A stretch of DNA of 45,813 nt. Source: Cytophagaceae bacterium (lineage in GTDB: Bacteria > Bacteroidota > Bacteroidia > Cytophagales > Spirosomataceae). The translations under genes were made by a program, and so were the position numbers. Positions 1-45,813 of the stretch are shown in pieces. The stretch covers positions 1 to 45,813 of the forward strand of contig JAJAZB010000290.1 of assembly GCA_026785975.1 (NCBI GenBank), in the 5' to 3' direction. Under the pieces are notes generated by a model, which saw only the letters and a list, made by a program, of their open reading frames with translations, did no database searches and was not told the origin of the DNA. Within the stretch, counting starts at the first letter, position 1, and each line of letters opens with the position of its first letter.

Positions 1-116
1 ACCCCAAACCCCCAACCCCATTTTCTACCTTTACGGGGGCAAATTAAAAACCAAAAAAAAAAAACCCCCGCCCCCCCACCACCCCCCCCCGCGTCTTTTT
101 TATTTTACTGCAATCG
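1..116. other. C-homopolymer and A-homopolymer tract downstream of htpG
   Basis: This stretch holds no gene. It is made of C runs of up to ten bases and an A run of twelve. On the minus strand, which is the sense strand of htpG, it reads as several G tracts followed by a T run just after the htpG stop. A short C/G hairpin (CGGGGG at about 38-43 against CCCCCG at about 65-70) could form around the A-rich part. The G tracts have quadruplex potential. The composition is unlike the rest of the window and could be real or a low-quality contig edge. Confidence 0.5.
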
Positions 117-1946
117 TCACAATCCCCCCACCGTCCGCTTGATAAACTCCGTCAATGCCGGGCCGCTGAGTTGCCCCTGCGCCAGCAACGCGAGGTCGTA
201 GGCTTGCTGCACGAGGCGTTTCTTCGCGTCGGCGTCGGGTTCGGCCAGCACCCGGCCAAACAGCGGGTGGTTGGCGTTGACGACCACGTTCCAGGTAGCG
301 GGCATATTCCCCATCCACGATTGCCCGCCGGACTTGGCCATGTCGGCCATGCGGCGCATAAATTCGTTCTGCGTCAGACTCACGGGCAATTCGTCGGGCG
401 GCAGCGACTCGATTTGTACCGTCCTCGTTTTATCGTTCAGGGTTTCTTCCACCAGCGTTTTCAGGGTTTCGCGATCCGCCTCGCTGAGTACGCTTTCGGC
501 GGTTTGGCCCTTGTCGATGAGCTTATCGGGCGTGTCGGCGTCGACGCGCTTCAGACTGATTTTGTCCAGTTTTCGCTCCAGCAAACCAATGAAATGCGGG
601 TCGATGACCGAATCAAGTTTCAGCACGTCGTAACCCCGGGCGCGGGCCGAAGCGATAAAGCCATCTTGCTTGGCGGCGTCGGTCGTGTAAAGCCACACGA
701 GCGTATCGTCTTTGTCTTTTTGCAGCGGTTCGGTTTTCTGGCGGTATTCGTCGAGGGTAGCTCCGACCTCCTGGTCGGTGCCACTCAGCAGACAAAAATC
801 CTTCGCCTTCTCGTAAAACTTATCGTCCGAAATCATGCCGTACTTCACAAACAGCGCGATATCGGGGAATTTCTGCTCAAACCCGGCCCGGTCACTTTTG
901 AATAATTCGGCCAGTTTGTCGGCCACTTTGCGCGTGATGTACCCGTTGATTTTCTTGACGCTGGCGTCGGCTTGCAGGAAACTCCGGCTCACGTTGAGCG
1001 GAATATCGGGCGAATCGATCACGCCGTGGAGCATCATCAGAAACTCGGGCACCACGTCTTTCACCTCGTCGGTGATGAACACCTGACGGCTGTAGAGTTG
1101 GATTTTCTCCCGTTGCACCGAAAAATCATTTTTCAGTTTCGGGAAATACAACACACCCGTCAGGTTGAAGGGATAGTCGACGTTGAGGTGAATCCAGAAA
1201 AGCGGCGGCTCGCTCATCGGGTACAGTTCTTCGTAAAATTTCAGGTAATCCTCGTCGGTCAGTTCCGAGGGCTGCTTCGTCCAGAGCGGCGCGGGATTGT
1301 TGATGACTTTGCCGTCGAACTCCACTTCCACCGGCAAAAACTTGACGTATTTTTCCAGAATTCCACTGATGCGGTATTTGTCGAGAAACTCCTCGGAATC
1401 TTCGGCGATGTGCAAAATCACGTCGGTACCGCGCTCAGCTTTATCGACGGGCGTGATTTCAAATTCCGTCGAACCGTCGCAGATCCAGCGGGCAGCGGGG
1501 GCATCCTGGTAGCTTTTCGTGCTAATTTCCACCTGCCTGGCCACCATAAACGCCGAGTAAAAACCCAGCCCGAACTGCCCGATGACCGCGCTTTTCTCGA
1601 CGCCCTGTTCTTTGTATTTTTCCAGAAACTCCGCCGCGCCCGAGAAGGCAATCTGGTTGATGTATTTCTTGATTTCCTCGGCGGTCATGCCCAGGCCGTG
1701 GTCGGAAATGGTAATGGTTTTGGCCGCTTCGTCGAGGGCAATCGTGATTTTCAGATCACCCAACTCGCCCTCAAACTGGCCCATCGAACTGAGTTGCTTC
1801 AATTTCTGGGTCGCGTCAACGGCATTGCTGACCAATTCGCGCAGGAAAATTTCGTGGTCGGAGTAGAGGAATTTTTTGATGATGGGAAAGATGTTCTCGG
1901 TGTGAATCGAGATTTGCCCCTTTTCCTGGAGTACGTCGGCTTGCAT
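117..1946 (-). CDS. htpG: Molecular chaperone HtpG (Hsp90 family)
   Basis: Bacterial Hsp90, a cytosolic ATP-dependent homodimeric chaperone. The 609-residue length is normal for HtpG. The N-terminal GHKL (Bergerat) ATPase motifs are visible: ELVSNAVDA near residues 38-45 with the Mg-coordinating Asn41, the DHGLGMT loop near residue 82, and the glycine-rich GQFGLGFYSAF lid segment near residue 125. The middle domain carries the expected YFPKLKNDFSVQREKIQLYSR region and the client-binding NVSRSFLQ segment. The ATG at 1946 precedes a typical HtpG start (residues 10-20 GQISIHTENIF), so the start is secure. It is transcribed alone or ahead of the G-rich tail at the window edge; the dapF stop lies about 120 bases upstream. 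No break is seen in the frame. Confidence 0.97.
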   Translation of the reverse strand: MQADVLQEKGQISIHTENIFPIIKKFLYSDHEIFLRELVSNAVDATQKLKQLSSMGQFEGELGDLKITIALDEAAKTITISDHGLGMTAEEIKKYINQIAFSGAAEFLEKYKEQGVEKSAVIGQFGLGFYSAFMVARQVEISTKSYQDAPAARWICDGSTEFEITPVDKAERGTDVILHIAEDSEEFLDKYRISGILEKYVKFLPVEVEFDGKVINNPAPLWTKQPSELTDEDYLKFYEELYPMSEPPLFWIHLNVDYPFNLTGVLYFPKLKNDFSVQREKIQLYSRQVFITDEVKDVVPEFLMMLHGVIDSPDIPLNVSRSFLQADASVKKINGYITRKVADKLAELFKSDRAGFEQKFPDIALFVKYGMISDDKFYEKAKDFCLLSGTDQEVGATLDEYRQKTEPLQKDKDDTLVWLYTTDAAKQDGFIASARARGYDVLKLDSVIDPHFIGLLERKLDKISLKRVDADTPDKLIDKGQTAESVLSEADRETLKTLVEETLNDKTRTVQIESLPPDELPVSLTQNEFMRRMADMAKSGGQSWMGNMPATWNVVVNANHPLFGRVLAEPDADAKKRLVQQAYDLALLAQGQLSGPALTEFIKRTVGGL

Positions 1947-2065
1947 GGTTTGGATTTTTGGTTGTTGACTGGGCGGGTACGAAAAGGTGTACCAGAGGCG
2001 AGAAACTGACGAAATGTCATTCTGGCGAAACAGGATGAGAAAAAATGTCGGGCGGACAGTTGAAA

Positions 2066-2842
2066 TTAAAGTAAAATCGTGCCCTCAAACACCCGTTTAG
2101 CCGGACCGATCAGGTAGATGTTGGAGAAGGTATTTTCTTCGCCGCGTTCAAAACTAACCCGCAACGGACCACCCATCGTGCGAACGTCGATGGGGTCGTT
2201 CATGCCCCAGCGCACGTGAGCCGCTAAGGCACAAGCCGTTACACCGGTTCCGCAGGAGAATGTCTCGTCTTCGACACCGCGTTCGTAGGTGCGGACAAAC
2301 AAGGTTTGTTCATCGAGCACCTCCACAAAATTAACGTTGGTACCCCCGCGATCCACCCACTCGGGGCCGTAGCGAATGTCCTGTCCTTTTTCAAAGACAT
2401 CAAAGTCTTTCAACTCATGCACGAAGGCGACCACGTGCGGCGAACCGGTATCGAGGTAATCGTAATCGGTGTGGGCTTCAAGGCCCGCCACGTCACCCAT
2501 TTTCAGAAAAATTTCTTCTTCACAAACCGAAGCCAGGTGTTCACCATCGACGGCGGCGAAGCGGGTTGAATCCTGAATGACGCCCAGGTCCTGGGCAAAG
2601 CGCACAGCACAACGCCCGCCGTTGCCGCACATGGAACCTTCCCGGCCATCGGCGTTGAAATACACCATCCGAAAATCGGAATCGGGATCGTTTTGCAGCA
2701 AAATCAGACCGTCGGCACCGATGCCAAAACGTCGGTTGCACAACCGGGCAATCAAGGCCGGATTACCGGCGGGAAAGGTCGCCTCCCGATCATCGATCAG
2801 GACGAAATCATTGCCAGTGCCCTGGTATTTGAAGAAATTCAT
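2066..2842 (-). CDS. dapF: Diaminopimelate epimerase
   Basis: Cofactor-independent racemase converting LL- to meso-diaminopimelate in the lysine and peptidoglycan pathway; cytosolic. The 258-residue protein begins MNFFKYQGTGNDFVLID, the standard DapF opening. Both catalytic cysteines sit in their signatures: Cys72 in MCGNGGRC (proton acceptor) and Cys197 in SCGTGVTAC. The PHVV and GTNVNFVE segments of the family are also present. The ATG at 2842 is the only sensible start. Its neighbours (htpG, FAH-family protein) are not lysine genes, which is normal for dapF in Bacteroidetes. The gap upstream holds an imperfect inverted repeat (2858-2933). Confidence 0.97.
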   Translation of the reverse strand: MNFFKYQGTGNDFVLIDDREATFPAGNPALIARLCNRRFGIGADGLILLQNDPDSDFRMVYFNADGREGSMCGNGGRCAVRFAQDLGVIQDSTRFAAVDGEHLASVCEEEIFLKMGDVAGLEAHTDYDYLDTGSPHVVAFVHELKDFDVFEKGQDIRYGPEWVDRGGTNVNFVEVLDEQTLFVRTYERGVEDETFSCGTGVTACALAAHVRWGMNDPIDVRTMGGPLRVSFERGEENTFSNIYLIGPAKRVFEGTILL

Positions 2843-2857
2843 GGTTAGTCGTTATTG

Positions 2858-2933
2858 GTTACTGGTTATTAGTTGATCGTTATCAGGTACTTAGGAGTTA
2901 AAAACCAATAACAACTAATCAATAACCAGTAAC
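2858..2933. repeat. Imperfect inverted repeat between dapF and FAH gene
   Basis: Left arm GTTACTGGTTATTAGTTG (2858-2875) pairs with 2912-2933, which carries a four-base bulge. The surrounding sequence repeats short GGTTATT/AATAACC words, so longer alternative pairings exist. It fills nearly the whole gap between two minus-strand genes and lies in the FAH 3' region or dapF leader. There is no clear T tail, so it is not called a terminator. Confidence 0.6.
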
Positions 2934-2937
2934 AAAT

Positions 2938-3822
2938 CTATGCTTCCCACGCCACGGCCACTTGCCGCTGCACACCCAGGCCGTCGATGCCGAGTTCCAT
3001 CACGTCGCCCGGTTTGAGGTACACGGGCGGCTTCATGCCCAAGCCAACACCGGGCGGCGTGCCGGTTGAAATGACATCGCCGGGCAACAGCGTCATAAAC
3101 TGACTGATGTAGCTGACCAACTGGGGCACGTTGAAAACCAGTTGGTTCGTATTCGAGTTCTGAAACGTCTGGCCGTTTACTTTCAACCACAGCGGCAGGT
3201 TGTGCGGGTCGGGCACTTCATCGGCGGTGACGAGGTACGGCCCCAGCGGCCCGAAGGTATCGCAGCCTTTGCCTTTGTCCCACTGCCCGCCGCGCTCGAG
3301 TTGAAATTCCCGCTCCGAAAGGTCGTTCATCACGGCGTAGCCGCCCACGTACTCCATCGCTTCCTCCTCGCTGACGTAGCTCGCCTCCTGGCTGATGATC
3401 ACGGCCATTTCCACTTCCCAGTCGGTTTTCTGGCTGTTTTTCGGAATCACCACGTCGTCGTTCGGTCCGGCCAGAGCGCTGGTGGCTTTGAAAAACAAGA
3501 TCGGTTCTTTCGGAATTTCAGCGCCCGTTTCGCGGGCGTGATCGGCGTAGTTGAGGCCCACGCAGATAATTTTGGAGGGCCGGGCCACGCAGGGGCCATA
3601 CTCGATCTCGCCCTCGATGGCCACGAGTTCGGTGGTGCCAAACTCATCCAAATAGTTTTGCAACACCTCCAAACCATTGATATCGAAGAAGGTTTCGTCG
3701 AGGTCAAAAGCGCCGGTGTCCGGGCCGAGTTCATCAAAAAAACCTTCGAGGCTGTAGTGTACGCCGTCGATGAGCACGCCGGGAATGATGTCGTCGTTGG
3801 CGACGTAACGGAAAAGTTTCAT
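2938..3822 (-). CDS. Fumarylacetoacetate hydrolase (FAH) family protein
   Basis: Member of the FAH superfamily, whose enzymes hydrolyse, decarboxylate or isomerise 2-oxo or acylpyruvate compounds using a carboxylate-bound Mg/Mn ion. The 294 residues comprise an N-terminal cap (about 1-80) and the FAH catalytic fold. The metal ligands are visible as Glu136 and Glu138 in DWEVEMAV and Asp167 in NDLSER. The VGLNYADHARE, PILFFKATSAL and ISTGTPPGVGLG segments are family hallmarks. The length and organisation match the ureidoglycolate-lyase-like / acylpyruvase-like branch, but the substrate cannot be read from sequence. It starts with ATG. A -7-like element (TACCTTTG on the minus strand, 3921-3928) lies about 100 bases upstream without a good -33 partner. 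Confidence 0.92.
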   Translation of the reverse strand: MKLFRYVANDDIIPGVLIDGVHYSLEGFFDELGPDTGAFDLDETFFDINGLEVLQNYLDEFGTTELVAIEGEIEYGPCVARPSKIICVGLNYADHARETGAEIPKEPILFFKATSALAGPNDDVVIPKNSQKTDWEVEMAVIISQEASYVSEEEAMEYVGGYAVMNDLSEREFQLERGGQWDKGKGCDTFGPLGPYLVTADEVPDPHNLPLWLKVNGQTFQNSNTNQLVFNVPQLVSYISQFMTLLPGDVISTGTPPGVGLGMKPPVYLKPGDVMELGIDGLGVQRQVAVAWEA

Positions 3823-3999
3823 TTCAATTAGGAATTAGGAAATCGAAGATTCAGTGAAACCAATTAGGAATTTTTGCCTTGGGCTACTTCGTTTTCACCT
3901 CAAGCACACTATTTCACGGGCAAAGGTAGGTACAAACAGTGAGGGGTTTCGGGTTTCTTAAGAACGTGCCGAAAACGCTGGTTGTCGCCTGTGGGGGCC

Positions 4000-4671
4000 T
4001 TATTTCGTCAACACCGCCAACATCTGTTCCGCCACGAATTGATTGCCCGATTCGTTGAGGTGTACCCGGTCGGTGGTGAGGATGCCTTTTTCCTCGTTCT
4101 TCGGGTTGTTTTTCAAGTTGTAATCCAGAAAAGCTTTGCGTAAGTCACAAACGGGCACGTTCTGCCGGGCGGCTACCTCGCGGATGAGCGTGGCGTAGCG
4201 TTGTAAATCTCCGTCTTGTTCATTCGAAAAATCAGTCCGCTCGCCGATGGTCGACGGGGTGCAAACGATGGGCCGGATGCCATTGTCCTTTAGCTTTTTA
4301 ATAATCGCTTCGTAAAATTTCACGAATTTATCCGGGTCGGTGCCGGTGCCGGAGGTGCGCTTGTGCCAGACATCGTTGACCCCCACCCAAACTACGACCA
4401 CGTCGGGTTTTTGCGCCAGCACGTCCTCGTCCATGCGCAGGAACAGATCGTACACTTTGTTGCCGCCGATGCCCTTGCCGACGAGTTCGTAGTCGGCTTT
4501 TTTGCCCGCTTTTTCGAGCAACTGTCCCAACTTCGTGATGTACCCGGTAGGACTGACGCCCGCCTGCGTGATGGAATCGCCAAAGAAAACGACTTTGGTG
4601 GGCTTGGTTGATCGGAAGGCGAGTAGACTGACGAGCAGTAGAACGGTTAGAGAGGATTTGAAATAATTCAT
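4000..4671 (-). CDS. Exported SGNH/GDSL-type hydrolase
   Basis: Predicted secreted esterase/lipase of the SGNH superfamily, probably an acyl- or acetyl-hydrolase in the periplasm. Residues 1-20 form a hydrophobic signal segment (MNYFKSSLTVLLLVSLLAF). The block residues are present in order: Ser33 in FFGDSIT, the glycine block GKGIGGNKV near 66-73, Asn99 in VGVND, and the catalytic Asp201/His204 pair in DRVHLN. At 223 residues it is a compact single domain. The natural substrate (xylan acetate, rhamnogalacturonan or lipid) is not determined. It has its own promoter candidate at 4718-4746 and is probably monocistronic. Confidence 0.93.
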   Translation of the reverse strand: MNYFKSSLTVLLLVSLLAFRSTKPTKVVFFGDSITQAGVSPTGYITKLGQLLEKAGKKADYELVGKGIGGNKVYDLFLRMDEDVLAQKPDVVVVWVGVNDVWHKRTSGTGTDPDKFVKFYEAIIKKLKDNGIRPIVCTPSTIGERTDFSNEQDGDLQRYATLIREVAARQNVPVCDLRKAFLDYNLKNNPKNEEKGILTTDRVHLNESGNQFVAEQMLAVLTK

Positions 4672-4717
4672 GGTAAACGAGTTGGTTAGGTTTAAAAATT
4701 GCTCAGGTGAGGTGGCT

Positions 4718-4746
4718 CAAATTTATGAGGTAATCCGTTCAATCAA
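4718..4746 (-). promoter_or_regulatory. Bacteroidetes-type promoter for the SGNH hydrolase
   Basis: Read on the minus strand: TTG (4744-4746), 18-base spacer, then TAAATTTG (4718-4725). This fits the known Bacteroidetes primary-sigma pattern TTG-N17-23-TAnnTTTG. It lies about 45 bases upstream of the ATG at 4671. The remaining gap up to 4905 shows only a weak six-base hairpin near 4842-4858. Confidence 0.55.
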
Positions 4747-4905
4747 GTACGGCACAACTTACGAAAGTAAGGCCTAAATGCCAGCGGATGTCGCGTTGGA
4801 CTTGTGGCAAGCGATTGATAGCCGCTCACTACAACCTTGGGAATCACCTGAAGTGATTTCTTGATGGGTCAGAATTGGGAAGTGAAAAATGACCTCGTAA
4901 CGTTT

Positions 4906-5943
4906 TCACTGGATAAATCCCCAACTGGTGGGTGCCCATTCTGAAGCATTCGGACCGGCAGGCTTCAATGAAAATAACCGTAGGGATTGCCCCTCGCGCA
5001 AAAGGCTGCTGGCAGCGCTGGATACGCGAATCACCCGTTGACCGTCCTCAAAAAAGATGGTCGTTGTGTCGCCTGCTTCCCGTAAGCACTCCACGGTTCC
5101 AAAACGCTCCCGACCTGGTTCGGGTTGATACGCCGGGCAGGCGGGCCGACTTTCGCAGGAGTGGCAGCGTTCCTTGTCAGGTCGGGCGAGGATTGGCCAA
5201 TCGGCTTCGCGCCAGTGTAGGTTCGTTTTGGTCAATACGGCTACCACCTCGTCGGCAAAAGCCCGGCATTCTTCGGGCGAGAAGGATAATTCAACCGGTT
5301 CGCCCACCAAAGGCTCCAGCCAAATTTTGTCGGGATGAATGCCCAGCGTTTCACGCATCATGAAGGCGTACAGCTTCATTTGGGCGAGGTATTCGGGTTT
5401 CAAGGCCCCGTTACTGTCGGTCAGTAGCCCGGTTTTGTAATCCACAAGTTCCCAGTACCCATCGCGATATCGAATCAAATCAGCCCTGCCCGCCAGTTTT
5501 CCCCCGAATCCGCTGAGCCATTCCTCTACTTTTTCCGATGGTTCGTAGGGCGTTCCGGGCGGCGCGTCAGTCGGTTCGTCAGAGATCGGAAAACTGGCCG
5601 CTTTGCGCAACGCAGCGTTGTAACGAAGTCCGTAGTTTTTCACATTGTGTTTCAAAGGCAATAGCGCTTCATATCCAGCCTCCCGACATTTCTGGTGCTG
5701 GGCTTCGAGACTTTCTTCGAGATATTGGCGCAAACCTGCTTCGTCCCGAACACCGGTTTGCACTGCCCACTGAAACAAGTCGTGAACCGCCGACCCGAAG
5801 TAGGTGTACACCGTGGGCGGCAGCAATTCGCCGTAGGTGTTGCGCAGGACAAGCCGAAGCGGGCAGTCGAGCAGCCGTTGGACCTGGCTCGGGCTAATGC
5901 GGCGCAAGGGCTGAAAATCGCCCTGAGGTAAGCGCTTAATCAT
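4906..5943 (-). CDS. PD-(D/E)XK nuclease, Cas4/AddB-like, with Fe-S cluster cysteines
   Basis: Predicted RecB-family DNA nuclease of 345 residues. The motifs run in order: ISPSQVQRLLDCP near residues 16-28 with Cys27, GSAVHDLF with His54, the catalytic core GRADLI (Asp155) and VDYKTG (Asp168, Lys170), then QMKLY (Gln188, Tyr192). A cysteine triplet follows at Cys260, Cys263 and Cys269 (CHSCESRPAC). Cys27 plus this triplet is the [4Fe-4S] arrangement known from AddB and Cas4. The last 70 residues look like a small beta domain of unknown role. Its ATG overlaps the helicase stop by eight bases, so the two are translationally coupled and it is the last gene of the defence-like operon. No cas genes or repeats are nearby, so a Cas4 adaptation role is unlikely. 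Confidence 0.88.
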   Translation of the reverse strand: MIKRLPQGDFQPLRRISPSQVQRLLDCPLRLVLRNTYGELLPPTVYTYFGSAVHDLFQWAVQTGVRDEAGLRQYLEESLEAQHQKCREAGYEALLPLKHNVKNYGLRYNAALRKAASFPISDEPTDAPPGTPYEPSEKVEEWLSGFGGKLAGRADLIRYRDGYWELVDYKTGLLTDSNGALKPEYLAQMKLYAFMMRETLGIHPDKIWLEPLVGEPVELSFSPEECRAFADEVVAVLTKTNLHWREADWPILARPDKERCHSCESRPACPAYQPEPGRERFGTVECLREAGDTTTIFFEDGQRVIRVSSAASSLLREGQSLRLFSLKPAGPNASEWAPTSWGFIQ

Positions 5944-8900
5944 GACCTTTCAATTGATGGTAACTCCAGCCCACGCGCCGGAGCAGGTTGAACGAGTCGA
6001 GGAAGCGAGTTGGAGTTTGATTGTTGCGCTGTTCGAGTTCGCTAAGTAATTTCCCCAGCCACGTATCCGGTTCCTGACTCGTCGTCCGCCAGAAGGGGTG
6101 CCAAATCGGAATCAACTCGCTTTTTGCCTTGCCCCTTTTCTTTTTTACGAAAGAAACCTCCGGGAAGCCGGGGAGTGCTGCTTCCTCGAACTCATCGCCG
6201 AAACCAGCCAGAAACACCGTCGTTAGTTTTGCCGTCAGGCGTACCCAGTCAGCCATTTCGGGGTCGTTAAAATTTCCATCGGCACCGAAAGTGTGGGCGG
6301 GATTCTTGAGCAAGCGCAACAAACCCAGGCCCAGCCGCCAGTCGAGCAGGGGGTGGAAGTTCATGTTTTGGTACACCCGCAGGCATTCGTAACAGGCTGA
6401 ATCACAGTTTTTCCGGTGCGTATCGCTTTGAATGTTTTCGGTAAATGAACCGGTGTTGGTGGGTTGCAGAATGTCATCTAAAATTTCCCCGAAATGGTCG
6501 TGGAGGTAGCGCACGAACCCGGAGCCGTTGGCCAGTTGGTCGGTCAGGATGATTTCAGCACCGAAAACTTCCTGGTTGAAAAGGTGACGTCCTGTGCCTT
6601 TCCGGACGATGTCGGCGATTTCGATCTCGCTGGGATCCACGTCGAGGCGGTCGGCCAAAGTACGTTGCAGCAGGAAAGCCGCTGAGTAGTAGGCGGCTTT
6701 TACGCCTAAGTTTTCCTTCCAGAACAACTCCACGTCCAGTAGCGAATCCAGCGGCGAGAGCCGCAGGATTTCGGTGGTTTTACCCGCCGCCAGCGCAATG
6801 GACTCAGGGCTTCCTTCGGAATTTTTAGTCCGCATCGCATGACCAGTTTGTTTATTTTCCGTTCCTGTCAAGGATTCTGACAACCACTGGTTAAGTAGCG
6901 TAACGGGGTAATCGCGATTGGGGAACCACTGTTCTGTACTGTAAAACTGCCCTTCAAAAAACCGTTCGGCGTTGGTGTTGACGCGCCAGGCCTTATCGGT
7001 TTGTGAAAGGACGAGGCTGCAATTTCCAACGATTTTCGGTTGCATCGACCCGCTCCCGTCCTTACTAATTTCGGCGAGAATGGGCGTCCGTTGGCTCGTC
7101 AGGTCGTCCAAATCCCGGTCGTCACGGCCAGGGGAAAGGTCGGTGCGAAAGGCCCTGGGCGTGCGAATAATCATCGGAGGAGCGTCGAGAAAACAGGCTT
7201 CGCAAAGAATATCATCGGGTTCAAACAGGTAAGTGCGCGTGAAGCCGCAGGTGGTACACCGCTTCATCCAGCGGTTGACGGCGAACGTCTGCCCGAGGGC
7301 ATCGAGGGGCTGGCCGTTGTCCAGTAGTTTTAACACGCCAAGTTTCGGGTTTTTTCCGCCTTCGCGGATGTTGGCAAGCGTTCCCGTGAAGCCAATCACC
7401 CGGTGAATGGCCTTGTCTTTGGTTTTCTGACTACCCGGCGCAAATTCACTCAGAGCCACGTTCTCCGACCGGTCGATGGTGTTCAGATGCCATTCTCCGT
7501 CTTTGAATTCCGCTCCGTGAAACAGGTTTTGGGATGTCGTGGGCATTCCAAACATGGGAAACAATCCGCCTTCGGCCAGGCACTCGCCCAGGTCGTCGGC
7601 CACGATTTCGTTTTTGTCGGAATACGAACTCAGATGGTCCACGCCGGGCAGCAAGTCGGTGACGACCCAGGCGGTAAGTTCCTCCTGGCCAGTCGGGTCG
7701 GGCCAGAGTTGAGCGACCAGGTTCTGGATTTCCCGTCCGTTCGTTGACACCCACCGCTCCACGGTCGGGCGGTAGGTAGGCCAGTTGGTGCGGGTACCCA
7801 ACTCGCCGTGGACATTCACGGGTCGCCGGGCGTCTTCGTCGGCAAGGCTAACCGTCCGAAACGCCCGCCGAAGTACCTCTTTGGCCAGTAGTCGCTGGGC
7901 GATGGAGCGGTTTTCCGCCTTCCCGACCGTCAAAAACGGCGGGGGCGGGGTGTCGCCGGTGATTTTGTGCGGATTGTCAAAATAAAATTCGTCGTGGCTG
8001 CGACCCCGGCAGAAGGTCAGAATGGCCGAATACGCCTGTCCCCGCCGACCGGCCCGGCCCACCCGCTGTTGGTAGTTGAAGCGTTGGGGCGGCATATTGG
8101 CGAGCATCACGGCCTGCAAAGCACCGATGTCCACGCCCACTTCGAGCGTGGTCGTTACGCTGAGCAAATCAATTTGCCGGGCCAGGCGGTAGGGCCGCTC
8201 GGATTCGTTCACAAAAATATCGCGGAAGTGGCGCTGACGCTCAAACTGGTCGTCGGTTTGGCCGGTCATTTCCTCGCAATGCAGCCGGATGGGTAGGCGC
8301 TTTTCAATCGTCGCGTGGTAAGCCAGGTAGTGTTTTTCCCGCAGGCTTTCCACCGTATTCGTGGGTTCGGCGTCCAACTTTTCACCCGAAAACGTGCAGA
8401 TGCCCGCCGAAAAATGGAGGTGATGGCGGGGTGATTTAGGCCCCGTCCAGACTGCGGCCTTTTCGGAGACAGGGCGCACAAAAAGGTTTTCCAGCACCAC
8501 GCCTTTTTCCATATCCAGCAAACCGAAGTGGCGGAGGCTGCGCCAGACGGTATCCCCCAACGTGGCTTCGGCTATACCGTGTTTAAAAGCTACTCGCCTC
8601 AGGTACTTTTTAACCTGGGGTTTGAATTTCTCCCAATCGGTCAGGTTTGAGAAGTTGTCGAATTCGCGGTCGGGATGGTTGTGCTGAAAGTTTTCGCCCA
8701 TGAGCCGAACCGTGCTGTCGAGTACCTGGCGAAAGGTAGTTTCCGAAAAACGGGTTGAGGCCGCGAAGGGCTTCAATTCCTCATCGGTGCGCCCAACGGT
8801 GAGGTAGGCCAACCCGGCCGATTCGAGCGAAAAAAAGAGCCGTCCGAAAAACACCGGGGCCAGTTCTTCGTAGGTACTGCGCTCGATGTCGCGCTGAAAT

Positions 8901-11900
8901 TCCCGGTCAGCGGCCTTCCACTTCTGCTTTTCAAAATCAATAACATCCCACCAATTTGGCCGTACTCCGTCCCGACGAACGGCCTTCTGCACGTCGAGGT
9001 CGTTGCCGCCGGGGTTAACGCCCAACGCGACCAAAGCCCGCACGAGTGGGGTCATGGCGGTCTGGTCAGTCCCAACTTCCACGAGGTCACGCACGAGCAC
9101 GGTGGCGTCGAGGTAAGGAGCGAGTGACTGCCGGGCCGTTTCCCGGCGCTGCATTTTGCTGGCGTTGGAGCTGTCAGGTTGGTCGGCCTGCTCCACGAGG
9201 TCTTCCAGTTTATCGACCAGTTCCGGGTGTTCAGCACGAAATTCAGCGAGGCCACCGGCATCAGCCCCACGCAGGGCCGCGACGATTTGCTCGCCCACCA
9301 ACACGTTCCGCTGCAAGTACCCGATGAGCACCTCGCGTAGCAAATCGGTGAAATGGCTGCGCTCGATGCCGTTGGCGATGGAAGCGGCCTCTTCCCGACT
9401 GTCGGAAAAAACAACCAGTTTGCGTTGTTGCGAAGTCGGGGGTAATTGGTAGAGCAGTTCTTTGGCCAGAATCTGGGCCGCTTTGGCAAAGCCCGTGCGG
9501 AAGCCCCGCACCGAACTTAGCATTCGCTTTTTGCTGTCCTGCTGGTGTTTGCTGTGGTTCACGCCGCAGGCCGGGCACACGCAGGGCATGGCCCGGTGAG
9601 TGGTTTGGATGAGTTTCGTCTGCGTATCCTTCCAGTCCTGCACATCTTGACCGCGTTGGGTATCCCCATGACGCACGGTGAACACGTAGCCGTCTTTCCA
9701 AACTTCGCTTCCATCGGCCTTTTCACGGGGAAGTTGAATAGCCCCCGTTTTGAGGTGCAAGCGAGCAGATTCCCAACGTCCCGTAAAATCTTTTTGGTTC
9801 TCGGAACTACCGGGCGTCGTGGCCTGTCGCCATTCGTTGGTCGATTTTTCCAGCACAAATTCCTGCCCGCCCTGGGGCCAAAACACGGCGTATTCCTGGT
9901 ACGGACGCTGCTCAATGAGAACGGTCGTTGAGCGACTGGGGGCTTTTTCGAGGTCGGCACTGACGGGCAGCAGTTCACAGTGAAATGTCTCTTCCGGTAC
10001 GTGTCGGGTGCCGCCCAGAAAAACGGTTCCACAGTTTTCACAACGCAGCAAATCGAAAACCCGGTTGTCTGCTTCGGAGAGGATTCGCGGGGCGGTGTGT
10101 AATTTCCCAATCGGTCCTCCGTCGGTCGCGGTGGCTTCAGTTGGGTCGGCGGAGGCCCATAACCCTTCGAGGTTGCGGAAGAAAAAATGCAACCGGAATC
10201 GGGGTAAGTCTACTTTCAGGTTTTTCAGGCTGTCGGCCAGGCCCCGCGCCAGCAGCAAGCCCCGCGTGGCCGGGCGTAGCACCTCGTCGGGTTGTTGGCC
10301 AAAAAGTTCTTCTGAGAAAAAAGGCAGGAGCGAATCCGGTTCATCCGGGGTTCGGAAGGTAACCACGGCTCGTTCCCGACCATCGACGGTGCAAGCCCGG
10401 CGCATCCGGGTCGCCAGGTGCAGGTGGTCGTGGGTAAGCACGGAAAGCAGGCGCTCCCGGCCTTCGGTCGGTGGCGGTTGAAGGCCGTACTGTTTCGCCA
10501 GTTCGTCAGCCACGTTGGCGCAGGTCGTCAGGAACTCAGATTCGATGGGATTTCCTTTGTAAATCTCCGCCAGTCGCACAAAGGGTGCCGTGGGCAGCAC
10601 GTCGGCGGGGGCGGGGGGCAACGGAGTCGATTCACCCGCAATCAGGCTAAAGCGGTCAAACGGACAGCCAAAAAAGTCTTTCAGGAATTTTTGACTGTCC
10701 TCACTCTCGTCGAGCGAGGCACTGGAAGCCAGAATGCGGAGTTGTTGGTGTTTTGGGTCCAACCCGAGGCGGTCGAGGAGAATGCGCAGCAGGTAGGCCA
10801 CTTCGCTGCCGGGTGTACCCCGGTAGAGGTGGAGTTCATCCACGACGAGGTGAAAAATACGCGATTCATCGGCGGCCAGCCAGCGGCGGGTTTCCTCAAA
10901 CACGGGCGCATCCACCTCGCGCATGAGCATGATGCCGAGCATCGAAAAGTTGGTGATGAGCAAATCGGGCGGCGTGACCTGCATATCGAACCGGCTGCGG
11001 AGTTCGGCCCCGTCGGGTCGGGGGAAAAACGAGCGGATTTCCACCGGGTCGGGGGGTGTAAGTCCCAAATTCCTGGCTTCCTGCACCCGTTGCTCAAATT
11101 CAGTGCTTTCCAGGTAATCGTCAATCTCGGTTGAGGTGTTGGCCAGTTGGGTCAATGCTCGTTTCAACTTCTCGATTTTGCGGGTGTCCGCCTGCGGGGT
11201 ACCGTTATCATCGGGTTTCCGTAAATCACCGGGCACGGGGGTAGCCCCGTTATAACGCCCGAAATAAAGCCGGTTGCCCTGCCCATTTTTGGAAAACCAC
11301 TTTTGGGCCTGGTCCGAATCGAGAGCTTGGCGGAGGCGCGTCATCTGGTCTTCCACCAGGGCGTTCATCGGGTACAAAAGCAGGCCCCTTACCGCCGCCG
11401 GGCGGGATTCGTGGCCGCGTTGACGAACGGCTTGGCTGAGTTGAAACGTCGTAGAATCAATGCACTTTTTGTCGGAAACGCCGCCATTTTTGCCATTCCC
11501 ATTCCACCAGGTATGGGCCGTGGAAGCGGTTGAGGGAGCGGGCAGAAAGTGCGGCAATTCCCGGCACAACTGGGCCAGTCGGGCAAAAAAACACGACTCG
11601 GTTTTACCCGAACCGGTGCCGGTCGTAATCACGCAATTTTTCCCCGAAAGGCTTTCGCGCAGCATCCGGGCCTGGTGTTCATACAACGCGCGGTCGGCGG
11701 GAAAAAGGCCGCAGGCCGCCAGGGTTTTGAAGGTGTTCCGTTCCGTTTCGCTCAGGCCGGGAAGGTCGGCTTCTTCTAAATCAAACAGTCTTTTCTGGCT
11801 GGAAGGGTACTCGGGCAGGGGTTCAATCCAGGGTTGACGATGAAACACCTTGTCGCGCCGGAGCAAGGCCAGGCGTTCGGCGTTGAGCGAATCAAACCGG

Positions 11901-11974
11901 GTAGCAAAGGCCGTTCCGACGTAGCGTTGAAAATGGTCGGTGATGGTATCGAAGGCGAGGATGGGGTCGGTCAT
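5936..11974 (-). CDS. Very large DEAD/DEAH helicase with DUF1998-type C-terminus (DruE-like)
   Basis: Superfamily 2 helicase of 2012 residues. RecA1: a Q-like YEHQ near 98, Walker A TGTGSGKT (118-125, Lys124), motif Ia LLLYPMNALVEDQ near 198-210, DELH box (379-382) and motif III SAS near 418. Cysteine pairs CENCG near 643 and CPACG near 800 sit in the long middle region. RecA2: EVGVDIG near 1275 and motif VI QRVGRAGRRG near 1303. The C-terminal part has a CTTCG...CEAC zinc site (about 1570-1593) and the cluster CDSACYEC near 1856 followed by LDWRLGLGLLRLL, the DUF1998 signature. Size and domain order match the Druantia DruE class better than the shorter MrfA or DISARM DrmA helicases; this rests on architecture, not alignment. 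Its ATG overlaps the upstream gene's TGA by four bases. The frame is intact. Confidence 0.9.
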   Translation of the reverse strand: MTDPILAFDTITDHFQRYVGTAFATRFDSLNAERLALLRRDKVFHRQPWIEPLPEYPSSQKRLFDLEEADLPGLSETERNTFKTLAACGLFPADRALYEHQARMLRESLSGKNCVITTGTGSGKTESCFFARLAQLCRELPHFLPAPSTASTAHTWWNGNGKNGGVSDKKCIDSTTFQLSQAVRQRGHESRPAAVRGLLLYPMNALVEDQMTRLRQALDSDQAQKWFSKNGQGNRLYFGRYNGATPVPGDLRKPDDNGTPQADTRKIEKLKRALTQLANTSTEIDDYLESTEFEQRVQEARNLGLTPPDPVEIRSFFPRPDGAELRSRFDMQVTPPDLLITNFSMLGIMLMREVDAPVFEETRRWLAADESRIFHLVVDELHLYRGTPGSEVAYLLRILLDRLGLDPKHQQLRILASSASLDESEDSQKFLKDFFGCPFDRFSLIAGESTPLPPAPADVLPTAPFVRLAEIYKGNPIESEFLTTCANVADELAKQYGLQPPPTEGRERLLSVLTHDHLHLATRMRRACTVDGRERAVVTFRTPDEPDSLLPFFSEELFGQQPDEVLRPATRGLLLARGLADSLKNLKVDLPRFRLHFFFRNLEGLWASADPTEATATDGGPIGKLHTAPRILSEADNRVFDLLRCENCGTVFLGGTRHVPEETFHCELLPVSADLEKAPSRSTTVLIEQRPYQEYAVFWPQGGQEFVLEKSTNEWRQATTPGSSENQKDFTGRWESARLHLKTGAIQLPREKADGSEVWKDGYVFTVRHGDTQRGQDVQDWKDTQTKLIQTTHRAMPCVCPACGVNHSKHQQDSKKRMLSSVRGFRTGFAKAAQILAKELLYQLPPTSQQRKLVVFSDSREEAASIANGIERSHFTDLLREVLIGYLQRNVLVGEQIVAALRGADAGGLAEFRAEHPELVDKLEDLVEQADQPDSSNASKMQRRETARQSLAPYLDATVLVRDLVEVGTDQTAMTPLVRALVALGVNPGGNDLDVQKAVRRDGVRPNWWDVIDFEKQKWKAADREFQRDIERSTYEELAPVFFGRLFFSLESAGLAYLTVGRTDEELKPFAASTRFSETTFRQVLDSTVRLMGENFQHNHPDREFDNFSNLTDWEKFKPQVKKYLRRVAFKHGIAEATLGDTVWRSLRHFGLLDMEKGVVLENLFVRPVSEKAAVWTGPKSPRHHLHFSAGICTFSGEKLDAEPTNTVESLREKHYLAYHATIEKRLPIRLHCEEMTGQTDDQFERQRHFRDIFVNESERPYRLARQIDLLSVTTTLEVGVDIGALQAVMLANMPPQRFNYQQRVGRAGRRGQAYSAILTFCRGRSHDEFYFDNPHKITGDTPPPPFLTVGKAENRSIAQRLLAKEVLRRAFRTVSLADEDARRPVNVHGELGTRTNWPTYRPTVERWVSTNGREIQNLVAQLWPDPTGQEELTAWVVTDLLPGVDHLSSYSDKNEIVADDLGECLAEGGLFPMFGMPTTSQNLFHGAEFKDGEWHLNTIDRSENVALSEFAPGSQKTKDKAIHRVIGFTGTLANIREGGKNPKLGVLKLLDNGQPLDALGQTFAVNRWMKRCTTCGFTRTYLFEPDDILCEACFLDAPPMIIRTPRAFRTDLSPGRDDRDLDDLTSQRTPILAEISKDGSGSMQPKIVGNCSLVLSQTDKAWRVNTNAERFFEGQFYSTEQWFPNRDYPVTLLNQWLSESLTGTENKQTGHAMRTKNSEGSPESIALAAGKTTEILRLSPLDSLLDVELFWKENLGVKAAYYSAAFLLQRTLADRLDVDPSEIEIADIVRKGTGRHLFNQEVFGAEIILTDQLANGSGFVRYLHDHFGEILDDILQPTNTGSFTENIQSDTHRKNCDSACYECLRVYQNMNFHPLLDWRLGLGLLRLLKNPAHTFGADGNFNDPEMADWVRLTAKLTTVFLAGFGDEFEEAALPGFPEVSFVKKKRGKAKSELIPIWHPFWRTTSQEPDTWLGKLLSELEQRNNQTPTRFLDSFNLLRRVGWSYHQLKGHD

Positions 11975-13758
11975 TTTACGGCAAGGCTTGAGGTTTGTCC
12001 GAGTTTATTCCTTAAAAAATTAGTAATCATCGGGGTGGCGGCACCCTGGTACACCCGGTAGAACTTGACTTGCGGCCACTCGGGAGTACGAAACCCGGCC
12101 AGGCGCGGCAGCTTGCCGCTCATCAACGTCAGGGCGCGGGCGAAAAAGCGGGGCAGCGGCATAAAAAGCGGAATGGCCAGATTCGGCCCGTTCTCAATGA
12201 TTACGGGCAGAAACTCCTCCCGTTCGAGGCTGTGAACCTTCACCAATTTCCGAAATGATGCAGCTACGGCGTAGCGCCCCCAGTTTCTGTCGGCCGGGTA
12301 AGGCACCCCGTCTAACCAGTGCCGGACTTCCCGTTGCCAGGTTTGGAGTTTATATTCTATCAGTGCGGAGGTAGAGTCAAATGACCCGGGGTTGAATTTG
12401 AGTGAATCCTTGTGAAAAGGATGGGCAAACTCCGGCCAGTACGCGGCGTTTTCGCAGGGCGTGGACGAACGGACGGTTTGCCAGTAATCGCTTACGGTGG
12501 CCGAAGCGTCGAGCAGGCCAAACTGCGGCAGTTCGCTGGCGCGAAACGGAATTGCGAGTTGCCCGGCCAGGGCTTCGAGTTGGGCTTTCCCGGCAGAAAA
12601 GTCCGATTGGATGAAAACCGAACCGGGAACCAGCGGATCGTTGGCTTCATCACCGCGTTCGATACTGAGTTGAAGAAGCGAATAATTGGGCATTAACTCG
12701 CTGATTTTCAGTAGCAATTCGGGCGAACGCCGCCCGACCAGCATAGCCCGGCAGCCCCGTACCGTTCGGACGGGGACGAGTTGGGTCTGATTGAGGTAAA
12801 TCCGTTTGCGTTCGGGTTCGTATTCCAGGTACCCCAGGGCATCCCAGTCGAGCAGGGCGTAGCGCTTACGCCGGGTCATCCGCTCAAAATTAATTCCGGC
12901 AATCTCGCTCACCCGCCCGAAGGCTTCGGTAAATGCCTCCACCGACCACTCCGGTTTGGTGGATAAAAAATGCAGCAGGTCGTCGCCAGGAGTCGTTTCA
13001 GATTGGGCAACGTGGGGAGGATGCCGTTGGCCGAGGTCGTTCCCCGGAAAAAAGAAGTGCCGGTTCGCGTGTTGGAAATTAAAATCCGTGCCTTGCGATT
13101 CCAACCCCGATACAGCGGCCAATTGTCCGGGTTCAATCCGCTTCCCGAATTGGTTCCATCCCGGAAAATTCTCTGCCAACTCCCCGGAAAGTTGGGACGT
13201 AAACCGAAGCAAGGCCTTGCCTTCGAGCGATTCATCTTTTCGGTGCAGCCGGAAGGCCCCCTCGTCGGGAAAATCGTCGGGAAAGTGAAACAACGAGGGG
13301 GCTTCAGGGTCTTGAAAAAGCGGAATACGCTGCCTGCCGTCGTCCAGCACGGCCTCTACCTGTTCATCGGTAGTTCCCCCTTCCACGCGCACCGTGGGCG
13401 GGAAGGGCCGGAAATACGTCGTCGGGTTGATGGTCAGGCCACTGGTCAACAGCAAGTTTTTCTGCACAGGCTGGTTGGCATTGGGAAGCCAGGCGGGCGC
13501 GGAAGGCGGATTTCGAAAACGAAAAAGCCGGAAGCCGGTCGGCAGGTTTTCCGTGTCGTCTCCCGCATTGAGTTCCTGCCAATCTCCGTCGGCGAAGCCC
13601 TGACTCCAGGCGGTCAGCTGCTCCGGCAGGGCGGCTGGTGCGAGCAGGTACATCCGGGTTCCGTCGAAGAGCAGGCGCTGGGTTTCGAGCCAATTACCTT
13701 TGCCCAATCCCTCGTAATCACCCCGGATGAAAAGCCGACATCCCAGTTTGGCGGGCAA
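11971..13758 (-). CDS. C-terminal part of a large unknown defence-operon protein (after an in-frame TGA)
   Basis: I recognise no family. The frame encodes 595 residues if the TTG at 13758 is used, but it is open and in phase with the preceding frame: only four codons separate the upstream TGA (13771-13773) from this TTG, and no ATG occurs in the first 35 codons. That pattern suggests one gene of about 964 codons (11971-14865) interrupted by a single nonsense codon, since TGG to TGA would restore it. The protein looks soluble and beta-rich, with no transmembrane segment and no nuclease, ATPase or methylase motif that I can see. A basic patch near residues 294-297 (TRRKRYAL region) may bind nucleic acid. 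Its TGA overlaps the helicase ATG by four bases (ATGA), implying tight coupling with the helicase. Confidence 0.7.
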   Translation of the reverse strand: MPAKLGCRLFIRGDYEGLGKGNWLETQRLLFDGTRMYLLAPAALPEQLTAWSQGFADGDWQELNAGDDTENLPTGFRLFRFRNPPSAPAWLPNANQPVQKNLLLTSGLTINPTTYFRPFPPTVRVEGGTTDEQVEAVLDDGRQRIPLFQDPEAPSLFHFPDDFPDEGAFRLHRKDESLEGKALLRFTSQLSGELAENFPGWNQFGKRIEPGQLAAVSGLESQGTDFNFQHANRHFFFPGNDLGQRHPPHVAQSETTPGDDLLHFLSTKPEWSVEAFTEAFGRVSEIAGINFERMTRRKRYALLDWDALGYLEYEPERKRIYLNQTQLVPVRTVRGCRAMLVGRRSPELLLKISELMPNYSLLQLSIERGDEANDPLVPGSVFIQSDFSAGKAQLEALAGQLAIPFRASELPQFGLLDASATVSDYWQTVRSSTPCENAAYWPEFAHPFHKDSLKFNPGSFDSTSALIEYKLQTWQREVRHWLDGVPYPADRNWGRYAVAASFRKLVKVHSLEREEFLPVIIENGPNLAIPLFMPLPRFFARALTLMSGKLPRLAGFRTPEWPQVKFYRVYQGAATPMITNFLRNKLGQTSSLAVK

Positions 13759-13770
13759 AGTACGTGCCTT

Positions 13771-14865
13771 TCAACGGTTGGCTGTGTCGGCCAGGTCGTA
13801 GCCTGCGGGAAGAAAGGGCAAGTCGATTTGCTCCGACCAGCGGTTGTAGCTTTCTTCAACGCGCCATTCGTCTCCTTTTTTATCGGTGAAAACCAGGTGT
13901 TCGGGATAATCCTGGGGCGCAAACAGGCGGTAAAACGGCTCGAAGGTGTAGTCGTGTTTAAGTTTAAACCCAAACCGCAGGCTGGCCGAAACCTGAGTAA
14001 ATTCCGGCTCCTGCCGTTCGGTTGCGCCGGGATTTTTCTGAGTTGTAAGCACCACAGTCGTCCGGCTGTACTTCGAAGTTCCGTCCCAACGACCGAATTC
14101 CCTCCGCACCAACCCTTCGACGGTCGCAGCCACTTCACCGCCCAACTTTACGGCTGCCAAAACGTTGGCTTTCAATCCCAGGCCAGCACCTTGTTTTCGG
14201 ATAAACTCCCCAATCTCGTCGCTGGTCAGCAGTTGCCCCGGTACCCAACCCATGCGGTCGAAGGCGTTGGGCAACTCGCGCAGTGCTGAAGTGGGCAGCA
14301 GGCACTGGGCAAAGGCTTTGCCGACGTAGCGGTACGTGTTCGCAGAAAGTAAGGTTGCATCAAAAAGGCCCAGTTCACCTCCTTTCGCTTCCTGCGACCA
14401 ATCGGCGACGCGCTGCCAGGCCCGATTCCAGTTGTGACTTTCATTATGCTCCCGCAACGATGGCAGGTTGTGCTGCTCAAAAAACTGGCTGGCGCGTTGG
14501 TAGTAGTTGGTCGTGCTGAATTTGAATTGCTCCGCTTCCTCAGCCAGCGGCATTACGCTCAGAACAAGCAGTAGGAGGCAGGGCGGAAACTGAGTTTGAA
14601 AAGTCTGTCCGCCCATCATCCTATCCTGAAACGAGGCATTCAGGGCCGTTTCGATTTTTTCCAGCAACGAGCCATTCTGGGGTGAATAACTCCTGACCGC
14701 CCGACCAAAATCCGCCCAGACTGCCTGCTCGTCGGCGTCGGGGAGTTGGGTTTTGCCGAGTTCAATCAGTTTTTCGCGGGACAGGTACAGAAAAACGGGC
14801 TGCTGGCTGTATTCGGGCCGAAAGAGGTACTCCCCAATCAGGTTGTTCCAATCGAAACGATGCAT
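13771..14865 (-). CDS. N-terminal part of a large unknown defence-operon protein (ends at an in-frame TGA)
   Basis: Frame of 364 residues from the ATG at 14865 (starting MHRFDWNNLIGEYLF); an upstream TTG at 14910 would add 15 poor residues and is less likely. The first half looks alpha-helical, with a hydrophobic stretch (PPCLLLLVLSVMPLAEEAE, about residues 94-112) that is short for a membrane span. The second half looks beta-rich and contains many aromatic and charged residues. No known domain is recognised. It ends in DLADTANR then TGA, and the same frame runs straight on into the 595-residue frame downstream. I infer a single protein of about 963 residues in the ancestral state, cut by one stop. 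Two separate genes remain possible. Confidence 0.65.
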   Translation of the reverse strand: MHRFDWNNLIGEYLFRPEYSQQPVFLYLSREKLIELGKTQLPDADEQAVWADFGRAVRSYSPQNGSLLEKIETALNASFQDRMMGGQTFQTQFPPCLLLLVLSVMPLAEEAEQFKFSTTNYYQRASQFFEQHNLPSLREHNESHNWNRAWQRVADWSQEAKGGELGLFDATLLSANTYRYVGKAFAQCLLPTSALRELPNAFDRMGWVPGQLLTSDEIGEFIRKQGAGLGLKANVLAAVKLGGEVAATVEGLVRREFGRWDGTSKYSRTTVVLTTQKNPGATERQEPEFTQVSASLRFGFKLKHDYTFEPFYRLFAPQDYPEHLVFTDKKGDEWRVEESYNRWSEQIDLPFLPAGYDLADTANR

Positions 14866-14939
14866 TGTTTTCAAAAAAGAAGGAGCGGTTAAGCGTTCTG
14901 TAAGCAACAAAAAAGCGCCTTTCTTTCCAAGTCATTGGC

Positions 14940-15512
14940 TCAGAAACCCGAACGAAATAATTCCACCCAGAGCCGAATCAAGTCGAACGGGTAAGGATAC
15001 ACGGTGTGCTGCCCGTTGCGGACGAACCGAACCGCCAGCGTTTCGAGCAGGTCGTCGAGATGAGCCGGTTCTCCCGGCCAGAACACTAATTGCCGCAGGC
15101 TCACGGCGCGTTCTTCGGTGGATTTCAACCCTTCCGCCGAACCGACAAAGTACTTTTGTTCGGCGGAGAGGTAGCCCACGCCAACCATTCCCTCCGTCGT
15201 AGTTTTGGTTCTCGTCTGCCGCTCAAGGGTCGAATCATAGGGAAAAAGTACCCGCTCCTCGGTGTCCTGGATTTCAAGCGCGTAGCCCGGCCCGAACACG
15301 AAGTACTGCTGGCGGAGTTTGCGGTCCTGGTCTTTATCGGGAATATTTTCCAGAATTCTGGCCTCAGGTTCAGCCCAGTCCGTGCCCCGTTCGGCGAGCC
15401 ATTCCCGGCGCAGTTAGTTGTCAACGAAGATTTGGTTATGGAACTGGCGCGACTGGGTGGCCGGGTACAAATCCTGCGCCCCGAATCGCTTCGGCAACAC
15501 GCACGCAAACAT
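14940..15512 (-). pseudogene. First gene of the defence-like operon, unknown family, interrupted by TAA
   Basis: The same frame runs from an ATG at 15512 to a TGA at 14940-14942, 190 sense positions, except for a TAA at 15414-15416 after 32 codons. Downstream of that stop no ATG occurs before the GTG at 15299; a CTG follows the stop directly. Protein quality is continuous on both sides (QFHNQIFVDN, stop, LRREWLAERGTDW), so a single CAA-to-TAA change is the simplest reading. No family is recognised; the C-terminal half contains GMVGVGYLSAEQKYFVG and ends LIRLWVELFRSGF. It lies 74 bases upstream of the next gene's ATG and would be the operon leader. Alternatively a shorter gene starts at GTG 15299 (119 residues). 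Confidence 0.55.
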
Positions 15513-15626
15513 TTATTACAGGCAATTATTTCATTGGACTCGGTTTGCCAGGAATGAGCGCCAGTATTTTTTAAGGCTTCAAATTTTGCAAAAAATGGTG
15601 GGCGGTCCGACGGGTCGGTTTGAAGG

Positions 15627-16391
15627 CTAATTATTCAACTTCACAAAGCCCCCATCAATCGGGTAATCACAGCCGGTGATGAAACCCGCCTCGTCCGAGC
15701 ACAGAAATAGCGCCAGTGAAGCGATTTCTTCGGGCCGGGCCATGCGGCCAATGGGCTGGCTGGCTTCGAGTTTGGCAAACATTTGTGCTTCGGTTCCGGG
15801 GTAGTTTTTGGCCAGAAATCCGTCGACAAACGGCGTGTGTACCCGCGCGGGCGAAAGGCTGTTGCAACGAATGTTGGCTTTCAGGTAGTCTTTGGCCACC
15901 GACAACGTCATCGACAACATGGCTCCCTTGCTCATTGTGTAGGCGAAGCGGTCGGGAATACCCACCAGGGCCGCTACCGAGGCCAGGTTGAGAATCACGC
16001 CACCACCCTGGGCTTTCATCCGGGGCACGGCGGCGTAAAGGCAGTTGTACGCGCCCTTGACATTGACGGTAAAAATCCGGTCAAAATCGGCTTCGGTGGT
16101 GCCTTCCAGATTGCCTACGTGGGCAATTCCCGCGTTGTTGACCAGGATATCGACCCGGCCAATTGTCTCGAAAACCGCCAGCACGTCGGCCTGCGAAGCG
16201 ATGTTGCAGACCTGAGCGGTTGCTTGCCCACCCGCCGCCGCAATTTCATCCACGACGGCACGGGCGGCGTTTTCATTGAGTTCCAGAATGTGAACGTGGG
16301 CACCCTGCCGGGCAAATAACATACTGATGGCTCGCCCAATGCCACTGCCGCCGCCCGTGATGACGGCTATTTTGCCGGATAAATCGAACAT
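15627..16391 (-). CDS. SDR-family NAD(P)-dependent oxidoreductase
   Basis: Classical short-chain dehydrogenase/reductase of 254 residues; cytosolic. The cofactor-binding TGGGSGIG lies at residues 12-19, the structural NNAG at 85-88, and the catalytic Ser138 and Tyr151-x3-Lys155 (YTMSK) are all present. Acidic residues after beta-2 (ILELNEN, Glu37) favour NAD over NADP. The C-terminal substrate loop is of normal length and the protein ends YPIDGGFVKLNN. SDRs with this ending are often sugar or sugar-acid dehydrogenases in Bacteroidetes, and the divergent neighbour is an L-fucosidase, so a role in fucose or related sugar oxidation is possible, but this is inference from position. Confidence 0.93.
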   Translation of the reverse strand: MFDLSGKIAVITGGGSGIGRAISMLFARQGAHVHILELNENAARAVVDEIAAAGGQATAQVCNIASQADVLAVFETIGRVDILVNNAGIAHVGNLEGTTEADFDRIFTVNVKGAYNCLYAAVPRMKAQGGGVILNLASVAALVGIPDRFAYTMSKGAMLSMTLSVAKDYLKANIRCNSLSPARVHTPFVDGFLAKNYPGTEAQMFAKLEASQPIGRMARPEEIASLALFLCSDEAGFITGCDYPIDGGFVKLNN

Positions 16392-16432
16392 AGTGTAGAG
16401 GGCTTTTTTTCCAAAGACAAATCAAGCGTTTT

Positions 16433-16466
16433 TTGACTTCATATCGTTTTCTAAAAAGTACATTTG
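16433..16466 (+). promoter_or_regulatory. Bacteroidetes-type promoter for the GH29 fucosidase gene
   Basis: TTG (16433-16435), 23-base spacer, TACATTTG (16459-16466). The -7 box is a perfect TAnnTTTG match. It lies about 65 bases upstream of the ATG at 16531 in the divergent gap between the SDR gene and the fucosidase. Confidence 0.6.
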
Positions 16467-16530
16467 CTCGATTGCCTACTCGTTTTTTACGGCCTGACCT
16501 ACCTTTAAATCGCTAACCGATTCATCCTCA

Positions 16531-17939
16531 ATGTTCTTATTCCGGATTACTCTTCTGCTGCTAATCGCCTGCCGGGTCTCCGCTCAGGAATTTACCCCGC
16601 TCAAACCTCACGGGGCGGTACCTTCACCGCAACAAATCGCCTGGCACCGGCTCCAGTATTACGCGTTCGTGCATTTCAACATGAACACCTTCACCGACAA
16701 GGAGTGGGGCGAGGGCCGCGAAAGCCCGGAGGCCTTCAACCCGACCGCGCTCGACTGTCGGCAGTGGGCGCGCATCTGCAAGGCGGCGGGCATGAAGGGC
16801 ATTATCCTGACCGCCAAGCACCACGACGGATTTTGCCTCTGGCCAACTGCATTCAGCGAGCATTCCGTAAAAAATAGCCCCTGGCGCGAGGGCAAAGGCG
16901 ACTTGCTCCGTGAACTCGCCGATGCCTGCAAAGCCGAGGGATTGAAATTTGGCGTGTACCTCTCGCCCTGGGACCGCAACCATCCCAGCTACGGCACGCC
17001 GGAGTACAACGAAGTTTTTAAAAACACCCTCACCGAGGTACTGACCCGGTACGGCGACGTGTTTGAAGTGTGGTTTGACGGGGCCAACGGCGAAGGGCCG
17101 AACGGCAAAAAGCAGGTATACGACTGGCCGGGCTTTGTCGGGGTGGTTCGTAAACATCAACCCAACGCGCTCATTTTTAGCGACGCCGGGCCGGATATTC
17201 GCTGGATCGGGAATGAAAAAGGCCACGCCTGGGCCACCAACTGGGCCACGCTCAACCGCGATAAATTTTACCCCGGCTACCCCAAAGCGGACGAATTTAA
17301 AGCGGGCAATGAAGACGGTACCCACTGGGTGCCCGGCGAGGTGGACGTGTCGATCCGGCCGGGCTGGTACTACCACGCCGAGGAGGACGGCAAGGTCAAA
17401 ACGCCCGATTCGCTGCTGCGCATCTGGTACGCTTCGGTGGGGCAGGGAAGCAATTTGTTGCTAAATATTCCGGTGGACCGGCGCGGGCAGATTCACCCCG
17501 CCGACTCGGCCAGCCTGATAGGTTTCAAGACCCTTCGCGATAGTGCGTTTGCCCGAAATCTGGCCCTGAATCAAGTGGCCAAACCCACCACCAGCCGACC
17601 GGGAGCCGTAGCGGCGCACTTGCTCGACGGTAATCCCGACACCTACTGGAGTACGCTGCCCGGCGTCCGAACTGCCTCCATCGAACTCGAGCTGGGGGAT
17701 GATTTTAAAGAATTTACCACGGTTGTTTTGCAGGAAGGCATTCAGTTTGGGCAGCGGGTGAATCCTTCAACGTCGAAATTTTTGATTCCGAAAAAGATAA
17801 ATTTGTGGAAGTCGCGCGGGGCACTACCATTGGCCCTCAGCGCGTTCTGACGTTTCCCCGACAGCGCGCGTACCTGATGCGCATCAATATTCAGTCGGCG
17901 AAAGATAGCCCGGTACTGACTGAAATCGCGGTTTATTGA
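16531..17939 (+). pseudogene. Alpha-L-fucosidase (GH29), frameshifted near its 3' end
   Basis: Secreted retaining alpha-L-fucosidase cleaving terminal fucose from glycans. A signal peptide (about 1-18, ending RVSAQ) precedes the GH29 TIM barrel. AKHHDGF (about 95-101), YLSPWDRN and the nucleophile loop EVWFDGANGEG (Asp183) are clear. A discoidin-like beta domain starts near residue 345. The original frame stops at 17850 (439 residues) with an atypical tail. From 17763 the +2 frame continues as SFNVEIFDSEKDKFVEVARG and ends EIAVY then TGA at 17937-17939, exactly as expected for the family. GTG at 17758-17760 is followed by AA and then TCC, so one base is missing at about 17761-17762. The break falls in the accessory domain, so the truncated enzyme might still be active. 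A sequencing error is equally possible. Confidence 0.88.
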
Positions 17940-18060
17940 CCAATTTGAGCCATGAATCAGTAGCAAACCGACCCGTATGCTGCCGACCGTTGGCATGACT
18001 TTTTAGTAGTAAAATCCCGAGTTTTTTAGTCCTTTTTATTAACCCTAAAAGTTTATTACC

Positions 18061-18705
18061 ATGTCCAACAAATTGTACCTTTTCGCGCTGGCCGGTTTTG
18101 TCGGCCTGAGTGCCTGTCAGCGGCAAGTCGTGGGTGGTTTTCAAGCCTCACACCCGGAGTCGTTTGCCCGCGCTACGCCAACCGCTGCGGCGACTACCGC
18201 CCCGGATGAAGCGGTAACGGTGACCATACCTGCCCCCGAGACGGCACCGGTAGTTGCTACCCAATCGACCGAAAGTCAAGTCGTTACGTCCCGGATTGCA
18301 CAACCGGTCGTTGCTTCACCGGCGATGCTGGCCAGTGCGGCTGATCAGGCCGTTGCTGCCGCCAAGGGCACCAGGTACGAAGCCCGTGCCGAGCGTTTGC
18401 GGGTCGCGATTGCCAAAGCCCAAACAGCCTCTTCAGAAAATGTAGCGGCTGCGCCGCGCAAATTGAATTTTGCGGAAAAGGCGATGGTGAAAGCGGTGAC
18501 GAAAAAATTGAACAAGCAGATGACGAAAGCCAAACAAAGTCAAGGTCAGGATACGCAGGCGCTTAATGGCAATATCAAAATCGGCCTTATTTTGCTGGTC
18601 GCTGCCCTGGTTCTGTTCCTGATTCCGGGTTTAGGCCTGGTCGGTACCATCGTTGCCGTGATTGGTCTGGTCTTCCTGGTGCTGGGGTTGGTCAATATGG
18701 CTTAA
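18061..18705 (+). CDS. Lipoprotein with two C-terminal membrane segments, unknown function
   Basis: A 214-residue protein with a lipoprotein signal (GLSAC, Cys19). A low-complexity Ala/Thr/Pro/Val-rich linker spans about 25-95. A helical, Lys/Ala-rich stretch follows (about 95-165, containing NFAEKAMVKAVTKKLNKQMTKAK). The C-terminus is a pair of hydrophobic segments (about 176-193 and 196-213) rich in Gly, Leu and Val. Lipidation plus a C-terminal hairpin anchor suggests an envelope protein held at two points. I do not recognise the family beyond Bacteroidetes proteins of this general shape. The next gene starts 11 bases downstream, so the two may be cotranscribed. Confidence 0.85.
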   Translation: MSNKLYLFALAGFVGLSACQRQVVGGFQASHPESFARATPTAAATTAPDEAVTVTIPAPETAPVVATQSTESQVVTSRIAQPVVASPAMLASAADQAVAAAKGTRYEARAERLRVAIAKAQTASSENVAAAPRKLNFAEKAMVKAVTKKLNKQMTKAKQSQGQDTQALNGNIKIGLILLVAALVLFLIPGLGLVGTIVAVIGLVFLVLGLVNMA

Positions 18706-18715
18706 TGTTTCAGAA

Positions 18716-19441
18716 ATGATGCAAACCGTTGTTTTGCTGCACGGTTTCGGCGAAAACGCCTCCGTTTGGGATGACCTCACGGAGGCGTTTTCGCTTGAAA
18801 ACCGCGTACTAACGCCCGATTATTCCGCGCAGGCCCTGCCTTCGGTGGAGGCCTACGCCGACTGGCTTCGCGACTGGCTCGATGCCCAACAGGTAGCGCG
18901 TTGCGTGCTCATCGGTCACTCGATGGGTGGGTACATCGCATTGGCGTTTGCCGAACAGTACCCCGACCGCCTCAGGGGTCTGGGTTTGTTTCACTCAACG
19001 GCCTACGCCGACACGGAGGAGCGCCGGCAAAAACGGCTGGCGAGTATCGAGGTCCTGGAAGAAAAAGGGGCGGCGATCTTTCTCGAAGAATTTATCCCAA
19101 AAATGTACGCCGAGGCGTTTGCCGAACACCGTCCGCAGGTGATTGCTCAGCACCTGGAGTCGGTCAGGGAATTGCCCATTCAAGCGTTGATTGCCGCCAT
19201 GCGGGCCATGCGCGAACGGCCGGATCGGCGGGCGGTGTTGGAAAAAGCGCCGTTTCCGGTGCTGTTTATCATCGGCATGGCCGACCGCAGCGTATCGCCG
19301 CAGGATTCCCTGAAACAAGTGGCCCTGCCCGCCCGTGCCCACGATCTGGTGCTGGAGGGCGTGGGGCATTCGGGCATGACCGAGGCCCCCGAGGCGTGTA
19401 TCATCGCCATTCGGGAGTTTCTGGAGATGACTGAAAATTAA
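18716..19441 (+). CDS. Alpha/beta hydrolase
   Basis: Cytosolic alpha/beta-hydrolase-fold enzyme of 241 residues. The oxyanion HGFG (9-12), the nucleophile elbow GHSMGG with Ser69, Asp190 in GMADRSVSP and His218 in GVGHSGM make a complete catalytic triad. The cap domain (about 100-170) is helical. Substrate is unknown; the sequence is of the general esterase/2-hydroxy-6-oxo-acid hydrolase-like type. Two ATGs (18716 and 18719) precede MQTVVLLHGFGE; the frame is open further upstream to 18662 but that would overlap the lipoprotein gene, so the ATG pair is preferred. Confidence 0.92.
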   Translation: MMQTVVLLHGFGENASVWDDLTEAFSLENRVLTPDYSAQALPSVEAYADWLRDWLDAQQVARCVLIGHSMGGYIALAFAEQYPDRLRGLGLFHSTAYADTEERRQKRLASIEVLEEKGAAIFLEEFIPKMYAEAFAEHRPQVIAQHLESVRELPIQALIAAMRAMRERPDRRAVLEKAPFPVLFIIGMADRSVSPQDSLKQVALPARAHDLVLEGVGHSGMTEAPEACIIAIREFLEMTEN

Positions 19442-19474
19442 TGCTGAATTCTGAATGGAAAGGGGAATTTCTTG

Positions 19475-19521
19475 TACGAGTCGGGTTGACAATTTTTGAA
19501 AAGTTGTCAACCCGACTCGTA
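19475..19521. repeat. Perfect 18-bp inverted repeat
   Basis: TACGAGTCGGGTTGACAA (19475-19492) and its exact complement (19504-19521) enclose an 11-base loop. It sits between the alpha/beta hydrolase stop and the next gene's -7-like box TACTTTTG (19533-19540), so it can act as the upstream gene's 3' structure or as an operator-like palindrome over the downstream promoter. There is no T tail. Confidence 0.8.
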
Positions 19522-19566
19522 GTTTGAATTCGTACTTTTGCGCCTGAACATCAGCCTTTCTCACCG

Positions 19567-20154
19567 GTGAAAACCTTCTTTTTAAATGCATTCTGCCTGC
19601 TGGGCATGGCCGCTTTTTTAGGCGCTTGTGGCGGAGATACCGAAACCCGTCAGCCCAGCACCGACTCCACCCAAACGACCGAACCTGCCTCAGCCAAATT
19701 ACCTGCTACGGTGTCATTGGCTTTGCAAAAAATTCTGCAACCCGAGCGAGGCGGCTTGTTGCGCGGGGTCAACCTGGGGGATTCCGTCGGGCGGGTGATG
19801 CGCCTCGAAACAGCGCCGCTGACCGAAGACAGCGCCACCTACAAAGGCTTCAACGAAGTATTGACGGAAGGCATCGACGGTGAATTTGCCGATGTGCTTT
19901 ACCGCACCGATGCCCAGGGCCGGGTGGTGAGTATTCACGTCGACGTGTTTTTGAACCAACGAGCCGGGGTCGATAAGCTACTGGCGGAGTTGCAGCGGTA
20001 TTTCGGGCAGCGGTACGGAACGCCCCAGGGCACGCCCCAACGAAACGTCTGGAATTTGCCGCAGGGCCAGCAACTGAAACTCAGTGCTGAACGTGTGAAA
20101 CAGGCTCCAGGTCTGACCATTGAGTTTTCGGGGCCGAAGAAAACGGTGCAGTGA
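19567..20154 (+). CDS. Lipoprotein of unknown function
   Basis: A 195-residue predicted lipoprotein starting at GTG, with lipobox FLGAC (Cys21). A Thr/Ser/Asp-rich linker (about 25-45) leads to a soluble alpha/beta domain (about 48-185). No transmembrane segment or enzymatic motif is visible and I do not recognise the family. The -7-like TACTTTTG (19533-19540) lies 26 bases before the start, and the perfect inverted repeat sits just before it. The GTG is preferred because it directly precedes a clear signal sequence (MKTFFLNAFCLLGMAAFL). Confidence 0.85.
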   Translation: MKTFFLNAFCLLGMAAFLGACGGDTETRQPSTDSTQTTEPASAKLPATVSLALQKILQPERGGLLRGVNLGDSVGRVMRLETAPLTEDSATYKGFNEVLTEGIDGEFADVLYRTDAQGRVVSIHVDVFLNQRAGVDKLLAELQRYFGQRYGTPQGTPQRNVWNLPQGQQLKLSAERVKQAPGLTIEFSGPKKTVQ

Positions 20155-20178
20155 GTTGAATTCACTTTAACAAGACTT

Positions 20179-20286
20179 AGCCTCACCGAACCGTCGGACC
20201 GCCCCGGCCCCTCTCCACCGGAGAGGGGTGACTCAGAACCCTGGATTTACTCTCCTCTCCACCGGAGAGGGGCGGGGGGTGAGGCT
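20179..20286. repeat. Large intergenic inverted repeat with CTCTCC/GGAGAG palindromes
   Basis: Outer arms AGCCTCACC (20179-20187) and GGTGAGGCT (20278-20286) enclose two small palindromes, CCCCTCTCC-ACC-GGAGAGGGG (20208-20228) and CCTCTCC-ACC-GGAGAGG (20254-20270). A related copy with the same words occurs at 38991-39022. This indicates a dispersed repeat family rather than a gene-specific signal. The rest of the gap to 20385 holds the promoter listed next. Confidence 0.75.
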
Positions 20287-20313
20287 CCAAGCACCTTGAG
20301 CGAAAGTCCTAAA

Positions 20314-20347
20314 TTGTCTAGGCCTATCGTTTTTTTACGTAGTTTTG
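20314..20347 (+). promoter_or_regulatory. Bacteroidetes-type promoter for the envelope-glycan genes
   Basis: TTG (20314-20316), 23-base spacer, TAGTTTTG (20340-20347), about 38 bases upstream of the methyltransferase ATG at 20386. The -7 box matches TAnnTTTG fully. Confidence 0.55.
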
Positions 20348-20385
20348 AATCAAGCTCCAAAAACATCTGAAACAAGTCTACCTGA

Positions 20386-21108
20386 ATGTCCACCACCACG
20401 TCTGAAAAAAATGCTGCTTACTACGAGCAGCTTTATCAGTCGCACGCCGATCCCTGGGATTACGTGCAGGCTGCCGAACAAGCCAAGTACCGTCTGAGTC
20501 TGGAAGCGGCCCGCCGCTGGCAACCCGCTCCCCAACGAATTCTCGAAGTAGCCTGTAGCCTGGGCTACCTGACCGAGCAACTGGCCGGGTATGCCCCGGA
20601 AGTCTACGCCTTCGACGTTTCGGAAACGGCCGTGCGCCAGACCCGGCAACGCTGCGCCAGGCTCAACACGCCCACCCGTTTTGACATTCGCCCCGGCGAT
20701 GCCCTCGAACCCGACTACCCCGCAGGTCACTTCGACGTCATTTTCGCGGGCGACGTGGTACACGGGGCATTCGACGGCTCCGAACTCTCCATCCGGGCCG
20801 TGCGCGCCCTGCTGCCATTGCTGGCTTCTGGCGGCGTACTCGTGCTAACTGATTACATTCAGCCCGCTGACCAAGCCGGGTACGAACGGTTGGTGGTAAA
20901 CCAGGGCGCGCAGGTGCTGGAAAAACTGTACTTCCACGATCGCTACTGGTTCCGGCTGAAAAACGCGCTCAAATTCATGGAAAAAACGCGGGTTGCCCAA
21001 TGGTTCCTGCGCAGTCGGGCGGTGTACCAGTTTCTGAAAAAACCCGCAACTTGGCGCGGCCCGCAGGGGTCAAAGCACTTTGGTTTGGTCGTTCAACGAA
21101 AGCAATAA
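20386..21108 (+). CDS. Class I SAM-dependent methyltransferase (NodS-like)
   Basis: A 240-residue cytosolic methyltransferase. DPWDY at residues 22-26 followed by KYRLSLE is the N-terminal signature of the NodS-like branch. SAM motif I is ILEVACSLGYLTEQLA (52-67), the ribose-binding acidic residue is Asp77 in AFDVSE, and motif II/III are HFDVIFAGDVVHG and LASGGVLVLTDY. NodS methylates de-N-acetylated chitin oligomers, so the adjacent NodB-type deacetylase fusion, only five bases downstream, makes an amino-sugar or glycan substrate attractive. That link is inference from gene order and family. It is the first gene of the glycan block. Confidence 0.9.
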   Translation: MSTTTSEKNAAYYEQLYQSHADPWDYVQAAEQAKYRLSLEAARRWQPAPQRILEVACSLGYLTEQLAGYAPEVYAFDVSETAVRQTRQRCARLNTPTRFDIRPGDALEPDYPAGHFDVIFAGDVVHGAFDGSELSIRAVRALLPLLASGGVLVLTDYIQPADQAGYERLVVNQGAQVLEKLYFHDRYWFRLKNALKFMEKTRVAQWFLRSRAVYQFLKKPATWRGPQGSKHFGLVVQRKQ

Positions 21109-21113
21109 CGACC

Positions 21114-22865
21114 ATGCGCATCTTGATGACCCTTTCCCAAACTGAGGTGACGGGCGCGGAAATTTATGCCGTGACCGTGGCCGATGAACTCATCCGACGA
21201 AACCACCAGGTGGTGATCATCTCGGATACCCTGACCACGCCCACACTGGCCGGGTACGTTCCGCTGCAACTCGATAAACGCTCGTTTTGGCGGCGGCTGA
21301 AATACGTTATTTTCCTGGTGCGGTTTATGCGAAAACACCAGATTCAGGTCGTCCACGCGCATTCGCGGGCGTCGATGTGGGTGAGTTATTTTGCCAGTCG
21401 GATTGCGGGTGTGCCCATGATTAGCACCATCCACGCCCTCGAACCTTGTCACCGCACCCGCAAACTCATTCCGGCTTTTGGTGATTACGCGCTGGCCGTT
21501 TGCGAAAACGCGATGCGGAACGTCGTCGAAAACATTGGCTTTCCGGCCCACCGGATCGAGGTGTTGCGCAATGGATTCCGGCCCGCTACGGTGCTGGTTT
21601 CTGAAGAACCGACCGAAAAAATCATGACGCTCATCGGGCGGTTATCGAGTACCAAAGGCGAGGCGGCGTACCAGCTTCTCGAAAACGTGCTGCAACACGA
21701 ACAGGAATATCGGGTGGTCGTCATCGGTGGAAACCACATTCCTGAACGGTTCGAGAAATTTCGCTCGCGCATTCAATTCACCGGCCACGTTGACAATGTG
21801 GCCGACTGGATGGCGCGGAGTGCGATTGTCATTGGGTCGGGGCGGGTGGCGGTGGAGGCCCTGCTGATGGGTAAAAAAACACTGGCTTTCGGCGCATTCA
21901 GTTGCCCCGGCTTCGCGAGTGAAGAAAACCTGAACGAATGCCTGGAATCCAATTTCGGCGATATTTCTTTCGGCGGGCGTTCTTTCGACTGGGCCTTTGT
22001 CAAAACCCAGTTGGAACGCGCCAAAATCGACCCCGCACCGGCTGCCCGGTTGATTGAAACCGTCGGAGCCGTGTACAACCTCGACGGCGTGGTCGATCGC
22101 CTGGAGCAGGTGTATCGCTCAACCTGGGTACGATTCCACCAGCGCGAAATCCCGATTCTGTGCTACCATCGGCTGATTGAGAACGACGGCGAAAAAGGCC
22201 AGTTTCCCACCTACCTGCACACGGATCGGTTTGAAAAACACCTTCAGTATCTGCACACCAACGGGTACCGCACGATGTTGTTTTCGGACTTGAAAGAAGG
22301 GCCATTTTTTGACGAAACGCACCGTTCCGTGATTCTGACGTTCGATGACGGCTACGAAGACAACTACCACCTGCTGTTTCCATTGTTGAAAAAATACGGG
22401 GCCAAAGCCGTTATTTACCTGGTGTCGGGGCGGCAAAGCAATGAATGGGACGTGCCCGAAGGCGAAAAAGCCCTGCCGCTGATGCACGAGGCGCAGTGGC
22501 AGGAAATGCTGGCGAGTGGGCTGGTGGAGTTTGGCGCCCACACCATGACCCATCCCGATTTGTCGGCGATCACGCCCGAGCAGGCCAATGAAGAAATCCG
22601 GCAGTCAAAAGCCCAATTGGAGCAGGCCCTAGGCGTACCGGTTCGTACCTTTGCCTACCCGTACGGGCGGCTGTCGGCGCGGGTGAAGGAATTGACCCGG
22701 CAGGCGGGTTTTACCTACGGCATCGCCACGGATTCCGGGCCGCTGGCCGTTCACGAAGATCCGTTTGAGGTCAGGCGCATCGTGGTTTTTCCCGATACGA
22801 CCCCCCGGCGCTTCGCCCGAAAAGTAACCGGCCATTACACATTTTATCGGGCCAAAAACAAGTAA
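21114..22865 (+). CDS. Fusion of a GT-B glycosyltransferase and a NodB-type polysaccharide deacetylase
   Basis: 583 residues from the ATG at 21114; the frame is open upstream but would overlap the methyltransferase. Residues 1-330 form a GT-B fold resembling GT4: MRILMTLSQTEVTGAE, HAHSRASM, a donor-side LIGRLSSTKGE near 174, and SGRVAVEALLMGKKTLAFG near 240-260. Residues about 345-560 are a carbohydrate esterase 4 (NodB) domain with ILCYHRL, the metal/catalytic TFDDGYED near 408, the metal-binding HTMTHPD near 475, and AYPYG near 513. The protein would both add a sugar and remove N- or O-acetyl groups from the same glycan. No transmembrane segment or signal is seen, so it likely acts on the cytoplasmic side. 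Confidence 0.92.
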   Translation: MRILMTLSQTEVTGAEIYAVTVADELIRRNHQVVIISDTLTTPTLAGYVPLQLDKRSFWRRLKYVIFLVRFMRKHQIQVVHAHSRASMWVSYFASRIAGVPMISTIHALEPCHRTRKLIPAFGDYALAVCENAMRNVVENIGFPAHRIEVLRNGFRPATVLVSEEPTEKIMTLIGRLSSTKGEAAYQLLENVLQHEQEYRVVVIGGNHIPERFEKFRSRIQFTGHVDNVADWMARSAIVIGSGRVAVEALLMGKKTLAFGAFSCPGFASEENLNECLESNFGDISFGGRSFDWAFVKTQLERAKIDPAPAARLIETVGAVYNLDGVVDRLEQVYRSTWVRFHQREIPILCYHRLIENDGEKGQFPTYLHTDRFEKHLQYLHTNGYRTMLFSDLKEGPFFDETHRSVILTFDDGYEDNYHLLFPLLKKYGAKAVIYLVSGRQSNEWDVPEGEKALPLMHEAQWQEMLASGLVEFGAHTMTHPDLSAITPEQANEEIRQSKAQLEQALGVPVRTFAYPYGRLSARVKELTRQAGFTYGIATDSGPLAVHEDPFEVRRIVVFPDTTPRRFARKVTGHYTFYRAKNK

Positions 22866-22866
22866 T

Positions 22867-23032
22867 GGTTTGAAGGTTTGAAAAGGTTTGACAAGGTTTG
22901 AAGTTTGAAGGTTTGAGATTTGAAAACAGCTTTCAGGTTTGAAAAGCCAGGAAAACCTCTGGCATAAACTTTCCAACTCTCAAACCTCAAACCTTGTCAA
23001 ACCTTGTTGAACCTTCAAATCTTTTCAAACCC
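22867..23032. repeat. Inverted repeat made of GGTTTGA words
   Basis: The gap between the fusion gene and the GT9 gene holds about seven copies of (G)GTTTGA on the left (22867-22945) and several TCAAACC copies on the right (22976-23032). Together they can fold into a long imperfect stem. It contains no open frame and ends five bases before the ATG at 23038, so any mRNA structure would lie in the ribosome-binding region. Confidence 0.7.
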
Positions 23033-23037
23033 CAAAT

Positions 23038-24036
23038 ATGCACATCCTGTTGAGCCGCACTGACCGTATCGGCGACGTGATGCTGACTTTACCGTTGGCT
23101 GGCGCGCTGAAAACGCGGCTGCCCCACCCGGTGCGCATTACGTTTCTGGGGGCCAGCTACACGCGCGATGTCGTGGCGTGCTGCCAGTACGTCGACGACT
23201 TTGTGGCCTGGGATGAAACCGAAAATGATCTGGTTCCGGCGTTGAAAGCCCTCCGCGCCGACGTGATTTTGCACGTTTTTCCGGTAAAAGAAATCGCTTT
23301 TGCCGCCCTCCGGGCGAACATACCGCTTCGCGTTGGTACGCGCAACCGGGTTTTTCACTGGCTTACCTGCAATCGGCTTTTAGCCCTTTCGCGCAAAAAT
23401 TCCGACCTGCACGAAAGCCAACTGAACCTGAAGTTTCTGGAGACGTTTGGGCTTGAAAACTCGTTTGACTTACCCGAGATTCACTCGTTTTACGGCTTTC
23501 GTCCTCGGGAATCTCTGTTGCCCGGTTGGCAAAACCAGCTTGATCCGGCCCGGTGCAATATTATTTTTCACCCAAAGTCCAAAGGCTCGGCCCGGGAGTG
23601 GCGAATCGAGAATTTCATCCGGCTGGCCGAATTGCTTCCTCCCGAAACCTTCCGCATTTTCGTGACCGGCACCGCCCAGGAGGCCGCCGCCTGCGGCCCC
23701 TTGCTCACCCGGGGCTTCCCGCACGTGCGCGACCTGACGGGCCAACTTTCACTTGCCCAGTTGATTGCCTTCATCGATGCCGCCGATGGGCTGGTGGCCA
23801 ACAGCACCGGGCCGGTCCACCTGGCGGCGGCGCTGGGCAAACTTACCATCGGGCTGTACCCGACGGCCCGCCCCCTGCATCCGGGGCGCTGGCAGCCAAT
23901 TGGCCCCAGGGTTCGGGTGTTCTCGCGTCCCGGACCCTGCGCGGGTTGCCCGGCTACCGGCGGTTGTAGCTGCATCAACTCGATCCGACCCGAGGCGATT
24001 GCTGAACAGGTGCAAACCGCGATTCGGCCCGCCTGA
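23038..24036 (+). CDS. Glycosyltransferase family 9 (heptosyltransferase-like)
   Basis: GT-B enzyme of 332 residues related to ADP-heptose:LPS heptosyltransferases WaaC/WaaF. The N-terminus MHILLSRTDRIGDVMLTLPL is the GT9 signature (RxDRIGDV). The donor domain carries IIFHPKSKGSAREWR (about 175-190) and NSTGPVHLAAALGKLTIGLYP (about 257-277). The Cys-rich end CAGCPATGGCSC is typical of the family. It probably adds a sugar to lipid A-core or another envelope lipid on the inner face of the inner membrane. The donor and acceptor cannot be fixed from sequence. It lies between the glycan fusion gene and an MsbA-like exporter. Confidence 0.92.
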   Translation: MHILLSRTDRIGDVMLTLPLAGALKTRLPHPVRITFLGASYTRDVVACCQYVDDFVAWDETENDLVPALKALRADVILHVFPVKEIAFAALRANIPLRVGTRNRVFHWLTCNRLLALSRKNSDLHESQLNLKFLETFGLENSFDLPEIHSFYGFRPRESLLPGWQNQLDPARCNIIFHPKSKGSAREWRIENFIRLAELLPPETFRIFVTGTAQEAAACGPLLTRGFPHVRDLTGQLSLAQLIAFIDAADGLVANSTGPVHLAAALGKLTIGLYPTARPLHPGRWQPIGPRVRVFSRPGPCAGCPATGGCSCINSIRPEAIAEQVQTAIRPA

Positions 24037-24080
24037 AATGCGCTTCTGACCGGGTTTTCACTTATTTTTGTGAGAAAAAA

Positions 24081-24115
24081 GGGGTAGTTGAAAATTTTCA
24101 ACTCTCAACTACCCC
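24081..24115 (+). other. Leader hairpin with two alternative pairings before the ABC exporter
   Basis: GGGGTAGTTGA (24081-24091) pairs with TCAACTACCCC (24105-24115). The inner segment GTTGAAAATTTTCAAC (24087-24102) is itself a perfect palindrome that shares the GTTGA strand, so the two stems exclude each other. The stem ends 12 bases before the TTG start at 24128. A -7-like TATTTTTG (24063-24070) lies just upstream without a good -33. Confidence 0.5.
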
Positions 24116-24127
24116 CGCACTCTTAGT

Positions 24128-25966
24128 TTGAAAACCTACCTTCGCATCCTCCACTACGCGCGTCCGCTGGGGCAGTACGTGGCGCCTTTCCTTGTTTTTT
24201 CGATACTGGCCAGCGTATTCGGGGTGCTCAATTTTACGCTGATTCAGCCCCTGCTCGATGTTCTGTTCGACAAAGTCGATACCGCCGCCGATGCCGCCCG
24301 GTTCAGTCGTAAACCCGATGGCTTTTTCGACATCGCCCAATGGTTCAACTACGGCGTGGGCCGGGCCTTGCAGGCTTACGGTAAGCTCGGTACGTTGCGG
24401 GTTGTGTGCGCCACCATCGTTGGATCGGTGTTGCTGTCCAATATTTTTAAATATTTATCCGTCCGGATTTTAGAAAGTTTTAAAGCCCGCACCGTCGCCA
24501 ATCTGCGCCAGGCCGTATTCGACCGCGCCGTGACCTTGCACCTGGGGTTTTTTACGAGTGAGCGAAAAGGCGATCTGATGGCCCGCCTGACGACCGACGT
24601 ACAGGAAGTTGAAAATTCGGTGACGCGGGTATTCAGTGCGTTTTTCCGGGAAATATTCACGTTGGTTTTTTACATCGTCCTGTTGTTTACGATGTCGTTG
24701 AAACTGACGCTTTTCGCGCTGATTATCATTCCGGTTTCGGGTTCGATCATCGCGCTGCTGGCCCGAAAACTCCGCGAAAACGCGACGGAAGTGCAGCAAC
24801 GCCTGGCCAATTTGATTACGCTGCTCGATGAAACCTTCGGGGGAATCCGCGTCGTGAAAGCCTTCAACGCCGAAACGTTCATCCGCCAACGGTTCAGGGA
24901 CGAAAACCAGGGCTATCGCCGGTCGCTTTTGCGGATGTTTTACCGGCAGGAACTGGCCCCACCGTTTTCCGAATTTTCGGGCGTGCTGGTGGTCTGCGGC
25001 CTTCTGCTCTACGGCGGTTCGATGGTGCTGAGCAATCAGTTTGAGCTATCAGCTTCCACGTTCGTGACCTATATCATCATTTTCTCGCAGGTGCTGCGGC
25101 CCGCCAAAGAGATTTCCAACGCCGTCAGCAGTGTGCAGCGGGGGGCGGCTTCCGCCGAGCGGATTCTGACCTTGATCGATACCAAATCGGAAGTGACGCA
25201 GCCGATTGATGCGTTGGAAGTGTCGGGATTTTCTGACAAAATCGAACTGCGCAACGTGGGTTTTTCCTACGCCACGGGCAAAAAGGTGTTGAAAAACGTA
25301 AACCTGACCATTCAAAAAGGCAAGACGGTGGCGCTGGTTGGGTCGTCGGGTGGGGGCAAGAGTACCCTGGCCGATTTGATTCCGCGTTTTTACGACCCCA
25401 CTGACGGGCAGATTCTACTCGACGGAGTGGACATACGTACGCTGTCAAAAAATTCATTGCGCCACCTGATGGGCATCGTTACCCAGGAATCGATTTTGTT
25501 TAACGACACCATTTTCAACAACATCGCCTTCGGGAGTAACGCTACGCTGGAGCAAGTGACCGCTGCGGCGAAAATCGCCAACGCCCACGATTTTATCGTG
25601 CAAACCCCCGAAGGCTACCAAACCGTCATCGGCGACCGGGGTACCCGGCTGTCGGGTGGGCAGCGGCAGCGGCTGAGTATTGCCCGGGCGGTGTTGAAAA
25701 ACCCACCCATTCTGATTCTGGACGAGGCGACCTCATCGCTCGATACCGAGTCGGAAAAGCTGGTGCAGGAAGCCATCGCCAACCTGATGAAAAACCGCAC
25801 GGCGCTGGTGATTGCCCACCGCCTGAGCACGATTCAACACGCGGATGAAATCGTGGTGTTGCACCAGGGCCAGATTGTGGAACGCGGCACGCACGAAGAA
25901 TTGCTGGAACTGGAAAAGGGTTTTTACCGAAGGCTGAGCCGGATGCAGGTGCAGACGGTGGGATAG
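24128..25966 (+). CDS. ABC exporter, MsbA/lipid-flippase-like (TMD-NBD half transporter)
   Basis: A 612-residue half-size exporter of the type that flips lipids or glycolipids across the inner membrane as a homodimer. About six transmembrane helices lie in residues 15-340. The nucleotide-binding domain has Walker A GSSGGGKST near 406, Q-loop VTQES, signature LSGGQRQR near 512, Walker B ILILDEATSSLD near 530 and the switch His in IAHRLST. The frame opens with TTG (24128); no better ATG precedes the first helix. Placement after glycan-modifying genes supports export of a glycolipid, but drug or peptide export cannot be ruled out. No break is seen. Confidence 0.92.
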   Translation: MKTYLRILHYARPLGQYVAPFLVFSILASVFGVLNFTLIQPLLDVLFDKVDTAADAARFSRKPDGFFDIAQWFNYGVGRALQAYGKLGTLRVVCATIVGSVLLSNIFKYLSVRILESFKARTVANLRQAVFDRAVTLHLGFFTSERKGDLMARLTTDVQEVENSVTRVFSAFFREIFTLVFYIVLLFTMSLKLTLFALIIIPVSGSIIALLARKLRENATEVQQRLANLITLLDETFGGIRVVKAFNAETFIRQRFRDENQGYRRSLLRMFYRQELAPPFSEFSGVLVVCGLLLYGGSMVLSNQFELSASTFVTYIIIFSQVLRPAKEISNAVSSVQRGAASAERILTLIDTKSEVTQPIDALEVSGFSDKIELRNVGFSYATGKKVLKNVNLTIQKGKTVALVGSSGGGKSTLADLIPRFYDPTDGQILLDGVDIRTLSKNSLRHLMGIVTQESILFNDTIFNNIAFGSNATLEQVTAAAKIANAHDFIVQTPEGYQTVIGDRGTRLSGGQRQRLSIARAVLKNPPILILDEATSSLDTESEKLVQEAIANLMKNRTALVIAHRLSTIQHADEIVVLHQGQIVERGTHEELLELEKGFYRRLSRMQVQTVG

Positions 25967-26012
25967 AACAGGTTTGAAATCAAATCCTTATTATTGTGAG
26001 TCAAACACACCG

Positions 26013-26594
26013 ATGCAAACTTTCATCTCCGTAATCCATCGACTTCAAGGCTTTAGCAAGCGCTTAGACGATTTAACCATGTTGACGAATCAGCACTGGG
26101 TGGTCGTTGACGAAATTGATAAAGTTAAAACCGTTTACATTTTCAGAGCAAATAAAGAATTGCTCATTTCCTGCAATGGTCAGGTTGAAAAAGGCAGTTG
26201 GGATTATTTGGGAAATAGTTCGTTGTTAATCGACAAAAAGGATAATAGCTATTTATTCAAACACGGGTTTTTTGATGAGAATATTTTAGCATTGAAGGTT
26301 GATGGAAAAAACGAATATGCATTTTTGGTTAATGAAAATAAATATGAAGAGGAAATCAACACGTTTAAAAGCGTCACTGAATTTCTAAATAAAAAATACA
26401 TTAATTCAAATGCACAAAAAGCACTTGAGATCAAATATGAAATAGAGAAACCTGAAGGATATAAAGCGCAACAATATATTCCTCAGTCAATAAATCAAGA
26501 AACAGAGGAATATCATGATGATAATTTTAACACAATTTTGATAGGAACAACGATATTGATAGTATTTATCATCTTCCTAATTTCTATGACCTAA
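26013..26594 (+). CDS. AT-rich orphan protein with a C-terminal membrane anchor
   Basis: 193 residues from the ATG at 26013; a TTG at 25974 would add 13 residues and begin eight bases after the ABC gene. I do not recognise the family. The body (about 1-165) is soluble and rich in Lys, Asn, Glu and Ile, and residues about 172-191 are a single hydrophobic helix (TILIGTTILIVFIIFLISM). The base composition is strikingly AT-rich compared with the GC-rich neighbours, suggesting recent transfer. It sits beside a VapBC pair, so this looks like a small acquired patch. Confidence 0.8.
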   Translation: MQTFISVIHRLQGFSKRLDDLTMLTNQHWVVVDEIDKVKTVYIFRANKELLISCNGQVEKGSWDYLGNSSLLIDKKDNSYLFKHGFFDENILALKVDGKNEYAFLVNENKYEEEINTFKSVTEFLNKKYINSNAQKALEIKYEIEKPEGYKAQQYIPQSINQETEEYHDDNFNTILIGTTILIVFIIFLISMT

Positions 26595-26749
26595 TTTTTA
26601 CCATTTTAACGCTTGGTTTGCAGTCTTACACGATGAATTGGTTGACTTTCAATCTGTTAATAGCCTTTACCGGCTATGAAACCGGTTAAGGGGGCTTAAG
26701 ATTGAAAAGCACCGAAAAAGACCAGATTTGTTAAAAAAGCGAAACTACT

Positions 26750-26941
26750 ATGAAAACGTCCATTGAAATTGACGAGCAACTACTGACTCAAGCGCAGGCA
26801 TTGACTCAAGCCAAGTCGAAAGACGAAGTAGTGAATTTGGCCCTACAAACTTTGATTCAGGCCCTGCATCGCCAGCAGATGCTAAACTTGCGGGGCAACG
26901 TGCAATGGGAGGGAAATCTGGACGAAATGCGGGCAGCTTAA
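26750..26941 (+). CDS. vapB: VapB-type antitoxin
   Basis: A 63-residue antitoxin. The N-terminal MKTSIEIDEQLLTQAQALT resembles the ribbon-helix-helix opening of the VapB/DUF2191 group, and the C-terminal part (QQMLNLRGNVQWEGNLDEMR) resembles the toxin-wrapping tail seen in this group (LxxLxGxxxWxGDLxxMR). It neutralises the adjacent PIN toxin and normally represses its own promoter. Its TAA overlaps the toxin ATG by one base (TAATG), a standard coupled arrangement. Confidence 0.88.
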   Translation: MKTSIEIDEQLLTQAQALTQAKSKDEVVNLALQTLIQALHRQQMLNLRGNVQWEGNLDEMRAA

Positions 26942-27348
26942 TGGAACCTGTTCTCTTCGATACAACCGTTTGGATTGATTACCTGAAAGGTGTAGTTCGG
27001 CCTCAAACCGATTTGCTGAACCAATACATTACGCATGACGAACCGGTTTTTGTGTGCCCAACGGTGGTTCAGGAAATCTTGCAGGGTATTCGCAGCGATG
27101 AACAGTTTCAACAAGTCCGGCAGAGTTTACTCGGCTTTCCGTGTCTACTGATCCCTGGTCTTGATGCCGCTTTAGCAGCAGCAGAACTCTACCGTGACTT
27201 GCGCAAAAAAGGCATTACTATCCGCAAAGCCAATGATTGTCTGATTGCCGCTTACGCCTTGCATTTCGACATGGCCGTTTGCCATAACGATAGCGATTTC
27301 TCAATGCTTGCTCTGCATATTGGATTGAAAGAAAAGCTGTACTTGTAA
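26941..27348 (+). CDS. vapC: VapC-type PIN-domain ribonuclease toxin
   Basis: A 135-residue PIN domain. The acidic metal-binding residues are Asp7 (LFDTTVWIDYL), Glu45 (VVQEILQG), Asp99 (KANDCLIAAYA) and Asp117/Asp119 (HNDSDFSML). Members of this family cleave tRNA or rRNA when freed from the antitoxin. The ATG at 26941 is chosen because it overlaps the antitoxin stop; a frame-open ATG at 26905 lies inside vapB. All catalytic positions are present, so the toxin appears functional. Confidence 0.92.
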   Translation: MEPVLFDTTVWIDYLKGVVRPQTDLLNQYITHDEPVFVCPTVVQEILQGIRSDEQFQQVRQSLLGFPCLLIPGLDAALAAAELYRDLRKKGITIRKANDCLIAAYALHFDMAVCHNDSDFSMLALHIGLKEKLYL

Positions 27349-27403
27349 AGCGGTTCCTCAACCAGTGCCAATCGCTATCAGCGACCAGAGGTTTAAAGGC
27401 CCC

Positions 27404-27434
27404 ATTAAAAATCCCGCTGGTACGGATTTTTAAT
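27404..27434 (+). terminator. Hairpin downstream of vapBC
   Basis: ATTAAAAATCC (27404-27414) and GGATTTTTAAT (27424-27434) form an 11-bp stem with a nine-base loop, about 55 bases after the vapC stop. The T-rich 3' arm makes it a plausible weak terminator. It also overlaps the region just before the M48 gene, where TAGATTTG (27436-27443) could serve as a -7 box. Confidence 0.45.
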
Positions 27435-27461
27435 ATAGATTTGGCCAAAATCCTCTACCAA

Positions 27462-28943
27462 ATGAAAAAAAATTCAATCCTTAGCCAAATCATCCTGGGC
27501 CTTGCACTCGTGGGGCTTCTGGCCTGCGCACGTAATCCGGTCACGGGTAAGCGCGAATTAAGTCTGATGTCGACCGAGCAGGAAATCGCGCTCGGCCAAC
27601 AGTCGCACCCCTCAATTGTGGCCACAATGGGGCTGTACGAAGATAAAAAGCTCCAGGATTTTATCAATTTGAAGGGCAAAGCGATGGCCAAAATCTCGCA
27701 CCGGCCCGATTTGCCCTACCAATTTTACATCGTGGATTCACCGGTAGTCAACGCCTTTGCCGTGCCGGGCGGCTACGTGTACTTCACGCGGGGCATTATG
27801 GCGCATTTCAACAATGAAGCTGAGTTTGCCGGAGTGTTAGGTCATGAAATCGGTCATATTACGGCTAAGCACGCAGCCCGGCAGCAATCGAGCCAGTTGC
27901 TCACGCAGGTAGGACTCATTGGCGGGGCCATCCTGGCCCCCAAGGTGGTGGGCCAAAATATCGAAGCGCTCCAGCAGGGACTGGGGCTATTGATGCTTAG
28001 TTATAGTCGGGCCCACGAGTCGGAGTCTGATAATCTTGGCGTGGAGTATTCGAGTAAAATTGGCTACGACGCCCACCAGATGGCCAACTTCTTCGGTACC
28101 CTCAAGCGCCTTAGCGGCGACCGCGAGCAGGTGATTCCGGAGTTCATGTCGACGCACCCCGATCCAGGCAACCGCTACAATAAGGTACACCAACTGGCCA
28201 AGGAGTATCAAGCCAAGAATCCAGCGAAGTACGAGGTAGACCGCGAGTCGTTTCTGCGCCTGATCGACGGAATTACCTACGGTGAAGATCCCAAACAAGG
28301 GTTCGTGGAAAACAATGTGTTTTACCACCCCGTGTTGCGCTTTCAGTTTCCGGTGCCCAATGGCTGGCAGCACCAGAACTCACCTGAGCAGTTTCAAATG
28401 ACCCCCAAGGACGGGAAGTCCGCCATGATTCTGACGTTGGCCAAGGGCAGTTCGCTCGACGAAGCCGCCCAGACGCTGGTCCAGCAACTAAACCTGAAGG
28501 TGCTGGAAAACAGCCGCACGACCATTAATGGCAATCCGGCCATTGTGCTGATTTCGCAACAACAACCGCAGCAGCAACAGCAGGGACAACCTCAGCAACA
28601 GCAGGATCCCCGCAACGCGGTGCAAATTGGTACATGGCTGATCCAGTACAACGGCACTATTTATGCCCTGCACGGGTTGACCAGCGCGGCCAGTTTTGCC
28701 AATACCTTCCGCACGTTTCAGTCCGTGGCCGAACGGTTCAGCGCCCTGACTGATCAGGAAAAAATCAACCGTAAACCGGAACGCATTCTGGTCAAAACTG
28801 CCCCGCGTGACGGTACATTTCGGGAAATTATGACCGGACTCGGAATGCCCGGCAACCGGGTTGAGGAATTGGGGGTGCTCAACGGCCACAAAGCCGACGA
28901 CCGCCTGACCCGGGGTTCGATGGTGAAAATCATTGCCCGGTAG
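27462..28943 (+). CDS. M48-family metalloprotease lipoprotein
   Basis: Periplasmic zinc metallopeptidase of 493 residues, related to the BepA/YfgC and LoiP group that handles outer-membrane protein quality control. The lipobox is LLAC (Cys22). The zinc-binding helix is HEIGH (128-132) in GVLGHEIGHITAKHAAR, and the third ligand lies in AHESESDNLG. After the peptidase domain comes a beta-rich region, a glutamine-rich stretch (about residues 365-382) and a C-terminal segment resembling a LysM-like or basic tail (RGSMVKIIAR). No TPR repeats are seen, unlike BepA. The ATG at 27462 starts the signal peptide; the TTG at 27441 is rejected because it adds seven residues ahead of it. Confidence 0.93.
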   Translation: MKKNSILSQIILGLALVGLLACARNPVTGKRELSLMSTEQEIALGQQSHPSIVATMGLYEDKKLQDFINLKGKAMAKISHRPDLPYQFYIVDSPVVNAFAVPGGYVYFTRGIMAHFNNEAEFAGVLGHEIGHITAKHAARQQSSQLLTQVGLIGGAILAPKVVGQNIEALQQGLGLLMLSYSRAHESESDNLGVEYSSKIGYDAHQMANFFGTLKRLSGDREQVIPEFMSTHPDPGNRYNKVHQLAKEYQAKNPAKYEVDRESFLRLIDGITYGEDPKQGFVENNVFYHPVLRFQFPVPNGWQHQNSPEQFQMTPKDGKSAMILTLAKGSSLDEAAQTLVQQLNLKVLENSRTTINGNPAIVLISQQQPQQQQQGQPQQQQDPRNAVQIGTWLIQYNGTIYALHGLTSAASFANTFRTFQSVAERFSALTDQEKINRKPERILVKTAPRDGTFREIMTGLGMPGNRVEELGVLNGHKADDRLTRGSMVKIIAR

Positions 28944-28955
28944 AGAGAATTATCT

Positions 28956-29002
28956 AAAACGAAAAGTGGCCCGGAGATAACCTCCGGGCCGCTTTTCGTT
29001 TT
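28956..29002. terminator. Bidirectional terminator between the M48 and hydroxylase genes
   Basis: AAAACGAAAAGTGGCCCGGA (28956-28975) pairs with 28983-29002 (one G-T pair), giving a 20-bp stem with A/T-rich flanks on both strands. It lies between two convergent genes, so it ends transcription from both sides. Confidence 0.85.
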
Positions 29003-29032
29003 AAACACTGTTAATTTTTCACTGTTAATTTT

Positions 29033-29656
29033 TCATTTTTTTCTCACTTCCATCGTGCCAAACACGTAGTCCCAGAGCGGTGAGGAAACCCCAAAAACCA
29101 CTTCGCCATCTTTGTAGTGGTGAATGCTGTGATTGATCCACAGGGCCTTAAAAACATTTTTGGGCGGTGGGTAAGCGTGGACGGAATAATGCACCAGCAA
29201 GTACCCGGCGTATCCCCAGATGAAGCCGGGAAAAAAAGCGTAGGCCGCTTCGCCCATCAACACGAAGAAAATCCCGAAAAACGTCACGGCCACGACAACG
29301 GCCAGAATTGGCGGCATGGCCAGGCGGGCCTTGTCTTTGGGATATTCGTGGTGAATACCGTGCGTCGTGTACTGAAATTTAGCCCGCATGGGCGTGGTCG
29401 GTTCGATGTGGTAAACGTTGCGGTGCGTCCAGTATTCCACGAAAGTAAATATCAGCAGACCCGCCGCAAACAGTAGCCCAATGATCCAATTGGCCATGTC
29501 GGTGTGGGTGAATGCGTACCAACCCAACACCGCACCCATCACAAGAAACAGGGTAACCGGGACAGAAATATGGGTACGGCTTAATTTTTCGAGAAGCGGG
29601 TTCTTAAAAAGTTGTTTGCTTCCGCTGTTTTTGGGCTTTACTGGGGTGACTTCCAT
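29033..29656 (-). CDS. Sterol desaturase / fatty acid hydroxylase superfamily membrane enzyme
   Basis: Di-iron membrane enzyme of 207 residues with about four hydrophobic segments. Histidine boxes are complete: EYWTHRNVYH (His78, His83), THGIHHEY (His99, His102, His103), HYSVH and HSIHHYKD. Spacing and sequence resemble the fatty acid 2-hydroxylase (FA2H/Scs7-like) branch, which in Bacteroidetes could hydroxylate sphingolipid or lipid A acyl chains. The exact substrate is inferred only. The ATG at 29656 is preferred to the TTG at 29665. It has its own promoter candidate. Confidence 0.9.
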   Translation of the reverse strand: MEVTPVKPKNSGSKQLFKNPLLEKLSRTHISVPVTLFLVMGAVLGWYAFTHTDMANWIIGLLFAAGLLIFTFVEYWTHRNVYHIEPTTPMRAKFQYTTHGIHHEYPKDKARLAMPPILAVVVAVTFFGIFFVLMGEAAYAFFPGFIWGYAGYLLVHYSVHAYPPPKNVFKALWINHSIHHYKDGEVVFGVSSPLWDYVFGTMEVRKK

Positions 29657-29697
29657 TTGTGTCAAACGATTGATCGATAAAGTATCTCGTGCAGTTG

Positions 29698-29726
29698 CAA
29701 AAATATAATGCCAGCAAGCCGATCAA
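29698..29726 (-). promoter_or_regulatory. Bacteroidetes-type promoter for the fatty acid hydroxylase gene
   Basis: On the minus strand: TTG (29724-29726), 18-base spacer, TATTTTTG (29698-29705), about 40 bases before the ATG. Both boxes match the Bacteroidetes consensus. Confidence 0.6.
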
Positions 29727-29756
29727 CTGCTCACAAAAGTTTTTTTACGGTCTAAA

Positions 29757-31655
29757 CTACGCCAGTAAACTCCCTTCCCCGTGTTGAGCCGCCGCTGTGG
29801 GGCCTTCCTCGCCCTGCAATTGCTTCTCGTACAACTCCTTGTACGTACCGTTGTGTACCATAAGTTCTTCGTGCGTTCCCTGTTCAACAACTACGCCGTC
29901 GTCGAGCATCACGATTTTGTCGGCCAGCTTGGCCGACGAAACCCGGTGGCTGATGATGATCGACGTGCGGTTTTCCATAATTCCCCGCAGGCTGTTCAGA
30001 ATCGCGTTTTCCGTCTTGGTATCCACCGCCGACAGACAGTCGTCGAGAATCAGGATTTTTGGTTCGCGAACAATGGCCCGGGCAATACTCAGACGCTGTT
30101 TTTGCCCACCCGACAACGTCACGCCGCGTTCGCCGAGCCGGGTATCGAAGCCCTCCGGAAACTCAATGACGTTTTGGTATAAATCAGCATCTTTCGCCGC
30201 CTGCATAATTTTTTCGTTGGGCAAATCGGGCATCCCAAATTTAATATTATTGGCGATGCTGTCACTGAACAAGAACACGTCCTGGGGTACGTAACCGGCC
30301 TGACTACGAAGCGATTGCAGGCTGTATTCGTTGATCGGAATGCCGTCGATGCGGATTTCGCCTTCGGTTGGGTCGTACATCCGGGTAAGTAGCGCGGCAA
30401 CGGTACTTTTGCCCGAGCCGGTCGAGCCTAAAATCGCCACCGATTCGCCCGCCTGCGCGTACAGGCTGAAGTTTTTCAGAGCCACAATTCCCGAGTCGGG
30501 GTAGACAAAACTTACGTTGCGAAAGTCGATTTCCCCGGCAATCTCACGCTGTAAATTTCTGGTCGAAACCACCTCGGTTTTAATACTCAGAAACTCGTTG
30601 ATGCGTTGTTGCGAAGCCGCCGCCCGTTGGGTTTGCGAGGTGGTCCAGCCCAACGCCGTCACGGGCCAGGCCAGCATATTCACATAAATCAGAAACTCGA
30701 CGATGTTACCCGGCGTGAGCCGACCAGCGATGACTTCCTGACCGCCCACGTACACCGTCAGCACGTTGGAAAGCCCGACGAGCAGGAAAATCAAGGGGGT
30801 GAACAGGGAATCGACCCGCGTCATGCTCAGGGACTTGTCGCGGTAGCTCTCCGATTTTTTGGCAAAATTAAGCGTTGAAATTCGTTCCTGAACGAAGGCT
30901 TTCAAGACCCGTATTCCCGAAAAGGCTTCCTGGGCAAACGTCGATAACGCGGACAAATCGCGCTGAATTTGCTCCGAGCGTTTGTTGATAATGTTACTGA
31001 CAAAGAAGATACTCACGCTCAGCACCGGCAAGGGCAACAGCACAAACAACGTCAGTTTGACACTCACCGAAAGCATATAACTAATCACCATCACAAACAG
31101 CGTCACCAGGTTTAGCCCGTACATGATGCTGGGGCCTACGTACATCCGTACCTTCGACACGTCCTCGCTGATGCGCGCCATGAGGTCGCCGGTGTTGTTG
31201 CGGCGGTAAAAACTCAGGGGTAAAGTTTGGTAATGCGCGTAGATTTCGTTTTTCAAATCGTATTCGATATGCCGCGACATCACGATGAGCGTTTGCCGAA
31301 CCAGAAACAGGAAGAAACCCTTCAACAGCGCCATCGCCAAAATCAAAGCCCCGTACACCAGAATCGCGTGGGCAAATTGCTCGTAAATACGTTGCTGGTT
31401 GGCAAATCCATCGAAAAGACGATACTGATCGAGGGTCTCCTTGACCAGATCGAGCGCGTGACGCACCACCTGCGCCGGAATAATGCCAAACAGGTTGGAA
31501 ATAATCGTAAACAGCGTACCCAGAATCAGGTACCACTTGTACTTGAGTAAATATTTGTTGAGGTGAGCAAGGGCTTTCAAGACAGATGCAGCAGTTTTGG
31601 GATTGGGTAACGGGCTATTGGGGCTTAACAAATCGAAGAACGAATAGTTCGTCAT
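29757..31655 (-). CDS. ABC exporter (half transporter, multidrug/lipid type)
   Basis: A 632-residue half transporter. Six membrane helices lie in residues about 38-340, followed by a nucleotide-binding domain with Walker A GSTGSGKST near 411, Q-loop GYVPQDVF, signature LSGGQKQR near 515, Walker B ILILDDCLSAVD and switch His in IISHRVS. The signature resembles the YheH/LmrA-like exporters, several of which work as heterodimers, and the DDCLSAVD Walker B carries Asp instead of the usual catalytic Glu, which marks a degenerate site of the heterodimer type. No partner gene is adjacent. It is a different subtype from the exporter at 24128. The hydroxylase lies downstream and the divergent haem dehydrogenase upstream. 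Confidence 0.9.
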   Translation of the reverse strand: MTNYSFFDLLSPNSPLPNPKTAASVLKALAHLNKYLLKYKWYLILGTLFTIISNLFGIIPAQVVRHALDLVKETLDQYRLFDGFANQQRIYEQFAHAILVYGALILAMALLKGFFLFLVRQTLIVMSRHIEYDLKNEIYAHYQTLPLSFYRRNNTGDLMARISEDVSKVRMYVGPSIMYGLNLVTLFVMVISYMLSVSVKLTLFVLLPLPVLSVSIFFVSNIINKRSEQIQRDLSALSTFAQEAFSGIRVLKAFVQERISTLNFAKKSESYRDKSLSMTRVDSLFTPLIFLLVGLSNVLTVYVGGQEVIAGRLTPGNIVEFLIYVNMLAWPVTALGWTTSQTQRAAASQQRINEFLSIKTEVVSTRNLQREIAGEIDFRNVSFVYPDSGIVALKNFSLYAQAGESVAILGSTGSGKSTVAALLTRMYDPTEGEIRIDGIPINEYSLQSLRSQAGYVPQDVFLFSDSIANNIKFGMPDLPNEKIMQAAKDADLYQNVIEFPEGFDTRLGERGVTLSGGQKQRLSIARAIVREPKILILDDCLSAVDTKTENAILNSLRGIMENRTSIIISHRVSSAKLADKIVMLDDGVVVEQGTHEELMVHNGTYKELYEKQLQGEEGPTAAAQHGEGSLLA

Positions 31656-31847
31656 GGATCGGCAGAACAGGACAGACCGCTGGTCAAAGTTCCGAAACTT
31701 TGGCGTTGGACGAGTCGTTTATAAAACGTTTTCTTGCCAGGTTTTGGGTAGAAATTCGGATGTAACTGCTATTTATTAAAATTACCCGTTCACCGTCTTT
31801 CCAATTTTTGCTAACTTTCATGTCCGTTTCTTAAACCGTATTTTTCT

Positions 31848-34800
31848 ATGAATTTCAACGCGTTATCATCCCGCCAGGCCAAACTGGGATTGACTGTCGC
31901 ACTGGGGGGTGCTCTGCTGGCCCTCAGTGCGTACCAGAATACCGGTTTTCACCAAAAAGTGGCCGCCTACCTCGACAGTACCCTGACCGAAAACCAGAAG
32001 CGGCTACCCGAAAACGCCCTCAAAGGCTTGACCATTGCCCCAGGGCTGGAGGTCCGCACCGTCGCCACCGAACCCATGCTCACCAACCCGACCAACATCG
32101 ACGTGGACGAGCGCGGGCGCATTTGGGTGTGCGAAGCTTACAACTACCGCCCGGCCATCAATGGCAATCCCGCCAATCCGAAGGGCGACCGGATCGTGAT
32201 TCTGGAGGATACCAACGGCGACGGCAAAGCCGACGGGAGCAAGGTGTTTTATCAAGGCCCCGAACTTAATGCTCCGCTGGGAATCTGGGTGATGGGCAAC
32301 CGGGTCATCGTGGCGCAAAGCCCGTACGTGTGGCTGTTTACCGATGAAAACGGCGACGACAAGGCCGACAAAAAAGAAGTGATTTTTGAGGGCGTCGACG
32401 GCGAGCAACACGACCACGGAATGCACACGTTCGTGTTTGGACCGGACGGGAAATATTACTTCAACTTCGGCAACGCCGGGGTGCAGTTGAAAGACCGCGA
32501 CGGCAAGTTTGTGAAAGACCAGGATGGGCGCGACATCAACAAAACCAATTACAAGCAGGGGATGGTGTTTCGCTGCGACCCCGATTTCCGCAACGTGGAA
32601 GTGCTCGGGCAAAATTTTCGCAACAACTACGAAGTGGCCGTGGATAGCTACGGAACCATGTGGCAATCGGACAACGACGACGACGGCAACAAGGGCGTAC
32701 GGATCAATTACGTGATGGATTACGGCAATTACGGCTACACCGACGAACTAACGGGCGCAGGCTGGCAGGCCAACCGCACCAACCTCGAAGCCGAAATTCC
32801 GCTGCGCCACTGGCACCTCAACGACCCCGGCGTCGTGCCCAATTTGCTCCAAACCGGTGCGGGTTCACCCACGGGCATTCTCGTTTACGAAGGCAATCTG
32901 TTGCCGCCGGTTTTCCAGAATCAGGTCATTCACTGCGATGCCGGCCCCAACGTGGTCCGGGCGTACCCCGTTCAGAAAGACGGTGCCGGGTATAAAGCCG
33001 AGGTGGTCAACGTGATCAAAGGCGATAAAGATCAGTGGTTTCGCCCGGCTGACGTGTGCGTTGCCCCCGACGGCTCGCTCATCGTGGCCGATTGGTACGA
33101 TCCCGGCGTGGGCGGTCACCAGGCGGGCGACCAACAGCGCGGGCGGGTGTACCGCGTGGCCCCGGCCAATACGCCCTACACCATGCCTAAATTTGATTAC
33201 TCGACGCCCGCCGGAGCGGTAGCGGCGTTGCAAAACTCCAACTTATCCGTGCGGCACCTGGCCTGGAATGCACTCAGCAAAATGGGCAACTCGGCCGTAC
33301 CCGAACTGGAAAACGTTTGGAAAACGGCACAAAATCCCCGGATGCGGGCGCGGGCCTTCTGGGTTTTGGCAAAAATGGAAGGCCGGGGGAAAACCTACGT
33401 CGACCAGGCCATTAAGGACCCCAACGCCGATTTGCGGATGGCCGGGCTACGCGCCGCGCGTCAGTTGAAGTTGAACGTGGCCGACTACGTTCGTCAACTC
33501 GCCAACGACCCTGACATTCAGGTGCGCCGGGAGTGTGCGCTGGCGCTTCGTCACAACCCCTCGCCCGAAGCCGCCGACCTCTGGGCGACCCTGGCCACCC
33601 AGCACGATGGCCGCGACCGGTGGTACCTCGAAGCCCTCGGCATTGGTGCCGACGGGCAATGGGATCGGTTTTTTGCCGCGTACCAAAAGAAAAACACGAA
33701 TCTGATTCAAAATCCGGGTAGCCGCGACATCGTGTGGCGTGCCCGTACCGACGAAGCCGTGCCGATGCTGGCCCGGTTGGCAGTGGAACCGGGCGTTGAT
33801 TTGAAAGATCGACTGCGGTACTTCCGGGCGTTTGATTTCAACCCTGGACCGGCCAAGTCGAGGGAGCTTTTGAAAATCATGGAAGGCCAGGCCGCCGACC
33901 AGACCGAAATCAATCGCCTGGCCCTGCGGCACCTCGATCCTAAGGCGTTTAACGATTCGCCTACGGCCAAAAAAGCACTCAACGAATTGCTCGGTAAATC
34001 CTACGGAACCCCGGAGTACATTGAGTTGGTGACCCGGTACGAGGTGAAAAGTGAAAATCCCCGCTTACTGCAAATGGCCCTCGATAAAAGCCAGGATCGA
34101 ATAGGCCGCGACGCTTCCGACCTGCTGCTCAAGCAGGGCGGTTCCGCAGCGGCCTGGGCGGTAATCAACGGCAAAGATGCCAAAAAAGCCAGCGACATGG
34201 TGGGATCGCTACGTTGGGTGGGTAGTAAAGATGCCCTCGACATTTTGGAAAAAGTGGCTCTGGGTGCCAATTATTCAACTATCCTGCGTCGTCAGGCCGC
34301 CGAGATGATTGGGCAGAGTAGTTCGGGGGAAGATTTGGTGCTGAATTTGCTGCGCGACAAAAAAGTCCCGCCGGATCTGATCGCTTCAACGGTGGCGGGG
34401 GTTAGCCGGGCCTGGCGTAAGGCGGTGCGCAAAGAAGCCGCCAGTTATTTGCCGGGGGCCAATGCCTCGGCGGGTAAAAAAATGCCCCCGATGGGCGAAC
34501 TGCTGGCCATGAATGGAAAGCCCGAAAATGGCATGGTGGTGTTCAAACAGAATTGCGCCATTTGCCACCAGGTCAATGGGGAAGGCATGGACTTCGGCCC
34601 GAAACTCTCAGAAATCGGCTCCAAACTGGCCAAAGAAGGGCAGTATCTGGCTATTCTGCACCCTTCGGCGGGGATTAGTTTCGGGTACGAAGGTTGGGAA
34701 ATCAAGATGAAAGACGGTTCGACACTAACGGGAATCATTTCCTCAAAAACCGAAACCGACATCGACCTGAAGTACCCCGGCGGCACTTCGCAGCGCATCA

Positions 34801-34928
34801 AAACCAGTGCTGTAAAGTCGATGAAGCAGCTAACCGACTCGATGATGCCCGCCGGGTTGCAGGAAAACATGGGTACCCAGGAATTCGTGGATTTGGTGGA
34901 ATATTTGGCGAGTTTGAAAAGAAAGTAA
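31848..34928 (+). CDS. PVC-type haem-binding CxxCH dehydrogenase with HEAT-like repeats
   Basis: Exported protein of 1026 residues. Residues about 10-27 form a signal/anchor helix. Residues about 60-450 are a beta-propeller of the membrane-bound dehydrogenase (sugar/PVC) family with repeated Asp-rich loops (DTNGDGKAD, DENGDDKAD). Residues about 460-800 contain HEAT-like helical repeats (SVRHLAWNALSKMG, VRRECALAL). The C-terminal cytochrome c-like domain has the haem motif Cys903-x2-Cys906-His907 (NCAICHQVNGEG), ending in the family's GYEGWEIKMKDGSTLTG segment. In Bacteroidetes and Planctomycetes such proteins are thought to oxidise sugars. It is cotranscribed or adjacent to a TIM-barrel sugar-isomerase-like gene. 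No catalytic substrate can be named. Confidence 0.92.
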   Translation: MNFNALSSRQAKLGLTVALGGALLALSAYQNTGFHQKVAAYLDSTLTENQKRLPENALKGLTIAPGLEVRTVATEPMLTNPTNIDVDERGRIWVCEAYNYRPAINGNPANPKGDRIVILEDTNGDGKADGSKVFYQGPELNAPLGIWVMGNRVIVAQSPYVWLFTDENGDDKADKKEVIFEGVDGEQHDHGMHTFVFGPDGKYYFNFGNAGVQLKDRDGKFVKDQDGRDINKTNYKQGMVFRCDPDFRNVEVLGQNFRNNYEVAVDSYGTMWQSDNDDDGNKGVRINYVMDYGNYGYTDELTGAGWQANRTNLEAEIPLRHWHLNDPGVVPNLLQTGAGSPTGILVYEGNLLPPVFQNQVIHCDAGPNVVRAYPVQKDGAGYKAEVVNVIKGDKDQWFRPADVCVAPDGSLIVADWYDPGVGGHQAGDQQRGRVYRVAPANTPYTMPKFDYSTPAGAVAALQNSNLSVRHLAWNALSKMGNSAVPELENVWKTAQNPRMRARAFWVLAKMEGRGKTYVDQAIKDPNADLRMAGLRAARQLKLNVADYVRQLANDPDIQVRRECALALRHNPSPEAADLWATLATQHDGRDRWYLEALGIGADGQWDRFFAAYQKKNTNLIQNPGSRDIVWRARTDEAVPMLARLAVEPGVDLKDRLRYFRAFDFNPGPAKSRELLKIMEGQAADQTEINRLALRHLDPKAFNDSPTAKKALNELLGKSYGTPEYIELVTRYEVKSENPRLLQMALDKSQDRIGRDASDLLLKQGGSAAAWAVINGKDAKKASDMVGSLRWVGSKDALDILEKVALGANYSTILRRQAAEMIGQSSSGEDLVLNLLRDKKVPPDLIASTVAGVSRAWRKAVRKEAASYLPGANASAGKKMPPMGELLAMNGKPENGMVVFKQNCAICHQVNGEGMDFGPKLSEIGSKLAKEGQYLAILHPSAGISFGYEGWEIKMKDGSTLTGIISSKTETDIDLKYPGGTSQRIKTSAVKSMKQLTDSMMPAGLQENMGTQEFVDLVEYLASLKRK

Positions 34929-34930
34929 GA

Positions 34931-35013
34931 ATGGCTTTGCTCGTAGCGTAGGGTTTAAACCGCAGGTGCGCAGTCTGCAGACGCGTAGTCCCTACGCTAC
35001 GGAGCAAAGCCAT
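34931..35013. repeat. Inverted repeat after the haem dehydrogenase gene
   Basis: Arms 34931-34953 (starting ATGGCTTTGCTC) and 34990-35013 pair over 23 bp with one extra base on the right arm. The loop contains a second small palindrome, GTCTGCAGAC. It lies between the dehydrogenase stop and the TIM-barrel gene and would sit in the shared mRNA if they are cotranscribed. Confidence 0.75.
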
Positions 35014-35063
35014 TCACTGAATTTATCCAACATCTTAACCAAAACAAACCACCAAACCTATCC

Positions 35064-35984
35064 ATGAAACGACGCGATTTTATCCAGAAAACAACCCTGG
35101 CCGCCGGAGCCGCCACGTTGGCCGTGCCCGCCATCGGCAGGGTACCTTTAGCCAAAAATAATTTTAAACTTAAATACGCCCCGCACTTCGGGATGTTTGA
35201 AAATCACGCGGGGAAAGACCTTGTGGATCAACTCAAATTCATGGCCGACATGGGATTCATGGGCCTCGAAGACAACGGCATGATGAAGCGCCCCGCCGAG
35301 GAACAGCAAAAAATAGGTGACACGATGGCCAAACTGGGTATGACCATGGGCGTTTTCGTTCTGGACAAAGGCGGCAATTCGCAGAATACCCTGGCGGCGG
35401 GGAAGAAGGAGCACATTGATATTTTCCTGAATGGGTGCAAGCAGGCTATTGAAGTTGCCAAGCGCTGCAATGCTAAATTTATAACCGTTGTTCCGGGCGA
35501 TTTTGAACGCAATTTACCCATTGGCATTCAGACGGGTCACGTAATCGACGTGCTGCGCCGGGGTGCCGAACTGTTCGAACCGCAGGGCTTGGTGATGGTA
35601 CTGGAGCCGCTCAGCGATACGCCCAACCTGTTTCTGCGGACCTCCGACCAGACCTACGAAATCTGCCGGGCCGTCAACAGCCCATCGTGCAAAGTGCTTT
35701 TTGACATTTATCACATGCAAAAAAACGAAGGGCACATTCTGCCGCACATTGATTGGGCCTGGAGTGAAATCGCCTATTTTCAGATCGGCGATAATCCGGG
35801 GCGTAAAGAACCCACGACGGGCGAAATCAACTACCAGAACGTGTTTAAGCACATTCACAAAAAAATGAAAGCCGAGAATCGTGATTTTATTTTTGGAATG
35901 GAACACGGCAACTCGAAGCCGGGTAAAGAAGGGGAAATCGCCCTTATCAACGCCTACATTCAATCGGATAGTTTTGCCGTTTGA
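35064..35984 (+). CDS. Tat-exported TIM-barrel protein (hydroxypyruvate isomerase-like)
   Basis: A 306-residue AP endonuclease 2/xylose isomerase-like TIM barrel. The N-terminus MKRRDFIQKTTLAAGAATLAVPAIG is a twin-arginine signal. Likely metal ligands are the Glu in VLEPLSDTP, the Asp in LFDIYHMQ and the Glu in FGMEHGNSKPG; these and the overall layout match the hydroxypyruvate isomerase (Hyi) group. Export suggests action on a sugar or sugar acid in the periplasm, consistent with the upstream haem dehydrogenase, but no substrate can be named. It begins with ATG. Confidence 0.9.
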   Translation: MKRRDFIQKTTLAAGAATLAVPAIGRVPLAKNNFKLKYAPHFGMFENHAGKDLVDQLKFMADMGFMGLEDNGMMKRPAEEQQKIGDTMAKLGMTMGVFVLDKGGNSQNTLAAGKKEHIDIFLNGCKQAIEVAKRCNAKFITVVPGDFERNLPIGIQTGHVIDVLRRGAELFEPQGLVMVLEPLSDTPNLFLRTSDQTYEICRAVNSPSCKVLFDIYHMQKNEGHILPHIDWAWSEIAYFQIGDNPGRKEPTTGEINYQNVFKHIHKKMKAENRDFIFGMEHGNSKPGKEGEIALINAYIQSDSFAV

Positions 35985-36004
35985 GTTGGTAGCTACCTTC
36001 AAGA

Positions 36005-36042
36005 AAAACCCCGCCTTCCGAGTACTCGGAAGGCGGGGTTTT
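36005..36042. terminator. Perfect 38-nt palindromic bidirectional terminator
   Basis: The stem AAAACCCCGCCTTCCGAG with its exact complement ends in T runs on both strands; the centre is AGTACT. It lies between convergent genes (35984 and 36063), as expected for a shared Rho-independent terminator. Confidence 0.92.
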
Positions 36043-36062
36043 GTGTTTGGCGGAACGTCCGC

Positions 36063-36347
36063 TTATTTCTTGGGAAGTCGGCTTGCCGAACGCTTGGTGG
36101 CTGGCGTTGCCTTGGAACCCGCATTCGGATCCAGAATCACAACCGTGCGGGTACCGGAGTTTTGCCACAACCCCAAAGTGGCTTTGCCGGGGCGGACCAC
36201 GGGCTGAGAAATGAACCGGTTGGCCAGGGGTTCAGCCCCTTCCGTGCGCCATTTGAGGGTTGGGGCGACGGGCGCGGGCACGTCGGCAAGTAGGGGGAAG
36301 GTGGTAAAAAACGCCCCAATCGTCAGGAATCGCAGAATTTTTTGCAT
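36063..36347 (-). CDS. Small secreted protein of unknown function
   Basis: A 94-residue protein with a signal peptide (MQKILRFLTIGAFFTTFPLLA, about 1-21). The mature part is short, basic at its end (SKATPATKRSASRLPKK), and has no cysteines or recognisable domain. The frame is open upstream to 36494, but that part overlaps the neighbouring ion-channel gene and reads as shadow sequence, so the ATG at 36347 is the start. A promoter candidate lies at 36386-36416, within the 3' end of the channel gene. Confidence 0.75.
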   Translation of the reverse strand: MQKILRFLTIGAFFTTFPLLADVPAPVAPTLKWRTEGAEPLANRFISQPVVRPGKATLGLWQNSGTRTVVILDPNAGSKATPATKRSASRLPKK

Positions 36348-36385
36348 CAGGCTCCTTAAAAATGCTAAATCATCTTTGCAGGAGT

Positions 36386-36416
36386 CAAAGGTAAATCCGT
36401 TCTGCGAATTATCCAA
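36386..36416 (-). promoter_or_regulatory. Bacteroidetes-type promoter for the small secreted protein
   Basis: On the minus strand: TTG (36414-36416), 20-base spacer, TACCTTTG (36386-36393), about 40 bases upstream of the ATG at 36347. Confidence 0.55.
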
Positions 36417-37248
36417 CCCGTGTTCCAGAGTCAGCGTCCGGGCGGTGAACTTCTTTTCCGCAGTGCGGACAAACGAGCGACTTGATTCCGCCATTTCGTT
36501 TTCGTGTCATCGCTTCGGCAAAACCTGAGGCCAGAATACCCGTTGGCAGGGCAAATAAACCAACGCCCATGAAGGCAATGATGCCACCGAAAAATTTGCC
36601 CATCGTCGTGTTCGGTACCGCATCGCCGTAGCCAACGGTGGTTAGGGTGGACACGCCCCACCAGAGCGTAGCCGGAATGCTGGAAAAGATCGTGGGCTGG
36701 GATTCGTGTTCGATGTAGAACATGATGCTCGAAGAAATAATGAGCACGAAAAAAATGAAGACGGTACTCAGGACAAGTTCTTCTTTTTTGTCCTGCACCA
36801 CGTTTTGAATGATCCGCAGGGCGTGCGAATAGCGCGTAATGCGAAAGAGGCGTAGAATTCGGAAAACCCGTAGGATGCGCAACAGGCCCGTATCCGAGGC
36901 GAAGTGGGACAGGTAGAACGGCAGGACAGCCAGCAAATGCACCAACGCCCCCAGCGAAACAACGTACCTCAGCCGACCCCAAACCGGATGGCGGTAGCGT
37001 TCGTTCTCCACGCACACCCACAAACGCAGGCCGTATTCAATGGTGAAAAAAATAACGGAGAAAAGCTCGAAATCCACGAACAGGCGGGGAAACCGCGCAT
37101 CGATGGGCTTGACGGTGTGCAGCACAATGGCCAGCGCATTCAACGCAATGATACTAACTAAAAGCAAATTGAAGGCTCGACTCAGGCCACTGCGCCGACC
37201 GCCGGAGGTTTCGAGTACCTGATAGAAGATTCGCCGGAGCTGGTTCAT
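36409..37248 (-). CDS. Voltage-gated-type potassium channel
   Basis: A 279-residue six-helix cation channel of the ion_trans/Kv-like family, in the inner membrane. Helix S1 spans about 27-44, S2 about 58-79, and S4 has regularly spaced arginines (RILRVFRILRLFRITR, 124-139). The pore carries the K+ selectivity sequence TVGYGD at residues 204-209, followed by S6 (about 218-243). The C-terminus is a short cytosolic tail with CPHCG (Cys260, Cys263), which could bind a metal but offers only two cysteines. K+ selectivity is well supported; voltage gating is inferred from S4. Confidence 0.93.
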   Translation of the reverse strand: MNQLRRIFYQVLETSGGRRSGLSRAFNLLLVSIIALNALAIVLHTVKPIDARFPRLFVDFELFSVIFFTIEYGLRLWVCVENERYRHPVWGRLRYVVSLGALVHLLAVLPFYLSHFASDTGLLRILRVFRILRLFRITRYSHALRIIQNVVQDKKEELVLSTVFIFFVLIISSSIMFYIEHESQPTIFSSIPATLWWGVSTLTTVGYGDAVPNTTMGKFFGGIIAFMGVGLFALPTGILASGFAEAMTRKRNGGIKSLVCPHCGKEVHRPDADSGTRVG

Positions 37249-37445
37249 TTTTTGTAAAAGCGAAATTGGTGGAGGAGGGAGAGTTCGTAACTTCGTCAGC
37301 CGAAATTATCCAGACAGTCGAGAAATACGGCCAGCCAGTCGAAAAAAGCGATTTCTTAACGAGTAGCCGGTTAATTTTCAACTAAATACAATATAATTCT
37401 CACACTGTGGTGTTGCCTTTCTTTCCTGCTCGTTCGTTTTGGTCC

Positions 37446-38771
37446 ATGATTCGGAAAATACGTCTTATTTTTCTGCTGCTTCCTTCATTAACCTACGCCC
37501 AGCAAGCACTTACCCTCGAAGAAGCCATTCGGACTGCCCTCGAAAATAATTACGCAATTAAAATTGCCAACAGTCGGGTTCGCCTGGCTGAGAATGACAA
37601 CACGCTGGGCAATGCGGGTTTCCTGCCGATCGTCACGGGGAATGCCCAGCTGAACTTCAACAGCAGTAACACCAATCAGGTGTTTTTTCAAACCGCCGCC
37701 GCCCCCCGCGACCCCTTAATTTTGACGGCGGTACCCAGCAATAGTTCGACCGTAGGCGTCGACATGGCCTGGACAATTTTTGATGGGTTCGGTATGTTTG
37801 TCGCCCGGGATCGTCTGGGCGAATTGGTGAAGGCCGGGCAGGCCAATGCCCAGGTGACCATCGAAACCACCGTGGCCGACGTGAGCAACGCGTACTTCGA
37901 TGTCGTGCGCCAGCGACAACGCGTCGACGCCCTGCGCGATGCCCTCGACAGTATTTCGGCCGAACGGGTCCGGCTGGCCCGCGACCGGTTTGAGGTGGGG
38001 CAGGGTTCCAAACTCGAATATCTCTCGGCTCAGGTGGATTACAACACGGATCGCGCCGCGCTGATTGCCCAGGAACAGGCTCTGCAAAACGCTAAAATCG
38101 CCCTCAACGCCCTACTGGTGCGGGATTTGAAAACCGAGTTTGCCGTACCCGATACGATTGCTTTGCGGAAAGACCTGGCCCTTGAATCGCTGCGCGAACA
38201 GGTGCGACGGCAAAATCCGGCACTTATCCTGGCCGGGTACAATCGACGCGTGGCCGATTTTGACGTAAAAGCCCAGCAGTCTTTGCAGTACCCCTCGGTC
38301 GATGTGCTGAGCGGGTACAACCTCTCGACCAACAACAACCTGGCGTCGGCCGGTTTTGGGTTGCAGCGTGGCCGGTCCGGGGTAGTCAACTTCGGGATTC
38401 GGGCGACAGTACCCATTTTTGATGGTTTCAACGCCCGTCGCCGGGTGTCGGGGGCCAGGATCAACCAACTAATCAATGAGCAGCAGGAGTCGGACCTGAA
38501 AGTGCAACTCGATGCTGCACTCGACCAGACCTTTACCAACTACCGCAATAGCCTGCTGCTCATTGAATTGGAGGCGCAAAACCTATCCTTCGCCCGCCAG
38601 AACGTGGACATCGCCTTCGAGCGTTTCCGCATTGGCGTATCCACTTCGCTCGAACTCCGCGAAGCGCAACGCAACGCCGTAGCCGCCGAAACGCGCCTGA
38701 TCGAGGCGCAATTCAACACCAAAATTGCCGAAATCGAATTGATGCGGTTGAGCAGCGCCATTATTGAATAA
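37446..38771 (+). CDS. TolC-family outer-membrane efflux protein
   Basis: Outer-membrane channel of 441 residues with a signal peptide (MIRKIRLIFLLLPSLTYAQQ, about 1-19) and the two outer_membrane_efflux repeats: LTLEEAIRTALENNYAIKIA near 22-40 and the second repeat around 225-430. Long heptad-like helices (VSNAYFDVVRQRQRVDALRDAL, QFNTKIAEIELMRLSSAI) are the alpha-barrel helices. No periplasmic adaptor or RND pump gene lies beside it in this window. It starts at the ATG 37446; the open frame from 37407 adds a poor 13-residue leader. Confidence 0.93.
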   Translation: MIRKIRLIFLLLPSLTYAQQALTLEEAIRTALENNYAIKIANSRVRLAENDNTLGNAGFLPIVTGNAQLNFNSSNTNQVFFQTAAAPRDPLILTAVPSNSSTVGVDMAWTIFDGFGMFVARDRLGELVKAGQANAQVTIETTVADVSNAYFDVVRQRQRVDALRDALDSISAERVRLARDRFEVGQGSKLEYLSAQVDYNTDRAALIAQEQALQNAKIALNALLVRDLKTEFAVPDTIALRKDLALESLREQVRRQNPALILAGYNRRVADFDVKAQQSLQYPSVDVLSGYNLSTNNNLASAGFGLQRGRSGVVNFGIRATVPIFDGFNARRRVSGARINQLINEQQESDLKVQLDAALDQTFTNYRNSLLLIELEAQNLSFARQNVDIAFERFRIGVSTSLELREAQRNAVAAETRLIEAQFNTKIAEIELMRLSSAIIE

Positions 38772-39136
38772 TCTGCGTTGAGAAAATAAAAATGTTTAGC
38801 GTCTTCACTTACAAGGGGTTTGGCGTAAAAATCCGTCTCTGTTGGCAGGAATTCCAGGTCTGACGTTCCGTCTGACTACTTCAGTACGATGGTCAGACGG
38901 AACGTCGGACTCAACTACAACTCGTCCGACCGAGTCTCTTCAAAATCCGCCAGGAGCCTTTACTGGTCGTAAAACACGCGCCAAATAATACCCCTCTCCG
39001 GTGGAGAGGGTCGGGGTGAGGCGCTGTGCGCTGTGTAACAGGGTCAAACTTTTGCTCTCTCCAAAGTCCTCAACCCCGTAAAATTTTCCGTATTTTTGCC
39101 CCATCAACACGTTCTTTGAGTGAACTCCATATCCTG
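38772..39136. other. Gene-free gap with two hairpin repeats and a nusB promoter box
   Basis: No gene is seen in these 365 bases. GTCTGACGTTCCGTCTGAC (38858-38876) pairs with 38892-38910 (one G-T pair). CCCTCTCCGGTGGAGAGGG (38992-39010), followed by TCGGGGTGAGGC, belongs to the same repeat family as the element at 20179-20286. A -7 box TATTTTTG (39091-39098), without a convincing -33, lies 39 bases before the nusB start. Confidence 0.7.
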
Positions 39137-40315
39137 ATGCTCAACCGGCGCACGCTCCGAATCAAAGCCCTGCAATCACTTTACGCCATTCGTCAGGCCG
39201 AATCGGCTAATTACCAACTGGCCCTCGATTCGATTAAGGAAACCTTTGAGCCTGATCTCAATGCGATGGTGCGGCAAGACTCACAACGACTCGAAGGGTT
39301 GCGCCAACTGGCCACGTTGACGTTTCAGGAGCAGACGCAGCAGAAGCCGGTGACCGACGAAGAAATTCCCCTCGAAGCCCGTCGGGCGGTGAGCGATGCC
39401 ACCGTTTTTAACCGCGAACGCAACCGACAGGATCGGCAGCGGTTGGTGAAAATGGCCCTCGATGAAGTCGAGCGCATTTACGATCAGTACCTGCTGGTGC
39501 TGTTGTTGCTGATTGAACTGGGCGATGAAGCGGCGCTCTCCGACGAACGCCGTATGACCGACCAGCCCGACGATTTGCACGCGGTTTCGTTCAGCCGCAA
39601 CGTCATCATCGACGCGTTGCGGGATTTGAAACCCCTGCACACCGATGCCATCCGCCGGGATCTGGCGTGGAGTGACGACGACCGAAAAATGTTGATCCGG
39701 CCTTTTTTTCGCGAAATCGTCCGCACCGATCCGGCTTTTGCCGGGTACTGCCGCAAGGGTAGCCATAGTTTTGAAGAAGACATGAACCTGGCCCAGCACG
39801 TTTTGAAAACGTTGATTTTTAAAAACGAACCCTGGCAAACCTACTTTGACGAGGCCGATTTGCACTGGGAAGAAAACCGGGACATTGTACGGAGTTTGAG
39901 CCTTAAAACGTTGAAATCGTTGGAGGAGGGTGAAAATCCGGCGGGTAAAATGGCCCTCCAGACGCTATCGCCCAATTGGGAAGACGACCGGGTATTTTTT
40001 CAGGATTTGTTGCGAATTTCGCTCGACAAGGCTGAGGAGTACGAAACCCTCGTCCGGGAACAAATTCAGAATTGGGAAATCGACCGCTTGGCCCTCACCG
40101 ACCGGCTGCTGCTGACGCTGGCGCTGGCCGAGTTGCTCAATTTTCCGGGTATTCCGGTGAAGGTTACGCTCAATGAATTCATCGAAGTGGCCAAGCTGTA
40201 CTCCACCCCCAAAAGCGGGCAGTTTCTGAATGGTATTCTGGATGTACTCGCCATAAAATTAAAAGAAAACGGTACCCTCCGTAAGAGCGGCCGGGGGCTG
40301 ATTGATAACCGATAA
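39137..40315 (+). CDS. nusB: Transcription antitermination factor NusB, long Bacteroidetes form
   Basis: A 392-residue protein, much longer than the roughly 140 residues of E. coli NusB. The C-terminal part (about 265-375) is the NusB fold with the signature VTLNEFIEVAKLYSTPKSGQ near 338-357. The first 250 residues form a helical, charged extension seen in many Bacteroidetes NusB proteins. NusB binds boxA RNA with NusE to suppress termination in rRNA operons. Start: the ATG at 39137 (MLNRRTLRIKALQSLYAIRQ) is chosen over the open frame from 39026. It opens the conserved nusB-YtxH-DUF1573-yajC-ybbR-coaE string. Confidence 0.93.
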   Translation: MLNRRTLRIKALQSLYAIRQAESANYQLALDSIKETFEPDLNAMVRQDSQRLEGLRQLATLTFQEQTQQKPVTDEEIPLEARRAVSDATVFNRERNRQDRQRLVKMALDEVERIYDQYLLVLLLLIELGDEAALSDERRMTDQPDDLHAVSFSRNVIIDALRDLKPLHTDAIRRDLAWSDDDRKMLIRPFFREIVRTDPAFAGYCRKGSHSFEEDMNLAQHVLKTLIFKNEPWQTYFDEADLHWEENRDIVRSLSLKTLKSLEEGENPAGKMALQTLSPNWEDDRVFFQDLLRISLDKAEEYETLVREQIQNWEIDRLALTDRLLLTLALAELLNFPGIPVKVTLNEFIEVAKLYSTPKSGQFLNGILDVLAIKLKENGTLRKSGRGLIDNR

Positions 40316-40322
40316 CCTTTTT

Positions 40323-40449
40323 AGGGCATAGGGTTGAGGGCATAGGGCATAGTTGGGATTCCCCGCCGGGACTGATGACCGGGTTGGTCTCTCCTAAACC
40401 GCATAAACGTTTACCGCTTAATTTAACTATGCCCTCAACCCTATGCCCT
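40323..40449. repeat. Perfect 23-bp inverted repeat between nusB and the YtxH gene
   Basis: The arm at 40323-40345 (starting AGGGCATAGGGTTGAGGG) is matched exactly by 40427-40449, with about 80 bases between. Extra GGGCATAG copies flank both arms (40346-40352 and 40457-40466). It lies in the nusB 3' region and would form a stable stem in the transcript if the neighbouring genes are cotranscribed. Confidence 0.85.
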
Positions 40450-40490
40450 GAATAACCCTATGCCCTAAACAAGCATTAAACCAAAAAAAA

Positions 40491-40787
40491 ATGAGCAAAG
40501 CGAGCAGTAACTTTCTGGCTTTCCTGATGGGCGTCGTAACCGGTGCCGTACTCGGTATACTTTACGCGCCCGACAAAGGGGAAAACACCCGTGACCGGTT
40601 GTCGTACCGACTCGGTCGGTATCGCGAGCAACTTCAGAGTCTGATTGCCGACTTAAGGAAGCAGAATAATCTTCCTGAAAGTATGGCCAGGACGGAGAGC
40701 AAAAAAGTGGTGGATGATGCCCGCGAGAAAGCCGAACGGCTGCTTTCGGACGTGGAGGCCCTGATGGGCCAGATCAAATCGAAGTAG
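40491..40787 (+). CDS. YtxH domain-containing protein
   Basis: Small 98-residue protein with an N-terminal hydrophobic helix (FLAFLMGVVTGAVLGILYAPDKG), the YtxH hallmark ending in APxxG, and a coiled-coil-like charged remainder (about 28-96). YtxH proteins are membrane-linked and general-stress-associated in other bacteria; the role here is unknown. It lies in the nusB operon, 42 bases before the DUF1573 gene. Confidence 0.9.
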   Translation: MSKASSNFLAFLMGVVTGAVLGILYAPDKGENTRDRLSYRLGRYREQLQSLIADLRKQNNLPESMARTESKKVVDDAREKAERLLSDVEALMGQIKSK

Positions 40788-40829
40788 CGGGCCGAAAAAG
40801 TAAGGCCCCTTTTCAACCATAAAATAGTC

Positions 40830-41282
40830 ATGAAAAAAGTTTTTTTGCTATCGCTCCTGGCGGTTAGCCTCTGGTTACCAGCTTGTGAAAACAAGCAGTC
40901 GGGCAACCAGGCCGAAAGCGCCACGCCGGATGCATCCACGCCCGGCGTCGCCCCCGTGATGACGTTCAAGGAACAGGAAGTTAACCTCGGCAAAATGACC
41001 GAAGGCGACACCCTGCGGCACCAGTTCCAGTTTACCAACACGGGCAATGCCCCGCTCCTGATTCAATCGGCGGTGGCCTCCTGCGGTTGCACGGTACCGT
41101 CGTACCCGAAAGAGGCCGTCGCGCCGGGGAAAGAAGGCGTGATCGACGTTGTTTTTAATAGTAAAAACAAAGCCGGGTTCAACACCAAAACCGTTACGGT
41201 TTACGCCAACACCAAGCCCGATATGAACACCGTTTCGTTCAAAGTCGAAGTATTACCCAAAGCCGAGGCAAAAGTTCAATAG
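40830..41282 (+). CDS. DUF1573 domain-containing lipoprotein
   Basis: A 150-residue lipoprotein (lipobox LPAC, Cys19) with a short Asn/Ala/Thr-rich linker and an Ig-like DUF1573 domain (about 43-145). The family signature VASCGCTVPSYP is at residues about 83-94. DUF1573 proteins are common in Bacteroidetes and often sit between nusB and yajC. The function is unproven; the location is the periplasm or outer membrane. Confidence 0.92.
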   Translation: MKKVFLLSLLAVSLWLPACENKQSGNQAESATPDASTPGVAPVMTFKEQEVNLGKMTEGDTLRHQFQFTNTGNAPLLIQSAVASCGCTVPSYPKEAVAPGKEGVIDVVFNSKNKAGFNTKTVTVYANTKPDMNTVSFKVEVLPKAEAKVQ

Positions 41283-41336
41283 CCATTTCCTGGCTGACAA
41301 ATTCCATCCATTGACCATTTTAACCACATTTGACTT

Positions 41337-41657
41337 ATGATTTCCACGATTCTTCTTCAGGTCGGCGGTTCGGGGGCTTACATGCAGTTTATCCTGATGG
41401 GCGGTATTTTTGTGGTCATGTATTTTTTCATGATTCGCCCTCAACAGAAAAAACAGAAAGACCAGAAACTCTTCATCGAGAACATGAAAAAAGGCGACGC
41501 CGTGATAACCATTGGCGGGCTGCACGGCAAAATTGTAGCCACCGACACCAACACCGTAACCCTCGAAGTCGATGGCAAGGGCACCAAACTGACGTTTGAA
41601 AAAACGTCGATTTCGCGCGACAGCAGCCAGCGTTTGCAAACGTCTCAACCGGCGTAA
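41337..41657 (+). CDS. yajC: Preprotein translocase subunit YajC
   Basis: Small inner-membrane protein of 106 residues, part of the SecDF-YajC holo-translocon. A single transmembrane helix (FILMGGIFVVMYFFMIRPQQ) ends in the invariant RPQQKK motif. The following small domain is KKGDAVITIGGLHGKIVA near 49-66. It lies 54 bases after the DUF1573 gene and two bases before ybbR. Confidence 0.95.
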   Translation: MISTILLQVGGSGAYMQFILMGGIFVVMYFFMIRPQQKKQKDQKLFIENMKKGDAVITIGGLHGKIVATDTNTVTLEVDGKGTKLTFEKTSISRDSSQRLQTSQPA

Positions 41658-41659
41658 GG

Positions 41660-42346
41660 ATGGCGCAGCCCGCTCCAGCCAGCCAGCGCGACCCCCGCAT
41701 GGCGGCGCTTTGTACGTTAGCAGCCATCGTATTCTGGCTAATGAACGCCCTCAACAAAGATGGTTACACCACGCGGTTGTCGTACCCGTTGCGGGTGATT
41801 TTCAACGATTCGCTGTACATTCCAACCTCGGCGTTGCCCCAGCAGGTGCGGGCCAGTTTGTCGGGAAATGGCTGGCAGTTGCTCTGGACGAGCCTGTCCT
41901 TCACCAACCGGCCCGTTATTTACCCCATCGGTATGCCGCTCAGCACCCGGTTTATCAACACGGGTACGCTCACCGACCGGCTGACGGAGCAACTGAAATC
42001 GGTAAAAGTCAACTACATCATTGCCGATACCCTCGACGTAGCCTTCGAACACCGCCGCACCAAAACGGTGGTGCTGCGGGTGGATAGTTTGCGTATTCGG
42101 GTGCAGCGGCCCTTCGTCGTGGCGAGCGTCATCAACGTCGTGCCGGACCGGGTCACGTTTGAAGGCCCGGAATCCGTACTCCGCACGCTGGCCGACACCA
42201 TCACGATTCAGATTCCCGCCAACCGCGTACAAGCCGACTATGACGAACGTTTGCCCTTGCCGTACGCCCGTCACCCGATGCTCAAAGCCAGTACCAATCA
42301 GGTCAGCGTTAGTTTTGAAGTCGCCGAATTGCTGAGTTCCTTGTAG
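41660..42346 (+). CDS. YbbR-like domain protein
   Basis: A 228-residue membrane-anchored protein with an N-terminal hydrophobic helix (about 13-30, ALCTLAAIVFWLMNALN) followed by beta-rich YbbR-type repeats outside the membrane. In Firmicutes a YbbR protein (CdaR) regulates the diadenylate cyclase CdaA; no cdaA gene is in this window, so that role is only a possibility. It starts two bases after the yajC stop. Confidence 0.88.
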   Translation: MAQPAPASQRDPRMAALCTLAAIVFWLMNALNKDGYTTRLSYPLRVIFNDSLYIPTSALPQQVRASLSGNGWQLLWTSLSFTNRPVIYPIGMPLSTRFINTGTLTDRLTEQLKSVKVNYIIADTLDVAFEHRRTKTVVLRVDSLRIRVQRPFVVASVINVVPDRVTFEGPESVLRTLADTITIQIPANRVQADYDERLPLPYARHPMLKASTNQVSVSFEVAELLSSL

Positions 42347-42358
42347 TCATTCATTGTA

Positions 42359-42436
42359 ATACCCCCAACTCCCTGAAGGGGGCTTTTTCCAATATGAGAA
42401 TTGTCTCTAAAGCCCCCTTCAGGGAGTTGGGGGTAT
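42359..42436. repeat. Perfect 28-bp inverted repeat between ybbR and coaE
   Basis: The arm at 42359-42386 (starting ATACCCCCAACTCCC) is repeated exactly in reverse complement at 42409-42436, with a 22-base loop. The arms contain CCCCC/GGGGG runs and AAAGC/GCTTT ends. It fits a mobile or dispersed hairpin family; the ends carry no target-site duplication that I can see. Confidence 0.9.
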
Positions 42437-42530
42437 GGCGGCGAATACCGGTCTACTTTTACTACTCAAAAGTCAACGAATTCCTGAAATCTGATTCTTG
42501 CTCCACGCTTCGTTCATCCGCAAGTTTTCC

Positions 42531-43157
42531 ATGAATTCCCCGCCCGTTGCTTCCCGCCCCGCGCCTCCACTCATCGGCATTACCGGCGGGATTGGCTCGG
42601 GCAAAAGTCTGGTTTGCCGGATTTTTGGTGTACTGGGCGTACCCGTCTACGAGGCGGATTACCGGGCCAGGTGGCTGACCATGCACGACGCCGATTTAAG
42701 AAAATCCATCACGGTTCTTTTGGGAAAAGACGCCTACACGGCCACGGGGGAGTACAATCGGGCTTGGGTGGCCAACCGGGTTTTTCAGGATGCTGAGGTA
42801 TTGAAGGAACTTAACGCGCTCATTCACCCGCGTGTTCGGCAGGACGGGGTCGTGTGGGTACAGCAACACACCGATGCGCCCTACCTGCTGTACGAAGCCG
42901 CGCTGATGCGGGCAGCGGGCGACGGAAATCCGTTTGCAAACGTCATCGTCATCGATGCGCCGCAGGAGTTGCGCCTGCAACGGGTACTTGCCCGTGACCC
43001 CCACCGTTCCGAAGCCGATGTTCGCGCGATCATGGCCAATCAGATGGCCGGCGATGAACGTCTGAAACTGGCCAATTTTGTGGTGGAAAACAACGAAAAA
43101 GTGCCTCTGCTCGATCAGGTACTGGCTTTGCACGAAAAATTCAGCACGTCAGCCTGA
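42531..43157 (+). CDS. coaE: Dephospho-CoA kinase
   Basis: Last enzyme of coenzyme A synthesis, phosphorylating dephospho-CoA at the 3' hydroxyl; cytosolic, 208 residues. P-loop GITGGIGSGKS at residues 16-26, the YEADYRARWL segment near 41-50 (corresponding to the usual DADxIAR motif), and HPRVR near 101-105 are present. The start at ATG 42531 gives a short Pro-rich leader; the open frame from 42498 is not needed. The last nine bases overlap the 3' end of the convergent GNAT gene. Confidence 0.95.
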   Translation: MNSPPVASRPAPPLIGITGGIGSGKSLVCRIFGVLGVPVYEADYRARWLTMHDADLRKSITVLLGKDAYTATGEYNRAWVANRVFQDAEVLKELNALIHPRVRQDGVVWVQQHTDAPYLLYEAALMRAAGDGNPFANVIVIDAPQELRLQRVLARDPHRSEADVRAIMANQMAGDERLKLANFVVENNEKVPLLDQVLALHEKFSTSA

Positions 43158-43670
43158 GTAAGAATCCCGCCAAATGGCAACCTGATGCACATCATCGACC
43201 GTCCCGTTTTTGATGATGGCCCGGCGTAAAACGCCTTCCAGGGTGAAACCGGCTTTTTCCAACACCCGTTTCGACGCGGCATTGCGGGCAAACACGCCCG
43301 CAAAAATCCGCTCGACGCCGGGCCAGTGCGCAAAAACAAGCGGTACGGTTTGGCGTAGGGCTTCGGTCGTGATGCCCTGGCCCCAGTAAACTTCGCCCAG
43401 CCAGTAGCCAATCTCGGCACTGGCCTGGTACACGTCCGTCAGGCGAACGGCACCGATGCCGCCGCCCGCTTCGCCCGCGATTTCGATGGCAAAATTCAGG
43501 TGCCCTTCCTGACCACTGATTTGCCGGATGTACCAATCCGCATCGGCGTAGGTGTAGGGATGCGGAAAGACGTCGCGCAGGTTATCGGCAATCTTTCGAT
43601 TGTTGGCGTGACGCTTCAGCGCAGTCTGGTCGCCTTCACGCCAGGGACGAAGAAGAATAGGAGGGGGCAT
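43149..43670 (-). CDS. GNAT-family N-acetyltransferase (RimJ/RimL-like)
   Basis: A 173-residue acetyltransferase of the GNAT_acetyltransf_3 type. It contains RPWREGDQTALKRHANN at the N-terminus, GGGIGAVRL near 70-78, and the acetyl-CoA-binding YWLGEVYWGQGITTEAL near 92-108. RimJ/RimL relatives acetylate ribosomal proteins or antibiotics; the target here is unknown. Its C-terminus overlaps the coaE 3' end by nine bases in convergent orientation. Confidence 0.93.
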   Translation of the reverse strand: MPPPILLRPWREGDQTALKRHANNRKIADNLRDVFPHPYTYADADWYIRQISGQEGHLNFAIEIAGEAGGGIGAVRLTDVYQASAEIGYWLGEVYWGQGITTEALRQTVPLVFAHWPGVERIFAGVFARNAASKRVLEKAGFTLEGVLRRAIIKNGTVDDVHQVAIWRDSYSG

Positions 43671-43770
43671 TTTCAGTGACCAGTGATCAGTTTACAAAAA
43701 ATCATTTTGCTTTTTGCTTACCGGGAACTACGTAATTGTGCAGGAGAAATTTTAACAACTTTTTTTTACC

Positions 43771-43800
43771 GGTCAGACCCCGAGTACTTAGGGTCCGACC
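43771..43800. repeat. Ten-bp inverted repeat downstream of the MFS gene
   Basis: GGTCAGACCC (43771-43780) and GGGTCCGACC (43791-43800) pair with one mismatch that becomes G-T in the minus-strand RNA, which is the MFS mRNA side. The loop contains AGTACT. The GTCAGAC/GTCGGAC words recur in the hairpin at 38858-38910. No T tail follows. The rest of the gap 43671-43883 shows no gene. Confidence 0.65.
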
Positions 43801-43883
43801 AAGAGCGCCCCGTCGGGCGGCTTTTTGGCGGGGACGCCCAGTCCGTCCGGCGGGTATCAACCAAAATAGGTAATTCTGCGTAC

Positions 43884-45152
43884 TTACTGATTGCCCACGG
43901 CAAGCGGCGAACTGGGTTCCTGGCGACGCCAGATCAACCCGTAAAAAACCAGCCAGGCCAACATCACAAAAGCCGAGGCGCACCACAGCACCGACGATAC
44001 GCCGAATACGCCCAGTGCAAAACCTCCGATGGGCGTCACGACAAATTGCGCCAGGGTTTGCACCGATTGCTGAATACCGAGGGTTTCGCCCTGCAACTGC
44101 GGCGGGGCGGCATTGGAAGCCAGCGAAGAGAGGTTGGGAAAGGTAAGCCCCTGCGGAATGGAGAGCAACGGCACCACCAGAAACATCTGCCAACCCACCT
44201 GCGGCAGCAAAAAAACGAGGTAGGCCAGCGCGTTGAAAAACAGCGTAATCACGATGACGCGTTGAGGTTTAAACCGTTTTGACAGTAATCGGAGCAAACC
44301 ACCCTGCGTAATTACCCCCCAAACGCCCACGTACCCAAAATAATAACTGAGTTGCTGGGCAGTCCAGGCAAATTTTTTGATGAGAAAAACCTGGAAAAAC
44401 TGGATGAAAAAACTGAAGCCCAGCGTGAACAAAAAGACGACGATGAAAATAGGCCGCAGGGTTTCGCTGTTGAATCCTTTACCCAAATTACGAACGCCCG
44501 TCCAGACGCTGATCACGGCCTGCCGGTTGGGTGTGGCGAGGGTTTCGGGAAAATTGAGATAAATCAAGACGAGATTCAGAGTGGCCAGCAACGCCGAAAA
44601 TGCAAACGGTGTGGCGTAGCTAAACCACGACACGAGGGAATCGTCGGACAGTAATCCGCCCATCACCGGCCCCACGATGAAACCCAGACTGAAGGCCGCG
44701 CCCACCAGCCCGAAGTTGCGGGCTTTGGCCTGCGGATCGCTGACGTCGGCAATGGCGGAGTACACCACCGAGAGGTTTCCAGCGGCTGCACCCAAAAATC
44801 CCCGGCTAATAAATAGCAGGGGAATGTTGCGCAGGTAAATACCGAGTGAAAACAGAATGTAACCGAATATCGTAGCGAACAGGCTGTAAAACAGCACTTT
44901 GCGTCGCCCGAATTTATCGGATAAGCTACCTAGCAGCGGCGCACTGAAAAATTGGCACAGTGAGAAAATCCCCAGTAACCAACCCAGCAGGTTGGTACGT
45001 TGGCTGTAACTCATCGTGGCATCGACTAATTCGTTGCCTTCGATGAGCAGCGGCGCAGTGATGGGAATAATGATGCCCACTCCGAGTAAATCGAGGAAAA
45101 CCGTCAGGAAAATTGTTACGATCGGGCGGCGGGCGGAAGAACCGTTGGGCAT
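43884..45152 (-). CDS. MFS transporter, TetA/multidrug type
   Basis: A 422-residue inner-membrane transporter with about twelve hydrophobic helices. The motif GSLSDKFGRRKVLFYS (about 75-90) is the TetA-type loop 2-3 signature. The helix-5 motif GFIVGPVMGGLLSD (antiporter motif C) indicates a drug:H+ antiporter-like protein. The substrate is unknown. The annotated ATG begins MPNGSSARRPIVTIFLTVFL and is convincing. Confidence 0.92.
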   Translation of the reverse strand: MPNGSSARRPIVTIFLTVFLDLLGVGIIIPITAPLLIEGNELVDATMSYSQRTNLLGWLLGIFSLCQFFSAPLLGSLSDKFGRRKVLFYSLFATIFGYILFSLGIYLRNIPLLFISRGFLGAAAGNLSVVYSAIADVSDPQAKARNFGLVGAAFSLGFIVGPVMGGLLSDDSLVSWFSYATPFAFSALLATLNLVLIYLNFPETLATPNRQAVISVWTGVRNLGKGFNSETLRPIFIVVFLFTLGFSFFIQFFQVFLIKKFAWTAQQLSYYFGYVGVWGVITQGGLLRLLSKRFKPQRVIVITLFFNALAYLVFLLPQVGWQMFLVVPLLSIPQGLTFPNLSSLASNAAPPQLQGETLGIQQSVQTLAQFVVTPIGGFALGVFGVSSVLWCASAFVMLAWLVFYGLIWRRQEPSSPLAVGNQ

Positions 45153-45179
45153 GAAAAAGGGTGTTTTACGCTAATGTTC

Positions 45180-45209
45180 CGTAGGGACAACCCCTGCGGT
45201 TGCCCCTAC
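45180..45209. repeat. Short inverted repeat between MFS and ispF
   Basis: GTAGGGACAACC (45181-45192) pairs with GGTTGCCCCTAC (45198-45209), one mismatch, five-base loop. Words of this sort (GTAGGG..AACC) are typical of dispersed Bacteroidetes repeats; the same GTAGGG word also appears in the arm at 34931-35013. Confidence 0.6.
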
Positions 45210-45230
45210 AACGAATATGGAATTAGTTTC

Positions 45231-45710
45231 CTACGCTTTATAAATCAATGCCACGCAAAATGCCGCCACGCCTTCGCCCCGGCCCACGAATCCCAGGTGT
45301 TCGGACGTCGTGGCTTTGATCGAAATACATTCTTCGTCCAGATTCATCACCGTAGCCAGGCAGGTTTTCATCGCGGGAATGTGGGGATTCAGTTTGGGTT
45401 CCTGCAGTACCACGGTGGTGTCGAGATTACCCACTTCGTAGCCTTTGGCCCGGATCAGGTTCAAGACTTTTTCCAACAAAATTTTACTGTCCACGCCTTT
45501 CCACTGCGGGTCTTTGTCCGAAAAATGATAGCCAATGTTGCGGAGATTGGCCGCCCCGAGCAGCGCGTCGCAGATGACGTGTATCAGCACGTCGGCATCA
45601 GAATGGCCGACCGCCCCGTGGGTGTGCGGCACCAGAATGCCGCCCAGCCAGAACGCCCGCCCTTCGGCCAGTTGATGCACGTCGTAGCCTTGTCCGATTC
45701 TGAAGTTCAA
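45231..45710 (-). CDS. ispF: 2-C-methyl-D-erythritol 2,4-cyclodiphosphate synthase
   Basis: MEP isoprenoid pathway enzyme converting CDP-ME-2-phosphate to MEcPP; a 159-residue cytosolic homotrimer. It has the zinc-binding Asp10 and His12 in GYDVHQL, HSDADVLIHVICDALLGA near 36-53, and the family's C-terminal ISIKATTSEHLGFVGRGEG. The ATG at 45710 gives the usual short N-terminus. Its neighbour upstream lies beyond the window. Confidence 0.96.
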   Translation of the reverse strand: MNFRIGQGYDVHQLAEGRAFWLGGILVPHTHGAVGHSDADVLIHVICDALLGAANLRNIGYHFSDKDPQWKGVDSKILLEKVLNLIRAKGYEVGNLDTTVVLQEPKLNPHIPAMKTCLATVMNLDEECISIKATTSEHLGFVGRGEGVAAFCVALIYKA

Positions 45711-45746
45711 GGGTTTGAGGGTTTTTGTCTGAACCAGGATTGGCCA

Positions 45747-45813
45747 GGATTTACAGATTTTCAGGATAAAGAAACAAGATCAGGATTTGTCCATCCTGAA
45801 AATCTGTAAATCC
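45747..45813. repeat. 21-bp inverted repeat at the window edge
   Basis: The arm at 45747-45767 (starting GGATTTACAGATTTTCAG) is exactly complementary to 45793-45813, which reaches the last base of the window, so the repeat may be longer. It lies just upstream of ispF. Confidence 0.8.

Follow-up and report, generated by a model that had tools for sequence, protein, structure and literature searches.

A probably eroded Druantia locus, closest to type IV, between SDR and GDSL-lipase genes of a Spirosomataceae-type host

The gene run at 4906-15512 on the minus strand of the window, by which we mean the whole stretch of 45,813 nucleotides analysed, is most likely a Druantia locus that resembles type IV most closely, was acquired horizontally, came to lie between an SDR and a GDSL-lipase gene of a Spirosomataceae-type host and is now eroded. 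It adds a new member to a class of systems already known. A preliminary description of this DNA had seen a Druantia-related defence module, which the family profiles for DruE, DruF, DruL and DruK bear out, and had put it forward as a candidate undescribed system. That proposal did not survive a PADLOC run on the proteins: DruE, DruF, DruL and DruK all have models there, which rules out an undescribed system, and type IV was published in 2021.

A check of open reading frames and junctions recovered the compact arrangement originally reported. The nuclease gene druK (4906-5943) overlaps druE (5936-11974) by eight bases (5936-5943), druE overlaps the third gene (11971-14865) by four (11971-11974), and 74 bases (14866-14939) separate the third gene from the first when the former is taken to start at the ATG at 14865. 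Four genes had been counted, and two of them are not open. In the gene described as encoding about 960 residues, the reading frame runs into a TGA at 13771-13773, and the one credited with about 190 residues contains an in-frame TAA at about 15414-15416, which limits it to at most 157 codons (14940-15413).

The helicase has the 2012 residues first reported and belongs to the YprA/DUF1998 family of SF2 helicases. It matches the PADLOC models DruE2 and DruE4 end to end (1700 and 1560 bits, residues 1-2009) as well as the Pfam families DEAD and Helicase_C, and its Walker A, DELH, motif VI and zinc cysteines are all intact (TGTGSGKT, DELH, QRVGRAGRRGQ). Against the DruE family profile the solved 1970-residue helicase 9wae aligns from one end to the other at 1204 bits, whereas the solved YprA/MrfA reaches a weak 45 bits. 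These scores and the full-length DruE match rule out an MrfA-type repair helicase, a grouping that the preliminary description had named, together with a lack of linkage of the two unknown genes in other genomes, as the objection to its own reading. The nearest relative of the window DruE is 49% identical to it, and in a tree drawn from the best 80 loci it falls within the clade that combines fused DruF-DruL, DruK and DruM (support 0.996-1.0), beside G176. A search of the rest of the genome found no second DruE and no intact DruF-DruL. The nuclease, earlier called a Cas4/AddB-like PD-(D/E)XK protein, was likewise found again, with 345 residues and an intact frame; it matches PADLOC DruK (1.7e-18) and Pfam PDDEXK_1 (7e-21) and scores 394 bits against a DruK profile of our own. 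It carries the motif GRADLI..VDYKTG and four cysteines, which likely hold an Fe-S cluster.

The third gene is a druF-druL fusion. Its open frames comprise 379 residues in the longest form, with a TTG start, and 595 residues; counted from the ATG at 14865, the part before the TGA is 364 codons long, so the stop is codon 365. Both halves are matched by PADLOC DruF4 (PDLC00054), and DruL4 (PDLC00056) is matched at 2e-29; a Pfam search returned no match. Since the DruF profile covers residues 1-364 up to the TGA and continues with 366-591 beyond it, the stop replaces a single residue, and the corresponding column is tryptophan in 45 of 63 DruF homologues. That the profile spans the stop, and that uninterrupted DruF-DruL homologues of 937-1032 residues exist, indicates that the two halves are one protein in relatives. 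Recoding of TGA is ruled out, as htpG, druK and other genes of this genome terminate normally at this codon. The surveyed homologues are at most about 50% identical, too distant for a selection analysis of the halves. AlphaFold models of DruF-DruL are confident (mean pLDDT 88 and 93), and a Foldseek search with them gave no significant match. VIA-align gave as its highest matches an Ig-like stretch (Z 7.8, 86 residues aligned, rmsd 2.5) and, within DruL, a winged-helix-like stretch (Z 7.3, 66 residues aligned, rmsd 2.6); both lie within the range expected without true kinship, and a function assigned from structure was accordingly rejected.

Two partners of the helicase and nuclease had originally been left without a family. 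The larger is the DruF-DruL protein, and its link to DruE stands; the smaller has no such link in the relatives examined. The codons at 14940-15413 match the C-terminus, about 140-157 residues, of proteins of about 700 residues (L015, L016, L134-L136), which adjoin a P-loop (SF2-like) ATPase of about 1190-1290 residues rather than Druantia. None of the 11 family and order relatives examined gene by gene links the first gene to DruE, so the suggestion that all four genes act together falls away. The first gene is what remains, at the C-terminal end, of a protein from a rare module separate from Druantia, and is not part of that system. The parent module, seen in 4 of 380 genomes of the order, is itself an uncharacterised two-gene unit (L015 4894-10962, L134 6024-11715, L136 4678-10372); neither full-length protein has a match in Pfam, PADLOC or NCBIfam, and in L016 and L135 the ATPase is truncated or disrupted.

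The whole island occupies 4672-15626, between the GDSL-lipase gene (4000-4671) and the SDR gene (15627-16391). In 11 of 11 relatives (L037-L047) these two genes are direct neighbours, 18-266 bp apart, as against 10,955 bp in the window, and the locus is thus an insertion, as had been proposed from its position between two ordinary genes. No integrase was seen within the island, no tRNA was found at it, and its edges show no target-site repeats longer than 8 bases. Beyond the SDR gene, an alpha-L-fucosidase gene (16531-17850) appears frameshifted at its 3' end, near 17770-17850; its homologues are longer, and a homologous-looking C-terminus goes on in another frame. This may be a pseudogene or an assembly error, the source assembly being a fragmented draft of 523 contigs, 87.7% complete.

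A genome scan with DruE as a single protein returned nothing; the 80 loci of the wider survey below come from an alignment-based scan. In 11 loci of the family and order (L011-L014, L028-L034) druF-druL, as a single protein in most of them, is followed by druE and then usually by druK, with a C5 methyltransferase gene adjoining; the two methyltransferases tested both match the DruM2 model. The set linked in relatives is DruF-DruL, DruE, DruK and C5 methyltransferase, without the first gene that the preliminary description had included. We scored the best 80 loci, mainly from Bacteroidota with others from cyanobacteria, Bacillota, archaea and further groups, using profiles built in this analysis, and in this sample, whose proportions are not unbiased, 76 have DruL upstream of DruE, 37 have DruF and DruL fused and 47 have DruK next to DruE. 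Separate DruF and DruL proteins also exist in other lineages. Where DruK is a neighbour and the retrieved sequence extends 1.3 kb or more past it, a C5 methyltransferase is present in all 43 loci, directly downstream of druK in 35; of the 25 loci lacking DruK, 16 have one (Fisher p = 4e-5, uncorrected for relatedness).

Some relatives carry further genes of note. Vsr-type mismatch endonuclease genes, one assigned by profile and the others by near-identical N-termini, lie just upstream of druF (L029 3306-3743, L030 15556-15993, L033 16778-17242), and such genes would be consistent with an active 5-methylcytosine methyltransferase in the cassette. In L013 an apparent extra restriction component (3851-4405) is encoded between druK and the methyltransferase gene; its match is to the N-terminal domain of AspBHI, a methyl-directed enzyme. 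L033 holds two open reading frames of 284 residues whose first 25 residues are identical, one between druF-druL and druE (12832-13686) and one downstream of the methyltransferase gene (3147-4001), at nearly equal positions relative to the operon ends; they possibly reflect a recent insertion of a transposable element into the operon.

Type IV was defined by DruE, DruF and DruL, without DruM or DruG (PMC8565338). The window has the DruE helicase, a DruF whose frame is interrupted by the TGA and a DruL fused to it, with F-L upstream of E. PADLOC found neither DruM nor DruG among the island proteins, and a C5 methyltransferase profile search of the window gave no match. It differs from type IV in the fusion, in the DruK directly after DruE and in the interruption, and its relatives differ further in carrying a DruM-like methyltransferase, which the published definition excludes. 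Type II (DruM, DruF, DruG, DruE) shares DruE and DruF, and the relatives' methyltransferase fits the DruM2 model; here, however, DruM and DruG are missing and DruL and DruK are present. With type III (DruH-DruE) the locus shares the YprA-family DruE helicase core, but no DruH was found and the nuclease is a separate DruK rather than C-terminal PLD domains. DISARM, ARMADA and Dpd also have a YprA-family helicase (PMC12458937), the feature they have in common with the window. DISARM and Dpd are ruled out, as the DrmA and DpdJ/DpdF profiles match helicase motifs only, and weakly; the DrmA/DrmB/DrmC set was not found, with no DrmB or DrmC among the matches listed.

The copy in the window probably no longer restricts phage, judging by a DruF-DruL cut in mid-DruF and a methyltransferase that is gone. 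As the window DruE lies inside the clade with fused DruF-DruL, DruK and methyltransferase, loss of the latter is more likely than primary absence. Some observations weigh against this. DruM is not a requirement of type IV as published, and the druE and druK frames are open throughout and their motifs preserved, which is unusual for an old pseudo-operon. The latter would sit well with a locus that is in fact intact in the cell, its TGA an assembly or sequencing error and its methyltransferase on an unassembled contig. The TGA could stem from a sequence error, given that the neighbouring fucosidase gene also looks frameshifted, and the methyltransferase could lie in the roughly 12% of the genome that is missing from this draft. 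We nevertheless consider an intact locus unlikely. The TGA needs a single-base substitution, which is less usual among assembly errors than an indel. In relatives the methyltransferase is local to the cassette, whereas the island here reaches the GDSL gene without a contig break. The draft genome contains a single C5 methyltransferase, which lies on a different contig and reaches only 51.6 bits against the DruM profile.

A split but working DruF-DruL, in which translation restarts at the TTG at 13756-13758 and the halves assemble, seems quite improbable. This start lies 12 bases past the stop and is preceded, at a distance of about 8 bases, by AAAGG, and other lineages do have DruF and DruL as separate proteins. 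Those separate DruF proteins, however, mostly have about 560-780 residues and end at the DruF/DruL boundary, not near residue 350; in the model of an intact homologue, residue 349 is predicted to lie in a confident beta-rich domain (pLDDT block about 93). A new four-gene system with the short first gene as a genuine component is scarcely credible: the shared strand and 74-base spacing speak for it, against the missing link to DruE in the 11 relatives, the full-length homologues beside a different ATPase and the fact that the window holds a C-terminus only, behind a TAA. We thus prefer the reading of an acquired and since eroded Druantia.

In intact relatives the system comprises DruF-DruL, DruE, DruK and the DruM-like C5 cytosine methyltransferase. 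Gene set, order, catalytic motifs and the co-occurrence of DruK with the methyltransferase are observed; the roles given here are inferred from domain content, from that co-occurrence and from published work on type III DruE, which describes a helicase-nuclease with a preference for 3'-tailed DNA that acts on intermediates containing single-stranded DNA (PMC13192584). DruM would place 5-methylcytosine on host DNA as a self mark, and DruF-DruL would recognise unmarked or replicating foreign DNA and load onto it. The DruE helicase would then open the duplex, and DruK, as an Fe-S/PD-(D/E)XK nuclease, would cut the exposed strand in place of the type III PLD domains. More speculatively, and with some doubt on our part, the Bacteroidota combination may be a distinct subtype between II and IV, a helicase-driven restriction-modification system whose DruK cuts DNA lacking DruM's 5-methylcytosine and could not be sustained in active form without DruM; the window would then be a nuclease-without-methylase escapee, rendered harmless by loss of DruF-DruL.

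The locus itself is ordinary, one more Druantia and probably a broken one. The one useful lead is the tight pairing of DruK with a methyltransferase, a component absent from type IV as published. A C5 methyltransferase in every surveyed DruK-adjacent locus that could be judged, with Vsr added in several relatives, suggests that the DruK-bearing branch of Druantia may mark self by 5-methylcytosine, an idea that is directly testable.
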